A program made the translations under genes and the position numbers. Shown here one piece after another: positions 1-64,000 of a stretch of DNA of 64,000 bases. Origin of the DNA: Daphnia pulex (Eukaryota; Arthropoda; Branchiopoda; Diplostraca; Daphniidae); the NCBI RefSeq assembly GCF_021134715.1, contig NC_060019.1:2170001-2234000 (forward strand), read 5' to 3'. Below the pieces are notes generated by a model. That model worked only from the letters and a program-made list of their open reading frames with translations, did no database searches and was not told the DNA's origin. Each line of letters opens with the position of its first letter. Positions within the stretch are counted from its first letter, which is position 1.

Positions 1-2
1 AT

Positions 3-821
3 GAATTGGCACCTCTTGTCGTCTCTCGTTTGGAATGGTGCAACCAAATCAACCGCTACCTGGACATGTTGAAGAATACGCCAGAGTCAATCGAGAGTGT
101 GGCGAATGGCATCGAGGTCCTGATGAATTACCACCAACTTCATCGATCGGAAGCGGAACAAGACCTCGTCGATGCCATTTTCAGCAGAGCTTTGAAAAAC
201 GGAAACATTTCTCACCTTTACGCCAAACTGTTGAAGCGACTGAGGAGCGGCGACCAGCAGAAAGGCTGGACACAGAACATCGTCCGTCTCTTGTTCCAAC
301 TCGCCGTCGAGGAATTCAACCGGCCGCTTGACAGTGACGACGAAAATGGCAAGTCGAGACTCGAAAAATTCAACAACGTCAAACTGATGGCCGCCATTTT
401 CAAGAGAGAAATGCCCGGAGTGCCGGACGGTTGGATCACAGACTGTGCCGAGACTTTAATCTACCGTCTCGAGACCGGAGTCACTGAAGAATCGGTTAAG
501 CAACTCTGCCTCTTCCTGACGACGCTGCTCATCGCTGAACCCGGAGAAAATTGTGATTCGATTACCCCGACCCGACAGAGACAATTGCTGACCTGCTTCG
601 AGGCTCTGGAACGAGCAGCAACTTCACCCAAAGTCCCTCAACAACCGGACGTGAAAATACAGAAATCGGATGCAACGACACAGACGTTGAAACCTGAGAG
701 CGAAGAGAGCGACACGGACACTTCTACGGACGAGTCGGACACGGATTCAGAGACTAATGGCCTGGAACCTGCTGAAATCCGCACGAACTCGGCTTCTGCC
801 TCTGACAACCGGATGAATTAG
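3..821 (+). CDS. MIF4G-domain (eIF4G-like) protein, 3' part
   Basis: The frame is open from the window edge, so the 5' end is missing; a TTG near the edge is not a real start. About 270 residues are visible. Residues 1-200 are helical and fit the second half of an MIF4G (HEAT-like) domain: LYAKLLKRL, then a segment around FNNVKLMAAIFKREM, then TEESVKQLCLFLTTL. These match the eIF4G pattern YA-x-LC-x2-L / NIKFIGELFK / EESLECLCRLLTTIG. MIF4G domains bind eIF4A and RNA in translation initiation or mRNA decay. The last 60 residues are an acidic Ser/Thr/Asp-rich tail, with no MA3 or W2 domain after it, so this is shorter than canonical eIF4G1. Which MIF4G family it belongs to cannot be decided. 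The stop is TAG at 819-821. Confidence 0.65.
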   Translation, partial: ELAPLVVSRLEWCNQINRYLDMLKNTPESIESVANGIEVLMNYHQLHRSEAEQDLVDAIFSRALKNGNISHLYAKLLKRLRSGDQQKGWTQNIVRLLFQLAVEEFNRPLDSDDENGKSRLEKFNNVKLMAAIFKREMPGVPDGWITDCAETLIYRLETGVTEESVKQLCLFLTTLLIAEPGENCDSITPTRQRQLLTCFEALERAATSPKVPQQPDVKIQKSDATTQTLKPESEESDTDTSTDESDTDSETNGLEPAEIRTNSASASDNRMN

Positions 822-1799
822 AAGAAACCGCCGTAAACTTAAACCGAGAAAAGTTCTGATCGTACAATTAATTTCTTTTTGTCTTCAATGTAATACGTTT
901 GAAGCTATCGATGAAATACAAAAAGTCTTTTAAAAATTTGTTTTTTCTTCTTTTTTTAAACATTTCACCGTAAATGCTGAAGGTACAATACTTTACAATA
1001 CTTAATTATTTTTACAGTAACAACACATTTTTACAGTAACAGCACATGTATTTTCCATTCACGAAACAAAAAACAATCGTTGACATTTAGCTAGACCAAT
1101 GTGCACGACTCAAGACCCATCCACAAATGCCATTGACTCTTCTATTTTCGGTTGGGAGTTTGGCTTTTCTACAAAAGTCTGTCTTTTTATATACTAGGGA
1201 AAAAGACATATTAAACTGCAGTAATTGGATATATCTGTTCAAAAGTGAACACAGACGATGATAGAGAAAGTGGTGTGCTAGGGAGGAGGGAGTGTCATCT
1301 GGGATTTTGAGTAAAAGTCACTGACCGTAAAAACGAAAAATAAATGTACTCTATAGTTGACTTAAAAGGTCAGTTATTTAAAATAGTGCGATGCCGAACG
1401 TGTTAAGATAACCTTATCTAGGTAATGTTCGAATTTTTTTCTGACCATTGCTCTTCTCCTCCTCTTTTAGCGCTTATTGCTACATTGATTACTTTATCTT
1501 CTAATTTTCGTCCTTTTTCCTTGAGTTCATTTGGATTTGTTAATTCATTTGGCGAATACAGAAGACTTTAAATTAGCTAATTTTAATTTGAAGAATGTAG
1601 ACTGAAACTGAAACTGAATCATGACTGAATAAAAAATTGAAACTTATTTCGGCAATTGACAACACTGCCTCAGCTGACAGGTGTTAGTCTGTCATGATGA
1701 TTGATGAATGAAGTTAATCGAATCACAAACAAAAGAAATTCAAAAATTTCATTTCCAGAAGTCCAAAAATAAAATTTGTTACCAGAAAAATAGCGGAAG
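822..1799. other. 3' UTR and intergenic AT-rich DNA
   Basis: No coding frame or RNA gene is recognised. It probably holds the 3' UTR of the MIF4G gene and the promoter of the zinc-finger gene. No clear TATA box or polyadenylation signal stands out. Confidence 0.5.
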
Positions 1800-2073
1800 A
1801 ATAAATTTTTAAGTAACGTTGAAGCTTATCTTGTTAACGTGTGGTCGTGTGGAAGCTTTTTTGGGCTCACAAATAGAAAACCGTCGCCCATGCTTATTAT
1901 CGTCTGAAGACCATAAGGTAAGTTTACAACAAATTATGTCTTTAGTCAGCACAGTCAGTATTTGGCTAAAAGTAAACCGAATTAACCGGGCCATCAAAAT
2001 TAAGTAATTAATATATTTTGTGTAGTTGTGTACTGTAGGTGCTGAAGTTGTGCATGTGGTTTTTTAAGAGACA

Positions 2074-2263
2074 TATTTGCAGAGAGTGCATTTGAATTCC
2101 TTGGTATGCATATTTTGGTGATTAAGGACAGTAGACGGATATTTAAAGTTTAGATCACACATATCGCTTTGATATTTTGATACCTGTTTGAAGTGGTGCT
2201 TCAAAATGCAAATCAGTTAACTGTTTTCAAAGCAGCTAATAATCTGTTTATTACCTTTTTTGA
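2074..2263 (-). repeat. Antisense copy of 3139-3316 in intron 1
   Basis: This 190-bp segment is the reverse complement, at roughly 90% identity by eye, of 3139-3316. The source includes intron 2 and the first part of the zinc-finger exon (YQCDMC and following). Because intron sequence is included, it is a DNA-level inverted duplication and not a retrocopy. In the pre-mRNA the two arms could pair across about 875 nt that contain the first two coding exons. Confidence 0.85.
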
Positions 2264-2593
2264 TGCTTGCAAGATGACCCCATCAATTAAGATCATGTTC
2301 TAACTCTGAGACAAAAAGTATGTAGGCAGGGAGTTTTTCCAGTTTGAAATTGTGTGTGAAAACATAGGAAAGTAAACTTGATTAACTTTGGCCAAATCGC
2401 TGTTTGGAATTCAGCTATACAACATTTGAAACTTAGTGTAAGTCTGATCCCTCTAGTTTACATCAATGCTCTTATAACAATTAAATGTGTCACTGAAATT
2501 GATATTGACTAAGATTCCAAGTACTTATATCTAATTGCTTGTTTTACATCCTAGCTCAGCCAAGCCAACAGATTTCGGTTTTGGTGACATCAA

Positions 2594-4627
2594 ATGGAAA
2601 GAATGCCAAAAGTCGGGAGGAGACACAAGTGGCGTTTAGTCCAAGAAAAAGGCTCTTTCGCCTGCTCACTATGTCCCTACAGCAACGATTTGCGGCACAG
2701 GTTAAAAGAACACTATAAGAAAGTCCACGATAAGACTATCGGAGATAATGAGTGTTGCGGTATCAGTTTTACCAGCAAAGAGGACCTTAAAAACCACATC
2801 TCTACAAGTCATCTTCATAAGTAAGTCGAAATTATTTGCTTTAAAATTGAATGTGAACTGATTTTGACAAATTATTAACTGTCGTAAATTTCAGATACAA
2901 ATGTCCTGACTGTGATAAAAATTTTACTTCCAAATTTGTACTAAAAAATCATCAGAACTTTGTCCACGGTGATTCCAAGGAATTCAAGTGTACCCTCTGC
3001 GAATACGAAACCAACTACAAAAATGGTCTGAAAAACCACATGAAACACAAACACGGGAAAAGGTCCAAGTATATGCAGTATGGCAGCGTTTTTGTCAAAA
3101 ACAAGTCCCTGAAACAGAACGCCGCAACGCGGCATCACCAAAGGTAATAAACAGACTATTAGCTGCTTTGAAAACAGTTTACTGATTTGCATTTTATAGC
3201 ACCACTTCAAACAGGTATCAATGCGATATGTGTGATCTAAACTTTAAATATCCGTCTTTGCTCCTTCGTCACCGAAATATGCATACCAAGGAATTCAAAT
3301 GCACTCTCTGCAAATATTCTGCAGCACGAATGGCTATTTTAATGAAACACATGAAAATGCATGAATCAGATGACGAACAGTCGTCGTCTTCGACGGTGAT
3401 TGACAAGTAAGTCGTACTTAAAAAAATCTGCCAAAATTAATTCACTGAAGATGGTGCTCATTCGTCAATTGTGTAGTTCTACTCCTAGCAGCGAAAACCG
3501 TGAACAGACGGATGTCGAGGAGGAACCGATAGGGTTCAGTAGAAATAATGAAAATGAAATTAAAGGTGATCTTCATTTTAATCAATTTTATTAAATATTT
3601 TGGTCAGTCAGTTTGTTTACATGTATTTCACATTCCATAGAGCAAGACCCACCTGATCTTCAAATAGAAGACGTGGCAAGACCGGAACCCCATTCATCAT
3701 TACATTACAGATCAAGTCAGGAGAACATCACTGATTTAGAAAATGTTGTAGACATGGAAGTGAGAAGCGATGACAGTAGTTCCCCTTCATCTGTCGTGGG
3801 AGTTGAGCCTCCAGATTTACACCCACTATCGTCAAGCCAATCGCGGCCAGTTGGGGCGACTCCATCTCATCGGCTAAACTCAATCCAGGAAGAGGCTCGC
3901 CAACTAAGGACGCAAATTTCCCCATCAACGACCCTTTCTGGAATTCTTTCTCTACTGGAGCGTTTACTAGAACTTTCTGCTTCCACCACGATTGAAATTC
4001 GTGATTCTGTGAAGTTTGAAATGCGTTCTCAAGCCATCGAATGCTTCGAATACTTGTGGAGCGCTTCTAAAATGGCAGTTTGCGTCTGGGAAGACATTGA
4101 AGGATCGATGGAAAGCAACCCTTCCCTCAAAGCTGTCCAGTATGCATACGAATTACTTCCTACATTTATTAAGTGGCACAAGATAAAACATCTCGAAATG
4201 GTGGGACACATAATTTTGCTCAGTATCAACACTGTTAAGAACTCTCAACATCAGGCATCGTTGATCCGTGAGTTTTTCAATTATAATTTTTTATCAGTTT
4301 TCTTTAGTTCGAACCATAGTTTTTATATTTTGCCCTTGTAAGCTCATTGTGTTTATTTATCTGTTGTTTGGCCTACATATCGACGTGGTAGGACATCGAG
4401 GAGCGGAACGCAAGCGGTTTTAAGGACGATTGAGGTGCGTACCGCCTCATGTATCGATACGGAATTGGGCAAGTCATATTTGATGATACTAAGATCTTAA
4501 TCGTATTCGGGTTTCATATGTTTAACATCACCATTGATCATTTTCAGGAAAATGCAAAGTCTTTATAGCCCAGCCGATGTATCGTATCTCAAGTATTGCG
4601 GGAAGGTCTTCGGTCTTTTTGGGTTAA
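2594..4627 (+). CDS. C2H2 zinc-finger protein, multi-exon
   Basis: Coding exons read as 2594-2820, 2895-3143, 3215-3406, 3477-3565, 3641-4267 and probably 4548-4627, with GTAAGT-like donors and CAG/TAG acceptors and phases that join. A 5' UTR exon likely ends at 1918 (donor GTAAGT) and splices to 2555. The first four exons carry about seven C2H2 fingers; five are standard (for example FACSLCPYSNDLRHRLKEHY, YKCPDC...H...H, FKCTLC twice, YQCDMC), and two lack one ligand or more. Such tandem fingers bind DNA or RNA in the nucleus. The large 3641-4267 exon encodes an acidic linker and then a helical region of about 120 residues that I do not recognise. The last exon is uncertain: spliced from 4267 it ends at 4627, but a better finger-like sequence lies in another frame (see findings). 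Intron 1 contains an inverted copy of exon 3. Confidence 0.75.
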
Positions 4628-5945
4628 AGGCTCATATATCTCAGTATCACAAGGCTGGCGGCAAAATCTAATTGAACCAACCATTTGACCATTCTAATTC
4701 CGTTTAGTATATTAGTGTTCTCCTGTATTTGCTACCTGGGTACTAAAATTTTATAACTTGACTTAAACTAGTCGAGGAGAATTCTTCATTTTCAGTGTTT
4801 GGTTTACGTTTTTATTTTCCGGCTGTTTATGAGTTTTGCAAAGAAGTATTACTAATTAAGTTCCAGGTACCATTATATCTATCATTGTCGATTTACTTGG
4901 AACTTCGCAGAAAGTGTAGCAGATTGCTCATGTAGTTTGCACATGTATCGGCATTAATATTTTATCGTATTTCGTAACGTTTTTACTGTTTTAGGTTATC
5001 GCCTTTCTCTAGGACACAATCAACCGCGAAAATTGATGACAACTTTCGGAATCAACTTTTTTGTGAAACAACTTTTTAATTTCCTTTTTTATAATTGTAA
5101 TTAGCACATGTGATCCAAACTAACTTACGGTTTTCATCTATTTCCAGAATTATCTTAACATTCCCTTAAATTTTGTTGGCCTCGATTACAATTGAAAAAG
5201 GTCAATATTTATGGTCACCACGATTTTATTCCCAGTTAAATTAAAATTGAAAAGTGAACATTAAGGAGGTTAGTAGTTGTTGATAGTACAAAAGCGTGAT
5301 AGTATAAAAACCCTCCTGTCAAATACTCATCGCTTTGATTTTCGCTCATCCCGTCTTCACTTTTTATCACGTCTTTTCACCACGTCTTTTGACCGCGTCT
5401 TCTCACCTCGCCTTCTCATCTCATCAAATATTATTGGTTAAATTGGTAAGGATGCTGCTTACTTTCGTATCGCTTTTGCCCTTGCTGACGTGACGTGTTT
5501 ATACGGCAAATTTATGCGTCAGTGATGAAGTAAAAGAAACTTTCGTGTTTCCTTTTGGGAGGTGATAAATGCTTATATTAGTGTCTTTGCTGTGTGTATT
5601 TGAGCTATCGGGGAGGGTGATTTGAACCAAGCATAAATAGAGAAACTAAGTTTGACTAAGTTCCCTTTTTCCCCGTATTCTTTAAATTTAGGTTTCATTG
5701 GTTTTCTTTTTTTATTTCGCCTTAAAAAGTACTTAGTTAGTAGTTAGTAGAGTTACTTTATCTGTTATTTCTTGAACATATTTCGTTCCTATCCGCTCTT
5801 ATTACCTAATTTAACAATTTAACATATTATAGCAATACGCATACTAGTATATTTCTTGAAGATAAGCCAATGGCGAAGGCTTGCATAAAATTTAAATACC
5901 GGCAGGTGATGATAGTTTGGGTTTTGGTCAGTGGGTAAATTAAAT
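4628..5945. other. Intergenic, with TATA-like site and imperfect 11-mer repeats
   Basis: No protein gene is recognised. A TATAAAAACCC motif lies at about 5303. It is followed at 5350-5420 by about six imperfect copies of a CACGTCTTTTC-type 11-mer and then by a donor-like GTAAGG at 5446. This could be the 5' end of a non-coding or unrecognised transcript, or a solo-LTR promoter. The 3' UTR of the minus-strand EndoU gene must also lie here. Confidence 0.4.
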
Positions 5946-7110
5946 TTAATAGGTAGGGTAAGCGCTGCCAACATAGGTATTTCCATTATACGCCAAAGTG
6001 TAAGTTTGGTAAGCGTAGGGTGTGCCATCAGCGCCGAGGAGTGGGCACTTGGCGTTGGGTCTGGACAGGAAGCAGACGGTGGCCAGGGCCAATTCGATTT
6101 CGGGGCTGCCAGACACAGAGATGGAACTGATTGATTTGTAAATGCCGTCCCAGTTCATGGGCATTTCAACGACGGAGCTCTAGTTAAATAAATAACCAAC
6201 CGAATTGAAATGAAGAATTTTATCGTTTTTAAATAATTGTTTAAGGTCTTCATATAATTGAAATACTAACCACGCCCAAATCGATTTTGGTCATGTAGCC
6301 CAGGTAGTTCATCTTTCCGGCCAATTCGTCGCGATAATACTTGATCCATCCGTGGTATCCGGAAATGCTGTTTCCGTTCTTTTCTCCCAGGAAGACGTGT
6401 TCCAGTCCGGAAGAGCCTTCAATTCCCCCACCGCGATTGTATTGGCCCATCCAGATGAGACGCAAGTACTCCTTGAAGACGGCGATATCCGCATCAGCCA
6501 ATCCTGATTGTATTTTTGGTAACCAATAAAATATTATCTAGAATTTTTAAATGAATTAAGTTAATACCTTTGGAAACAAGGAATTCGTGGGCTTGTTGAA
6601 AAACACTAGTGGCCAGAATGGCGTCCAAGAAAGCATCGTTTTCGGTCTGCTCTGCAGCTGTGATCACTTCAGTCACTTTGCAGTTCTCGTCGTAATTGTC
6701 GAAAAGAGCCAACAGAGCGCTGATGGTCGGTCCGGAGAAGGCATCAGCCGGAACACTCGTAAATAGCCTAAAAAGAGGTAATAATAAACAAAGTGACACA
6801 AGTACATTTTAAAAATAATAATACGAATAATGACTAACGGTAGTGGAGCTTTGTCTGTGGTGCTTCCGGATGTCGTGGTTGATTGCATGTTAAGGACAAT
6901 ACCCTGGACAGCGTTAACGTCATCGATGTGGAGCTGCTGGGAAAGAGCCTGGAGCTCAGCATCGGTGACTGTTGCCCTTTCAACTATTGATAGAATTTGT
7001 GAGTATAAAATGAAATGAATTACGTTTTACTACATTTTTTATTTACCTGCATATGCATCAATTCGTAGAGCACCAATGGCGCAAACCGTTAAAAGAGCTA
7101 GGAACTTCAT
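5946..7110 (-). CDS. Secreted EndoU-type (poly(U)-specific) endoribonuclease
   Basis: Five exons: 7047-7110, 6839-6983, 6568-6767, 6271-6503 and 5946-6179, giving 876 nt or 291 residues. All introns are 60-75 to about 90 nt with GT-AG ends (two donors are GTTAGT). The protein starts with a signal peptide, MKFLALLTVCAIGALRIDAYA, so it is probably secreted. The XendoU core is clear: EHVFLGE carries the first catalytic His with flanking Glu, SGYHGWI the second His, WDGIYK the likely catalytic Lys, and SGSPEIELALATVCF the conserved C-terminal strand. The family cleaves RNA at uridines in a metal-dependent way. Length fits a single-domain member (compare placental protein 11 and Drosophila EndoU proteins), without an added somatomedin-B domain. 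No catalytic residue is missing. A TATA box lies 63 bp upstream of the ATG. Confidence 0.88.
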
Positions 7111-7172
7111 GGTGAACTTCTGTTGGGGAACAGTTTAGATCTCCTGAAACGACTGGTACACTCATTTCTTCA

Positions 7173-7178
7173 TTTATA
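7173..7178 (-). promoter_or_regulatory. TATA box of the EndoU gene
   Basis: On the minus strand CTATAAATG is read here, 63 bp upstream of the start codon. That predicts transcription starting near 7145 and a 5' UTR of about 35 nt. Confidence 0.6.
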
Positions 7179-7189
7179 GTAGCCCCGTA

Positions 7190-9368
7190 CTGAGCCAAAC
7201 GTCGATAAGCAAGCAAGTAGTAAACACGGATATAACCATAAAAAAGGGAATGGTGCGATTGTTCGGACTTTGACGTTTGATTTACGAATAGGTATGCGCC
7301 CGTTTGCTTACAGTCCATCACGTTGATTACATGTGATTGAACGAGGTCACATTATGTTATAGTTAATCTAGACATGTATGCGCTCAATAAGCTTGTAAAT
7401 TATTGCGATGAGGCAATCGTCGGTCGTTTTATTTATAAGTAAAATAATCTTTATTTGAACTGTTGGCCTTAGCTATCTACAAATAGAAGATAACACCGTG
7501 TATATTTCAAAAATTTTTGAACCAAGAGTTCAATAATCCTATATTTCAGTTTCACTGATCAATACCATAAGCAGTAAGATGTTTAATTCTTAATAATGTA
7601 ATGTACATAAATATTTCCTTGAGCGCAAGTTAAATATTTTCAAATGAAAAAATTCCGAACAAAAATGCGCAACAAGCACAAATTCATAACCACCAACACT
7701 GTTAGCGACTTTTAAAGAATTGATGCTTATAACTTGTTGTACCAGCTTTTCAAAAAGAAGTAATAGCTGTTGTTACCCGATTACGTTTCTTTTTTTTATA
7801 AATTCGAATTTTGATTACTAAATTCTTGTTGTCATTACGTTTTCATGGTGTTGCCGATAACGGCGACAAAAACGGCGTTTACTTCCGAAATGTTGAACGA
7901 GCATGTTAAAGAGTTCTAAAACCATGAAATTACAGCTGTCTGCGCTAACCTGGCGGTTTTTCATGGGTTAAAAATTCTTTTGTGCTAAATTGTTTCACTG
8001 TCATTTTCTTTAGATATTCTTGGTATTATTTTGCTGTTTGGTAGGGCTACATAGTTCAAAGAATTCAAGAAAAAAATTTAGTTGACCAATGACCACTGAA
8101 CTGTTCGATTCCCATTGTTTGAAACATATTATAACATCCCTGCAGAGATCCCCCTGAGTTTGAACGGACTACAAGTATGTACCATCGAAAGGCGGTTTCT
8201 GTCACAGTCTAAAAAACAACGCTTGAGATCAGTATCGCCATACTCTGATCCTTGAATAAAGTTGGTAGCTACTATTGCATGTATACCTTAGTAACTCAGG
8301 TTAGTTTATTTCATTCCCCCCCTTTTTCTAATCATTTTCTGTTCTAATTCTTTTGTGTTATTGAGCTTTTATTTTCTTACATCATCAATATCCTTTCATC
8401 ATCAATCCTTTTTTAGTTTGTTAAAACGAAAAAAAGGGGTCACCCGGTGGCCATGCCCTATTATTTAGTCCGTAAACTGGGGCGGGAGGTTGCTTCTTCC
8501 TATTTAATTTAAGTCATTTGTCCTAAGCCTTCGAGAGTTACATACACGCATTTAGCTGCTTCGCTAGTGCGTTATCTGATAACAATGATGTGCATTTCGT
8601 TTAGCAACATGCGTAATGGCTTATACGTAATCGGGGCGTTGTCGGAGAATATGGTAGAGTGGGAAATTTTTGATTTATGAAGGATGCTTAACTTACCGTT
8701 ACTATACCTACCTATGTGTCTTAATTCACAGATTATTCGATCTCCGAATCACATCACAGTGGCGCCGTAGCGGGTGTGTGAGGAACTAACAATGCTCACC
8801 AGGGGGTTCGAACACTGGTATCAAGGCGCATCGTATTTATTCGTGATGCGACGTCTTATCCAATACACCCGCTCCTCCACCATTATAATAAATTTAAAAG
8901 GGTAATATTTTTTGATTTCATTAGACGATCGCTAAACATGGAATCTGCTGTATCGATGATTACAAACGATACTGGTAAAATTTCAACACACTGAATTTCA
9001 ATCGGTTTTGTTTCATAATAGGTCTAACAAGTGTGTATGAATAAGAAACTATCTAATGTATTGACTTTACTGGTTTACGAGAATTCAATTTACTTTTTCA
9101 AAAATAAATTGTGATGAAAGCATAGATGCCATGAAATCAAAAGCAATAAGTTGAAGGAACTTATTCTTACCTTACATATCATTATCTTCTAATTATTTTA
9201 TTTTGGTAGAATTTTAACAAAAAACTTTGCAATGTATTGATATCGTTTGATTGCGACTTAATCGACGTAAACTAAAACGTTCACGTTAAGACGTAATCGT
9301 TGACGTAAGCTTATGCCCGAGTTGTTCGGCCCCGCTGTTGGTGGCGCTCGTGTCGTACCCATTCGATG
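7190..9368. other. Intergenic AT-rich DNA
   Basis: No coding exons are recognised in either strand. It holds the tRNA-like repeat at 8797-8880 described separately and otherwise only short simple-sequence runs. Confidence 0.5.
8797..8880 (-). repeat. tRNA-like sequence, probable SINE head
   Basis: On the minus strand an A-box-like GGTGTATTGGATAAG is followed 55 nt later by a B box GTTCGAACC. A perfect 6-bp stem (CGCATC/GATGCG) with a 12-nt loop lies between them, where an anticodon arm would be. The acceptor ends do not pair, so it is not a functional tRNA gene. A tRNA-derived SINE or old tRNA pseudogene is the likely origin. Confidence 0.4.
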
Positions 9369-9375
9369 GCACACC

Positions 9376-9950
9376 CATGGACTACTTAAGCTAGAGGACG
9401 GGACCCTCGTCCTATCCCGCCGTGTTATAGCTTGTCGGGTGGATTTTTAATCATAATTTTTGAAGAAGGGTCAATCGATAGAGATTTAAAAAGCTATTAT
9501 AAGTCTCCAATGCACATTTCTTGTGAAGATATTAAATTAAAAGATATTTGCGTTTTAATTTTGAGAGGACGGGAGAGGTGTTCGTTGGTTGTCTCCACCT
9601 AGCGCTAAGAATTCTAAACTCTTCCATGGTTTTTAGAAAGAAAACAATCAGAAACCAGAGAATCACCAGAGAATCACAGATAGCAGACGCACCTAATCAT
9701 ACCAAACCAAACCAAAACCAGAGAATCACAGAGTGGTCAACCAACAATCACCGCTATGCGGCGACAACCAACGAACACCTACGTCAATTTCTAATTAAAA
9801 TATCACCGAAATTAAATAATTCCCGCATAGGGATAATTTAATAGACTCTAGCTCATTTTTGAAGCTCGATTCATTAGAGTAACAAAAAAAAAATGGTAGC
9901 CGACATAGGATTTGTCGAAGTGACCCGTCCTCTAGCTTAAGTAGTCCATG
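9376..9950. mobile_element. Non-autonomous inverted-repeat element (MITE), 575 bp
   Basis: Terminal inverted repeats of about 29 bp (9376-9404 and 9922-9950, one mismatch, starting CATGGACTACTTAAG) are flanked by a direct repeat GCACACC at 9369-9375 and 9951-9957. This is the layout of a DNA-transposon MITE with a 7-bp (possibly 8-bp) target-site duplication. The interior has no transposase and contains a short run of CCAGAGAATCAC-like repeats (9655-9735). The superfamily is not decided; hAT-type length of duplication is closest. Confidence 0.7.
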
Positions 9951-9957
9951 GCACACC

Positions 9958-12528
9958 CCACAGGCCCACACGGCCACACCGATTTCCTGCTTGCTGCATT
10001 AGGCATTACTTGTCTTGTCCAAATGTCAAGTGCAAATTATTCCTTGATATTTTAGTTTCGATCTTTTGTTGTTGAGTCATTCTCTTCTCTGGTCAATTCA
10101 TTTCTCGGTCAATTTTATTGCGACGAACATCAGCACGGAAATGTCCTCCAATTGTGATTGATGCCTGCGAATTTATTTGTTTCAGTCGCTTTTATTTCTA
10201 AAGTGCCGGACCATCAGTGTGTTGAAATTCGGTTTCTTCTTTGTACATTCAACTTTCGACAGTTATTACGTAATTTAAAAAAAAAAAAAAAATTGGGCTT
10301 CTTTGTGGTGGCGTCTTTGTGCTTGTTGATTTTTATTTCAAAACAGTTCCAAGTCAACTTGAATTTCATCCTCGTCAAATTGCAGCAAACCAGCTACTCA
10401 CCTAAGTAAATCAATTTTAATAGACCAACAGAAACTAGTTATGTCTTTCGAGAATGTCCAACAGTAAAAAGTGAAATGTCCGGAAATATCATAGAAGAAC
10501 ACCTTTCAAGTTTTCCCGATCCAATCGAATCGCGACCACAAATTTTGTTGTCTGCATTTTATGCAACACTTCGAACGATATCTAAAATTGCAAATTACGT
10601 ACCGTATTTATTTGAGCTTCATTTTTACCCTTCAAAGTGTTTGAAGACAATCATCTGTTGCCGTCTAATACCTGTTTGATTATTTATTGAAAATGAACCA
10701 TGTTTAGGCTTACTTAAATTCTTTTCCTTTGAAAGCTTTGATGAGTAACGGTCGATGCCTTTCTTTCTTGTAACCCAAAGTGATTTGCAATTCGGTCGTT
10801 CAGTATCTCATTTGGTAGTGCTGGGTACATCCAAATCATCCATCTGGTTCAATGCAGAATTCTAGCGAGTTTATTGCGGGACTTATTGGAAAAGGCTTAG
10901 CTTTGATATTCGTCTCCATAGTACATTTCCATAGCCAGCTCATAAGAAGACGTGCACCGTACACCATAATCGTTTGGCAGGAAATGTGATTGGGCTGCAC
11001 ACTTGTAGTTGGGCTGATATCCATTTTTTCCCTTCTGTTTTTGTCAATTGCTTTCCATTTGACCCTTCGTTATTGGACTTTCCTCCTCATCTAAAGTGAA
11101 CATGCAAATCCATCTCAAGTCACCTCAATCGGTGCCATTACAGAATTAGATCTTTGAATTGCGTTTAACTTTGTTTGGCTGATATCAAAAGTACTGTATT
11201 GCCGATTATATTGCGATTATATTTCTACCAGGCCACTGGTAACTGGTATATCGCTTATTTCTTTGTAATACCTTTTTTTGTTATTTCCTGAAATGTAAAA
11301 TTTAGAAATTAGGTTGATGAAGTTGATTGCGTCATTAATTTCCCAATTCCTCAATAGCACTCAAGCATTTGCTGCGTATATACCTGCATCGTCAGTCGAG
11401 ATGTTTCATCATGGGGAATCAGGGGGAAAACAGCAGATAATTCAATTTTTGGTGTTTTTAATGGAATAAAACCTGCTCTTCTGTATTGTCATGGGATTTC
11501 CCTAGCCGCAACCGTCCCCGTTCTTGCGCTTTTCCACGGCACACAAGGTCAGAAACAGAAAAATGTTGTGACCAAAAGAAACGACATTGTAGGAAAGTAA
11601 TTTACTTGAATCGTTATTTACTGGTTTATTTTGGTTTTAATAGATTGTATTTTATTTCTTTATACGTGCTTATATTACACCTAGGTATTATATACAGTCT
11701 GGGAATTACGATACAAATTTCTTTATCATTAGACATTTAGACAGATAAATTTCTTTTCTTCAAATCAACGATCCGCAAAATTCATTTTAGACGAGATTTA
11801 TTACCATAACTGTTTTTAATGCAATGCCAAAAGCACAAGAAAGGTTTAGAATAAATTCAAATTTGGGATATGAAAAGGGATGACAACCAGAGAAACCCGT
11901 TACCATTATTTCGATGTTATTTTTCTTTGGAACTTGTTTTAAAAATGCTGTTTTTTTTCAGAAAAGAAAGAAATTTCGTGATCGTTGGAGAGCGACAGGA
12001 GGAGGTGTCGAGATAGAACAGCAGCACACGATCGAGTCGTCCACAGTTAGAGATAACAATGAAAGACACGCATGAGTCAATTTAACTGGAAAATTCAAGA
12101 AAGGCCCATAAATAGTAATGTTGTTGGGACTGGCTTGAAATTGCGAACTCTTCTGCTGAAGGTGCAACAACCGCCGCCATGGCCAAGAGTGGCCAACGCC
12201 CTTATAGCCTACAATCCGCGCGCGATTCCTTTTCCAAAATGACTAGCGAAATGTTTTGATATTAATTTCAAGGCCAATGTCCGTAACCGGGGAACTGTTG
12301 GAAAACCCAGCCACCACCAATCTTCCTCGATCTTCCTACGTATATGTTGAAGAATCAATTCAATGTCGTGCATCGGTCATACACCAAAGTCAGAAAGAAA
12401 AAAGATATGCGAGCGAGATGAGAAACCAGTTGCTGGCTCATGTGAATGCACCTGTAGGGAGGGGACTTTGGGTGTGGCCCATATCTAGGGAAGGATTGTC
12501 ATGCGGATTCGGACAGCGATTTTCGGGG
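9958..12528. other. Intergenic DNA without recognised genes
   Basis: Both strands were read; no exon series, tRNA or transposase motif was found. Open frames here are short, lack splice context and look random. The last 300 bases are presumably the upstream control region of the aminopeptidase gene. Confidence 0.5.
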
Positions 12529-12529
12529 G

Positions 12530-12535
12530 TATAAA
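12530..12535 (+). promoter_or_regulatory. TATA box of the aminopeptidase gene
   Basis: GGGTATAAATTGGCCC is placed 83 bp upstream of the ATG at 12613. Transcription would start near 12560. Confidence 0.6.
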
Positions 12536-12612
12536 TTGGCCCAGCCGAAACATGAAAAAGACACACTTGATCGCCAAGTATCAGCCCAACAGCAACTCTC
12601 CTCATCCTCAAC

Positions 12613-15600
12613 ATGTACAAGTCAATGGTAAATATTCCAATTTAATATTCTCTTCTTACCAAAGATTAAAAAATGTGCAATCGCATTTTATTATTCCAGC
12701 CCCTTTGTTGGGTTTTGGCGACTTTGGCCGCTTGTGTCTTCGCCATGGAGGCCCAGGATCTGGAAGCTGCTGAGCAATTCTACCACATCCATGGTGTCTA
12801 TTACCCAGCCTGGTCCGTCGCTGTTCCAGCTGCTGTTCCACCTGCTTATGCTGTGGGTGGTCAATTGGCCTCTTTTTCGCCCGATCCCGATCCCGAGGCC
12901 ACCACCAATAAAGCCGCTGCTCCCGATTCGTCTGGTAGCGACAAGAAAGACCAGCCTCAGCACGACACCACCAGCAAGAAGGACGTCCGTTTGCCGCGGA
13001 CCGTCCGGCCTATTCACTATGATGTCCGACTCTTCCCCGTCTTGGAGAAAGGCAACTTTTCCATTCTGGGTCAAGTGTCTATCGACCTGCAATGCCAAAT
13101 GGAAACGGACCGCATAGTCCTCCACAGCGCTGACATTGTCGTCGATCCGCAATCCGTCAAGGTATTTACGGCCCAGTATATATCCAGCAGGGGATGCTGA
13201 AGGTTAATTGGAGCATTTTGTTTTCTTTCCCAGGTGATTGAACAGGGAAAACCAGCTGGAAAAACCCTGACGGTTGCTAGCGACGGGATCCATTATGATA
13301 CGGATATGGAGTTTCTCATCATTCGTCTCAAAGATAAGGACAAGCTGGCCAAAGGCGCCAACTACACGTTGTCGATGAATTTCGTTGGCAACCTGACCGA
13401 TCAGCTGCGGGGCTTGTACCGTTCCACTTATAAGGAGGATGGAGTTGAAAAGTAAAAACACACAAACTAAGTTACCTGATTAATTGTCTGCAGCCTCTCT
13501 CACCCGATCCAATCAAATTCCCACTTGATCAAATTTCCTTGATGAGCGAATTTCCTCGAAAGCGTCGATATAAATTACTCTTCGACATCAGGTCCATGGC
13601 CGTGTCTCAAATGGAGCCGACGGATGCCCGCCGAGCTTTCCCGTGCTTCGACGAACCCAACATGAAGGCAACTTTCACCGTCACTTTGGGTCGTCATCGC
13701 CATATGACTGCTCTTTCCAACATGCCGCTGATCAAGACAACACAAATGCAAGTCGCGCATCATCTCATAAAATATCTAGACATTATTATCTTATTATTTA
13801 ACAATTTCATGTTCAATTGGCATCCGTATTGGTGATTGCATCTCAGTTTAACGGCAGTTTCACATGCATTCACGGCTTTCACGCCTTAAAATGATTCTTA
13901 ATATCCTTTTTAAATATTTGGCTTGACAGGGAAGGCATGGAAGAATTTTATTGGGACCATTTCGCTCCTTCGGTCCCCATGTCGACTTACCTGGTCGCCT
14001 TCATTGTGGCCAATTTTACGCAAGTCGAGGCCGACGTCGGCAACGCAACGTGGAAGTTCAACATTTACGCACGCCCTTCGGCTCGCAACCAAACCCAGTG
14101 AGTTTTCTTTCCTCCTTATGTTCACTAATCAAATTTTCTCTCCCAATTTTGAAATAATAATCTCATTTGTGTGATCTCTCAAAGATACGCGAGCGAAATT
14201 GGGCCGAAAATTCAAACTTTCTTTGAAGACTATTTCCAGATTCCGTTTCCGTTGCCCAAGCAGGATATGATTGCCATTCCCGACTTTGCTTCAGGTCTTT
14301 TTTTAATTTCATTCAATTTTGTTTCGACTCTGCTTTGGGTTTTATTAACTGAGATTCGCTTGCATTTCTCTGAGTTCAGGTGCCATGGAAAATTGGGGAT
14401 TGATTACTTACAGGTTTTTAAATTAAGACAATTCTTTGGCATTTTGAAAACATAATAATGTTCATTTCTTTTTTTTTTGGTTATTCAGAGAAACTGCGCT
14501 GCTGTACGATGAAAAGAAATCGTCGGTTACCAACAAAGAAAGAGTGTGCGAGGTAATCGCCCACGAATTGGCTCATCAGTGGTTCGGAAATCTCGTCACA
14601 ATGGACTGGTAAGGATTGGATAGTTGCCATTTGAATTATTTCTCGAATACAATCACCACTGTGTTTTCTTTTTTTACTTAATCATTTAAAAGGTGGACGG
14701 ACTTGTGGTTGAACGAGGGTTTTGCAAGCTACGCAGGTTTTATTTTAATTTGCTATTCATTTGCTAAATATCTTGGTTCAATAAGTATTGAATGTTTTTA
14801 TTTATTGATGCAGAGTACCTCGGCGCCCAACATGTCGAACCAGGGCTGAAATGGCTGCAGCAGTTCGTGACTAGCGAACTGCAGAACGTGATGAGCTTGG
14901 ACGCCCTTGAATCAAGTCACCCCATCAGCGTCGTCGTTCACCATCCGAATGAAATCCACGAAATTTTCGACCGCATTTCTTATGGAAAAGGTGCCACCAT
15001 CATCCGGATGTTGGCCGCTTTCCTCGGTGAAAAAACCTTCAGACAAGGACTTTCAAACTATTTAAAATCACGGTAAGTGGCCTAATGGCGTAATAATACT
15101 CTGCTCGCTGTTTAAGACCTTCTTGAGCTGATTCCGTTTGTCGCCAACAGCCAATACGGTAACGCCGTTCAAGATGATCTTTGGGACGCGCTAACTAAAC
15201 AAGCGAAAGTCGACAAGGTCCCACTGCCCACCGACGTGAAACAAATCATGGACACCTGGACTTTAAAAATGGGTAATTTGGCGTACTGAAGCTCTCGAAT
15301 GTGCCTCAATCTAATTTTCTTGTTTAAATGGTGTTGTTGCAGGTTTCCCGGTCGTCACGGTGACTCGAGAATACAAAAACAATTCCGTTTTCCTCAGCCA
15401 GGTAACACAAATGGCATATCCTTATTACTCGACAGGCAATAAAATGTGTATATCAAATGGAGAATAGGAACGCTTCTTGATGCAACGTTCCAACGCCAGC
15501 AGCCAGGACAAAACGGTTTACCTTTGGTGGGTACCACTAACCTACACGACAGACTTCGAGACGGTAGGATCCACCTGGTTAGCTGACGGACAGACTAGCA

Positions 15601-17019
15601 AGAAACACGAACTGAGCATTCCAGCCGATAAAAATCAATGGGTCATTTTCAACGTTGACCAGACGGGTAAGTTTCTGTGTTTAACATGATTCGGCCAGTT
15701 TCACTATTAACGCGCATTATAATTTCAGGTTATTATCGCATCAACTATGATTCGAAAAATTGGCAGATGATTGGCCAGCAGCTGATGACCAACCACTTGG
15801 CCATTTCCGCCATCAACCGAGCTCAAATTATGGACGATTCACTTAATTTGGCCGAAGCCGGCCTGCTGGATTACGAAACTGCGCTGAACCTGACGCGTTA
15901 CCTGGAACACGAAGCCGATTACGTTCCGTGGGATGCCGCCCTAGCGGGCATGAATTACATTTCCTCAATGATGTCTCGCACTTCCGGATACGGGTTGCTG
16001 AAGAAACATTTCCGCACAATCATCATGCCGCTGTACAACCTGGTGGGGTTCGACCAAAAGGTCGGCGAGGATCTTCTATTGACCAAATTGCGTACCAAGG
16101 CCGTTTCGTGGGCTTGTTCCATAGGCAACAAGGACTGCATCAGCCGAGCTGTCAATTCCTACGCTCAGTGGATGGCCGATCCTGAGAATATTGAGTAAAT
16201 CAGAATTTTATTAGTAATCTAGTCTTAATTTACTTACAGCTTTTTGTTTCCTTTTTTTGAAGTATTATTTCACCTAACCTGAAAGGCACTGTAGCGTGCA
16301 CAGCCATCGCGGAAGGCGACGAAGTTGAATGGGAATTCGCTTTGAACCGCTACATGGCCAGCAACGTGGCCAGCGAACGAGACGTTCTTCTTACTTCCTT
16401 GTCGTGTTCAGAAAAGCCCTGGATTTTAGCCAAGTAAAATCAGCTTTAAAATAGAATTTTTAATTTGATTTGATTTTTCAATTCTTTGATGACAAATTCT
16501 TGTTTTGGTATAGGATGTTGGAGATGAGTCTCAACCCGACCTCAGGAATCCGAAAACAAGACGCTGGTCGCGTCATCAGCCAAGTTGCTTCCAATTCACT
16601 GGGTCGCTACATGACTTTCAACTTCATTCGTGAAAAGTGGACGGAATTGCGTAAAGTGTAAGTGCTTGATTACTACTGCCTGTATCCTTCATCCTAAATA
16701 ATTTGTTTGATTGATACCCTCTCTGATGTAGGGTTCCGACCAATTTCTTTTCTTACATTATCAAAGCAGTGGCGAAGTCGTTCAACACCGAACTTGAACT
16801 GAAAGAAGTAAATCAAGTTGCAAAAATGACTGACTGATCAATGCTAAATTTCCTGTTTCATGTACGCAATAGTTTATTCAGTTCCGGGAGGACAGGAGTG
16901 AAGAGCTTAGTGGTGCGGAACGAGCTACTGAACAGGCGATCGACCGGGCCAAGAACAATCTCAACTGGATGAGACAAAATTACCAGAAGGTGGTGGACTG
17001 GCTTCAACGCGTCTACTAG
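12613..17019 (+). CDS. M1 family aminopeptidase N, 18 exons
   Basis: Exons: 12613-12627, 12700-13161, 13234-13451, 13592-13747, 13930-14097, 14185-14294, 14380-14413, 14489-14608, 14693-14736, 14814-15072, 15151-15272, 15343-15401, 15468-15666, 15729-16194, 16263-16433, 16514-16657, 16732-16807, 16873-17019. They sum to 2970 nt (989 residues) with every phase joining. The protein removes N-terminal residues from peptides; arthropod paralogs act at the gut surface or are secreted. Seen: a signal peptide across exons 1-2 ([15 protein letters not shown]), a Ser/Asp/Lys-rich linker, the N-domain with [16 protein letters not shown], the substrate motif GAMEN, the zinc site HELAH with the downstream Glu in LWLNEGFAS, the catalytic Tyr region RISYGKGA, and an ERAP1-type helical C-terminal domain. 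No transmembrane segment or GPI signal is evident at the C-terminus. The intron after 13747 has a GC donor. No damage is seen. Confidence 0.93.
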
Positions 17020-17885
17020 AGTCGGCAACAGCACACAAATCCTGATATTTATCTGCAGTAGAAATCTCCTCACTCTTTGCTTTTCTTCTTTTGGTTCCCC
17101 GCTACATTTCACACCCCAACTAATGATGACAAACCACATTACTGGATGATTTTCAGAGATGATTCCTTTTGGAAACTCTTAAGGAAATCAGGAATTCCCT
17201 TTGGTTAATTACACTTCGTCAATTAAACATCAATGAGCTCTACATAAATTTTTGATTATTGATTGATAAAAAAAGGTCACGATCAAAGCCGGGGAGAAAT
17301 TGAAATTAGGCTCGAGTGCCAAAATATGTATGAATCGATGAACGGCAGTTCTAAACAGTTTTCGTGTTATCAAAGAAGAAAAGAATTAACTTAAGATAGG
17401 ATTAATTTTGGGTTAATATTTGGAGGATGTGGCAACTACAGGACATTCCAGCCAACAACATGAAATAATAACTAAACATGTCCTTAGTTAATGCGGATGA
17501 CACCCCTGTTATGGTAAAGGTTTAGGCGAGGACTTAGATTATTCTATCTCGACTACCGCGGTAGACAAACGGCATAATTAGTAATTATTTAAGGTTTTGA
17601 AAAAAAAAATCCGTACCTTGGCTTAGAGGAGCGTGTGTGCGGTTACCTAATACAACTCGGATGCTCAATCAAGCGCGGGAAATTTTAAAAATAAAAAGGT
17701 TTTTAAAATGGAGGATAATTGCAATTTGCTTTTATTTCACATCATAATTCTTCGTTGTGTACACAGACATGAAAGCAAGATGCTGTGTGTAATTTCACGA
17801 ACCGATGTTGTTGGAAGAACGAGAAATAGTGGCGAATAACGACGACAATTAATCGACGAGTTCCGAAGCTATTCGTGAGTGGCTT
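17020..17885. other. 3' UTR of the aminopeptidase and intergenic DNA
   Basis: No coding frame is recognised. The aminopeptidase 3' UTR and, at the right, the 3' end of the minus-strand GTPase fragment lie here. Confidence 0.5.
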
Positions 17886-19090
17886 TTAAACCGTACGCTT
17901 ATCGCGGATCAATTGGGCCGTGATCTCGGCCATTTGGCGGAGTTTTTGTAGTGTGGCGATTCTCTGCTGATATCCTAGGCGATTTTCTTGTTTCTCGGTG
18001 GCTATCATCAAGTCGATATAGTCGGGCGCGGAGAAAGGGTGAGGCCGGAGAGCGATTTCGTCCAGCCGCTGGATGCACGGATAAGTGGATTGCATCAACT
18101 CCATCAGCTGTGACTCGTATTTGTCAATTTCTTTCTGAATGTTTTTCAGCAGCTGTTCATTGGTTATCGCCTCATTCTTGGCCCCTTGATACTGTTGCCG
18201 GATGGCGTCAGATGAACGCTTGACTTTCTCCTTCACCATTTCGTACCTGTACTTTTGATTGAAGTGTTCATTCCAAGGGCACTTGCAGATTCTGCAGCTA
18301 CCGTTCGAATCCATAACGGAGCAAAGATGTTTATCTTCGTCATGAGCCCGTCCACAAGGGAAATGACAAGTTGTTCGACACTTTTGGCAGTTGGTGGTGA
18401 ATTGGCCTGTCCCGCTAATGTCCGTCTCCTCTGGAACCAGAAATTCGACATCAAACTCAAAATTCTTGTTTGCGTCTATCTGTTCGTGATTATCTGTCAG
18501 AATCTTCTTGATTTGCTCGAACTCGTCGATACGGGCCAGTTTAATTTGTGTACGAAGTTGAAGACCTTCGACAAGAGCTTCAAGCCGCTTTCGTTCCTCG
18601 AAAACTTCCCGGGTCAGCGTCAAAGATTTGGCTTCCATGCGACTCAAATCGTCAAAGAATTTGTCAAAACCCTCGACTGCCATGTCGAAGTAGGTCCGGT
18701 TGAATTCGTTCGTCTGGCGGTCGCCCTTGTTTCGAAGTAAAGAAAATGGAATTATTAAATTTGTGGTGAAGAGGAAGACCGGTGGATGGATCCATGGCGA
18801 CGGGATGCCGGCCTCTTTGACTGCACCAAGGACCGGCGGCAAAGCGCCGTCAGCAAATGTCACCATCAGCCGAATATTGTCCTTAATATCTTGTCCGAAA
18901 ATAGACAAGATGGAGTCGAAAATGTACTGCTGAGTGGCCGTCAATCTGGAGAAGACGACTGGACGACGAAACAGACGGCCTCCAGTTGCTGAATTCCATG
19001 ACGGCATTGGAAATAATCCTGAATTTGCTGCATAATCTTCTTGTCTTTCTCCAGCCCACGAGTGTCACCAAATCCTGGAGTATCGACCAC
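17886..19090 (-). pseudogene. P-loop GTPase-like half of an SNTX/GTPase family gene (broken)
   Basis: The reading frame encodes a TRAFAC-type GTPase region. A G3-like DTPGFGDTRG segment lies near 19070, followed by a helix with TATQQYIFDSILSIFG, a beta strand with VTFADG, coiled-coil segments, and a Cys-rich insert (CQKC...CHFPC...C.ICKCPW, about 18280-18390) seen in large animal GTPases of unknown function that carry an SNTX N-terminal domain. The P-loop part was not found. Together with the 20330-21393 half this looks like one old gene that is now broken, with at least two breaks and a repeat-rich segment between the halves. The family name comes from stonefish toxins, but arthropod members are not known to be toxins. 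It is listed only as a fossil. Confidence 0.6.
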
Positions 19091-19109
19091 ACAGCCGCGT
19101 TAAACTGCT

Positions 19110-20329
19110 TATTTTAACGATTTCCAGTACCTACACACCCCTAACAGTTTCAGTACCCTTCAAAAGGGTCGAATATGCTACTGAAACGCAATTCAGTATT
19201 TTACTGTACTTGCTTAACTACAAATTCTCTACTAACAATTCATGTTGGGAATTTATTGCATCCCAACAGTGATCGACATTATTGCTACTGTTAATTCTGT
19301 GTAATTTGTAGGGACCTCAACAGAGGGCCCCAATTTTACCCTCTCTTCCCATTCAATCTATTGTTCCCTACCCTACTCAACCCTAAACCAACTATTGAAA
19401 TACAAAAATGCTGTATTATACGGCAGTGTGAAATATATGGACTAACTAGCAACAACAAAGGTGTCATCTCTTATCTCAATCTTGGAAGTTGAACGGTCGA
19501 CACCGCCAACAAGAGTTCCATTTCCAACAATTCATTTGCCTACTTTTTATGTTATTCCTAGTGAAACTGTTAGTAGGCATAGTTGTGTTCAGTAGGTTGG
19601 TCCAGCAGTTTATAAAGATTTAGTTAGTAGTCTGAAAAATTCAGTATGTTCGGGTAGGGTTAGTAGTTTGATTTTGAAAAGTAATCAATAATAAAAGCAA
19701 TGTAGGTTATAGCTAGTAGTTTACAAAAATTTAGTACTTTTGTTATAAGTAGTATGAACAATTCAGTACCTTTGATCACTAGTTCAAAAAGTTCAGTAGG
19801 AAGGGTTAGCAGTTTGACGGAAAAAAGTAATCAGTTGTACGTTAGTCACATACAAAACTGTAAGTATGTTTCACATCGTCATTGCGGTTTAGTAGGTTAC
19901 AACTTACAAGAAATAAGTAGTATTCGTTAGGATAGTAACTTTTGTATATATCAATGTGGCGTGCCTGTAAGGCACTAGACTGCCACACAAAAGGTCCGGG
20001 TTCAATTCCCGAATAAATCAAGTCTTCTTTCCAAGTTAAATAAAATCGAAATGGTTGGTAAGTAGGATTTATAATTGGTTAGTAGCTTGGTGCCGAATAA
20101 TATTAGTAGAAATCTCCTACAACCAATGCCGTAAATGAAGTGGCCAAAACTTTTTAAGTAAGGGGTGGGTAGTAAAAGCAGGAAAGAATTTAAAGTGGTT
20201 TAGTTTATTCTTAGTAAGCTGAACACCGGATAGGGGTTTCTAATAAAATTAGTAAGGCGAGTAAGAAAAGGTAGAAGAATTGAGAAGTAGTTTCAATCAA
20301 TTGGTTAGTAGGCTGTCACCGAGTAGCAG
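19110..20329. repeat. AGTA-rich degenerate repeat block
   Basis: About 1.2 kb with many scattered copies of TTAGTAG, TTCAGTA and GTAGTTT-like words, none in a regular period. It separates the two halves of the SNTX/GTPase fossil. It contains a tRNA-like segment (about 19953-20020, plus) with B box GGTTCAATTCC. This may be a decayed transposon or SINE-bearing insertion; terminal repeats were not identified. Confidence 0.5.
19953..20020 (+). repeat. tRNA-like sequence inside the AGTA-rich block
   Basis: A TGGCGTGCCTGTAAGGC head resembles the A-box region of a Leu/Ser-type tRNA and is followed by GGTTCAATTCC (B box). The acceptor arms do not pair. Probably a SINE head or tRNA pseudogene. Confidence 0.4.
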
Positions 20330-21393
20330 TTACATGAAAGTAGGATACCGCCACTGTGTGTCGCAACGAATTCGTTGCAAATGGTTCCATATAATTTGAC
20401 AGCGAAGCACTATTTTCAACGACACATCTCGAAGATTTCGCGGGATCTTAGTTTTACCTTCTATATTAGGCATCAATTCTTGGAGTGGGTACAATAATAC
20501 TTTCAGCGGAATTGCCATGTTGGCTGGATGGTTCAGTACCGACCTGCAGGCTTCGTACTGTTCTGCGACGGGCTTAGAAGTCCAGCTATTATTCCCGTCC
20601 CTTTTAACTTGATTGAAATCGCTGTAGAGAATGCACTGCAAGTCTAGCGGGACGAAACATTGTCCGCCGTCCTCTTTGTCACATTCTTGATCCTGATCCG
20701 GTTCTAAATGGTTTCTATCGTCCATGAGCCGATCTGCGAATATGCGGGCGTAGTTCCGCATTCTTTCAATGGCTTTGTCATCGTCATCATTTGTCGTGTT
20801 TGACTTTTGCTGTTGATGGGGAAAAATGCAAAAGGCTTCCAGGCCATAAGTGACGGCCACGACGACGTGAGTGGCTCCGCTCTTTATTAATTTTTCTGGA
20901 CGGCAAATGATTTCCAGTTGTGAAATTGAATCGAGCGCCGAGACTTTCTTGCTGGAGCAACAACAATGTACCGCCACTTCGTTTTGACGAACAAACGTTT
21001 CCGCCTTCCAGTCCGCCCAGTCGGCCGCGTACTGCCAAGCTCTTCCGGATGGTGGACGCAACATGCCGGTCATCAGACTCATCGCCGTGTGATTATCCAT
21101 TCCTAAATAAGATAGCCAAGGCCCATCACATTCTGTTACATCGTCTTTATTATCACTGGTTTCCTCAGTCGCCATCGAATGAACCTTGACAGTTCCTTTT
21201 TTTTTCGTTTTTACGACGACCAAACTGACCACATCGTCTGGATCCCACAAGCGCATATCTGAATAACATTTCAAAGTACATTAATTACAAATTCTATGTG
21301 TTTATACAGTTATTGTAGCTTACTTGGCACGATTGTATCTTCGGCGTAATTGTAAAGTGTTCCGATGGTGAATTGGCGGCCTAAAGTCATCAT
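20330..21393 (-). pseudogene. SNTX-type N-terminal domain half of the same gene (broken)
   Basis: Two exons (21324-21393 and 20330-21258) read as the N-terminal domain of the stonustoxin-like (SNTX) family. The first exon begins MMTLGRQFTIGTLYNYAEDT, followed in the next exon by MRLWDPDD, which matches the family opening (LGRPF-LG-LYD...LWD). Later SGATHVVVAVTYG and IPLKVLLYPLQEL also match. In animals this domain is fused to large GTPases and other modules of unknown role; its fold is related to MACPF pore-forming proteins. The frame ends where the AGTA-rich block begins. Treated as a fossil together with the GTPase half to the left. Confidence 0.6.
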
Positions 21394-21911
21394 CTTGACA
21401 CAATCTGGATCGGGTATTTCGAACGGTGTAGTTATACTTGCATATTTAACGTCTTAGCCGACGAGTGTTATTAAAATCTGCAAACTAAACCACAAATTTT
21501 TTGAGTCTGTTGTTAAAACAAACAAATGCAATCGCTACGACTCCAAAATGCCCAATTTTCCTTGGATCTGATCGTGACGAATTCCGTGTCCGATTGCGTA
21601 GTGTTGACTGACTGACTTCATTTCACAATCGATGTCCTTGTCCTACGGTGACGCCACCTATTTAGTCCAGACTATTTCAACATATGCCTCGTGATCGGTT
21701 CATAAAAACATAAAAATAGCGTTATCTTTATCTAGAAAAAAACCTGAATGCTTTTGCCGACTAGTGAATAGAATGCACACACTATTTAAATTTGAGTTAC
21801 AAAGTCTATGTAGATGGGCAGGGTTTTGTACACCTGAAAAACAAACTCTGCTGTTATCTTTTAATGGCCTGACCTTCTGTCCGCAATGATACCAACGTGA
21901 AGGGATGTTAT

Positions 21912-22055
21912 CGGGGGTTGGCAACTCACAACTTGGGTGTACGAAGATTCGGGATTCTAGAGAAATTCCGGAAGATTCTATGAGAGGAGAGATAGGGAGA
22001 TTCTGGCCAGGGCGGACCAGGGTGTACGAAGATTCTGGGGAGTTGCCAACCCCCG
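21912..22055. mobile_element. hAT-like MITE, 144 bp
   Basis: Perfect 16-bp terminal inverted repeats CGGGGGTTGGCAACTC (21912-21927 and 22040-22055) are flanked by a perfect 8-bp direct repeat GATGTTAT (21904-21911 and 22056-22063). The 8-bp duplication is typical of hAT elements. Inside, GGTGTACGAAGATTC occurs twice in the same orientation next to each end. There is no coding capacity. Confidence 0.85.
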
Positions 22056-22438
22056 GATGTTATATTATCACTTGCATGCGGAACATCTACTTATAAAACT
22101 ATCGGGCAGACCGTGCACCTGCGAGTTTCCTTAGCCATATAATTATCCGTGGCAGCACAATCAACTTTGCCGCTTAAAAACTTTGCCAGCTTAAATTGTG
22201 GATTGAACTGATTGATAAGTAACGTTTTTGATCAGTGCCCTTGTTCAGTTTCTTCTGGATTCCGCCTGTATGAATTCCTAGCGTCAACATATAATTCAAG
22301 ACAACTTATGTTTTTACTCCATTGACTTAACGAATTAAACAATTCCTAAAGGCATAAGTTAAAAAAAAAAGATGAGTTCTAGTGCCTAGTCATGTGCAGT
22401 TCCATTTTGGATAGTTAGCCCTTTATCTGCCGTAGGGA

Positions 22439-22499
22439 CTTTTTCTCTTTTTCTTTCTATTCTTCTCTTCCTTTACCTACGAAAGAAAAAGAGAAAAAG
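22439..22499. repeat. Strong hairpin with 19-bp arms
   Basis: CTTTTTCTCTTTTTCTTTC is followed after about 25 nt by its exact complement GAAAGAAAAAGAGAAAAAG. The purine/pyrimidine asymmetry would also permit triplex structure. Function unknown. Confidence 0.7.
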
Positions 22500-25400
22500 G
22501 CGCAAAATACTGGGGGTACGGTAGGCATCGTAGTATCCCTTCCGTCAAATTTAACTTAAAACATAGAGAGCCATTTGCCTGTTCAAGAAACTTTCACGGA
22601 TGACTGTATGTAAAGGTTTTGAGGTGATAAAAAAACTGTTACTCAGTATTTTTGTTGAAGAAATTGTTTCTAGTTTTGAGAAAGTCGTATTTAAGGAGGT
22701 ATAAAAGAAGTGTATTCCTGGAGTCCATAATTTTGGACATTCCTTTCATTGGAAACAGGCTGGATTACGTAAGGCAAGATGAATTTTGGTTTCGGCTGAG
22801 AATATCCTAATATATACATATAATATAACTTACAAAGTTATATTACACCGCATTTCACCATTTCTTCCCAAACGGACTCAACTCTCAACAGTAAAGTGGA
22901 AACAAGAAAGTCCATAGATAAACGGACATACAATATTTACGCTTATGAACAAACCCGAAACTTATTACTTGTCTCTTCCCCATAAAATTTTCACATTTTT
23001 ATAGAGCTCAATGTAAAACATGTCATCATATATTTAAATTTTCATCGAAAAGTTAAATGAATAGCTGGCATCTGTTGTCCAGGTAAATGATTAGGTATAT
23101 TTCATAGTCTTATGCGACTTATTTGATCTCCAATTCAAAATGACAATTTTTGAAAATCAATTTTTTAAATCAAAATGAAATGTTGAGAAAAGGAAACTTA
23201 TCCTTTGGCTGATCCCTATATCTTTTGACCATTGTAAAGGAAAAGGAAATGTCACTACGAAAGTTGAGTTTATAAGTTACCCAGTATTTATTATTCTTTC
23301 TTTTATGGTTGTCATTGGGGTTATGGTAGTCTAAACAAAGAGCTATTTTAACGAATAAAATTTATACAGAAAAGCAGATTGAAGTAATCAGAGTTATACA
23401 ATATAAATTACTGAAATAAAAACAACGAAATATTCACAGGTGTCCTTAGAAATAAATTTTTTATTGAAAAATTGGAGCTTCAGCCTATACCGCTAGTGTT
23501 TACACAAACGTAAACAACCAGCAAAAATGGTGGACCCCAAAACAATTGACACGCGAAACCGTGAAGTGAATTGTCTCTATAGCGACGAACACAAGGGAAG
23601 AGAACGACAGAGAAAACGACAGAAGTTGTACTTTTAAATAAAAGGCAACGTCGCATAAACAAAGCTCAAGGCAAATTTAAACGCTCTTCAATTTGATTAA
23701 GCATTGTTATAACTTGGCAACTTTGCCGCTTTCCTCTTAGAGAATGAATATTGCAGTTGGTCTTGAATCTTTGGTCCAGCAAGCACGCATTTTATGTCGT
23801 TCCTAATAGAGTCCAATCTAACTTCATTCCAAGCATTTTTCAAGCGATGAAATATTTACAGAATTGACCAGTATTTTATGGGATTCCGAACAATTTTATG
23901 GAAAGGTTAAACAAATAATTAGATTGAGTTTGGGTTTATCCAAAATGAAAATGCCATGAATGAGGGAATTCCTCAATCTGTGAATTTCTATAAAGTCATT
24001 GCTCACACTTATCCAGAATTCATAAATTCTCTTCCTGCGATAAACAAATATTTTAGTTTATTAAATCTATGCTTAAACATTTTTAATGTTTCTATAATCA
24101 GATAAACATGGACAAATACAGGTTTTTTTATTTGGAACATCATATCAATGGTATTTAGTCTCCTTTCTGGAATTCTTTCAATACCGAAAACAATCTAGAT
24201 TAATAGGATGCGAATGAGTACGCAGTAGTCGGGATTTGGCTCAATGCTGTCCGTAGGTAAAGAGCGATATCACTACTACTGCCACAGCACTAAAAGTAGA
24301 TTGATTAAACGAAAAACTTGAGAAAAACTACTTTGAATTTGATGTTGAGATGAAAAATGAAAAAGTAGAGCAATTCATACACATACTAAGCATAAGCTTT
24401 AAAAATAATGCAAATATTTGGCCTACCTTGCATGGTTTTCGAACACGACCAAAGGTTCCACCAAGGCACCGGTTCAGTGACCATTCATCATCTTTCTAAA
24501 CAATGTAAAATGAGCCTGTCAAATAAAGCATTTTTTAAGTGACTGGAAAAGTTGTAAAAAAAACAAAAAAAAACAATTATCTTTCCAAACTCCTTTATTT
24601 TAAAAGCCAAATACTTTTCCACTTATTTCCCCACCGCATGGCCAACGCGCGGTGCTGATTCGTCTGTCAATGGGAAATGTCACCTGCAGGGGATCATGTA
24701 CGTTTCACTGATCACAGTAGTTATTGTTAACACGTTGAAACAGTTTTCTTCATCGGCTGATAAGAGGCGAAAATAAGTTTCACCGTGTCATAGTCTTAAA
24801 TAATAGATGAATATTGACAACAAACATTAAGAGCAGAGCATAATTCTCCACAACTCGTCACTCGTGAATCAGCAATAAAACAAGTGCCGATGTAAACAAG
24901 GCCTTGTGGACTGGGCTGGGTAGTGGATAAGTGCCAGCTCCCCCTAGGGCTGAAAACCACAAACAGTTTGTTTTATTTTGGTGGGCTTCATAGAGGATTG
25001 CAATTGTCTGGCAAATCTGTTTTCCTTTTTCAACTCTACCCTTCAGGCTTCCGCCAAAATAAAACGCCCATCGTGAAATATTTACTCTCAATTGAATAAA
25101 AAGAAAAACAAATTTCGATAAAGGATTTCGAGCAATGAAACTGACCCAGTGCCATGAACTTTTCAGTTTTCCTTCCTTTGCAGCTTCCGCATGTTCCTGA
25201 GAGCGAAGCGAATTTTCCAACGGCGTTCTCGACTATATGCGGAGTACGTCCGTCTGCGGGCCACGCTTTCTTCCCTGTAAGTTAATTTTAAAAAATGCCG
25301 TTTGTTAGTTGATGAATAGACCTACTTGACGGTGGAACACTAAGATAAAGTTTAAAAAAATTATGTTAAACAAAACTGCAGAATATACACATGGAGGTGG

Positions 25401-25854
25401 AGGAATGACACATCTTCTCATCCTAGTTCAATGGAAATGGAATGAAGACGTTTATATGTTTGAATTATTTTGTCTACATCTCCAATATCCGGAAAAGGTC
25501 AACACACGAAAAATCCTGTTAGACAAGAAAAAATATTTATGCAGAGAAGGAAAGCCTCTGTGGTTGTGTCTCTAGTCTCTGGGCTGTGCATAGCCCCTTG
25601 AAAATTCAAACGATTTCTTTTGTTTCCTTTGTCATACTGGTTGTTATTTGTTACTTTCCGTAATTTAATAAATGCGAGGTTAAAAATAAATGAGCTTCAT
25701 TTAACGGTGGATGGAAAAACCGACGCTTTCTACTGTGGAGCCCTTGTGTGTAGCAACCTATGTTTTAGAACCACTTATGAAATTAACGTTAAGCAGGCTG
25801 TCAATAGAAAAGGGAAATGTATAATTATTTAGCTTTATTGTTAGTATTTTCACA

Positions 25855-25990
25855 GTAAATTCGCTGTCCACGAAAAAACGGAACATTACGGAAATTTCAC
25901 AAATGCGATTCAGAAAGCAGTGACGTGCTGTACTTCCGGATCCGGAAGATCTGAGGAAGTACCTGATACTTCATCGAGCAGCGAATTTAC
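25855..25990. repeat. Short inverted-repeat element with internal palindrome
   Basis: Twelve-base arms GTAAATTCGCTG (25855-25866) and CAGCGAATTTAC (25979-25990) enclose a 16-bp perfect palindrome CTTCCGGATCCGGAAG near 25933. No target-site duplication is seen, so a MITE origin is only possible. Confidence 0.45.
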
Positions 25991-26926
25991 CTCCCTCTTA
26001 AAAACATTAAGAATAAATAGCGACTATAATTTAATCACGCAATAATTTGAAATGGCAAAATCTATAAACAAATACAGTATGGAAATACAACACGCAATTA
26101 ACCTCCGCAAAAATAATTTTTTTAAATCTGCGCACCGAATACTGCTTGATATTGCTCGTTGTCAGAAAATTAATCAATTATTCACGCTTATTAATTGCTT
26201 TGAATAAAAATCTGAAAGTTTTACGCGGCGGACGGGAAGTGAAAACCAGTCAGCAAGATGATTTTGCAATGTTAGCAATCGCACTGTTGACTACAATCGC
26301 ACGGGAATTACATTTTGAGATTGATTTATTACTAATTAAGTTACGACAACAATGTTAAAACAATGAACTATATTATTCTTTAAATAAAAAGTCAAAATAT
26401 TCTGGTTCTCGTCCAATTGAAAGGTACCCGGTGCGAGTGTCTTCGTTCATGGACTGATAGTGACGCTATTAGTTAGTTGCAGAGAAACACTTTCTTTTTT
26501 CATTTTATTTCAACCCAATTCGGATAATGAGTGCTCACAAGACTATAACCTAGCTGACATTTCAAAACCTTGTTACAGGAGTTAGCGTCTGAAATGGGTT
26601 GGCTAATTCCTAGCACCATCACATTGTAAAGAACTGGACTCAAAAATCCAGAAAATAAATACATCTTCGCTTACTAATCACCGATAGCTAAGTAAAATTA
26701 AAATATTCTACGAACTATGTGTAAGAAAAGAGACTCCGTCGAAAACAACTTGAGTTTTCGGCACACTATCAATGCAGTAATAAAGTTCACTGTCAACCTT
26801 CGATATAAAACTCGTGGATGACTAGAGTTACTTTTACCAGAGGCGGGACTGGAAGAAATAACTGAGATTGTCGTCCGCTTTTAGAATCGAATCAAGATCA
26901 TCAAAATAAAAGATAGTCCTGATCGG

Positions 26927-26934
26927 TATAAATA
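26927..26934 (+). promoter_or_regulatory. TATA-type core promoter, possibly of a solo LTR
   Basis: TATAAATA is followed 57 bp later by AATAAA (about 26981). A TATA box and polyadenylation signal this close together are usual in LTRs, so an old solo LTR is plausible. A short ATG frame at 27010 has no family likeness. Confidence 0.3.
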
Positions 26935-27366
26935 GTGTCAGCTAAACAAGCAACCGGCAATCAGCCGGTGGTTGATATTCAATAAAGCACGCCCAAACAA
27001 CCGTCTAGGATGTCAATTCTTGCCTTCTTCTTGTCAAAGCTCGCCCACCACACCCCACACCACGGGTGTTTGTTACTTGAAAGAAAAAAGTGATTCGACC
27101 AAAATTCACGAGATGCAGCAATGGTAAATAGCTAACAAATCGGAAAAAATTGAAACCACTTAGAGCATCCCAGGTTCAAGAACAAAAGTAATGTAAGCAT
27201 AACTAAAAAAAAAGTTAACAAATAATTCTATAATTACAAACCACGACCACCACCCGACCAGCTCTTAACAAGCTTTTTGCTGAACTCTAAAAAAATTCTG
27301 TTTCTAAAAGATAATACGACCAAATAGATAGTGTTTATAAAGTATATGGAATTCTATTGAGATTAC

Positions 27367-28487
27367 TTACTTAAGAGTAAGACTACAATAAAAAACAGGC
27401 ATCTGCAGCTGGTTACGATGCGAAACAATAGAGGAACTGAGAAGGCGGTTCACGGAAGTCATCAGCTCAGTAAATTGCTTCTTCTTGTATTGTTTATCAA
27501 CAACTCTGCACATTGACTGGATGAATAATGAACCTATGCCAAAAATAAAACCCTAACACAGATTGCAACAATAAACTTAAATTAAAGAAATCGCGGTTTA
27601 CTGTTCTGCTAAGCTCTTACCAGAGTCCCCATTCCTAATTGCCTGAAGTTCCTTGGGTTGACACGCCCATGCCAGGAAAAATGCTGATGTGGTGGGAAAG
27701 GCGCTGCGTACAACCACGTCCTGATTCACCCCGCTTCTACTTGGTGGTTTGGAAGCGATAAACGGTGGAGTGGCTGAGCCACAGTATACATAACTGTTTA
27801 AAACGGTGAATAAAACGTTCAATATAATTTTCAAATGTCCAATGTTTAAAAAATTACTCTCATTAAGACGCTCTCTTCAACAGACGTCGAGGAAAACAAT
27901 TTTTGGTTTCCATCACAGCCCAGGGAATTTTTTGCCAGAAAATTCTGAACAAATATCGTTTATGTCTTTTTCGCCGCTATCGGCAGTTAAAAATCTAAAG
28001 CGTGTTTAAAGCGTCTATGTGACATTATAGCAATGACCAAGTGATCAAATAGATTCCAGTCAATGTCCTGGAGACTGTCGATCTTTTTGATCTCTTGGTC
28101 ATAGGCAAGATCTCTTTTTAATACAACTGTGACGCCTAAACTTATGAATGTGAAATCCAGTGCATTGACATCTTTTTCAGATCCTGTTCGAGTTTTGTCT
28201 AACTAAAATGTCCTGCAATTAGTTTTACATGTTACACAAAGTAGTATACCTTTCAATTTTGCACGCAGTTTCCGATTTTCCTCTTGAACCATGGCGATGT
28301 TTTGCTCTTGTCCTGACCGGGGGATTGGCCCTTGAATTGGTGGAAGCAATTGCCGATTTCCTTTTGAAGAATGGCGATGTTTGCTCTTGTTCTGGGGGTT
28401 TAGACTTTGAATTAGTGAAAGCAGTTGCTGATTTTCATTTAAGAGGATGGAGATATTATTTTGCTCTGGTTTTTGCTGGGTCTGCAC
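27367..28487 (-). pseudogene. Caspase-like pseudogene
   Basis: Minus-strand segments follow caspase order. First, a coiled-coil-like N-terminal exon (28250-28487, Gln/Asn-rich with internal repeats). Then the p20 start (acceptor before 28203) with RTGSEKDV, FISLGVTVVLKRDL and HLVIAIMSH, the last corresponding to the LSHG catalytic His. Next, KPKIVFLDVC near 27900, corresponding to KPKLFFIQAC. Then a p10-like piece around 27598-27800 (DVVVRSAFP, RNGDSG). Finally the C-terminus FTELMTSVNRLL...LQMP (27367-27480). Two in-frame stops flank the active-site region (one before WKPK, one directly after the catalytic Cys), another stop follows MSHRRFKHALDF, and a frame change lies between p20 segments. 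The Gly after His is lost. So it is a decayed host caspase, not a working protease, unless the assembly is wrong. Confidence 0.65.
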
Positions 28488-28489
28488 AC

Positions 28490-31400
28490 CTCAATCTTTA
28501 AACTTTATTTTTATTGAATTTCAACGAGTTTGTTAAACTAAATAAAAATATTTATTATATTAAAATTGATCCTGCAACAATCCTTGGCTTTTCGAAAACG
28601 GAACTGTAATTTTTGGTAAGGGCTTTATTTGCGTAACGTAAATTTCTTTGCAAAATTGTTTCATCAATTGACCCCATCGGTTTAAATGGCATTAAAAAAA
28701 GATCAAAAATCACTTCTAGCAGACTTCAAACCAAAAAAGCTATTGCAAGCATATGGTTTTGTTCCAAGATAAGCATGGAGATCACTTCTGCTGATAGAAT
28801 ATGAACAGAATCGAAGCAGAAAATGATGAAATTAAATTTTATATCCGGTTCTTTAAGCTGTTTTGCAGATTCCTCCGTTAATACGGGTCTCTTTATATTT
28901 GAAATTCTGTTTTTTAAACCTTCTTACTATCTTTGAGAACAAAAGCAACGTAAACAGTTTTGGAGGTAAAAATTTTTCTTTTTAAGATTATGGCGTGTAC
29001 TACAACCAAGTTACTTTTCAAATTAATAAACCGTCACAACTTCCCAACACCGCAATGCCGACATAAGTAAAATCTCAATTACCAAAACCACGATTTCGAC
29101 ACAAGTTCAAATTCCGACGTGCCAACTTCCGCCATTCGGCAGTATAAAAACTCCCGTGTTTTCCTCCAGCAGGGCTGGCTCGTTCGAGCAAGACCACACT
29201 GGCAATCCCTCTTAAGTATTCAGTAGTAACTTGTGTCTTGATACTTCTTCTCTACTATCCCGTCGTTACTGAAATACATTATAGTAATCCTCAATCCAAA
29301 TTCGTGCACCAATTTCATACGAGTAAAGTAAGGCACAGAACAAACCTTACAATATTTTAAAATATATTTCTATTTCACTTTCAGAAGAACGGGAAAAATT
29401 CACTTGAGTCGTATACCAGGTATATACTAAACGGCCTAAGCTCCTACTAGTTAGTGTCTGCAAGCGGTCAGTTGAAATAAGCATCTATTTTTTAATATGA
29501 TCAACTCATTATCAAAATTTTCGAATTGTTACTCTTCTTAAATCAAGCTAAAAACAACTTGTTTCTTTTTTTGCTTCTTTTCTTCCCTGGTTTCAAATTG
29601 TTTTTCCTACCCCGAAATGAGCAAGACGCGTAATTATAAAAAATACTTTAAATACTTTTACTGTTAAAAAATAAACGAAATACCAATTCTTTAGTAGTAA
29701 TTATGGCTTCAAAATGCATAGTTAACAGCTGTGACTCGTGAGTCCCAAAAAGGTTATCACAAACAGGCCTATTTTACAGAATGCCTTCGGATAAGAAATA
29801 ATGCAATTGTGAGTGTCTATTATCGAAGTTATTCCGGATTATGACCACTTATAGAAAACATTGTCAATTAAATAATGCGGTAGTAGGTGGAAAGCATTTT
29901 GGTGCTGAAAGTTTCCGTATAGCCATTCTGTGTATGAAAACCTCAAACTACTATCAATATCAATTGTCTTCGCTAATCAGGAATAGTAATCCTTCCTTTG
30001 CCTAAAACACTCCCTAGCTCGGCTCTATCTCGGCTCACCGAAAAGGGATGGTATTACAAATATCGTCAAGGAAGCAATGGGAGCAAAAATAGAAGAGCTG
30101 GGAGGAGGACTTAGGTTCCGTGAGTCTTATTTGAAGTTGAAATGAAACCAAATGAGACTTACGTTAGACATGCGACAAGCTGGGGGCAATTGGTTATCAA
30201 TGGCCAATTATTATCTGCATATCTGTTTCTTCGTATTCGAGGTTTTTTACTGGAAAAAATTACGGAACGACTGCTTGTTATTCTGATTACAACATAAACA
30301 ATTGAATTGTACATTTGCAGCCAGGGGAAAAAAATTAAATAGATTACATTTTTCAAATCGATAAAATGTGCACAGATATACATAAATGTACCCTTTTTAA
30401 GGGTGTGCGACGTTCAGGCCCAGTCATTCAGGCCCACGTCTTTCAGGCCCACTTTTTCTTTGGGGGGGGGGGGGTGGCCTGAACGTCGCAAAAATTGGGC
30501 ATGGAATCCGGACTAGAAAGTCATTCAGGCCAAATATTTTCTTTTTTTATATTGGGCCGTTGTAAAAACGTTGTAAAATGTCTGAAAAAAATATTTTCCT
30601 AAATGGAGTTACTCGGTAGCCCCTGTTACAGAGATTTATGCAAACAACATTAAATTGGCTGCCTTCATTTATAAAATTGATTCATCAGTAAGAAACATTA
30701 ATAGTTTTAGATGAGATCAAGTAAAGGAATATTAGTCAAGGAATGCTTATCAAGGCAAAAAATTTAAAAATTGTATTATTAATATTGTAAAATTCAAACT
30801 TGGTTGGAAAGTCCATTGAATTATATTGTCAACATAAATTGTATCCTGGCATTGTATAACCAGGTTGTTTTGATTGCTTTCCTATTTGTACTCTTCTTTC
30901 TCTTCTTTCTTATGCATTCAGACCAGTAATCACAGCAAAGAACGGGGATTTTCTAAAAGTGGGATGGATGATGGTACGGAACCACTACCGTCGGGCAGTA
31001 ACGACGTAACGCGAGTCGTAAACTGCAGAATGATAAAGAATTTGGGCTAGTGAATATCAATTAAACATAAGATGTTTTATATTGTTTTAACTTTTGCTTA
31101 ATAAAGAACATACCGAGGTCTATGTAGATCGTTCGCCGTTAGCTGGCAGTGAAATTTCGATTATTTTCCAATCGCAATAATATCCGGGTTGTTTCAATAA
31201 CCAGAGTTTACACTGATGTATATTTTTCAGAGAAGGAATTCAAGCTTTATTAATTGTTCAATAATCCTAAAATTATAATGTAATTGTCAGCTAAATGGTT
31301 AACAGGGGTCTTATATTTTATACTTTATTTCGTGTTCCTTTTAGAATTTGAATTTACAAGAGATTTCAAGTTTGAGGTATTTCTTCTTGTATTTTTATTA

Positions 31401-31550
31401 ATAATGCTTGGAACTGCTGCTAACAACAACAAAAAATTAATTTGCCACTTGAGTATCAATTGCGGCTATGACACCTTCCAGTATCTCTTTCCTTGGGGTA
31501 TAGAAATGAGTACAAAATAATTCAATTAAAATTGTCTTTGATTAGATCCT
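28490..31550. other. Gene-poor AT-rich DNA with promoter-like and hairpin sites
   Basis: No protein gene is recognised. A TATAAAAACTCCCG motif at 29143 resembles the one at 5303 in sequence and may be an LTR or non-coding-RNA promoter. The inverted repeat at 30407-30489 is listed separately. Confidence 0.4.
30407..30489. repeat. Inverted repeat with TTCAGGCCCA units and a G tract
   Basis: Arms GCGACGTTCAGGCC (30407-30420) and GGCCTGAACGTCGC (30476-30489) are perfect complements. Between them TTCAGGCCCA is repeated and a run of 13 G occurs. A further CATTCAGGCC lies at 30524. It could be the end of a transposon or a structured non-coding site. Confidence 0.6.
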
Positions 31551-34500
31551 AACAGGACCCTATTGGTCCCACTTGATCCTGGAGCTCTTCCGATGCACAT
31601 TGAACTTCCGGCAGACGTACTCGTCATCATTTCTCCACCCCATCTAGGGTACCCGTTTGCCCCATGGATCCATCCTCAGTTTTCAGTAACTGATTGACAA
31701 AAGCCTTCAGTCTAGAACTGTTCATTAACCGTACAAATAAGTCGTCAGGCGAGTTCTACTCTTCATGCCCAAGTGTCGATCCATTACCTCCGCGTCTGCA
31801 GAGCGAACCCAACTGCTCCAGACGGTGACCGTCAATAAAAAAAAGCAACAATCGATCCCAGACAGCAGTACAGTAAGTCCAGGGATTTGATTTGATTCAA
31901 AACACTGGGCTCCGTGGTTTTAGTTTTGGGCGGCAAAATGGATCAGTTGGTGGTTCTATGATGAATCAGAGCCAATTTGGGATTGGATATGCCGCTAATG
32001 AATATGCAACCGAACCTGCATCAGATCCCATTTCTGAGTACCATTTTCTTACTTTTTTTCAGGCAATGTTAGATCGCAAGGACCTCATAACCACTAAACA
32101 CAGCTATCGACCAGTGTGCCTGAATCGATAACGAGTCCAAGGCCTGGTATGATTCTTAACGAACGGCACTGCAGGCGTAGCCATGCCTTCACCTCGGTCC
32201 GCTGCAGGTCTTAATTTCTTTGCTGATGGCCAGCTGATGGCTCTCCCCAATCCCAACAACGGTGGCAGAGACCGGTTGATGAACCACCGAATACCAGTAC
32301 GCCACCAGCTGAACCATGACTGCATGTCTCTCCCAGAATAGTAACCTCATGTATGCAAGGCAACCTCAACCTGGTAATTAATCTAATAGAATCATTTTAT
32401 GGTGTGCAGTTTTTTCAATAACTTTTCGTGTTGTAAATGGCGTGTCTTCTTGGCCGTCAGCGGCAATCATTCAACCAGAAGTAGCACGGTGATAAGTAAC
32501 CGAACAAGCAGCGGCAGCAGCAGAAAGAACCTTATTTTCTGTCCGTTTTCCGAATATGATTGGCGGGGGGGGGATAGCGGAGTTATTATTTCAATCAATA
32601 TAATAATTGTTTTAGGAATAATAGTTAACGAACTCTAAATTGTACGTGGCTTAACAAACGTAATCGTTGTCAAGCCAACTTGTCGCGTCATCACGCCCAT
32701 TGAATTGACAGTTGCCACATCGAGATCCACATCCACATCCAATCGAATTTTCAACATTGAAAATGGCGGATTAAACCTCTGATGCATCCACTGGAAACTC
32801 TTTGGATGCCATTGAAAACAATAATGTCTTATCCCACTACTCTTTAAACATATGCTTTTCCACAAAAAATTATAAGAATAATTCTGAAATGGAATTGGGC
32901 ACTCAAATCTTGGCTGATGATGCTAAAGGAATGAGTAATAAAGCAAACATTATTTGTTTGGTCAAATCTATGCCAACAAGCCCAAAAAATTCAGTTGCTA
33001 CCAGGGGGTAAAACATCAAAAATCGTCATTAAGGTGATCTAAAGGGTGTCGAAGAAGTGACTGAGCGTAACACTCAGAAAACAAAACAAATAATCAAACC
33101 CAAAATAAAGGCAGTTGATCGAATAACAAAAATTAATTGTGGTGGGCACATGTAAAAAATCAGCATACGTTTACTTCTAATTTATGTTGATGTATGTCTA
33201 CGTAATCCAGTTGAAAATACTCCAAGTCCAGTAATGTCATTAACTGACTATTATGTGATACTGTGTCTTGGAGAAAACTGAGTCTCAAGTCTCTAGTCCA
33301 CAAGGATTCCTGGAATCTGATTTAGATATTGGAGAAAATTTTATCTTGTGCAAAATGAAACCCCTACTTCACAAATATGCAACAAAAGACTGGCTGTTGG
33401 CCTTGATACATAGGGGAAGTGGAAGATCCCAAATTTCACTAGGATGTGTTAGAAAAACACGCGAAGAACTTACGTAATTACATTTTCCAGCAGGAAAGCA
33501 AAGTTGGTTTCCAGGTAAATTTACATTTGGAAATTTCATTATTCAGAATTTCATTAATTTATCTCTTTTTTCGAGAATATCTGTCAAAAGATATCTGCTT
33601 ATTTGGGAAGTAAACGTCGTGAAAACTGATTTTACAAAAGTACTACAGAGGGTCGTCCCTCGCAACACCAAGATATTAAGGTTAATGCCGATGGCCATGG
33701 AAGAAGAACGACAGTAGCTGATGAACAATGTAATAATATACTGCCATAGGTAGTGCATGTTACTCACTTTTTTCTGGATTTTTTAGTGGATTAAGTTTCT
33801 TACGAAGAAAATGTGAACAAAATGATGGAGTTTATCACTTTTTTAAATCGGGAAATCGGAAACTTTTGGTGGCCGTCGTAAACAATTCGCAGAATGTGTT
33901 CTTTTTACAGTTGTCCAGGACATTGTTAAAAGTGTGTGTCCCCTGCTTCGGTTTCAGCCATTTGTAAGTAGGCAAAAAAATTGGCACTTGATTTATTTTG
34001 ATTTATTTGAACAATGTGTGCATTTCTTCAGTTAAATAAAGAATTTAAAGGAATTTTGGGATGGAGGAATTGGGATGTGAAAATGATCTCATCAGATAAC
34101 GGGAAGAAATCTTTAGCTAAAATTGTCTAGAGTTGTTGTCTTTACTAATCATACAGGGTATAAGAAAAAAGAATGCAAATCTTTATTTCATTGATTGCAG
34201 AGTAGTAAGTTGTGGTGTTATCGTTTTCTATAGTGGTTCAAGGTTGCCATCTTGGACAGGCGTTTTCCACCTTTAGTGCAACCACAACTACAAAGTATTG
34301 GCATTTTTGGGTTCTTTCATAAAGAATATTTATAATTTTCAAATCTTTGACTGGGAATATGAAAATGATATAATTTTCATGTCATGTAAATAAGATATTT
34401 TCTATACTATACCTACCGAAAGTCTTTGGAAGCGCGAGAGAACCCTATGCAATAACAATGTTTTTGCAGTCCTCTCCGTGATATATTTTTCAACAAACGA

Positions 34501-34858
34501 TTGGATATCCATTTTGGTCATCCATCTTACGTAAAATCTCCCTCTTGATGTCACTAGTTTCTACGTTAACATGTCACGTCTGTGGGATATCCATTGTGGA
34601 CGTAATCTGAGGGGTCGAATGCTGCTGAACCTCTGACTTGACTAAGTGTGAAACTTGACTTTCGGTGACTTGAGTCAAGTGCAAGTGAATTCAAGTTTTC
34701 TTTCGGAAACCCAAATTTTTCAGCTCAAGTTTAAGTCTCGTTTTGAACCAAAAAATGTAAGATACTTGACTCGACTTTCAATAAGTTTTTTACCCGACTT
34801 GATTTAGGTAAATACTTTATCTAAGTTGTAGGCTCTTAACCGATGCGAAAACGACACC
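31551..34858. other. Unannotated DNA, possible decayed coding fragments
   Basis: The stretch 31560-32350 is richer in GC than its surroundings and has short frames such as one starting near 31892 (GLRGFSFGRQNG) that could be fragments of an old pseudogene; no family is recognised. A frame at 33268-33477 is likewise unassigned. Nothing else supportable is seen. Confidence 0.3.
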
Positions 34859-34980
34859 TGCTACTTTCGACACTGGCTACCCCGACACTGGCTACCCCAC
34901 ACTGGGTACCCATACGGCCGACACTGGCTACCCCGACACTGGCTACCCGAGACTGGCTACCCCCGATTTGCTACCCCTGG
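34859..34980 (+). repeat. Minisatellite, CGACACTGGCTACCC-type units
   Basis: About seven imperfect direct copies of a 14-16-bp unit (GACACTGGCTACCCC and variants) occur head to tail. Open frames through it are by-products of the repeat. Confidence 0.8.
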
Positions 34981-35200
34981 AACACGGTACTTACAGAATA
35001 CTCCCCTGGCCTTGTGTGTTGTGCCTGGCTGATTATTGACTGTAACAAACAGTCTAAGACTTTTGGCATATGTCTGCCTTTTGTGATATATGCATCTTTC
35101 ATACAATAGCCTATGCTTTAAATCTCTGATATAGAATAAATTTTTTGATAGTAGCGTAGAATTAAGTTTAAGAGGGATGCCCACGGTATTAAAAACCAGT

Positions 35201-35289
35201 GTTCTCGTCGGATTCGAACCTTGGCCATTTCAAACTATAAACAAACTTTAATTCAGTTATACAAGGTGCTATCCATTACACCTCAGATA
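35201..35289 (-). repeat. tRNA-like sequence, probable SINE head
   Basis: On the minus strand GAGGTGTAATGGATAGCACC (A-box region) is followed about 60 nt later by GGTTCGAATCC (B box). The head resembles the one at 8797-8880 (GGTGTA-TGGATA). The acceptor arms do not pair and the middle is long and AT-rich, so a tRNA-derived SINE is likelier than an intron-containing tRNA gene. Confidence 0.35.
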
Positions 35290-35782
35290 TTGTATTGATA
35301 GCTGTTTTTATTGTTGCACAACAGTAATTGTAACTGCACAACCAAAGGTAGATGGCGCTGGTGACTGTCCCGCATTCGGATCTTTGTCCCATATTTTTAT
35401 CGGTGTCCTGACTTAGGAAGGTGTTCGGCCTATACCATAGCATGAGAAACGGCAATAGCCAAAAAAGTTTCCCGAATTAGGAACAATGCCCTACATGTTA
35501 CATGAAACCTAAAAATACTTATTAATACCTTGATAGGTGAAAGGGAAACGATAAAACAAGTTACCAATGTGAGAAGATTATGCAACAGATTGATGTGATC
35601 TTTATTGCCAGTTTTCGTGGTTTGCCCCTTTTTTTGGGACCTGGTTCTGCTAAATCTTTATTGCAGATAAAGCAAACCCAATATGCTAGGCAGAGGAGAA
35701 AGCTGTTGTAAGTTGTCATCTCCTAAAGCAACATGACCAGTCATTTTTTATTTAAGCAAATAAATATGTTTTGTTCACAAAC

Positions 35783-36440
35783 CTGTAAATTGTAAATTTT
35801 CCTGTGGGAGATCTTGAAAAGAAACTTGTGTAGGATTGGGTAATATTTCACCATGTCCATCACTTGGGACCTCTGAGGGCTCTGCAAAATTGCAAATCTC
35901 GTCTGTTGATTCATAAACATCATTCTTATCTGAAGAATTGATTTTTATCCTTTGCGTCAAGCTTTCGCTTTCGGAGTAGATCCAACTATTCAATATTTCA
36001 TAAGATAAAGTATTATATTTAACTGGTAAATTGGATAAATGAAATAAAATACTTAATCATTCTTTTGAAGTAAGTGGATTTATTAGATTTTCTTTGCGAA
36101 GTAACAGTGTTATATGATTAGGTAAAGCTGGAATTGTTTGGGCCACTTTGGATGATCTGTCTTGATTTTCAACAAGCGATCCTTTCCAGTATTTAAAGAG
36201 GGACGCATGAATCACCTCTCCCTTCCATATTCCTCCAACCCTTTCCGTACTCTTAAACTCTTGCAACAAGGAAAATAGAATAGTTGATTCAACATGGGTT
36301 CTGGCGATGGCAGGCATGATATCCTGGAGAGCCCAAAACGCAATTTTACAGGAATCCACGTTCTGTTTTGGAAATAATGTTGGATTGGCTTGAACTGTTT
36401 TTTTTTTTCTGGAGTAATCTGCGACCCTATTTTACTCAAT
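35783..36440 (-). other. Two unrecognised coding-like exons
   Basis: A frame from about 36440 to 36057 (with ITPEKKK, ALQDIMPAIARTHVES, LPNHITLLLRKENL) and another from 35986 to 35783 (acceptor TAG before 35986, donor after TTACAG at 35783) have the composition of real exons, the second being acidic. I found no donor that joins them cleanly. No family is recognised. They lie downstream, on the same strand, of the P-element-like remnant and might belong to it or to an unrelated gene. Confidence 0.3.
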
Positions 36441-37403
36441 TAAATTATATGTCACCATAACTATAGTTAAATGATATAGTGTACTACCTGGGTGAAAGTT
36501 AGCTATATCCTTCCATACATACCAAACGGAAAAAAGTGTGTTAATACCAGTTATGTGTGTTTTAATTGTATTATTATATATAGATACGTTATGGAAAATC
36601 TTTTGGTTTCACCGCTCGCTTAAAAGTTCCCGTTCGTTCCTGTTCGTCTAGATGGTGATGAATATTTTTTTCTGGATCAAACCGACATTGACAGCATTTT
36701 GTAGCGAAGGATATGCAGTTGGTCCCTATGCTCAATTATGTCCTGATTCATGAACAGCTATCTGTATAATCCGCGTTGTATAATTGCTGGTGAAACCGGT
36801 AAGTCTTTCCATTAAATAAAAAAAAAAACAAATTGCTTTTACTTTTGAAGTTTCATGAAATTCCCTTTTCTTAACACAGGCTTTTATCAAATGGAACACG
36901 AAATTTCTTTTATTATGTTCGTAACACACCAAGAAAATTTTTTTGTAGAAAGTCGTACACAAGAAGGTACTGCGTGTTTTCCATTGCCACCACATCGCAC
37001 TTGTTCGCACTGGGCCAAACGAGGTACAATGAATTTCACCAAGTCATCAACGATTTTGCTTGTGGTCCATGATTGAGGAAATATTCTTCTGAAGAAAAAG
37101 AATAAAGTTCACTTTCTAGATTTCAGCCTTCACCAGGATATTTTAAACAACCTCTGTCTGAAGAAAAAGGTCACTTTGCAAAGATCAAGGTTAAATTCAT
37201 ATTGATAACGAATAATTACCAAGATTCTTATAATATTGCAGACTATGCAGAAATGGTCATGTTGACAATTTAAAACTTAAATAGTACATAACCAGTAATG
37301 TGAATTGGGATCGCTGGATAGGAAAACCTTAGTAAAAGGGAATATGGTCTAATTTTACAAAATAGTTTGTTAGATTTAACGAAATTCAGATATTTACAAA
37401 CCT

Positions 37404-38880
37404 GTGGAAGAATTTAAGCTTCCCAATAAATATAAATTAACTGCATTCTTTTTATTCAAGATTTCTCTATCCCTTAATTTCGTGCATTTAGGTTTTCTTT
37501 GTTCATTATTAGGGCATTTCCTTTCTTTAGAACAGTCTCGTTTGCAAAGGCCTATTACAACTAATGGTCAATCGAGTTATATTAATTCTTTCAATCGCAC
37601 TCATGCAGTGACCGGATAGCGGGATGACCATTGCTACCACAGTAATTCCGTACGGAAACATAAAAACATTCGAAGTTATCCGTGGAGAAACGTCTTGTGA
37701 GAACGAACTGAAGTCCACCATGTAGAAGAAACTTTATACCGTTTGCTGCAGAGCGGGAAGTCTTTGCTTCTAGTGTTTCTTTAGTAAAACATTCCATAGC
37801 ATTTTTCTTTTGTTTATTCCACTTATGCCGGATATCCGGTATTTCCTAGTCGAGTTCATATAATCGTTTGTCGCTTTCATCCGAAAATGGTTGCTTGGGC
37901 TTCCCTCTGCCAAAAATGCTGACTGAGGTTGCAGATGTCGTGGTAGTTGTATCATTTTCAAAATAATTCAAGGAAATTTACGAGTGGTTCTACTTACTCA
38001 AAAACTCAATTCCTTGAAAACATGCATACTTCGCAATGCTGGAACAATCTCCGGTCTGAAAATATCCCTCGCATATGCAACTTTCATACTATCAAAATTT
38101 GTCGGATCAACATGTCTTCTGGTGAAGTCTACATAGAGAAATCCATCATTCATTGTGTTCGCAAACAGTACCTATATCAAGAAAAATAAATTAACTCCCC
38201 ATTCCATTTCAGGAGGCGGTATATCATCTGGTTTCTGACATTTTTAAGAATGCGTCTGTGATCAAATGATACACACTAAAATCTAGTGAGATCCACCAGA
38301 TTGGTGACTTTATATAGTCTCGTCAATCTGTTGCTCTTCTCAAAAGCTTAAACAGTTTTACATTGACTTTTGCGTTATCTCCAACAATTCTGTAAACTTT
38401 AAATCCATTTTCTTTCAAATTTTATAACGTGAATTGACAGGAAAAACTTATGATGTCTTCCGGTTAGTCTCGCAACTTGTCAACAGCCAACCAGAGCGGA
38501 AAATATCTTCGTTCAACCGGTTACGAAGAAGTTCAGAAGACTGTTCGCTAGAACGGGTGGTCCACCAGGATTCACTGCAAAGTCGTCGTGGGTGAATGCT
38601 GCATTTTTCTTAATGTTTCCTCCATCTTCATCTCTTTCGTGACCTACGATCTTCGTGACCCAGTTTCTTCCGGTTCCTCATCGTTATCATCTATTTCTTC
38701 TTCGCATTCTTTGTTGGTTGAGGTGTTTGTAATCTTCATTCATAGAGACGTCACCAAAGTCGACTTCACCCACAAACTGCTGTCTTGATTGTATCCAGAG
38801 AAAAATTGATTTAAAGGCCATTAAATCAACCTCAAAGATAATTCGTTTTTCTTGATCTGTTAGTTCATCCGCAATCAATT
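37404..38880 (-). mobile_element. P-element/THAP9-like transposase remnant
   Basis: Minus-strand pieces follow the order of P/THAP9 transposases: QQFVGEVDFG near 38760 (the FVG-VDFG strand of the catalytic core), then NFDSMKVAYARDIF near 38080 (compare F-x-MKV-x-LA-Q-F), then ATNDYMNSTRKYR near 37880, then FVLTRRFSTDNFECFYVSVR and NGHPAIR near 37620-37720 (compare LTSRLNQDPLENFFG-IR ... HPT). The pieces are in different frames with many stops between them, so the copy is dead. The N-terminal THAP domain was not found. Terminal repeats were not identified. Function in life: cut-and-paste DNA transposition. Confidence 0.6.
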
Positions 38881-38889
38881 TTAGTCATG

Positions 38890-41687
38890 CCAAGTTGACG
38901 TTTGTTATTCTGACTGCGCTCTTGGTTGTTCCGGTCTAGCTTATAATTGTGTTTTTGCAGGGAAAGGAAAGTAGGTTATGCCCTCTGATAAACCTGAGTT
39001 GGACTTCTTCCTTGGTCCAGTTGACAGCGTTACGTAAAGTAAATGTCATATTTGAGGGTAACCTATTCGCTTGGTTTTTTTGTTAAATTTAATTTTTTTA
39101 AATGTAATGTTGTGTTACACAACCAGTGCACCGTCGTTTCTTACATTGAAGTGACATCTAGATAACCTGTCTACTATAGGGTGCGTTTTTCATGAAAGAA
39201 ATTCCCTAACTTATTTCAGACAAGATGAAACACTGAACACTTAATTTTCTCCAAACTAAAAAACATTTTCAGATAACCAACTTTATCAGAGTCCCCATTT
39301 TTTCAGGGTCCAAAACTGTCCTAGAGTTTTTAACAAGTTTCTTTTTTTCGTATATAATTAACACGTAAGAAAATCTAGATTTTACATCGTTCTATGTATA
39401 TCTAATTGACATAACAACGAATATATTGTAGAAAATATTTCTTACGTAAAAAATGCACTGAAATCTAATTAAAACAGTACCAGCAACTGTAATGTACTAT
39501 TTCCATTCATAGTACAAAGCGTTTACATCTATAATATGTTAACGAAAAACGCAATGTTTATCGAAGTAACACGAAAAACAGTCAGTGAGATATAACGGTG
39601 CCGACAGGGGAATATATTCATTGACAATATCTTGATGGTTTCGGGGTTTTATTGAAATTTAGAAGCTAAATAAATAATAAATTGCTTTAATTTAATTTAG
39701 GAGTCTCAAATTGTCTATTTGGCTCAATAAAAATGCTTTTTTTTTCATGTCCTTCAGAATGATTTTCGTTTTCTGCTTAAAAACTTCTATTAATGATTAT
39801 AAAGCTGATTTCGTACGCTTTTCAGAATTATAGACATTGATCGTTTTTAATCCAACAACATGTTTCAATTTGTTATTCAACTCTTTTTAAAAACTCTGCA
39901 CTCTATGATGAAGTTTTTTCACAACCGTTAGGTTATGGAGTAATGGATCCTTGGGAAGCTTTTTTTTTGGAAGACTTCAATGTATTTTTCTTCGATTGAG
40001 GATCGGGGATTTCTTCAGATTGATTGGAAATTTCAACTTTCTTATATCTTTCAATTTGCAACAAATAACAAAAATTCAGTAAGTCATCGTTCGAAAAACC
40101 AGCAACTCTGTTTGAAATTTTATAGTTCAAATATCGCATTAGGTATCATATCCAAATCATCTAATTAACGTGAAATACCTTAATGGTGAAATTTAGTATA
40201 ATCGAGAAAGCACCGAGAACATTGAAAACTGATTAGTTTATTAAGAACTGTAACTGATTGTTCAAAAGAAACAACTTTTTCTTCGAATAACGCATGTAGC
40301 AGCAATAGTACTGAAGTTCGCCGTGGGTTGAACAGTGGAATCGGTCCAATCAGAAATCTGTTCAGTTGCAGCATGAAAATGGAATTGCTTAGTTGTAATA
40401 GTTGATTGGATATTCACTGTTGAAACTGGTCGCATCTGATAATCAATGTAGATAGATCTTTTGGCTGAAAGAAAAAACAAAAGAGTTAATACTGTGATGC
40501 TTTCTTAGGTTCATGTTGTTAAGATTCAATTCAATAGACAAAGCTTAACAGCCACAAAATACCTGAGATGACTGCATTTTTTGAGGACCAGAGAACAAGA
40601 ACAAGTATACAAGATGAGATAAGACAGAGAGACAGGATAGACGACGTTGAAATGTTATAGAACGACAAAGAGACGATCTTGGTGAGTAGACGAAAGAGAG
40701 GTTGGTTTGCATGAATGACGCTAGATGTCATGAAACTTAACACATGTTTCTTGTAGTAACTGCATATGGTGGACAGACGCTGTAATGTCCCCAGCATATT
40801 AAAAATAAAGTATATGTAACACTCAAACAATCTTATCTGGTCAGTTAAGTTCTGGCACAAAATATCTGTAAGATTGTTGTGTTATTTTAGTGTAGGGATG
40901 AGCTATTGCTTCAAAACGACTATCACTATTTATATTTTGCAATACAGAAAATGCAGTAGTTATAATATGAATGACATGTAATAAAAGTTAAAGGCTTACA
41001 GAGCATTTTCGTTGCAGCACATTTCCACGAAAGGTAAGAGGCTGCTTCTGTTGAGATATTGTTGTCGAGAACCAATTTTTAGTTTATTTTTAGATGTTTT
41101 TTTAATATTCATACCACTGGATTCATACCACTGGTGTATTTCTATTGTAAATAAAAAAAAAAACTGGTTTCACGCTAAGAAACGAACGCAACGTTCCTTT
41201 AAGCCGATTTCTAATTTAGTTAAACTAATCTGTACATACACCATGGAACGTCCGAAATTTGAGAACATAGGAATTTGAACGTTTGGATACGCTACCAATG
41301 AACAGAGTCCTCACAAGATGCCCAGGTTATGAATTATGTTTAACACTAAATTTATTGGGTATATAAGGCCCAACAGTTAAAGTAGTCCATATACCTGCAT
41401 AAATATCGGTTGGGACAGCTGAAAGACGAGTTCCAAAACAACGTTAGTTCCATTTGTTTGGCTGGCATTCATTGAATGGAATTCAATTCATCCTTCCATT
41501 GTATAACAGTTTTAACCTGCTGGATCAAACGAGAAATCTTGACCAGAAAAAAGAAAGCATTCGAAAGCTGGCTGAAATTAAGGGTCGCCATAAAGAAATG
41601 AGACCGAAAATGACAGCAGACGTTGCGACAGCAATGAGGAATTCCATCATCATCTCATCGAACATCCGATCCCTTCAGCAGATACAT
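38890..41687. other. AT-rich DNA without recognised genes
   Basis: Frames on both strands are short and of biased composition. A plus-strand frame at 41454-41680 (with LDQKKESIRKLAEIKGRHKE) looks helical but is not recognised. Confidence 0.45.
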
Positions 41688-41741
41688 TACATTTTTTTTA
41701 GTAAGGCCAACGCTAATAAAATGTTGCAGAAACATTGTGGG

Positions 41742-41814
41742 GCTTCCATAGTGTAGAGGTTATCACGTCGGCTTCACACGCTGAAGGTCCTCAGTTCGAT
41801 CCTGAGTGGAAGCA
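41742..41814 (+). tRNA. tRNA-Val(CAC), unit 1
   Basis: 73-nt cloverleaf: acceptor GCTTCCA/TGGAAGC, anticodon loop TTCACAC giving anticodon CAC, T loop TTCGATC. All stems pair. No T-run terminator follows before tRNA-Lys. Confidence 0.95.
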
Positions 41815-42039
41815 TCCCTATAACGTTAGGAAAAAGTAATCGTAAGAGAAAATGGAATGAAAATAATAACTTGTAATGTATCTTATCTAGACGACAACTA
41901 GACTAGAACAAAAAGACATCTGGAAACTACACACAGACAACAAACCAATCATAGCAAAAGTTATCTCACGGTTCCTGGAAAGGAAAAAATGTCGTCATTA
42001 AGACTTGGTTCATTACATTGGAATAGAGCGCAATAGTTA

Positions 42040-42112
42040 GCCTGGCTAGCTCAGTCGGTAGAGCATGAGACTCTTAATCTCAGGGTCGGGGGTTCGAGCC
42101 CCCCGTTGGGCG
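42040..42112 (+). tRNA. tRNA-Lys(CTT), unit 1
   Basis: 73-nt cloverleaf with acceptor GCCTGGC/GTTGGGC (G-T pairs), anticodon loop CTCTTAA (CTT), T loop TTCGAGC. First TTTT is about 60 nt downstream. Confidence 0.95.
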
Positions 42113-42214
42113 TCATGTCATATATTTGCAAATAAATGCAGATGAAAGTTAGAAGTTGGGAGACGATCGTTAGAATTTTGTAATCATTCCAGAATAATTC
42201 TATAGCGGATTGTA

Positions 42215-42287
42215 GTTTCCATAGTGTAGTGGTTATCACGTCGGCCTAACACGCTGAAGGTCCTCAGTTCGATCCTGGGTGGAAACA
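42215..42287 (+). tRNA. tRNA-Val(AAC), unit 1
   Basis: Acceptor GTTTCCA/TGGAAAC, anticodon loop CTAACAC (AAC). TTTTT follows 12 nt after the gene as Pol III terminator. Confidence 0.95.
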
Positions 42288-42375
42288 GGACAATGTATTT
42301 TTAGAAAGACTATCAAAAAAGCACATTTTGGTTTTTTTAAAAAGCCAAGTATCATGTTTCTTGTGAAAATGAAAT

Positions 42376-42690
42376 CTACATTATGACAATGTGAAGATAT
42401 TCGCAATGCTGTATCCGGAGGAAGTCAACAGAAAGGGGGAAATCAATGATGACTGTGGTTGTTGAAAAAGGTGCTATAACCCCGAAGAGACTTCTTCTGT
42501 AGCCAAACGTCAATGACTGTTGTTTTAGGGAATTGAGAAATGACTTGCTCTGGATGGGGAAGAATTCCATAAACACCGGAGGGGAATCTATATAGATTAC
42601 ACCTGAACCTGGAACAGTAGCTCCGGACAGAGGAAGAACATCATGAGCGTGCACCCTACGCTGCAAATGTTCAGTAGATTTAACAGTCAT
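42376..42690 (-). other. Conserved 0.3-kb block with 104-codon frame (7 copies)
   Basis: Every unit carries this block between tRNA-Val(AAC) and tRNA-Asn: 42376-42690, 46664-46978, 47906-48220, 52194-52508, 53438-53752, 60223-60537, 61463-61777. The minus-strand frame begins MTVKSTEHLQRRVHAHDVLP and is open in all copies. Differences between copies include both silent and replacement changes (S/F, N/I, V/F, H/Q), so neither selection on protein nor its absence is shown. No family is recognised and the copies are too alike for an open frame to mean much. It could equally be spacer or an uncharacterised ncRNA. Confidence 0.35.
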
Positions 42691-43458
42691 CAGTTAAAGA
42701 AGCCATATCGCGAGTGTGCGCTCTTCATTGGACGCTTCAGTTGGTTAAAGGAGTCATGAGGCGAAGAAATTGAATTAAAACAACAGTATTCATTCACCAT
42801 GCGCCTCTCGCACGCCAAAGTTATTTTGGCCGTGCTTGACTGAAATTAAAATTACAGATTGCTGAGGACGTCTCAAACCACTCAATTAAAAAGAAATAAA
42901 AAATTCCTTTTATTTACTGTACTTTTTTTGCATTTTTGTTTTTTGTCCCGTCAGGAAAGTCCCGACCGGCACTTCAGTCACCGAAAAACGGCCAAATTTC
43001 CAAGCGACTGCCGTCCGCCGGGACAAAAAAAATTTCCCGACAGTTACACACAGCAGCCACTTAGAAAAAATTTGTCCCGTCAGACGGCTCGCACTAAAAG
43101 TCTTAGGGGTTTCAGCGAGTAGAACGCGAAAGATGAAAACAGAAATGATCCGACACTTCGGAAATTCTTCGTCTTTTCTCTTTCTCATTTTTCTCGGCCA
43201 AAAACGGAATCAAAATGTATCAATTTGAAACGGCGGAAGGAATGGAGCTTGTCCACGAAGGAATAAACTATTGAACCGGACACTTCTGGTTCATTTTCGC
43301 TTATTCCAAACAGCTACATCCAACATCCGCTTCGAATCCATTTCTTTCGACCGTTCCTATTTCAGTTGATATCAATCCAGGCTTTCGCCCGTGCCGGTGA
43401 CCGCTCTTTCAGATCCCCAAACTCATTAAAAAAACAAATTGATACAACATAAAATAGT

Positions 43459-44649
43459 TTATTTAAGCCATTCGTCTTCATCTAAAAGGACACCATCATT
43501 TACATGATTATCAAGCACGTCAAAATCAGAATCATCAGAGGAATCAGATGAAGGATAAATCCCCAAAGGATCCGTTTCGACGGTTTGGACTGTGATCTCT
43601 TCTTCAGGATCGACAGCAAGTACCGTTTCAGCAGCAGCCTTTGTTGGATCGAGTATCCGATCATCGTGAAATTCCAAAAAGCAGTTTCTTTTCTTGGACA
43701 GACAAAGACAAATTTTGCACATACTGCACTGAGAGAATGGTCGAGATTCCTTCGTATAACCATTGGGTCTTCTCTCGGCCGTGGCTTGGCCCCATTCGCA
43801 TCGTCCTCTATTATCAACGAAAATAGGATGATGGATTCCGACCTGACTGTAGCGTATTTCATCTGGCACGCTCAGTCTATCTTTCCTTCTTTTGGCATCG
43901 GGCTCTGCCGAAAGTGGAATCCCTTTCATTAATCTTGCTTCTGGAGCATCTCCTTTGCGGCCTATCTCATCATTCAGCCCGTAAAGTAAAAGAGAAGTAG
44001 TCACGCTTCGCTTGAATTCCAAAAGACTGAGATATCTTTTGTCCTTCAGGAAGGTTTTTCCTTTCTTGTTTTTCATCGTCTGGAAAGAAATTGAACAGAA
44101 AATTATTGAAGCTTGACACTCTGTCAATAAAATTTCTGAACTTACCACCAAATCGCAGTAAGTAATCCAGCTATTCACCATACATGTTTCCATGAGGGAG
44201 TAAAAGAGACGGTGCCACCATTTTTTTGATTTGCGGTCTCTCTCGTAGTAGGAACGCAGCTGGTTCTCCGTGTCTACACCGCCCATGTTATCGACGTAAT
44301 CGCCAATAGCCTTTGGACAAGACTTTGTTCTGAACGAACCATCGCGCTGCTTCCTTTGCACCTTGACAGCCTCTGAGCCGTGGAAGTTGGAAGCGACCCG
44401 AAACGGCTTAGTGTCCTTCCAGATGAAAACACCCTTTCTTCCCGTTCCTGGTTCACCGCCAAACTTGGCCACAAATTCGTCCTGCGGAAGGTTCGATTCG
44501 TTGACCGTAAAAATGGGTTGCCCCACTCTGGTTTTAAGAATCGTTCCAACCGCATTGATCCCCCTTTTGTCGAGTTCGTCCAGGAGGGCGATGCTCGTGA
44601 AGAAGCGATCAAAGGCTACTACATGTCCGTTCTTGCCAAGGGCTTGCAA
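43459..44649 (-). pseudogene. piggyBac transposase, C-terminal catalytic part, copy 1
   Basis: Open for 396 codons including the in-phase 66-nt intron. It begins in the strand leading to the second catalytic Asp (HVVAFDRFFTS), contains the third Asp (MGGVDTENQLRSYYERDRKS), then the C-terminal Cys-rich cross-brace domain and an acidic tail ending DEDEWLK. It is out of frame with the upstream part. Confidence 0.85.
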
Positions 44650-45990
44650 AGATCAAGAACTACTCCTTCCACCATCGTAAAATTGGAATCCTTGAGCGTT
44701 TCACCAATTCGAGCTCCATGATAGATCTCAAAATTATAGGTGTAGCCTCTACTACAGCATCGACTCCAGATTTTGAAGCCGCTTTTGATGGGTTTGCCCT
44801 TCATCGTTTGCCGAAGCATGGATCGACCTTTAAATTTCACCATGGATTCGTCTATACTTTGCCACCTGGGAGGCCGGCGACACTCATTAAATTGCTTATT
44901 GAGTACGTCCACCAACGATCGGATCTTATAAATAGGATCCTTTCGCACCTTCAACTGTTTATCCTTGTCTTATTCACCATGATCAGCGCAAGCCAAGTGT
45001 TTTTAAATGAATTAAAAACGCTCACGTGTCATTGCTTGATGAACGATTCCAAGGCCGTAACCAGTATCCGGCTGCCTTTCCCAATACATCGACAGCTCCG
45101 GCAAACGATGATAACCCATCAAGAACTGTATTCCGAGGAACGCAACAAGTTCATATCTGTCGACTAAACCTCCATGAAGTATTTCGCTAGACTGCCTCCC
45201 TTCTGGTCTGCCTCCAAATCTCCTAGATGGTGGATTGCCCTTTTCAACGTAATTCCAGGAGTCTCGGATCCGTTTATTTGTCTTTTCTAGCAAAAGATCA
45301 AAAGTTTGGAATCCGCCAAGCATAGACCAAAAGATGTGGAGAGGAGTATCACCCGGATGGAACTTAGAAAATACGGGGCCCACAGGTTCCTCTGGAGTAA
45401 ACGCGTAGGAATACTGCCGGAACTGTGTCTCCTGATTCTCATCATCATTCTCTTTGTAATCTTCTTCCACATCAGTCCAATAGCTTACTCCCTTCCAATG
45501 CTTGTTGATGGCTTTATGGTGTGCGATTAATTTAGCATCGGCCTTTTGTTGCATTCTAAGCTTCACCGCATCTGAATTGACCTTTTTAGGGGCCATGGAT
45601 GGATGTCCTTTAGAACTGCGAGGGCCACGATGTCTCAATTTCGCATTGGTCAGTCCGATTTTTTTTCGAGCGAAGTAACGAGTCACTTCGTCGTCGGTAA
45701 CTTGACCGTCAGAAGAGCACCCTACCTTGGTGGTTGACCGGGTCATTCTTCTCCTCTTTTCAGGTGGCGAGGAACCACCTTCAAGATCAGCATCTTGTGC
45801 TTTATTTTTTGTTGCCTTCGACGAACCATCCGGATTAAAAGCCAGGCGTTCCAACCTGACGGACACTTTCCGCAAATTGACCGCTGACTTAGCTTTAACC
45901 GGAGGTTCTTCGTTGGCAGTCTCTTTTTCTTTTTCGGCAATTGGTTCCTCCTCATCAGCCGGCCCCTGATCAAGACCGGCTCCCTTTCAG
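44619..45990 (-). pseudogene. piggyBac transposase, N-terminal part, copy 1
   Basis: Two open pieces: 45012 to about 45990 (Lys/Arg-rich N-terminal region, then DTPLHIFWSML and FLGIQFLMGYHRLPELSMYW, typical of piggyBac) and 44619-44954 (first catalytic Asp in SIDESMVKFKGR). They are separated by stops around 44960-45010. An upstream acidic stretch in another frame reaches the truncated 5' end at 46146. Confidence 0.8.
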
Positions 45991-46146
45991 GCGCCAGCTC
46001 CTGACCAGGCTCCTCAACCGGCTCCTCGGAGGCAACCGATTCCTCTACATTATTTTGAGCCTCATCTCCGGTATCAGTATCGATGGACGGCTCTTTATTC
46101 CCAGCTTCTCGTTCCTTTGCCTCTTTTAATTGCTGCCTTTTTAATA

Positions 46147-46211
46147 AGTGTAGAGGTTATCACGTCGGCTTCACACGCTGAAGGTCCTCAGTTCGATCCT
46201 GAGTGGAAGCA
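46147..46211 (+). pseudogene. tRNA-Val(CAC) lacking its 5' end, unit 2
   Basis: Bases 9-73 of tRNA-Val(CAC) remain; the 5' acceptor strand was lost at the piggyBac junction. Confidence 0.9.
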
Positions 46212-46441
46212 TCAGTATAACGTTAGGAAAAAATAATCGTAGGAGAAAAGGAAATGAAATGGAATTAATAGCTTGTAATGTATCTTATCTTGATGACAAC
46301 TAGACTAGAACAAGTAGACATCTGGAAACTACACACAGACAACCAACCAATCATAGTAAAAGTTATCTCACGGTTCCTGGAAAGGAAAAAATGTCGTCAA
46401 TAAGACTTGGTTCATTACATTGGAATAGAGCGCAATAGTAA

Positions 46442-46574
46442 GCCTGGCTAGCTCAGTCGGTAGAGCATGAGACTCTTAATCTCAGGGTCGGGGGTTCGAG
46501 CCCGTACATAGCGTAGTGGTTATCACGTCGGCCTAACACGCTGAAGGTCCTCAGTTCGATCCTGGGTGGAAACA
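46442..46574 (+). pseudogene. Fused tRNA-Lys / tRNA-Val(AAC), unit 2
   Basis: tRNA-Lys is normal up to the T loop (GGTTCGAGCCC) and then runs directly into GTACATAGCGTAGTGG, the D arm of tRNA-Val(AAC), which continues to its normal 3' end. The Lys 3' acceptor strand, the roughly 100-nt spacer and the Val 5' acceptor strand are missing. Neither half can form its own acceptor stem. Confidence 0.9.
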
Positions 46575-47092
46575 GGACAATGTATTTTTAGAAAGACTAT
46601 CAAAAAAGCACATTTTGGTTTTTTGAAAAAGCCAAGCATTCATGTTTCTTGTGAAAATGAAATCTACATTATGACAATTTGAAGATATTCGCAATGCTGT
46701 ATCCGGAGGAAGTCAACAGAAAGCGGGAAATCAATGATGACTGTGGTTGTTGAAAAAGGTGCTATAACCCCGAAGAGACTTCTTCTGTAGCCAAACGTCA
46801 ATGACTGTTGTTTTAGGGAAATGAGAAATGACTTGCTCTGGATGGGGAAGAATTCCATAAACACCGGAGGGGAATCTATATAGATTACACCTGAACCTGG
46901 AACAGTAGCTCCGAACAGTGGAAGAACATCATGTGCGTGCACCCTTCGCTGCAAATGTTCAGTAGATTTAACAGTCATCAGTTAAAGAAGCAATATCGCG
47001 AGTGTGCGCTCTTCATTAGACGCTTTAGTTGGTTAAAGGAGTCATGAGGCGAAGAAATTGAATTAAAACAACAGTAGTAGTCATTCACCATG

Positions 47093-47166
47093 CGCCCCTG
47101 GGTGGGATCGAACCACCAGCCTTCCGGTTAACAGCCGAACGCGCTAGCCAATTGCGCCACAGAGGC
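47093..47166 (-). tRNA. tRNA-Asn(GTT), unit 2
   Basis: 74-nt cloverleaf on the minus strand: GCCTCTG/CAGGGGC acceptor, anticodon loop CTGTTAA (GTT), T loop TTCGATC. TTTT lies downstream on the minus strand. This is the insertion target of the LINE in units 5 and 7. Confidence 0.95.
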
Positions 47167-47271
47167 ATGCTGGTTGATTAACGACACACTCGTCAAGATC
47201 AACAGGCAAACCAAACATTACCTTTTTTTAGTGTGGCCAACGCTAATAAAATGTTGCAGAAACATTGTGGG

Positions 47272-47344
47272 GCTTCCATAGTGTAGAGGTTATCACGTCG
47301 GCTTCACACGCTGAAGGTCCTCAGTTCGATCCTGAGTGGAAGCA
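47272..47344 (+). tRNA. tRNA-Val(CAC), unit 3
   Basis: Same as in unit 1; complete cloverleaf, anticodon CAC. Confidence 0.95.
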
Positions 47345-47574
47345 TCAGTATAACGTTAGGAAAAAATAATCGTAGGAGAAAAGGAAATGAAATGGAATTA
47401 ATAACTTGTAATGTATCTTATCTTGATGACAACTAGACTAGAACAAGTAGACATCTGGAAACTACACACAGACAACCAACCAATCATAGTAAAAGTTATC
47501 TCACGCTTCCTGGAAAGGAAAAAATGTCGTCAATAAGACTTGGTTCATTACATTGGAATAGAGCGCAATAGTAA

Positions 47575-47647
47575 GCCTGGCTAGCTCAGTCGGTAGAGCA
47601 TGAGACACTTAATCTCAGGGTCGGGGGTTCGAGCCCCCCGTTGGGCG
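47575..47647 (+). tRNA. tRNA-Lys(CTT) with altered base 33, unit 3
   Basis: The loop reads CACTTAA instead of CTCTTAA, so the near-universal U33 is A. The rest of the cloverleaf is intact. Function in decoding is doubtful. Confidence 0.85.
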
Positions 47648-47744
47648 TCATATATTTGCAAATAAATGCAGATGAAAGTTAGAAGTTGGGAGACGATCGT
47701 TAGAATTTTGTAATCATTCCAGAATAATTCTATAGCGGATTGTA

Positions 47745-47817
47745 GTTTCCATAGTGTAGTGGTTATCACGTCGGCCTAACACGCTGAAGGTCCTCAGTTC
47801 GATCCTGGGTGGAAACA
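47745..47817 (+). tRNA. tRNA-Val(AAC), unit 3
   Basis: Complete, anticodon AAC, TTTTT terminator downstream. Confidence 0.95.
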
Positions 47818-48988
47818 GGACAATGTATTTTTAGAAAGACTATCAAAAAAGCACATTTTGGTTTTTTTAAAAAGCCAAGTATCATGTTTCTTGTGAAAAT
47901 GAAATCTACATTATGACAATGTGAAGATATTCGCAATGCTGTATCCGGAGGAAGTCAACAGAAAGGGGGAAATCAATGATGACTGTGGTTGTTGAAAAAG
48001 GTGCTATAACCCCGAAGAGACTTCTTCTGTAGCCAAACGTCAATGACTGTTGTTTTAGGGAATTGAGAAATGACTTGCTCTGGATGGGGAAGAATTCCAT
48101 AAACACCGGAGGGGAATCTATATAGATTACACCTGAACCTGGAACAGTAGCTCCGGACAGAGGAAGAACATCATGAGCGTGCACCCTACGCTGCAAATGT
48201 TCAGTAGATTTAACAGTCATCAGTTAAAGAAGCCATATCGCGAGTGTGCGCTCTTCATTGGACGCTTCAGTTGGTTAAAGGAGTCATGAGGCGAAGAAAT
48301 TGAATTAAAACAACAGTATTCATTCACCATGCGCCTCTCGCACGCCAAAGTTATTTTGGCCGTGCTTGACTGAAATTAAAATTACAGATTGCTGAGGACG
48401 TCTCAAACCACTCAATTAAAAAGAAATAAAAAATTCCTTTTATTTACTGTACTTTTTTTGCATTTTTGTTTTTTGTCCCGTCAGGAAAGTCCCGACCGGC
48501 ACTTCAGTCACCGAAAAACGGCCAAATTTCCAAGCGACTGCCGTCCGCCGGGACAAAAAAAATGTCCCGACAGTTACACACAGCAGCCACTTAGAAAAAA
48601 TTTGTCCCGTCAGACGGCTCGCACTAAAAGTCTTAGGGGTTTCAGCGAGTAGAACGCGAAAGATGAAAACAGAAATGATCCGACACTTCGGAAATTCTTC
48701 GTCTTTTCTCTTTCTCATTTTTCTCGGCCAAAAACGGAATCAAAATGTATCAATTTGAAACGGCGGAAGGAATGGAGCTTGTCCACGAAGGAATAAACTA
48801 TTGAACCGGACACTTCTGGTTCATTTTCGCTTATTCCAAACAGCTACATCCAACATCCGCTTCGAATCCATTTCTTTCGACCGTTCCTATTTCAGTTGAT
48901 ATCAATCCAGGCTTTCGCCCGTGCCGGTGACCGCTCTTTCAGATCCCCAAACTCATTAAAAAAACAAATTGATACAACATAAAATAGT

Positions 48989-50179
48989 TTATTTAAGCCA
49001 TTCGTCTTCATCTAAAAGGACACCATCATTTACATGATTATCAAGCACGTCAAAATCAGAATCATCAGAGGAATCAGATGAAGGATAAATCCCCAAAGGA
49101 TCCGTTTCGACGGTTTGGACTGTGATCTCTTCTTCAGGATCGACAGCAAGTACCGTTTCAGCAGCAGCCTTTGTTGGATCGAGTATCCGATCATCGTGAA
49201 ATTCCAAAAAGCAGTTTCTTTTCTTGGACAGACAAAGACAAATTTTGCACATACTGCACTGAGAGAATGGTCGAGATTCCTTCGTATAACCATTGGGTCT
49301 TCTCTCGGCCGTGGCTTGGCCCCATTCGCATCGTCCTCTATTATCAACGAAAATAGGATGATGGATTCCGACCTGACTGTAGCGTATTTCATCTGGCACG
49401 CTCAGTCTATCTTTCCTTCTTTTGGCATCGGGCTCTGCCGAAAGTGGAATCCCTTTCATTAATCTTGCTTCTGGAGCATCTCCTTTGCGGCCTATCTCAT
49501 CATTCAGCCCGTAAAGTAAAAGAGAAGTAGTCACGCTTCGCTTGAATTCCAAAAGACTGAGATATCTTTTGTCCTTCAGGAAGGTTTTTCCTTTCTTGTT
49601 TTTCATCGTCTGGAAAGAAATTGAACAGAAAATTATTGAAGCTTGACACTCTGTCAATAAAATTTCTGAACTTACCACCAAATCGCAGTAAGTAATCCAG
49701 CTATTCACCATACATGTTTCCATGAGGGAGTAAAAGAGACGGTGCCACCATTTTTTTGATTTGCGGTCTCTCTCGTAGTAGGAACGCAGCTGGTTCTCCG
49801 TGTCTACACCGCCCATGTTATCGACGTAATCGCCAATAGCCTTTGGACAAGACTTTGTTCTGAACGAACCATCGCGCTGCTTCCTTTGCACCTTGACAGC
49901 CTCTGAGCCGTGGAAGTTGGAAGCGACCCGAAACGGCTTAGTGTCCTTCCAGATGAAAACACCCTTTCTTCCCGTTCCTGGTTCACCGCCAAACTTGGCC
50001 ACAAATTCGTCCTGCGGAAGGTTCGATTCGTTGACCGTAAAAATGGGTTGCCCCACTCTGGTTTTAAGAATCGTTCCAACCGCATTGATCCCCCTTTTGT
50101 CGAGTTCGTCCAGGAGGGCGATGCTCGTGAAGAAGCGATCAAAGGCTACTACATGTCCGTTCTTGCCAAGGGCTTGCAA
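48989..50179 (-). pseudogene. piggyBac transposase, C-terminal part, copy 2
   Basis: Protein identical to the frame at 43459-44649; second and third catalytic Asp and the Cys-rich end are present, out of frame with the N-terminal part. Confidence 0.85.
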
Positions 50180-51520
50180 AGATCAAGAACTACTCCTTCC
50201 ACCATCGTAAAATTGGAATCCTTGAGCGTTTCACCAATTCGAGCTCCATGATAGATCTCAAAATTATAGGTGTAGCCTCTACTACAGCATCGACTCCAGA
50301 TTTTGAAGCCGCTTTTGATGGGTTTGCCCTTCATCGTTTGCCGAAGCATGGATCGACCTTTAAATTTCACCATGGATTCGTCTATACTTTGCCACCTGGG
50401 AGGCCGGCGACACTCATTAAATTGCTTATTGAGTACGTCCACCAACGATCGGATCTTATAAATAGGATCCTTTCGCACCTTCAACTGTTTATCCTTGTCT
50501 TATTCACCATGATCAGCGCAAGCCAAGTGTTTTTAAATGAATTAAAAACGCTCACGTGTCATTGCTTGATGAACGATTCCAAGGCCGTAACCAGTATCCG
50601 GCTGCCTTTCCCAATACATCGACAGCTCCGGCAAACGATGATAACCCATCAAGAACTGTATTCCGAGGAACGCAACAAGTTCATATCTGTCGACTAAACC
50701 TCCATGAAGTATTTCGCTAGACTGCCTCCCTTCTGGTCTGCCTCCAAATCTCCTAGATGGTGGATTGCCCTTTTCAACGTAATTCCAGGAGTCTCGGATC
50801 CGTTTATTTGTCTTTTCTAGCAAAAGATCAAAAGTTTGGAATCCGCCAAGCATAGACCAAAAGATGTGGAGAGGAGTATCACCCGGATGGAACTTAGAAA
50901 ATACGGGGCCCACAGGTTCCTCTGGAGTAAACGCGTAGGAATACTGCCGGAACTGTGTCTCCTGATTCTCATCATCATTCTCTTTGTAATCTTCTTCCAC
51001 ATCAGTCCAATAGCTTACTCCCTTCCAATGCTTGTTGATGGCTTTATGGTGTGCGATTAATTTAGCATCGGCCTTTTGTTGCATTCTAAGCTTCACCGCA
51101 TCTGAATTGACCTTTTTAGGGGCCATGGATGGATGTCCTTTAGAACTGCGAGGGCCACGATGTCTCAATTTCGCATTGGTCAGTCCGATTTTTTTTCGAG
51201 CGAAGTAACGAGTCACTTCGTCGTCGGTAACTTGACCGTCAGAAGAGCACCCTACCTTGGTGGTTGACCGGGTCATTCTTCTCCTCTTTTCAGGTGGCGA
51301 GGAACCACCTTCAAGATCAGCATCTTGTGCTTTATTTTTTGTTGCCTTCGACGAACCATCCGGATTAAAAGCCAGGCGTTCCAACCTGACGGACACTTTC
51401 CGCAAATTGACCGCTGACTTAGCTTTAACCGGAGGTTCTTCGTTGGCAGTCTCTTTTTCTTTTTCGGCAATTGGTTCCTCCTCATCAGCCGGCCCCTGAT
51501 CAAGACCGGCTCCCTTTCAG
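50149..51520 (-). pseudogene. piggyBac transposase, N-terminal part, copy 2
   Basis: Same two open pieces as in copy 1 (50542 to about 51520 and 50149-50484), with the same interrupting stops. Confidence 0.8.
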
Positions 51521-51676
51521 GCGCCAGCTCCTGACCAGGCTCCTCAACCGGCTCCTCGGAGGCAACCGATTCCTCTACATTATTTTGAGCCTCATCTCCG
51601 GTATCAGTATCGATGGACGGCTCTTTATTCCCAGCTTCTCGTTCCTTTGCCTCTTTTAATTGCTGCCTTTTTAATA

Positions 51677-51741
51677 AGTGTAGAGGTTATCACGTCGGCT
51701 TCACACGCTGAAGGTCCTCAGTTCGATCCTGAGTGGAAGCA
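51677..51741 (+). pseudogene. tRNA-Val(CAC) lacking its 5' end, unit 4
   Basis: Duplicate of 46147-46211 in the second superunit. Confidence 0.9.
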
Positions 51742-51971
51742 TCAGTATAACGTTAGGAAAAAATAATCGTAGGAGAAAAGGAAATGAAATGGAATTAATA
51801 GCTTGTAATGTATCTTATCTTGATGACAACTAGACTAGAACAAGTAGACATCTGGAAACTACACACAGACAACCAACCAATCATAGTAAAAGTTATCTCA
51901 CGGTTCCTGGAAAGGAAAAAATGTCGTCAATAAGACTTGGTTCATTACATTGGAATAGAGCGCAATAGTAA

Positions 51972-52104
51972 GCCTGGCTAGCTCAGTCGGTAGAGCATGA
52001 GACTCTTAATCTCAGGGTCGGAGGTTCGAGCCCGTACATAGCGTAGTGGTTATCACGTCGGCCTAACACGCTGAAGGTCCTCAGTTCGATCCTGGGTGGA
52101 AACA
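51972..52104 (+). pseudogene. Fused tRNA-Lys / tRNA-Val(AAC), unit 4
   Basis: Duplicate of the fusion in unit 2 with one further base change in the T stem (GGAGGTTCGAG for GGGGGTTCGAG). Confidence 0.9.
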
Positions 52105-52619
52105 GGACAATGTATTTTTAGAAAGACTATCAAAAAAGCACATTTTGGTTTTTTGAAAAAGCCAAGCATTCATGTTTCTTGTGAAAATGAAATCTACATT
52201 ATGACAATTTGAAGATATTCGCAATGCTGTATCCGGAGGAAGTCAACAGAAAGCGGGAAATCAATGATGACTGTGGTTGTTGAAAAAGGTGCTATAACCC
52301 CGAAGAGACTTCTTCTGTAGCCAAACGTCAATGACTGTTGTTTTAGGGAAATGAGAAATGACTTGCTCTGGATGGGGAAGAATTCCATAAACACCGGAGG
52401 GGAATCTATATAGATTACACCTGAACCTGGAACAGTAGCTCCGAACAGTGGAAGAACATCATGTGCGTGCACCCTACGCTGCAAATGTTCAGTAGATTTA
52501 ACAGTCATCAGTTAAAGAAGCCATATCGCGAGTGTACGCTCTTCATTGGACGCTTTAGTTGGTTAAAGGAGTCATGAGGCGAAGAAATTGAATTAAAACA
52601 ACAGTAGTCATTCACCATG

Positions 52620-52693
52620 CGCCCCTGGGTGGGATCGAACCACCAGCCTTCCGGTTAACAGCCGAACGCGCTAGCCAATTGCGCCACAGAGGC
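52620..52693 (-). tRNA. tRNA-Asn(GTT), unit 4
   Basis: Complete cloverleaf, identical to unit 2. Confidence 0.95.
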
Positions 52694-52798
52694 ATGCTGG
52701 TTGATTAACGACACACTCGTCAAGATCAACAGGCAAACCAAACATTACCTTTTTTTAGTGTGGCCAACGCTAATAAAATGTTGCAGAAACATTGTGGG

Positions 52799-52871
52799 GC
52801 TTCCATAGTGTAGAGGTTATCACGTCGGCTTCACACGCTGAAGGTCCTCAGTTCGATCCTGAGTGGAAGCA
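52799..52871 (+). tRNA. tRNA-Val(CAC), unit 5
   Basis: Complete cloverleaf, anticodon CAC. Confidence 0.95.
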
Positions 52872-53100
52872 TCAGTATAACGTTAGGAAAAAATAATCGT
52901 AGGAGAAAAGGAAATGAAATGGAATTAATAACTTGTAATGTATCTTATCTTGATGACAACTAGACTAGAACAAGTAGACATCTGGAAACTACACACAGAC
53001 AACCAACCAATCATAGTAAAAGTTATCTCACGGTTCCTGGAAAGAAAAAATGTCGTCAATAAGACTTGGTTCATTACATTGGAATAGAGCGCAATAGTAA

Positions 53101-53173
53101 GCCTGGCTAGCTCAGTCGGTAGAGCATGAGACTTTTAATCTCAGGGTCGGGGGTTCGAGCCCCCCGTTGGGCG
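53101..53173 (+). tRNA. tRNA-Lys(TTT), unit 5
   Basis: The loop is CTTTTAA, so the anticodon is TTT instead of CTT. The gene still specifies Lys. Otherwise identical to the Lys(CTT) copies, so this is a single-base anticodon change within the array. The TTTT in the loop is also a potential internal Pol III terminator. Confidence 0.93.
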
Positions 53174-53275
53174 TCATGTCATATATTTGCAAATAAATGC
53201 AGACGAAAGTTAGAAGTTGGGAGACGATCGTTAGAATTTTGTAATCATTCCAGAATAATTCTATAGCGGATTGTA

Positions 53276-53348
53276 GTTTCCATAGTGTAGTGGTTATCAC
53301 GTCGGCCTAACACGCTGAAGGTCCTCAGTTCGATCCTGGGTGGAAACA
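53276..53348 (+). tRNA. tRNA-Val(AAC), unit 5
   Basis: Complete, TTTTT terminator downstream. Confidence 0.95.
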
Positions 53349-53863
53349 GGACAATGTATTTTTAGAAAGACTATCAAAAAAGCACATTTTGGTTTTTTGA
53401 AAAAGCCAAGCATTCATGTTTCTTGTGAAAATGAAATCTACATTATAACAATGTGAAGATATTCGCAATGTTGTATCCGGAGGAAGTCAACAGAAAGCGG
53501 GAAATCAATGATGACTGTGGTTGTTGAAAAAGGTGCTATAACCCCGAAGAGACTTCTTCTGTAGCCAAACGTCAATGACTGTTGTTTTAGGGAAATGAGA
53601 AATGACTTGCTCTGGATGGGGAAGAATTCCATAAACACCGGAGGGGAATCTATATAGATTACACCTGAACCTGGAACAGTAGCTCCGAACAGTGGAAGAA
53701 CATCATGTGCGTGCACCCTACGCTGCAAATGTTCAGTAGATTTAACAGTCATCAGTTAAAGAAGCCATATCGCGAGTAAGCGCTCTTCATTGGACGCTTT
53801 AGTTGGTTAAAGGAGTCATGAGGCGAAGAAATTGAATTAAAACAACAGTAGTCATTCACCATG

Positions 53864-53900
53864 CGCCCCTGGGTGGGATCGAACCACCAGCCTTCCGGTT
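53864..53900 (-). pseudogene. 3' half of tRNA-Asn split by LINE copy 1, unit 5
   Basis: The 3' half (anticodon-loop AACC onward to the acceptor) directly abuts the poly(A) of the LINE, seen as poly(T) on the plus strand. The 5' half is at 59442-59477. Confidence 0.93.
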
Positions 53901-54198
53901 TTTTTTTTTTTTTATATTTAAACGATTTATTGTCACAATTAAAATTTAAATTTCTTTACAGATACTTGGGGCATTTACGAGATTTGTGACATAAGTGACT
54001 TGCTGTGGCCAAGGAGAAACATTACAAAGAAAAAGAAACATTTCGAGACGGAAATGAAAGAGGACAAATGATTTTGGTGAAAAATGTGAAATTTAACAAT
54101 ACGACATCTGGGGGGATCCAAGAAATATTAACTGTAATGAGAGAACAATGTTGTATAAAGATAAGAAGAAATCAGTTGAGAAATTTGAGAGGGAATAT

Positions 54199-57100
54199 TT
54201 ATGGATTAGAAGGTGACATCTGGGGAGAATTTTTTGAATGAAGGAGGCTTGACCAGAGAGACTGTATTTCATTGATTGCTGGGGTGAGGTTTTGGCTGCG
54301 GGCGGTCCAGACGGTGATGATGTAGGATTGGATGAGTGCCAGTATTTTCTCTTTATTGGGGCCATTTCCAATGTCTCCATTTATTGTTGATTTGAGTGGT
54401 TTTTGACATCCAAGTTTCGTTAGTTGAATTCGAAGCCATAAACTGATGTGGACTTTCTCAGAACAGAGTAACATAAGATGGTCGTCAGTTTCTTGGCCGC
54501 TATTGCATAGAGGACATTGGTCATTTCTAGAAAGTCTGAAGCTTGTGAGGCGCATTTTGGTAGGGAGCTGATTATGGTTGAAATCCCAGACCAGTTCAGC
54601 GTTTCTTCCTTTCATTTTGGCCACCCAACGCCAGATGGAAGCCCAGTCGAGGTCTGGTTTCGCAACTTCGGTTCTCCCTGGTTGCCCAAGGTTAGCGATC
54701 AGGTGATTGTAGGTGGCGCGGTGATTGGATACGGTTGACGATGTGAAGATGCCAGCTTTAAGTAGAGCGGTGATGGTTGAAAGTGCGGTGGTGAAATATG
54801 GATGTGATGAATGGGATGCATTAAATCTGGGCTGGATGATTTGTTGAAGGAGATTCTTGAGGTGTGGACCCAACCAATAAACGGCTGCAGCTCTCTCAAT
54901 AGCCTCGGGATGGATTAAAGATTTAAAGATTTGACGGGTGAAAAGGGATTGGAAGAATTGAAAAAGTAAGGTGACTCCAAGTCCACCTTGGAGTCGGGGG
55001 CGGATCAAAACATTTAGGGGTGGGTGCTCTCTTCGTTGTGCCCAAAGAAATTTGTTGCATTTTTGTTGGAGGAGAAGGGCTTGGGTTTTGTTGCAAGGGA
55101 GTACATGAGCTATATGAACAAGTTGTGATAAGACATGTTGTTTGATGAATAGGACGCGACCATAAAAAGTGAAATGACGGTGTGTGTTTGTGATAAGAAT
55201 ATTTTGTATGATGTTGAACTGTCTTTGCCAATTGTCTCTTACTGTTGTTTTTATTTCAGAAGAAAAAGTAATTCCAAGAATTTTCAAGTTGTCTACTTGA
55301 GTTATCCAATCATGTGGCCAAGTACGTTTAGGATGAGTTTGATTGAAATTGCTTCTACGTGGGATCGAACTCCTAACCTCAGGAATCCCAGCCGACGCTA
55401 CTACCGTCTGCGCTACTACGGCCTGTGGACATTGATTTAAGGTCCAAGTGCCTAGACCAAGTAATTTTGTCTTCCCCTTGTTAATACGTGCATTTGTCCA
55501 GGCACAAAATTCTAGAATAATCTCGGATGCACGACGTACATCTTTCATTGATGAGACAAAAACTACTAGATCATCTACATATGCACGAACTTTGATGCGT
55601 TTTCCGTAGTGTTCAATTCCGTCAATACCCCTAGACAAGCAAACTAAAAGCGGTTCAATATAGAGGGCAAACAGATGGACTGACAGAGGGCACCCCTGTC
55701 GCACGGATTGTGCATTGTCCACAGTACCGACTATGTCATTACCGTTCAATGGGCATAGTTCAGTTATACTGTACAGCGTTTTCAACCAATCAACAAAGAG
55801 GGGGGGATAGCCCATGGCAGTCATTACTTCCCACAGAACGTCTCGATTGACAAGGTCATATGCTTTCTCTAAATCGTACGCGATAATGGCGGCCGGTTTG
55901 AGAGAAGATACCTCTTTTGATTTACGACCTGTATTATCAATGACATCTCGGATTAAACACAAGCTGTCAAAGATATAGCGGCCGGGTACACCACCTTTTT
56001 GATGTGAGTCTAGAGAGTTTTGAAGAGATTTTCTCAGACGAAAAGCCAATACTGACGCGATTAACTTATAATCGGTATTTAACAAAGAGATTGGTCGGTA
56101 ATCGGTGATTTTACTCGGTGATGGGATTTTTGGGACTAATCTTATAGCTGCCCTTCCCTGCGACGGCTGGAGTTTTCTTTTTTCGAGGACGCAATTCATC
56201 ATTTCCAGAAAATGAACACCAATAACATCCCAAAATTTTATATAAAACTCAAAAGGAATGCCATCTGTACCCGGGGCCTTGTTCTTTTTAGTTGCCTTAA
56301 GGGCGATGTTAATTTCATCTACTGTGAACGGATCTACAAGAAAGTTGCCACTCTCCGGGATCGAACCTAGTACTCCTCGATTCAACGCTTGAGCGTTTAA
56401 CGACTGAGCTACCACTGATACACCCGAATCGTTTTTAGTGGGTTTTGTACGGGTAAGTGCACCTCTAATCCCTTCTAGAAATTTTCCAGCTAATTGGGTA
56501 TCGGGGGAGGGCTGGTTCTGAAAAATTCTACTAAAGTGTTCAATTATTTCTTGATTAATCTGCTCAGGTTGGGTAATTTTACAGTTATCATTAGTTTTGA
56601 GCTGAGTGATCAGAGACTTCTGGAAATTGCTCGTTGACTTGTTCATATGAAAGGTAGATGGCTCTTCTTCGGCTATACTTTGAACGCGTGAACGTATTGC
56701 AAATCCCCTCAATGCTTCTCGCTCCCAGGCTAGAAACTCACGTTTCAACTCCATGTAACGCGCATGATTGAAATTTACATTGTTCACGGTTTCTTTTAGT
56801 TGATGTTGGAGTAATTTCCTTTTGACTCTCTGATCACAGATTCTCTTTTTACAATAGTTCATTGATAATCGCCTGAGGCTAGGTTTGAAAATAATCTCCC
56901 ACCAATGATCTACGTTTTCAATACGGGATGGGTGTTGAGACATTTCTTCAATAAAGACATGCACCAAGTTTATATATTCTTCTTCCTCAAGAATTGATGA
57001 GTTAAGTTTCCATAAATTCCTTGACTTGTTCCTCACTACACTAGGAGGGGTGGTGCTGTTTATATACCCTACGATTGGTCTGTGATCCCCGAGTGGTAAG

Positions 57101-57738
57101 TCGTGCAAATGGATATCAGAAAATTTTACGTGATGGTGGCAATAAATTCGGTCCAATCTAGCCTGGCTAGCCGCACAATTGTACGTCCAACAAGGTTCAT
57201 TTTTCCGAATTTCTCTCCAGACATCTGTTAATGAAAGGGCTTTTACTAAATCTCGGAGGGGTTCTAGTAATGCTAGTCTAATTTTAGGTGGTGTTGTCTT
57301 GCTACTTTTACGGTCATCGATCTCGTCAACGGCATTAAAATCTCCCAATATAATTGCTGGTGCCTTATACTGGGCAACATAAGCCGGAATAGTTTGCCGG
57401 AGGAAAGAATCTCTATAACTTTTATTTTGGTCACCAGATGGGGCGTAAATACACACGAAAGCAAGACCCTTTACTTCCATGGCTATCAGCCTCCCCTCCG
57501 GTTCAAACAAAATGTTTTTGGCGCTCAGCCCGTGTCGTACTAGGATGGCTGTCCCATGTTGTCTAGGACCGAGATTTGTGTGCATCTGGTAATGTTTAGT
57601 AAATACGGTGCTAGAGTGAAATACTACTTCTTGCAAACATATAATATCAAGTTTATTATGTAAAAAGAAATTGAGTATTATTTGAAGTTTGTCAGGTGAC
57701 GATATTCTGTTGATATTATATGTCGCGATGTTAGTCAT
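54199..57738 (-). CDS. LINE ORF2: APE endonuclease, reverse transcriptase, CCHC finger
   Basis: 1179 residues. Residues 1-235 are an apurinic-type endonuclease: ATYNIN, LQEV (catalytic Glu), YAPSGD, LGDFNAV, ARLDRIYC and GDHRPI (catalytic His). Residues about 500-800 are the reverse transcriptase: KAPGTDGIPFEFY, DYRPISLLNTDYKLIA, AYDLEKAYDLVNR, QGCPLS and YVDDLVVF (catalytic Asp pair, about residue 718). Near residue 1070 is a finger CPLC-x8-H-x4-C typical of L1/Tx1 C-termini. The protein nicks the target and copies the RNA there (target-primed reverse transcription) in the nucleus. Two tRNA-like modules are translated as linkers at about residues 440-463 (between endonuclease and RT) and 772-795 (after the RT core). 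The ATG lies 2 nt after the ORF1 stop (TAA TC ATG). Confidence 0.93.
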   Translation of the reverse strand: MTNIATYNINRISSPDKLQIILNFFLHNKLDIICLQEVVFHSSTVFTKHYQMHTNLGPRQHGTAILVRHGLSAKNILFEPEGRLIAMEVKGLAFVCIYAPSGDQNKSYRDSFLRQTIPAYVAQYKAPAIILGDFNAVDEIDDRKSSKTTPPKIRLALLEPLRDLVKALSLTDVWREIRKNEPCWTYNCAASQARLDRIYCHHHVKFSDIHLHDLPLGDHRPIVGYINSTTPPSVVRNKSRNLWKLNSSILEEEEYINLVHVFIEEMSQHPSRIENVDHWWEIIFKPSLRRLSMNYCKKRICDQRVKRKLLQHQLKETVNNVNFNHARYMELKREFLAWEREALRGFAIRSRVQSIAEEEPSTFHMNKSTSNFQKSLITQLKTNDNCKITQPEQINQEIIEHFSRIFQNQPSPDTQLAGKFLEGIRGALTRTKPTKNDSGVSVVAQSLNAQALNRGVLGSIPESGNFLVDPFTVDEINIALKATKKNKAPGTDGIPFEFYIKFWDVIGVHFLEMMNCVLEKRKLQPSQGRAAIRLVPKIPSPSKITDYRPISLLNTDYKLIASVLAFRLRKSLQNSLDSHQKGGVPGRYIFDSLCLIRDVIDNTGRKSKEVSSLKPAAIIAYDLEKAYDLVNRDVLWEVMTAMGYPPLFVDWLKTLYSITELCPLNGNDIVGTVDNAQSVRQGCPLSVHLFALYIEPLLVCLSRGIDGIEHYGKRIKVRAYVDDLVVFVSSMKDVRRASEIILEFCAWTNARINKGKTKLLGLGTWTLNQCPQAVVAQTVVASAGIPEVRSSIPRRSNFNQTHPKRTWPHDWITQVDNLKILGITFSSEIKTTVRDNWQRQFNIIQNILITNTHRHFTFYGRVLFIKQHVLSQLVHIAHVLPCNKTQALLLQQKCNKFLWAQRREHPPLNVLIRPRLQGGLGVTLLFQFFQSLFTRQIFKSLIHPEAIERAAAVYWLGPHLKNLLQQIIQPRFNASHSSHPYFTTALSTITALLKAGIFTSSTVSNHRATYNHLIANLGQPGRTEVAKPDLDWASIWRWVAKMKGRNAELVWDFNHNQLPTKMRLTSFRLSRNDQCPLCNSGQETDDHLMLLCSEKVHISLWLRIQLTKLGCQKPLKSTINGDIGNGPNKEKILALIQSYIITVWTARSQNLTPAINEIQSLWSSLLHSKNSPQMSPSNP
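55353..55424 (-). repeat. tRNA-like module A inside ORF2
   Basis: On the minus strand: A box TAGCGCAGACGG at 55415, good 4-bp D stem (GCGC/GCGT), B box GTTCGATCC beginning 45 nt after the A box, the same spacing as in the tRNA-Lys of this array. T and acceptor stems are degenerate. The flavour of the D and anticodon arms is tRNA-Met-like, but this is tentative. Translated in frame as VAQTVVASAGIPEVRSSIP. Present also in LINE copy 2 (63385-63456) with one base changed. Confidence 0.75.
56349..56420 (-). repeat. tRNA-like module B inside ORF2
   Basis: A box TAGCTCAGTCGT at 56411 and B box GTTCGATCC at 56366, again 45 nt apart. D, T and acceptor stems only partly pair. Translated in frame as VAQSLNAQALNRGVLGSIP, in the linker between endonuclease and RT. 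Peptides of this form are the usual translation of tRNA-derived sequence. Confidence 0.75.
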
Positions 57739-57740
57739 GA

Positions 57741-59240
57741 TTAATATTTAAATTTGGGTTTAGAGGGTTGGGTTTTGTTATCGTGGGCTTTTTTCCTTCT
57801 AACGGCCTCCATTGCTTTGAGAGTTTTATCTACTATGGGGGTTGATGGAGTGCCGAGGGGGACGCCCAAGGACTCCTGAGTCTCACTCACATGACTAGCC
57901 TCCTGGCTATCAAGTGGCCGTTGTCCTGGCTGAATACTCCCACCAGAAAAAGAAATGTCTTCATCAGGATTTGAAATCGAAACCACTTCGGTTGCATCCA
58001 TCTCTTCAACCACCTCGTTATCCATCTGATCTATCGTGGATGGAATAGATGGTACTCCAGGTGAGATTGGAGCGGGTGGAACATCGTTCCCCCCAGAGAG
58101 GGCGGGAAAAGAATTAATGTCCGCACCCGGTATCGAAACTGGAACCTCTCGAGTCGGAGACCCGAGTTCAACCAACTGAGCTACACCAGATACAATTTCC
58201 TCAGCTACCTCGCCCGAGCCAGAGGAAGAGGCAGTACGACTCCTCTTTTTTGATTGTTTTTGTTGGTCACGGAATTCCCTCGTCTGTTTCATTTTCTTTT
58301 TCTTGACCAATTTGGACGCAACAGACGAACCTACACAGTTGGTGTCTTCAGCGTCAGCATCGGTGTCAGAAGAAGATTCAGTTCCATCGGGTTTCGAAAT
58401 CTGATCCTCTGGAGCTCCATCAAGAACGACAACAGTCGACGTCGTTGGCCTCTGGGCTAACTCGGGGAATGTATCAGCGTCAACAGTTGGAGCAATTGGC
58501 ATTTGCCCGCCACCAATCGGGCCTGTCTCCTGGGGCTTCCTAACAGTTGTCCTAACTGGGCCACGATTTGTTAGTAATACACTGCTATAGCTACGTGTTC
58601 CAATGGGGCCTTTTGAAATGGTGCTGGGGTTTGTTAAACTACGGGGTTGCTTGGGGCAATTAGCTAAGACATGGGTGGGAGAATCACACATGCGGCATGT
58701 GTGCATTTGCCCTGCATAAGACACCATTATTGGTTCCTTGTAGCTTCCAAAGGTGATATAAGACGGAATGCTCTTGTGGATTTCCATATCCACGTTGACA
58801 ATTCCAGTCTTTATCCCGTTCCACCTTGGGAGCGATCTATCCTGATACGTGTCCCAAAAAATCCGAGAAATCACTCCATACTCACGCAATCTCTTGTTTA
58901 GCAGGCTTAGGTCATCATCGAATTTGAAATGTTGAATTCTAACGCGTACAAGGTTAACTGACCTATCTCTCACTCTAATTTTGACCTCCTTGCCACTAAT
59001 GACTACTGATTCTTTAGCACTAAATTTATTCAAAAATTCAATATGGTCATTGACGGTCTTGAACCCAATTCGGAAAACGCAAATAGCTCGTCCTGGTAGG
59101 CGAGAAACTGCATCAAAGATGCTATCAGATTCATTACTATCGTGCTCAAAACATTCGTAGAACTCATGCCTGGTCACTTCAGTATTACCAAAAGAGATTT
59201 CGGCAGTACGTGGCCAGACGTCTGGGGATTCCGATCCCAT
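57741..59240 (-). CDS. LINE ORF1: nucleic-acid-binding protein with CCHC knuckle
   Basis: Start chosen at 59240 (MGSESPDVWPRT); the frame is open 57 codons further up but that part is hydrophobic, low-complexity and lies in the 5' UTR. 499 residues. Residues about 20-180 have the Tx1/L1-type RNA-binding layout ending in a zinc knuckle C-x2-C-x4-H-x4-C (CRMCDSPTHVLANC, about residue 180). A Pro/Ser-rich region, a basic stretch KKKKMKQTREFRDQQKQSKK (possible nuclear signal) and an acidic tail follow. A tRNA-like module is translated at about residues 350-373. ORF1 proteins coat the LINE RNA. The stop TAA is 2 nt before the ORF2 ATG. Confidence 0.9.
   Translation of the reverse strand: MGSESPDVWPRTAEISFGNTEVTRHEFYECFEHDSNESDSIFDAVSRLPGRAICVFRIGFKTVNDHIEFLNKFSAKESVVISGKEVKIRVRDRSVNLVRVRIQHFKFDDDLSLLNKRLREYGVISRIFWDTYQDRSLPRWNGIKTGIVNVDMEIHKSIPSYITFGSYKEPIMVSYAGQMHTCRMCDSPTHVLANCPKQPRSLTNPSTISKGPIGTRSYSSVLLTNRGPVRTTVRKPQETGPIGGGQMPIAPTVDADTFPELAQRPTTSTVVVLDGAPEDQISKPDGTESSSDTDADAEDTNCVGSSVASKLVKKKKMKQTREFRDQQKQSKKRSRTASSSGSGEVAEEIVSGVAQLVELGSPTREVPVSIPGADINSFPALSGGNDVPPAPISPGVPSIPSTIDQMDNEVVEEMDATEVVSISNPDEDISFSGGSIQPGQRPLDSQEASHVSETQESLGVPLGTPSTPIVDKTLKAMEAVRRKKAHDNKTQPSKPKFKY
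58121..58192 (-). repeat. tRNA-like module C inside ORF1
   Basis: A box TAGCTCAGTTGG (perfect to TRGYNNANNNGG) at 58183; B-box-like TTTCGATACC at 58138, 45 nt later. A partial D stem and a TCGG/CCGA hairpin in the anticodon region remain. Translated in frame as VAQLVELGSPTREVPVSIP, the same phase as modules A and B. Confidence 0.72.
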
Positions 59241-59441
59241 TTTACCCAAAATAGGGGCAAAAGGACGGGGAGAAAAATGCAAAAATAGGGAAAAAAAAAC
59301 CAAAATGGCGCTCAACAAACAACAAGGGAAACAGGACACACATGCAACAATACAACAAAAGAGAAACAAAAAAAAGAACAAATAATTTTTTGACTCACAG
59401 CAAGATGTCACACTTTGGAGCTCAGTTAGACACGTCTAGTC

Positions 59442-59477
59442 ACAGCCGAACGCGCTAGCCAATTGCGCCACAGAGGC
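59442..59477 (-). pseudogene. 5' half of tRNA-Asn split by LINE copy 1, unit 5
   Basis: Bases 1 to about 36 of tRNA-Asn, ending CTGT, next to the 5' end of the LINE. Confidence 0.93.
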
Positions 59478-59582
59478 ATGCTGGTTGATTAACGACACAC
59501 TCGTCAAGATCAACAGGCAAACCAAACATTACCTTTTTTTAGTGTGGCCAACGCTAATAAAATGTTGCAGAAACATTGTGGG

Positions 59583-59655
59583 GCTTCCATAGTGTAGAGG
59601 TTATCATGTCGGCTTCACACGCTGAAGGTCCTCAGTTCGATCCTGAGTGGAAGCA
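59583..59655 (+). tRNA. tRNA-Val(CAC), unit 6
   Basis: Complete, anticodon CAC; one C-to-T change (ATCATGTC) at the end of the D stem weakens one pair. Confidence 0.9.
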
Positions 59656-59885
59656 TCAGTATAACGTTAGGAAAAAATAATCGTAGGAGAAAAGGAAATG
59701 AAATGGAATTAATAACTTGTAATGTATCTTATCTTGATGACAACTAGACTAGAACAAGTAGACATCTGGAAACTACACACAGACAACCAACCAATCATAG
59801 TAAAAGTTATCTCACGGTTCCTGGAAAGGAAAAAATGTCGTCAATAAGACTTGGTTCATTACATTGGAATAGAGCGCAATAGTAA

Positions 59886-59958
59886 GCCTGGCTAGCTCAG
59901 TCGGTAGAGCATGAGACTCTTAATCTCAGGGTCGGGGGTTCGAGCCCCCCGTTGGGCG
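59886..59958 (+). tRNA. tRNA-Lys(CTT), unit 6
   Basis: Complete cloverleaf, anticodon CTT. Confidence 0.95.
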
Positions 59959-60060
59959 TCATGTCATATATTTGCAAATAAATGCAGATGAAAGTTAGAA
60001 GTTGGGAGACGATCGTTAGAATTTTGTAATCATTCCAGAATAATTCTATAGCGGATTGTA

Positions 60061-60133
60061 GTTTCCATAGTGTAGTGGTTATCACGTCGGCCTAACACGC
60101 TGAAGGTCCTCAGTTCGATCCTTGGTGGAAACA
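60061..60133 (+). tRNA. tRNA-Val(AAC), unit 6
   Basis: Complete; one base differs in the T stem (CCTTGG for CCTGGG). Confidence 0.92.
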
Positions 60134-60648
60134 GGACAATGTATTTTTAGAAAGACTATCAAAAGAGCACATTTTGGTTTTTTGAAAAAGCCAAGCATTC
60201 ATGTTTCTTGTGAAAATGAAATCTACATTATGACAATGTGAAGATATTCGCAATGCTGTATCCGGAGGAAGTCAACAGAAAGCGGGAAATCAATGATGAC
60301 TGTGGTTGTTGAAAAAGGTGCTATAACCCCGAAGAGACTTCTTCTGTAGCCAAACGTCAATGACTGTTGTTTTAGGGAAATGAGAAATGACTTGCTCTGG
60401 ATGGGGAAGAATTCCATAAACACCGGAGGGGAATCTATATAGATTACACCTGAACCTGGAAAAGTAGCTCCGAACAGTGGAAGAACATCATGTGCGTGCA
60501 CCCTACGCTGCAAATGTTCAGTAGATTTAACAGTCATCAGTTAAAGAAGCCATATCGCGAGTGTGCGCTCTTCATTGGACGCTTTAGTTGGTTAAAGGAG
60601 TCATGAGGCAAAGAAATTGAATTAAAACAACAGTAGTCATTCACCATG

Positions 60649-60722
60649 CGCCCCTGGGTGGGATCGAACCACCAGCCTTCCGGTTAACAGCCGAACGCGC
60701 TAGCCAATTGCGCCACAGAGGC
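60649..60722 (-). tRNA. tRNA-Asn(GTT), unit 6
   Basis: Complete cloverleaf; an uninterrupted LINE target between two occupied ones. Confidence 0.95.
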
Positions 60723-60827
60723 ATGCTGGTTGTTTAACGACACACTCGTCAATATCAACAGGCAAACCAAACATTACCTTTTTTTAGTGTGGCCAACGCT
60801 AATAAAATGTTGCAGAAACATTGTGGG

Positions 60828-60900
60828 GCTTCCATAGTGTAGAGGTTATCACGTCGGCTTCACACGCTGAAGGTCCTCAGTTCGATCCTGAGGGAAAGCA
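60828..60900 (+). tRNA. tRNA-Val(CAC) with damaged acceptor, unit 7
   Basis: The 3' acceptor strand reads GGAAAGC instead of TGGAAGC, giving two mismatches with GCTTCCA. The rest is intact. Likely a poor or non-functional gene. Confidence 0.85.
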
Positions 60901-61130
60901 TCAGTATAACGTTAGGAAAAAATAATCGTAGGAGAAAAGGAAATGAAATGGAATTAATAACTTGTAATGTATCTTATCTTGATGACAACTAGGCTAGAAC
61001 AAGTAGACATCTGGAAACTACACACAGACAACCAACCAATCATAGTAAAAGTTATCTCACGGTTCCTGGAAAGGAAAAAATGTCGTCAATAAGACTTGGT
61101 TCATTACATTGGAATAGAGCGCAATAGTAA

Positions 61131-61203
61131 GCCTGGCTAGCTCAGTCGGTAGAGCATGAGACTCTTAATCTCAGGGTCGGGGGTTCGAGCCCCGCGTTGG
61201 GCG
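61131..61203 (+). tRNA. tRNA-Lys(CTT), unit 7
   Basis: Anticodon CTT; one C-to-G change in the T stem breaks a pair. Otherwise complete. Confidence 0.9.
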
Positions 61204-61310
61204 TCATATATTTGCAAATAAATGCAGATGAAAGTTAGAAGCTGGGAGACGATCGTTAGAATTTTGTAATCATTCCAGAATAATTCTATAGCGGATTGTA
61301 GTTTCCATAG

Positions 61311-61383
61311 TGTATTGGTTATCACGTCGGCCTAACACGCTGAAGGTCCTCAGTTCGATCCTGGGTGGAAACAGGACAATGTA
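61311..61383 (+). tRNA. tRNA-Val(AAC), unit 7
   Basis: Complete except for G-to-T at D-loop position 15 (TGTATTGG), which also alters the A box. Confidence 0.88.
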
Positions 61384-61888
61384 TTTTTAGAAAGACTATC
61401 AAAAAAGCACATTTTGGTTTTTTGAAAAAGCCAAGCATTCATGTTTCTTGTGAAAATGAAATCTACATTATGACAATGTGAAGATATTCGCAATGCTGTA
61501 TCCGGAGGAAGTCAACAGAAAGCGGGAAATCAATGATGACTGTGGTTGTTGAAAAAGGTGCTATAACCCCGAAGAGACTTCTTCTGTAGCCAAACGTCAA
61601 TGACTGTTGTTTTAGGGAAATGAGAAATGACTTGCTCTGGATGGGGAAGAATTCCATAAACACCGGAGGGGAATCTATATAGATTACACCTGAACCTGGA
61701 ACAGTAGCTCCGAACAGTGGAAGAACATCATGTGCGTGCACCCTACGCTGCAAATGTTCAGTAGATTTAACAGTCATCAGTTAAAGAAGCCATATCGCGA
61801 ATGTGCGCTCTTCATTGGACGCTTTAGTTGGTTGAAGAAGTCATGAGGCAAAGAAATTGAATTAAAACAACAGTAGTCATTCACCATG

Positions 61889-61925
61889 CGCCCCTGGGTG
61901 GGATCGAACCACCAGCCTTCCGGTT
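61889..61925 (-). pseudogene. 3' half of tRNA-Asn split by LINE copy 2, unit 7
   Basis: Same break point as in unit 5: the tRNA 3' half begins AACC and abuts the LINE A tail. The 5' half lies beyond the window. Confidence 0.92.
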
Positions 61926-62230
61926 TTTTTTTTTTTTTTATATTTAAACGATTTATTGTCACAATTAAAATTAAAATTTCTTTACAGATACTTGGGGCAT
62001 TTACGAGATTTGTGACATAAGTGACTTGCTGTGGCCAAGGAGAAACATTACAAACAGAAAAAGAAAACATTTCGAGACGGAAATGAAAGAGGACAAATGA
62101 TTTTAGTAAAAAATGTGGAATTTAACAATACGACATCTGGGGGGGGGATCCAAGAAATAATAGTTGTAATGAGAGAACAATGTTGTATAAAGGTAAGAAG
62201 AAATCTGTTGAGAATTTTGAGAGGGAATAT

Positions 62231-64000
62231 TTATGGATTAGAAGGTGACATCTGGGGAGAATTTTTTGAATGAAGGAGGCTTGACCAGAGAGACTGTATT
62301 TCATTGATGGCTGGGGTGAGGTTTTGGCTGCGGGCGGTCCAGACGGTGATGATGTAGGATTGGATGAGGGCCAGTATTTTCTCTTTATTGGGGCCATTTC
62401 CAATGTCTCCATTTATTGTTGATTTGAGTGGTTTTTGACATCCAAGTTTCGTTAGTTGAATTCGAAGCCATAAACTGATGTGGACTTTCTCAGAACAGAG
62501 TAACATAAGATGGTCGTCAGTTTCTTGGCCACCATTGCATAGAGGACATTGGTCATTTCTAGAAAGTCTGAGGCTTGTGAGGCGCATTTTGGTAGGGAGC
62601 TGATTATGGTTGAAATCCCAGACCAGTTCAGCGTTTCTTCCTTTCATTTTGGCCACCCAACGCCAGATGGAAGCCCAGTCGAGGTCTGGTTTCGCAACTT
62701 CGGTTCTCCCTGGTTGCCCAAGGTTAGCGATCAGGTGATTGTAGGTGGCGCGGTGATTGGATACGGTTGACGATGTGAAGATGCCAGCTTTAAGTAGATC
62801 GGTGATGGTTGAAAGTGCGGTGGTGAAGTATGGATGTGATGAATGGGTTGCATTAAATCTGGGCTGGGTGATTTGTTGAAGGAGATTCTTGAGGTGTGGA
62901 CCCAACCAATAAACGGCTGCAGCTCTCTCAATAGCCTCGGGATGGATTAAAGATTTAAAGATTTGACGGGTGAAAAGGGATTGGAAGAATTGAAAAAGTA
63001 AGGTGACTCCAAGTCCACCTTGGAGTCGGGGGCGGATCAAAACATTTAGGGGTGGGTGCTCTCTTCTTTGTGCCCAAAGAAATTTGTTGCATTTTTGTTG
63101 GAGGAGAAGGGCTTGGGTTTTGTTGCAAGGGAGTACATGAGCTATATGAACAAGTTGTGATAAGACATGTTGTTTGATGAATAGGGCGCGACCATAAAAA
63201 GTGAAATGACGGTGTGTGTTTGTGATAAGAATATTTTGTATGGTGTTGTACTGTCTTTGCCAATTGTCTCTTACTGTTGTTTTTATTTCAGAAGAAAAAG
63301 TAATTCCAAGAATTTTCAAATTGTCTACTTGAGATATCCAATCATGTGGCCAAGTACGTTTAGGATGAGTTTGATTGAAATTGCTTCTACGTGGGATCGA
63401 ACTCCTAACCTCAGGAATCCCAGCCGACGCCGCTACCGTCTGCGCTACTACGGCCTGTGGATATTGATTTAAGGTCCAAGTGCCTAGACCAAGTAATTTT
63501 GTCTTCCCCTTGTTAATACGTGCATTTGTCCAGGCACAAAATTCTAGAATAATCTCGCATGCACGACGTACATCTTTCATTGATGAGACAAAAACTACTA
63601 GATCATCTACATATGCACGAACTTTGATGCGTTTTCCGTAGTGTTCAATTCCGTCAATACCCCTAGACAAGCAAACTAAAAGCGGTTCAATATAGAGGGC
63701 AAACAGATGGACTGACAGAGGGCACCCCTGTCGCACGGATTGTGCATTGTCCACAGTACCGACTATGTCATTACCGTTCAATGGGCATAGTTCAGTTATA
63801 CTGTACAGCGTTTTCAACCAATCAACAAAGAGGAGGGGATAGCCCATGGCAGTCATTACTTCCCACAGAACGTCTCGATTGACAAGGTCATATGCTTTCT
63901 CTAAATCGTACGCGAGAATGGCGGCCGGTTTGAGAGAAGATACCTCTTTTGATTTACGACCTGTATTATCAATGACATCTCGGATTAAACACAAGCTGTC
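62231..64000 (-). CDS. LINE ORF2, copy 2, C-terminal part
   Basis: Open to the window edge, over 587 residues. It contains AYDLEKAYDLVNR, QGCPLS, YVDDLVVF, the tRNA-like module A peptide (one V-to-A change) and the CPLC-x8-H-x4-C finger. No break is seen, so this copy may also be intact. Confidence 0.9.
   Translation of the reverse strand, partial: DSLCLIRDVIDNTGRKSKEVSSLKPAAILAYDLEKAYDLVNRDVLWEVMTAMGYPLLFVDWLKTLYSITELCPLNGNDIVGTVDNAQSVRQGCPLSVHLFALYIEPLLVCLSRGIDGIEHYGKRIKVRAYVDDLVVFVSSMKDVRRACEIILEFCAWTNARINKGKTKLLGLGTWTLNQYPQAVVAQTVAASAGIPEVRSSIPRRSNFNQTHPKRTWPHDWISQVDNLKILGITFSSEIKTTVRDNWQRQYNTIQNILITNTHRHFTFYGRALFIKQHVLSQLVHIAHVLPCNKTQALLLQQKCNKFLWAQRREHPPLNVLIRPRLQGGLGVTLLFQFFQSLFTRQIFKSLIHPEAIERAAAVYWLGPHLKNLLQQITQPRFNATHSSHPYFTTALSTITDLLKAGIFTSSTVSNHRATYNHLIANLGQPGRTEVAKPDLDWASIWRWVAKMKGRNAELVWDFNHNQLPTKMRLTSLRLSRNDQCPLCNGGQETDDHLMLLCSEKVHISLWLRIQLTKLGCQKPLKSTINGDIGNGPNKEKILALIQSYIITVWTARSQNLTPAINEIQSLWSSLLHSKNSPQMSPSNP
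63385..63456 (-). repeat. tRNA-like module A in LINE copy 2
   Basis: A box TAGCGCAGACGG at 63447 and B box at 63402, 45 nt apart, at the homologous place in ORF2. It is therefore a fixed part of the family and not a chance insertion into one copy. Confidence 0.75.

Follow-up and report, generated by a model that had tools for sequence, protein, structure and literature searches.

Non-LTR retrotransposons located in or beside tRNA genes include TRE5-A and TRE3 of Dictyostelium, NeSL-1_TV (tRNA-Pro) and the planarian elements LIN15_SM (tRNA-Arg) and LIN25_SM (tRNA-Glu). According to the excerpted sources, TRE5-A locates tRNA genes via the B-box and TFIIIC (PMC5911963, PMC5391098, PMC4640811). 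Small-RNA promoters are captured in non-coding parts of elements, namely SINE heads and the LTRs of Helenus and Cassandra. Helenus, which has kept the A and B boxes of its captured tRNA sequence but not the RNA fold, provides a precedent for such sequences as promoters, so far as the excerpted report goes (PMC10886601). Here, we describe a LINE in a 64,000-nucleotide stretch of the Daphnia pulex genome (the window) that is likewise a non-LTR element in a tRNA gene. We assign a probability of roughly 45% to our main reading, namely that this LINE of tRNA-Asn anticodons has retained three in-frame tRNA-derived segments chiefly as A- and B-box DNA, the boxes being putative TFIIIC sites.

The LINE and its tRNA-Asn target

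The LINE, its target and its modules occupy the following positions of the window.

53901 to 59441, minus strand: LINE with two ORFs and a poly-A end, interrupting a tRNA-Asn gene at its anticodon
59442 to 59477, minus strand: 5' half of the tRNA-Asn gene, split by the LINE
53863 to 53900, minus strand: 3' half of the tRNA-Asn gene, split by the LINE
57741 to 59240, minus strand: ORF1, with a CCHC knuckle CRMCDSPTHVLANC
54199 to 57738, minus strand: ORF2, with an APE-type endonuclease, a reverse transcriptase (RT) and zf-RVT
58128 to 58184, minus strand: module A toward the C-terminus of ORF1, VAQLVELGSPTREVPVSIP; A-box 58183-58172, B-box 58139-58129
56356 to 56412, minus strand: module B in ORF2, within the linker preceding the RT, VAQSLNAQALNRGVLGSIP; A-box 56411-56400, B-box 56367-56357
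55360 to 55416, minus strand: module C in ORF2, within a loop of the RT, VAQTVVASAGIPEVRSSIP; A-box 55415-55404, B-box 55371-55361
63385 to 63456, minus strand: module C of a second LINE copy, which runs past the edge of the window, 97% match

The junctions of the window copy, read letter by letter, show 36 nt of tRNA-Asn upstream and 38 nt downstream with 1 nt missing. Nine of 17 fetched genomic copies align end to end including both flanks and two more align from base 23 onward. The element is a tRNA-gene-targeted LINE found at one tRNA position, although many copies may be array duplicates instead of separate insertions. Targeting of the TRE type, upstream or downstream of a tRNA gene, does not describe the window LINE, which sits inside the anticodon. 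Pfam searches matched ORF2 to PF03372 (5.7e-13), PF00078 (1.4e-29) and PF13966 and gave nothing above cut-off for ORF1, and a family profile of ORF2 matched human LINE-1 ORF2p (PDB) with an E-value of 2e-94. The presence of an APE endonuclease and an RT within one ORF2 identifies a LINE with an APE endonuclease (L1/Tx1-like), the accompanying ORF2 tree comprising relatives of the window LINE only, with no named reference clades.

Origin and distribution of the tRNA-like modules

Three tRNA-like modules had been predicted in sense orientation and in frame, and all three are present, at 58121-58192, 56349-56420 and 55353-55424, each encoding the proposed recurring peptide VAQ-x10-V-x2-SIP (VAQ-x13-SIP). 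Of the linker sites originally proposed, that of module C needs correction: it lies in a loop inside the Pfam RVT_1 match (545-827) of ORF2 and not after the RT core. The original statement that both LINE copies share module A also needs correction for the window, where the second, edge-cut copy shows only module C. The A-box/B-box scores of the modules (16, 17 and 18 of 18 specified letters) are those of the three best sense pairs of the LINE, the next pair reaching 15. The gap between the boxes is exactly 32 nt in all three, as in D. pulex tRNA-Lys genes, and all three use the serine codon TCG, which makes up 11% of serine codons, in their boxes. Runs of T start 18, 102 and 93 nt downstream of the B boxes of A, B and C, respectively. 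In 300 codon-shuffled ORF sets, the best box score was at most 16 (reached in 11 sets) and the third-best at most 14. Local alignment to tRNA genes gave scores of 39, 44 and 55 for the modules; the highest scores among 100 mononucleotide shuffles of each were 33, 37 and 35. Among the tRNAs compared, module C is nearest to tRNA-Lys(TTT), against which the allele carried by most other copies scores lower (49). Genome-wide, a strict A/B-box pattern had 124 matches and its reversed control none. Judging by these sequence comparisons, the three segments are tRNA-derived.

The Rfam tRNA covariance model (RF00005) found no match at E ≤ 10 in the whole element and none in modules A and C scanned alone, and by covariance-model score the element contains no functional tRNA gene. 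Background scores of this kind had been named in advance as grounds for rejecting the modules; they speak against a functional tRNA fold and not against tRNA origin. The cloverleaf is gone and the A-box and B-box ends persist with exact spacing in many relatives. As regards a possible captured promoter of the Helenus type, the fold is lost and the window copy keeps box letters beyond what the peptide requires, but the proteins of some relatives carry box-breaking residues.

Of 39 ORF2 rows, 19 show short linkers at the B site as well as the C site, among them a D. pulex LINE that sits in a tRNA-Glu gene. Relatives do not align straight through these modules, and B and C are, from their sequence, insertions in ORF2. 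These gaps, together with the tRNA spacing and sequence, support the proposed capture of tRNA or tRNA-derived sequence into ORF linkers. A requirement of the modules for targeting, also proposed, is unsupported given that the module-free relative sits in a tRNA-Glu gene.

Motif and spacing are still present in some relatives at 42-57% identity, and the linkers differ in length among relatives. Loose VAQ/SIP-type pairs in 174 proteins, which are related so that the counts are not independent, show x13 in 39 cases and x10-x12 and x14-x17 in 0-2. Module A is recognizable in ORF1 proteins of D. pulex, D. magna and D. sinensis; in the latter two, VAR replaces VAQ, which breaks the A-box. Among the 20 rows of one clade, five lack the B motif, three have it in degenerate form and in one it is unseen. 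Module B keeps VAQ/SIP and its exact spacing between relative P0017 and the window copy, which lie approximately 1.7 changes per site apart (summed branches). The tree suggests that B is the oldest module and C younger, and that A is older than the named ORF1 sequences of Daphnia. Outside the D. pulex genome, viral contigs held no DNA of module-bearing relatives, genome contigs yielded no relative in a first search and later four distant fragments of LINEs, 22-26% identical (L064-L067), and a plasmid search returned a single record, 29% identical across 19% of the query. With P0017 as query, the D. pulex genome returned the modular family and other relatives; three new places fetched belong to a module-free family.

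Module queries matched the genome 24 times at 21 places (A), 20 times (B) and 22 times (C), and by coordinates all matches lie within copies of this LINE, the sole exception being a match of A to an older relict. This search, which passes over very common words, thus found no SINE-like dispersed copies beyond these and no current SINE source in the genome. No SINE body, 3' tail or target-site duplication was seen at the modules on reading the sequence, and old insertions could have lost the tail. Three array copies have a deletion inside module A.

Silent sites and competing explanations

The window copy has a summed box score of 51 of 54, and none of 1000 synonymous recodings exceeded 48. Using 83 tRNA references, similarity to tRNA was kept in 37 of 1000 recodings of the boxes and 559 of 1000 recodings of the interior for module A, and in 0 and 837 for module B; two other runs gave a like pattern. 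Silent sites in the boxes of A and B thus hold tRNA letters beyond the needs of the peptide and sites between the boxes do not, which favors selection on A/B-box DNA. For module C, the corresponding counts are 47 (boxes) and 3 (interior) in the window copy and 62 and 22 in the commonest genomic allele, a weak box result. All silent-site tests carry ascertainment bias since the boxes were what caught the initial reader's eye.

We suggest that tRNA-derived segments were captured into the ORFs, probably as a retroposed tRNA or SINE head, and retained chiefly as Pol III internal-promoter box DNA after loss of the tRNA fold. The boxes may represent TFIIIC-docking and perhaps Pol III-transcribed sites along the LINE. 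Speculatively, bound TFIIIC would hold copies within their home tRNA array, whose chromatin is open and rich in Pol III, or, alternatively, the boxes would yield short sense transcripts. The original suggestion that the modules serve expression is possible through this Pol III link, the silent sites giving it indirect support. Favoring retention as box DNA are the box scores, the identical 32-nt gap, the short linkers of relatives, the x13 spacing, the VAQ/SIP identity of module B in close rows, the silent sites, the location of B and C in low-pLDDT loops and the Helenus precedent. Against it stand the VAR box break, the losses of the B motif, the lack of box depletion among the 17 copies, the replacement-compatibility result, unexceptional VAQ/SIP conservation, the conserved interior of A, the commonest-allele result for C, the ascertainment bias, the deletion in A and the module-free relative inserted in a tRNA gene. 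Rather doubtful is the wider proposal of Pol III internal promoters in LINE ORFs, with TFIIIC-docking selection atop the codons, tRNA-gene-like chromatin landmarks brought by each new copy and recurrent capture in the lineage.

Somewhat unlikely is that the modules are functionless insertions of tRNA or SINE origin that linkers tolerate and that slowly decay, their likeness reflecting common tRNA origin only. The variable linker length and the several lineages lacking the motif agree with decay, as does module C, the youngest, being the most tRNA-like overall. In addition, synonymous variation affects 3 of 24 box codons and 120 of 1622 others in the 17 genomic copies, so that boxes are not depleted of variation. 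Box-compatible replacements numbered 7 of 17 (4.2 expected, P 0.086) in a test restricted to segments of length 19 with at least four core matches. Neither the polymorphism of the 17 copies nor replacement compatibility supports box-level selection. The persistence of VAQ/SIP and spacing in module B, whose preceding linker is only 0.25 identical in 16 rows, and the retention of three modules in one element are difficult to reconcile with decay.

Unlikely as well is a peptide role, in which VAQ-x13-SIP would be a short linear motif common to ORF1 and ORF2, for example for a shared partner, with selection on the residues and not the DNA. The motif occurs in both proteins, the V/I/L exchange at its first position suits a hydrophobic residue, and in ten close rows of module B the VAQ/SIP columns (identity 0.94) exceed the interior (0.67) and the adjacent upstream linker (0.49); the linker after B (0.66) is as conserved as its interior. 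The six-column VAQ/SIP mean is equaled by 11% of protein positions for B, 38% for C and 29% for A, and in conservation the motif does not stand out from much of the protein. Within A, the interior (SPTRE) is also conserved as peptide (0.65), whereas interiors of C differ widely (0.38). A selected peptide does not account for the tRNA letters at silent box sites, such as the TCG serine codons. Moreover, the ORF2 model has its two longest stretches of low confidence (pLDDT < 50 at 432-463 and 770-803) where B and C lie, so that no predicted fold demands the motif.

Folded tRNA mimicry by the LINE RNA, for targeting or priming, is extremely improbable: tRNA-derived sequence does occur in a tRNA-targeting element, but the covariance model finds nothing, which rejects an intact fold and leaves the originally proposed mimicry unsupported, and the relative in the tRNA-Glu gene has no modules. 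Equally remote is that VAQ...SIP linkers merely happen to look like tRNA boxes, a view compatible with the unmatched Rfam model and rejected on the modules' 16 against third-best shuffle scores of at most 14, the tRNA alignments above shuffle maxima and the unmatched reversed pattern.

Comparison with known systems

TRE elements insert beside a tRNA gene and the Daphnia LINE inside one; NeSL and LIN elements are grouped with families akin to the NeSL clade; the Daphnia LINE, by contrast, has an APE endonuclease. The excerpted accounts of tRNA-targeting LINEs mention no tRNA-derived ORF modules (PMC5911963, PMC5391098, PMC4640811), and our literature search, thin on subscription journals, found neither an account of this Daphnia family nor one of LINE ORFs with such modules. 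Dada elements likewise insert inside tRNA or snRNA genes, including U6 genes of Daphnia pulex, but are DNA transposons with a DDE transposase for which the excerpts mention no tRNA-derived coding modules (PMC3706591, PMC8869645). A/B-box loci with tRNA-like spacing outside a tRNA context, proposed as Pol III complex assembly sites, are described in the excerpted work on Dictyostelium rDNA (PMC5391098); those loci lie on extrachromosomal rDNA and the Daphnia modules in transposon ORFs. If the Daphnia boxes are TFIIIC sites, coding sequence and Pol III promoter would overlap, offering a tractable system for site-specific LINEs that exploit tRNA-gene chromatin. Even as relics, coding insertions recognizable at 42-57% identity would be unusual markers of LINE ORF growth. 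In the available portions of the Helenus report, the captured sequence is a promoter outside coding sequence, located in an LTR or the head of a SINE (PMC10886601), whereas in the autonomous-looking Daphnia LINE, which inserts into tRNA genes, capture lies within coding sequence, three times and in frame.

Three tRNA-derived segments in the reading frames of the LINE

The LINE interrupts a tRNA-Asn gene, with 36 nt of the gene before the element, 38 nt after it and one nucleotide lost.

53901-59441, minus strand: LINE, splitting a tRNA-Asn gene within the anticodon

ORF1 contains a CCHC knuckle and has Daphnia proteins as its nearest named relatives, while ORF2 encodes an APE-type endonuclease, a reverse transcriptase (RT) and a zf-RVT domain. 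The original prediction of three tRNA-like segments in these frames is borne out, as the segments are genuine and in frame: module A in ORF1, module B in the linker before the RT and module C in a loop inside it, each encoding a VAQ-x13-SIP peptide. Using a scan for an A-box (TRGCNNARNNGG) followed 24-46 nt later by a B-box (RGTTCGANYCC), with a maximum of 18 letters, we found the three modules to be the element's three top sense matches (18, 17 and 16 of 18). Codon-shuffled ORFs (n = 300) reached a best match of 16 in 11 cases and never higher, with third-best matches of 14 or less. Scores stayed at 15 or below on the element's antisense strand and across the remaining window sequence after masking of tRNA genes and LINEs. 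The gap between the boxes is exactly 32 nt in each module, the same as in tRNA-Lys genes of the D. pulex genome. Module alignment scores to tRNA genes were 39, 44 and 55 versus shuffle maxima of 33, 37 and 35. Among the tRNAs compared, tRNA-Lys(TTT) is closest to module C, and the module C allele present in most other copies scores 49. A relaxed genome-wide A/B pattern gave 701 matches versus 65 for a reversed control, with modules B and C found among tRNA genes in the first places listed. A tRNA covariance model returned no match in the whole element or in modules A and C each alone; the two ends of each module persist while the covariance match is lost. Overall, we assign a probability of about 0.95 to the three modules being in-frame tRNA-derived segments.

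Across the searched genome (133 Mb, 13 contigs; the window is G000:C3:2170001-2234000), copies of the LINE are ~97-99% identical. Most reside in the tRNA array on contig C3, and contigs C2, C10 and C12 hold a few. Of 17 fetched copies, nine can be aligned over the full element plus the flank on either side and two more from base 23, the remainder being cut at locus edges, gap-broken or masked. Duplicated units of the tRNA array also carry transposase regions with identical translations (DDE_Tnp_1_7, piggyBac-type, in a scan of the first pair; window 43459-45986 and 48989-51516). Separately, regularly spaced tRNA-like A/B-box repeats (TAGCTCAGTTGG...) are present at G000:C3:201-27356, C5:11939278-11971536 and C9:9576261-9595319, those on C3 and C9 sitting at the contig end.

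Module-free relatives and the insertion of modules

Locus L009 (G000:C9:7082000-7091900) represents, as one copy, a second tRNA-inserted LINE family of the same genome. The element interrupts the T arm of a tRNA-Glu gene, and the sequences on either side of it make up CTTTCACCCAAGAGGCTCGGGTTCGATTCCCGGTATGGGA, which is intact at 12 places; a second place in the genome has a similar 5' end. Its open frames (ORF1, 373 aa; ORF2, 1115 aa) contain no module, and none was seen at readable places of the genome's further relatives (L011, L068-L070). L009 thus shows that a LINE can enter a tRNA gene without modules, and on the evidence of this one copy the idea that they are needed for tRNA targeting is not supported.

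In a blastp comparison, L009 ORF2 is 34% identical to the window ORF2 and aligned throughout, save that 34 residues are skipped at B and 36 at C. We also built an ORF2 tree of 39 rows (window, L009 and 37 proteins listed from a protein search covering the best 120 of 289 relatives; linker columns excluded). Linkers are short at both places in 19 of the 39 rows which, together with the L009 gaps, upholds B and C as insertions. The other 20 rows form one clade, 17 with a long B linker. The module B motif is recognisable in 11 of them, degenerate in three (P0010, P0011, P0013) and absent from five (P0015, P0016, P0018, P0030, P0032); P0020 has no data there. VAQ-like module C is present in the eight closest rows, with a possible degenerate version in P0011. 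Module A occurs in ORF1 proteins of D. pulex, D. magna and D. sinensis, in many metagenome proteins and, at 81%, in L010, an old relict sharing the tRNA-Asn 5' junction of the window LINE; it is unrecognisable at the corresponding place in L009 and in the most distant ORF1 relatives. With a loose motif, extra VAQ-like/SIP-like pairs of identical spacing show up in more distant ORF1 proteins (P0161, P0157, P0145); these may be additional modules or chance resemblances.

Conservation of boxes and peptide

Of 174 proteins, 39 contain the loose motif ([VILA]A[QRK]-x13-S[IVLNS]P) at x13, 0-2 at x10-x12 and x14-x17, and 6, 4 and 12 at x18, x20 and x21; a stricter motif occurs in 32 of 183 at x13, 3 at x10 and 5 at x18, with no more than 1 at any other spacing within x7-x19. 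These proteins share descent and the counts are not independent. The VAQ/SIP columns are well kept for a linker yet not exceptional, because 11%, 38% and 29% of protein positions (B, C, A) attain their six-column mean. In an AlphaFold2 model of ORF2 (mean pLDDT 81.6), the two longest stretches below 50 (432-463 and 770-803) contain modules B and C.

Mean pair identity in and around the modules
Module (rows): VAQ/SIP; interior; linker before; linker after; whole protein
A (19): 0.79; 0.65; 0.40; 0.50; 0.69
B (10): 0.94; 0.67; 0.49; 0.66; 0.72
C (9): 0.86; 0.38; 0.40; 0.45; 0.76

Selection on the peptide alone should leave random silent sites in old modules. The box serine codon is TCG in all three modules (11% of Ser codons), which also share GTA, CAG and a T preceding this TCG. 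The summed box score is 51/54, while 1000 synonymous recodings reach 48 at most. We then recoded boxes only or interior only (1000 recodings each, 83 tRNA references). Observed tRNA similarity was retained by 37 (A) and 0 (B) recodings of the boxes and by 559 and 837 of the interior, a test weakened for the A and B interiors by parental isotypes possibly missing from the references; repeat analyses gave the same pattern. For module C, the values were 47 (boxes) and 3 (interior) for the window copy and 62 and 22 for the commonest genomic allele. On these sequence comparisons, the pattern fits A and B being old modules with randomised interiors and held boxes, and C being younger and still source-like. 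These tests cover three modules in D. pulex element DNA, whose boxes had drawn attention beforehand.

Other observations argue against box-level selection. Reduced variability of box codons was not found among the 17 genomic copies, many perhaps array duplicates: synonymous variation affects 3/24 box codons versus 120/1622 outside modules, and replacement variation 4/24 versus 164/1622 (module interiors, 1/33 and 8/33). Box-compatible replacements in relatives number 7/17 (expected 4.2, P = 0.086), counting segments of exactly 19 residues with at least four core matches. The interior of module A is conserved at the peptide level, and module A of D. magna and D. sinensis has R in place of Q, which would break the A-box. 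In three array copies a deletion interrupts module A (C3:2292021-2292092, 2325422-2325493 and 2360474-2360545; read as 23 nt in L021 and L022), and the ORF1 frames there are shorter. Weighing both sides, we tentatively favor the reading that the boxes were probably kept as DNA, at slightly under even odds.

Comparison with known A/B-box systems

TFIIIC docking would be a natural candidate role for the module boxes. Our literature search found no earlier report of tRNA-derived modules in LINE ORFs or of this Daphnia family. Two systems are comparable. In Dictyostelium, A/B-box loci lacking a tRNA context are targets of TRE5-A and have been proposed as places where Pol III assembles (PMC5391098); they are not described as lying in coding sequence, in contrast to the boxes within the ORFs of the D. 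pulex LINE. Helenus has retained captured tRNA boxes and lost the fold (PMC10886601), a pattern that the LINE modules may parallel, but its boxes are likewise not described as coding.
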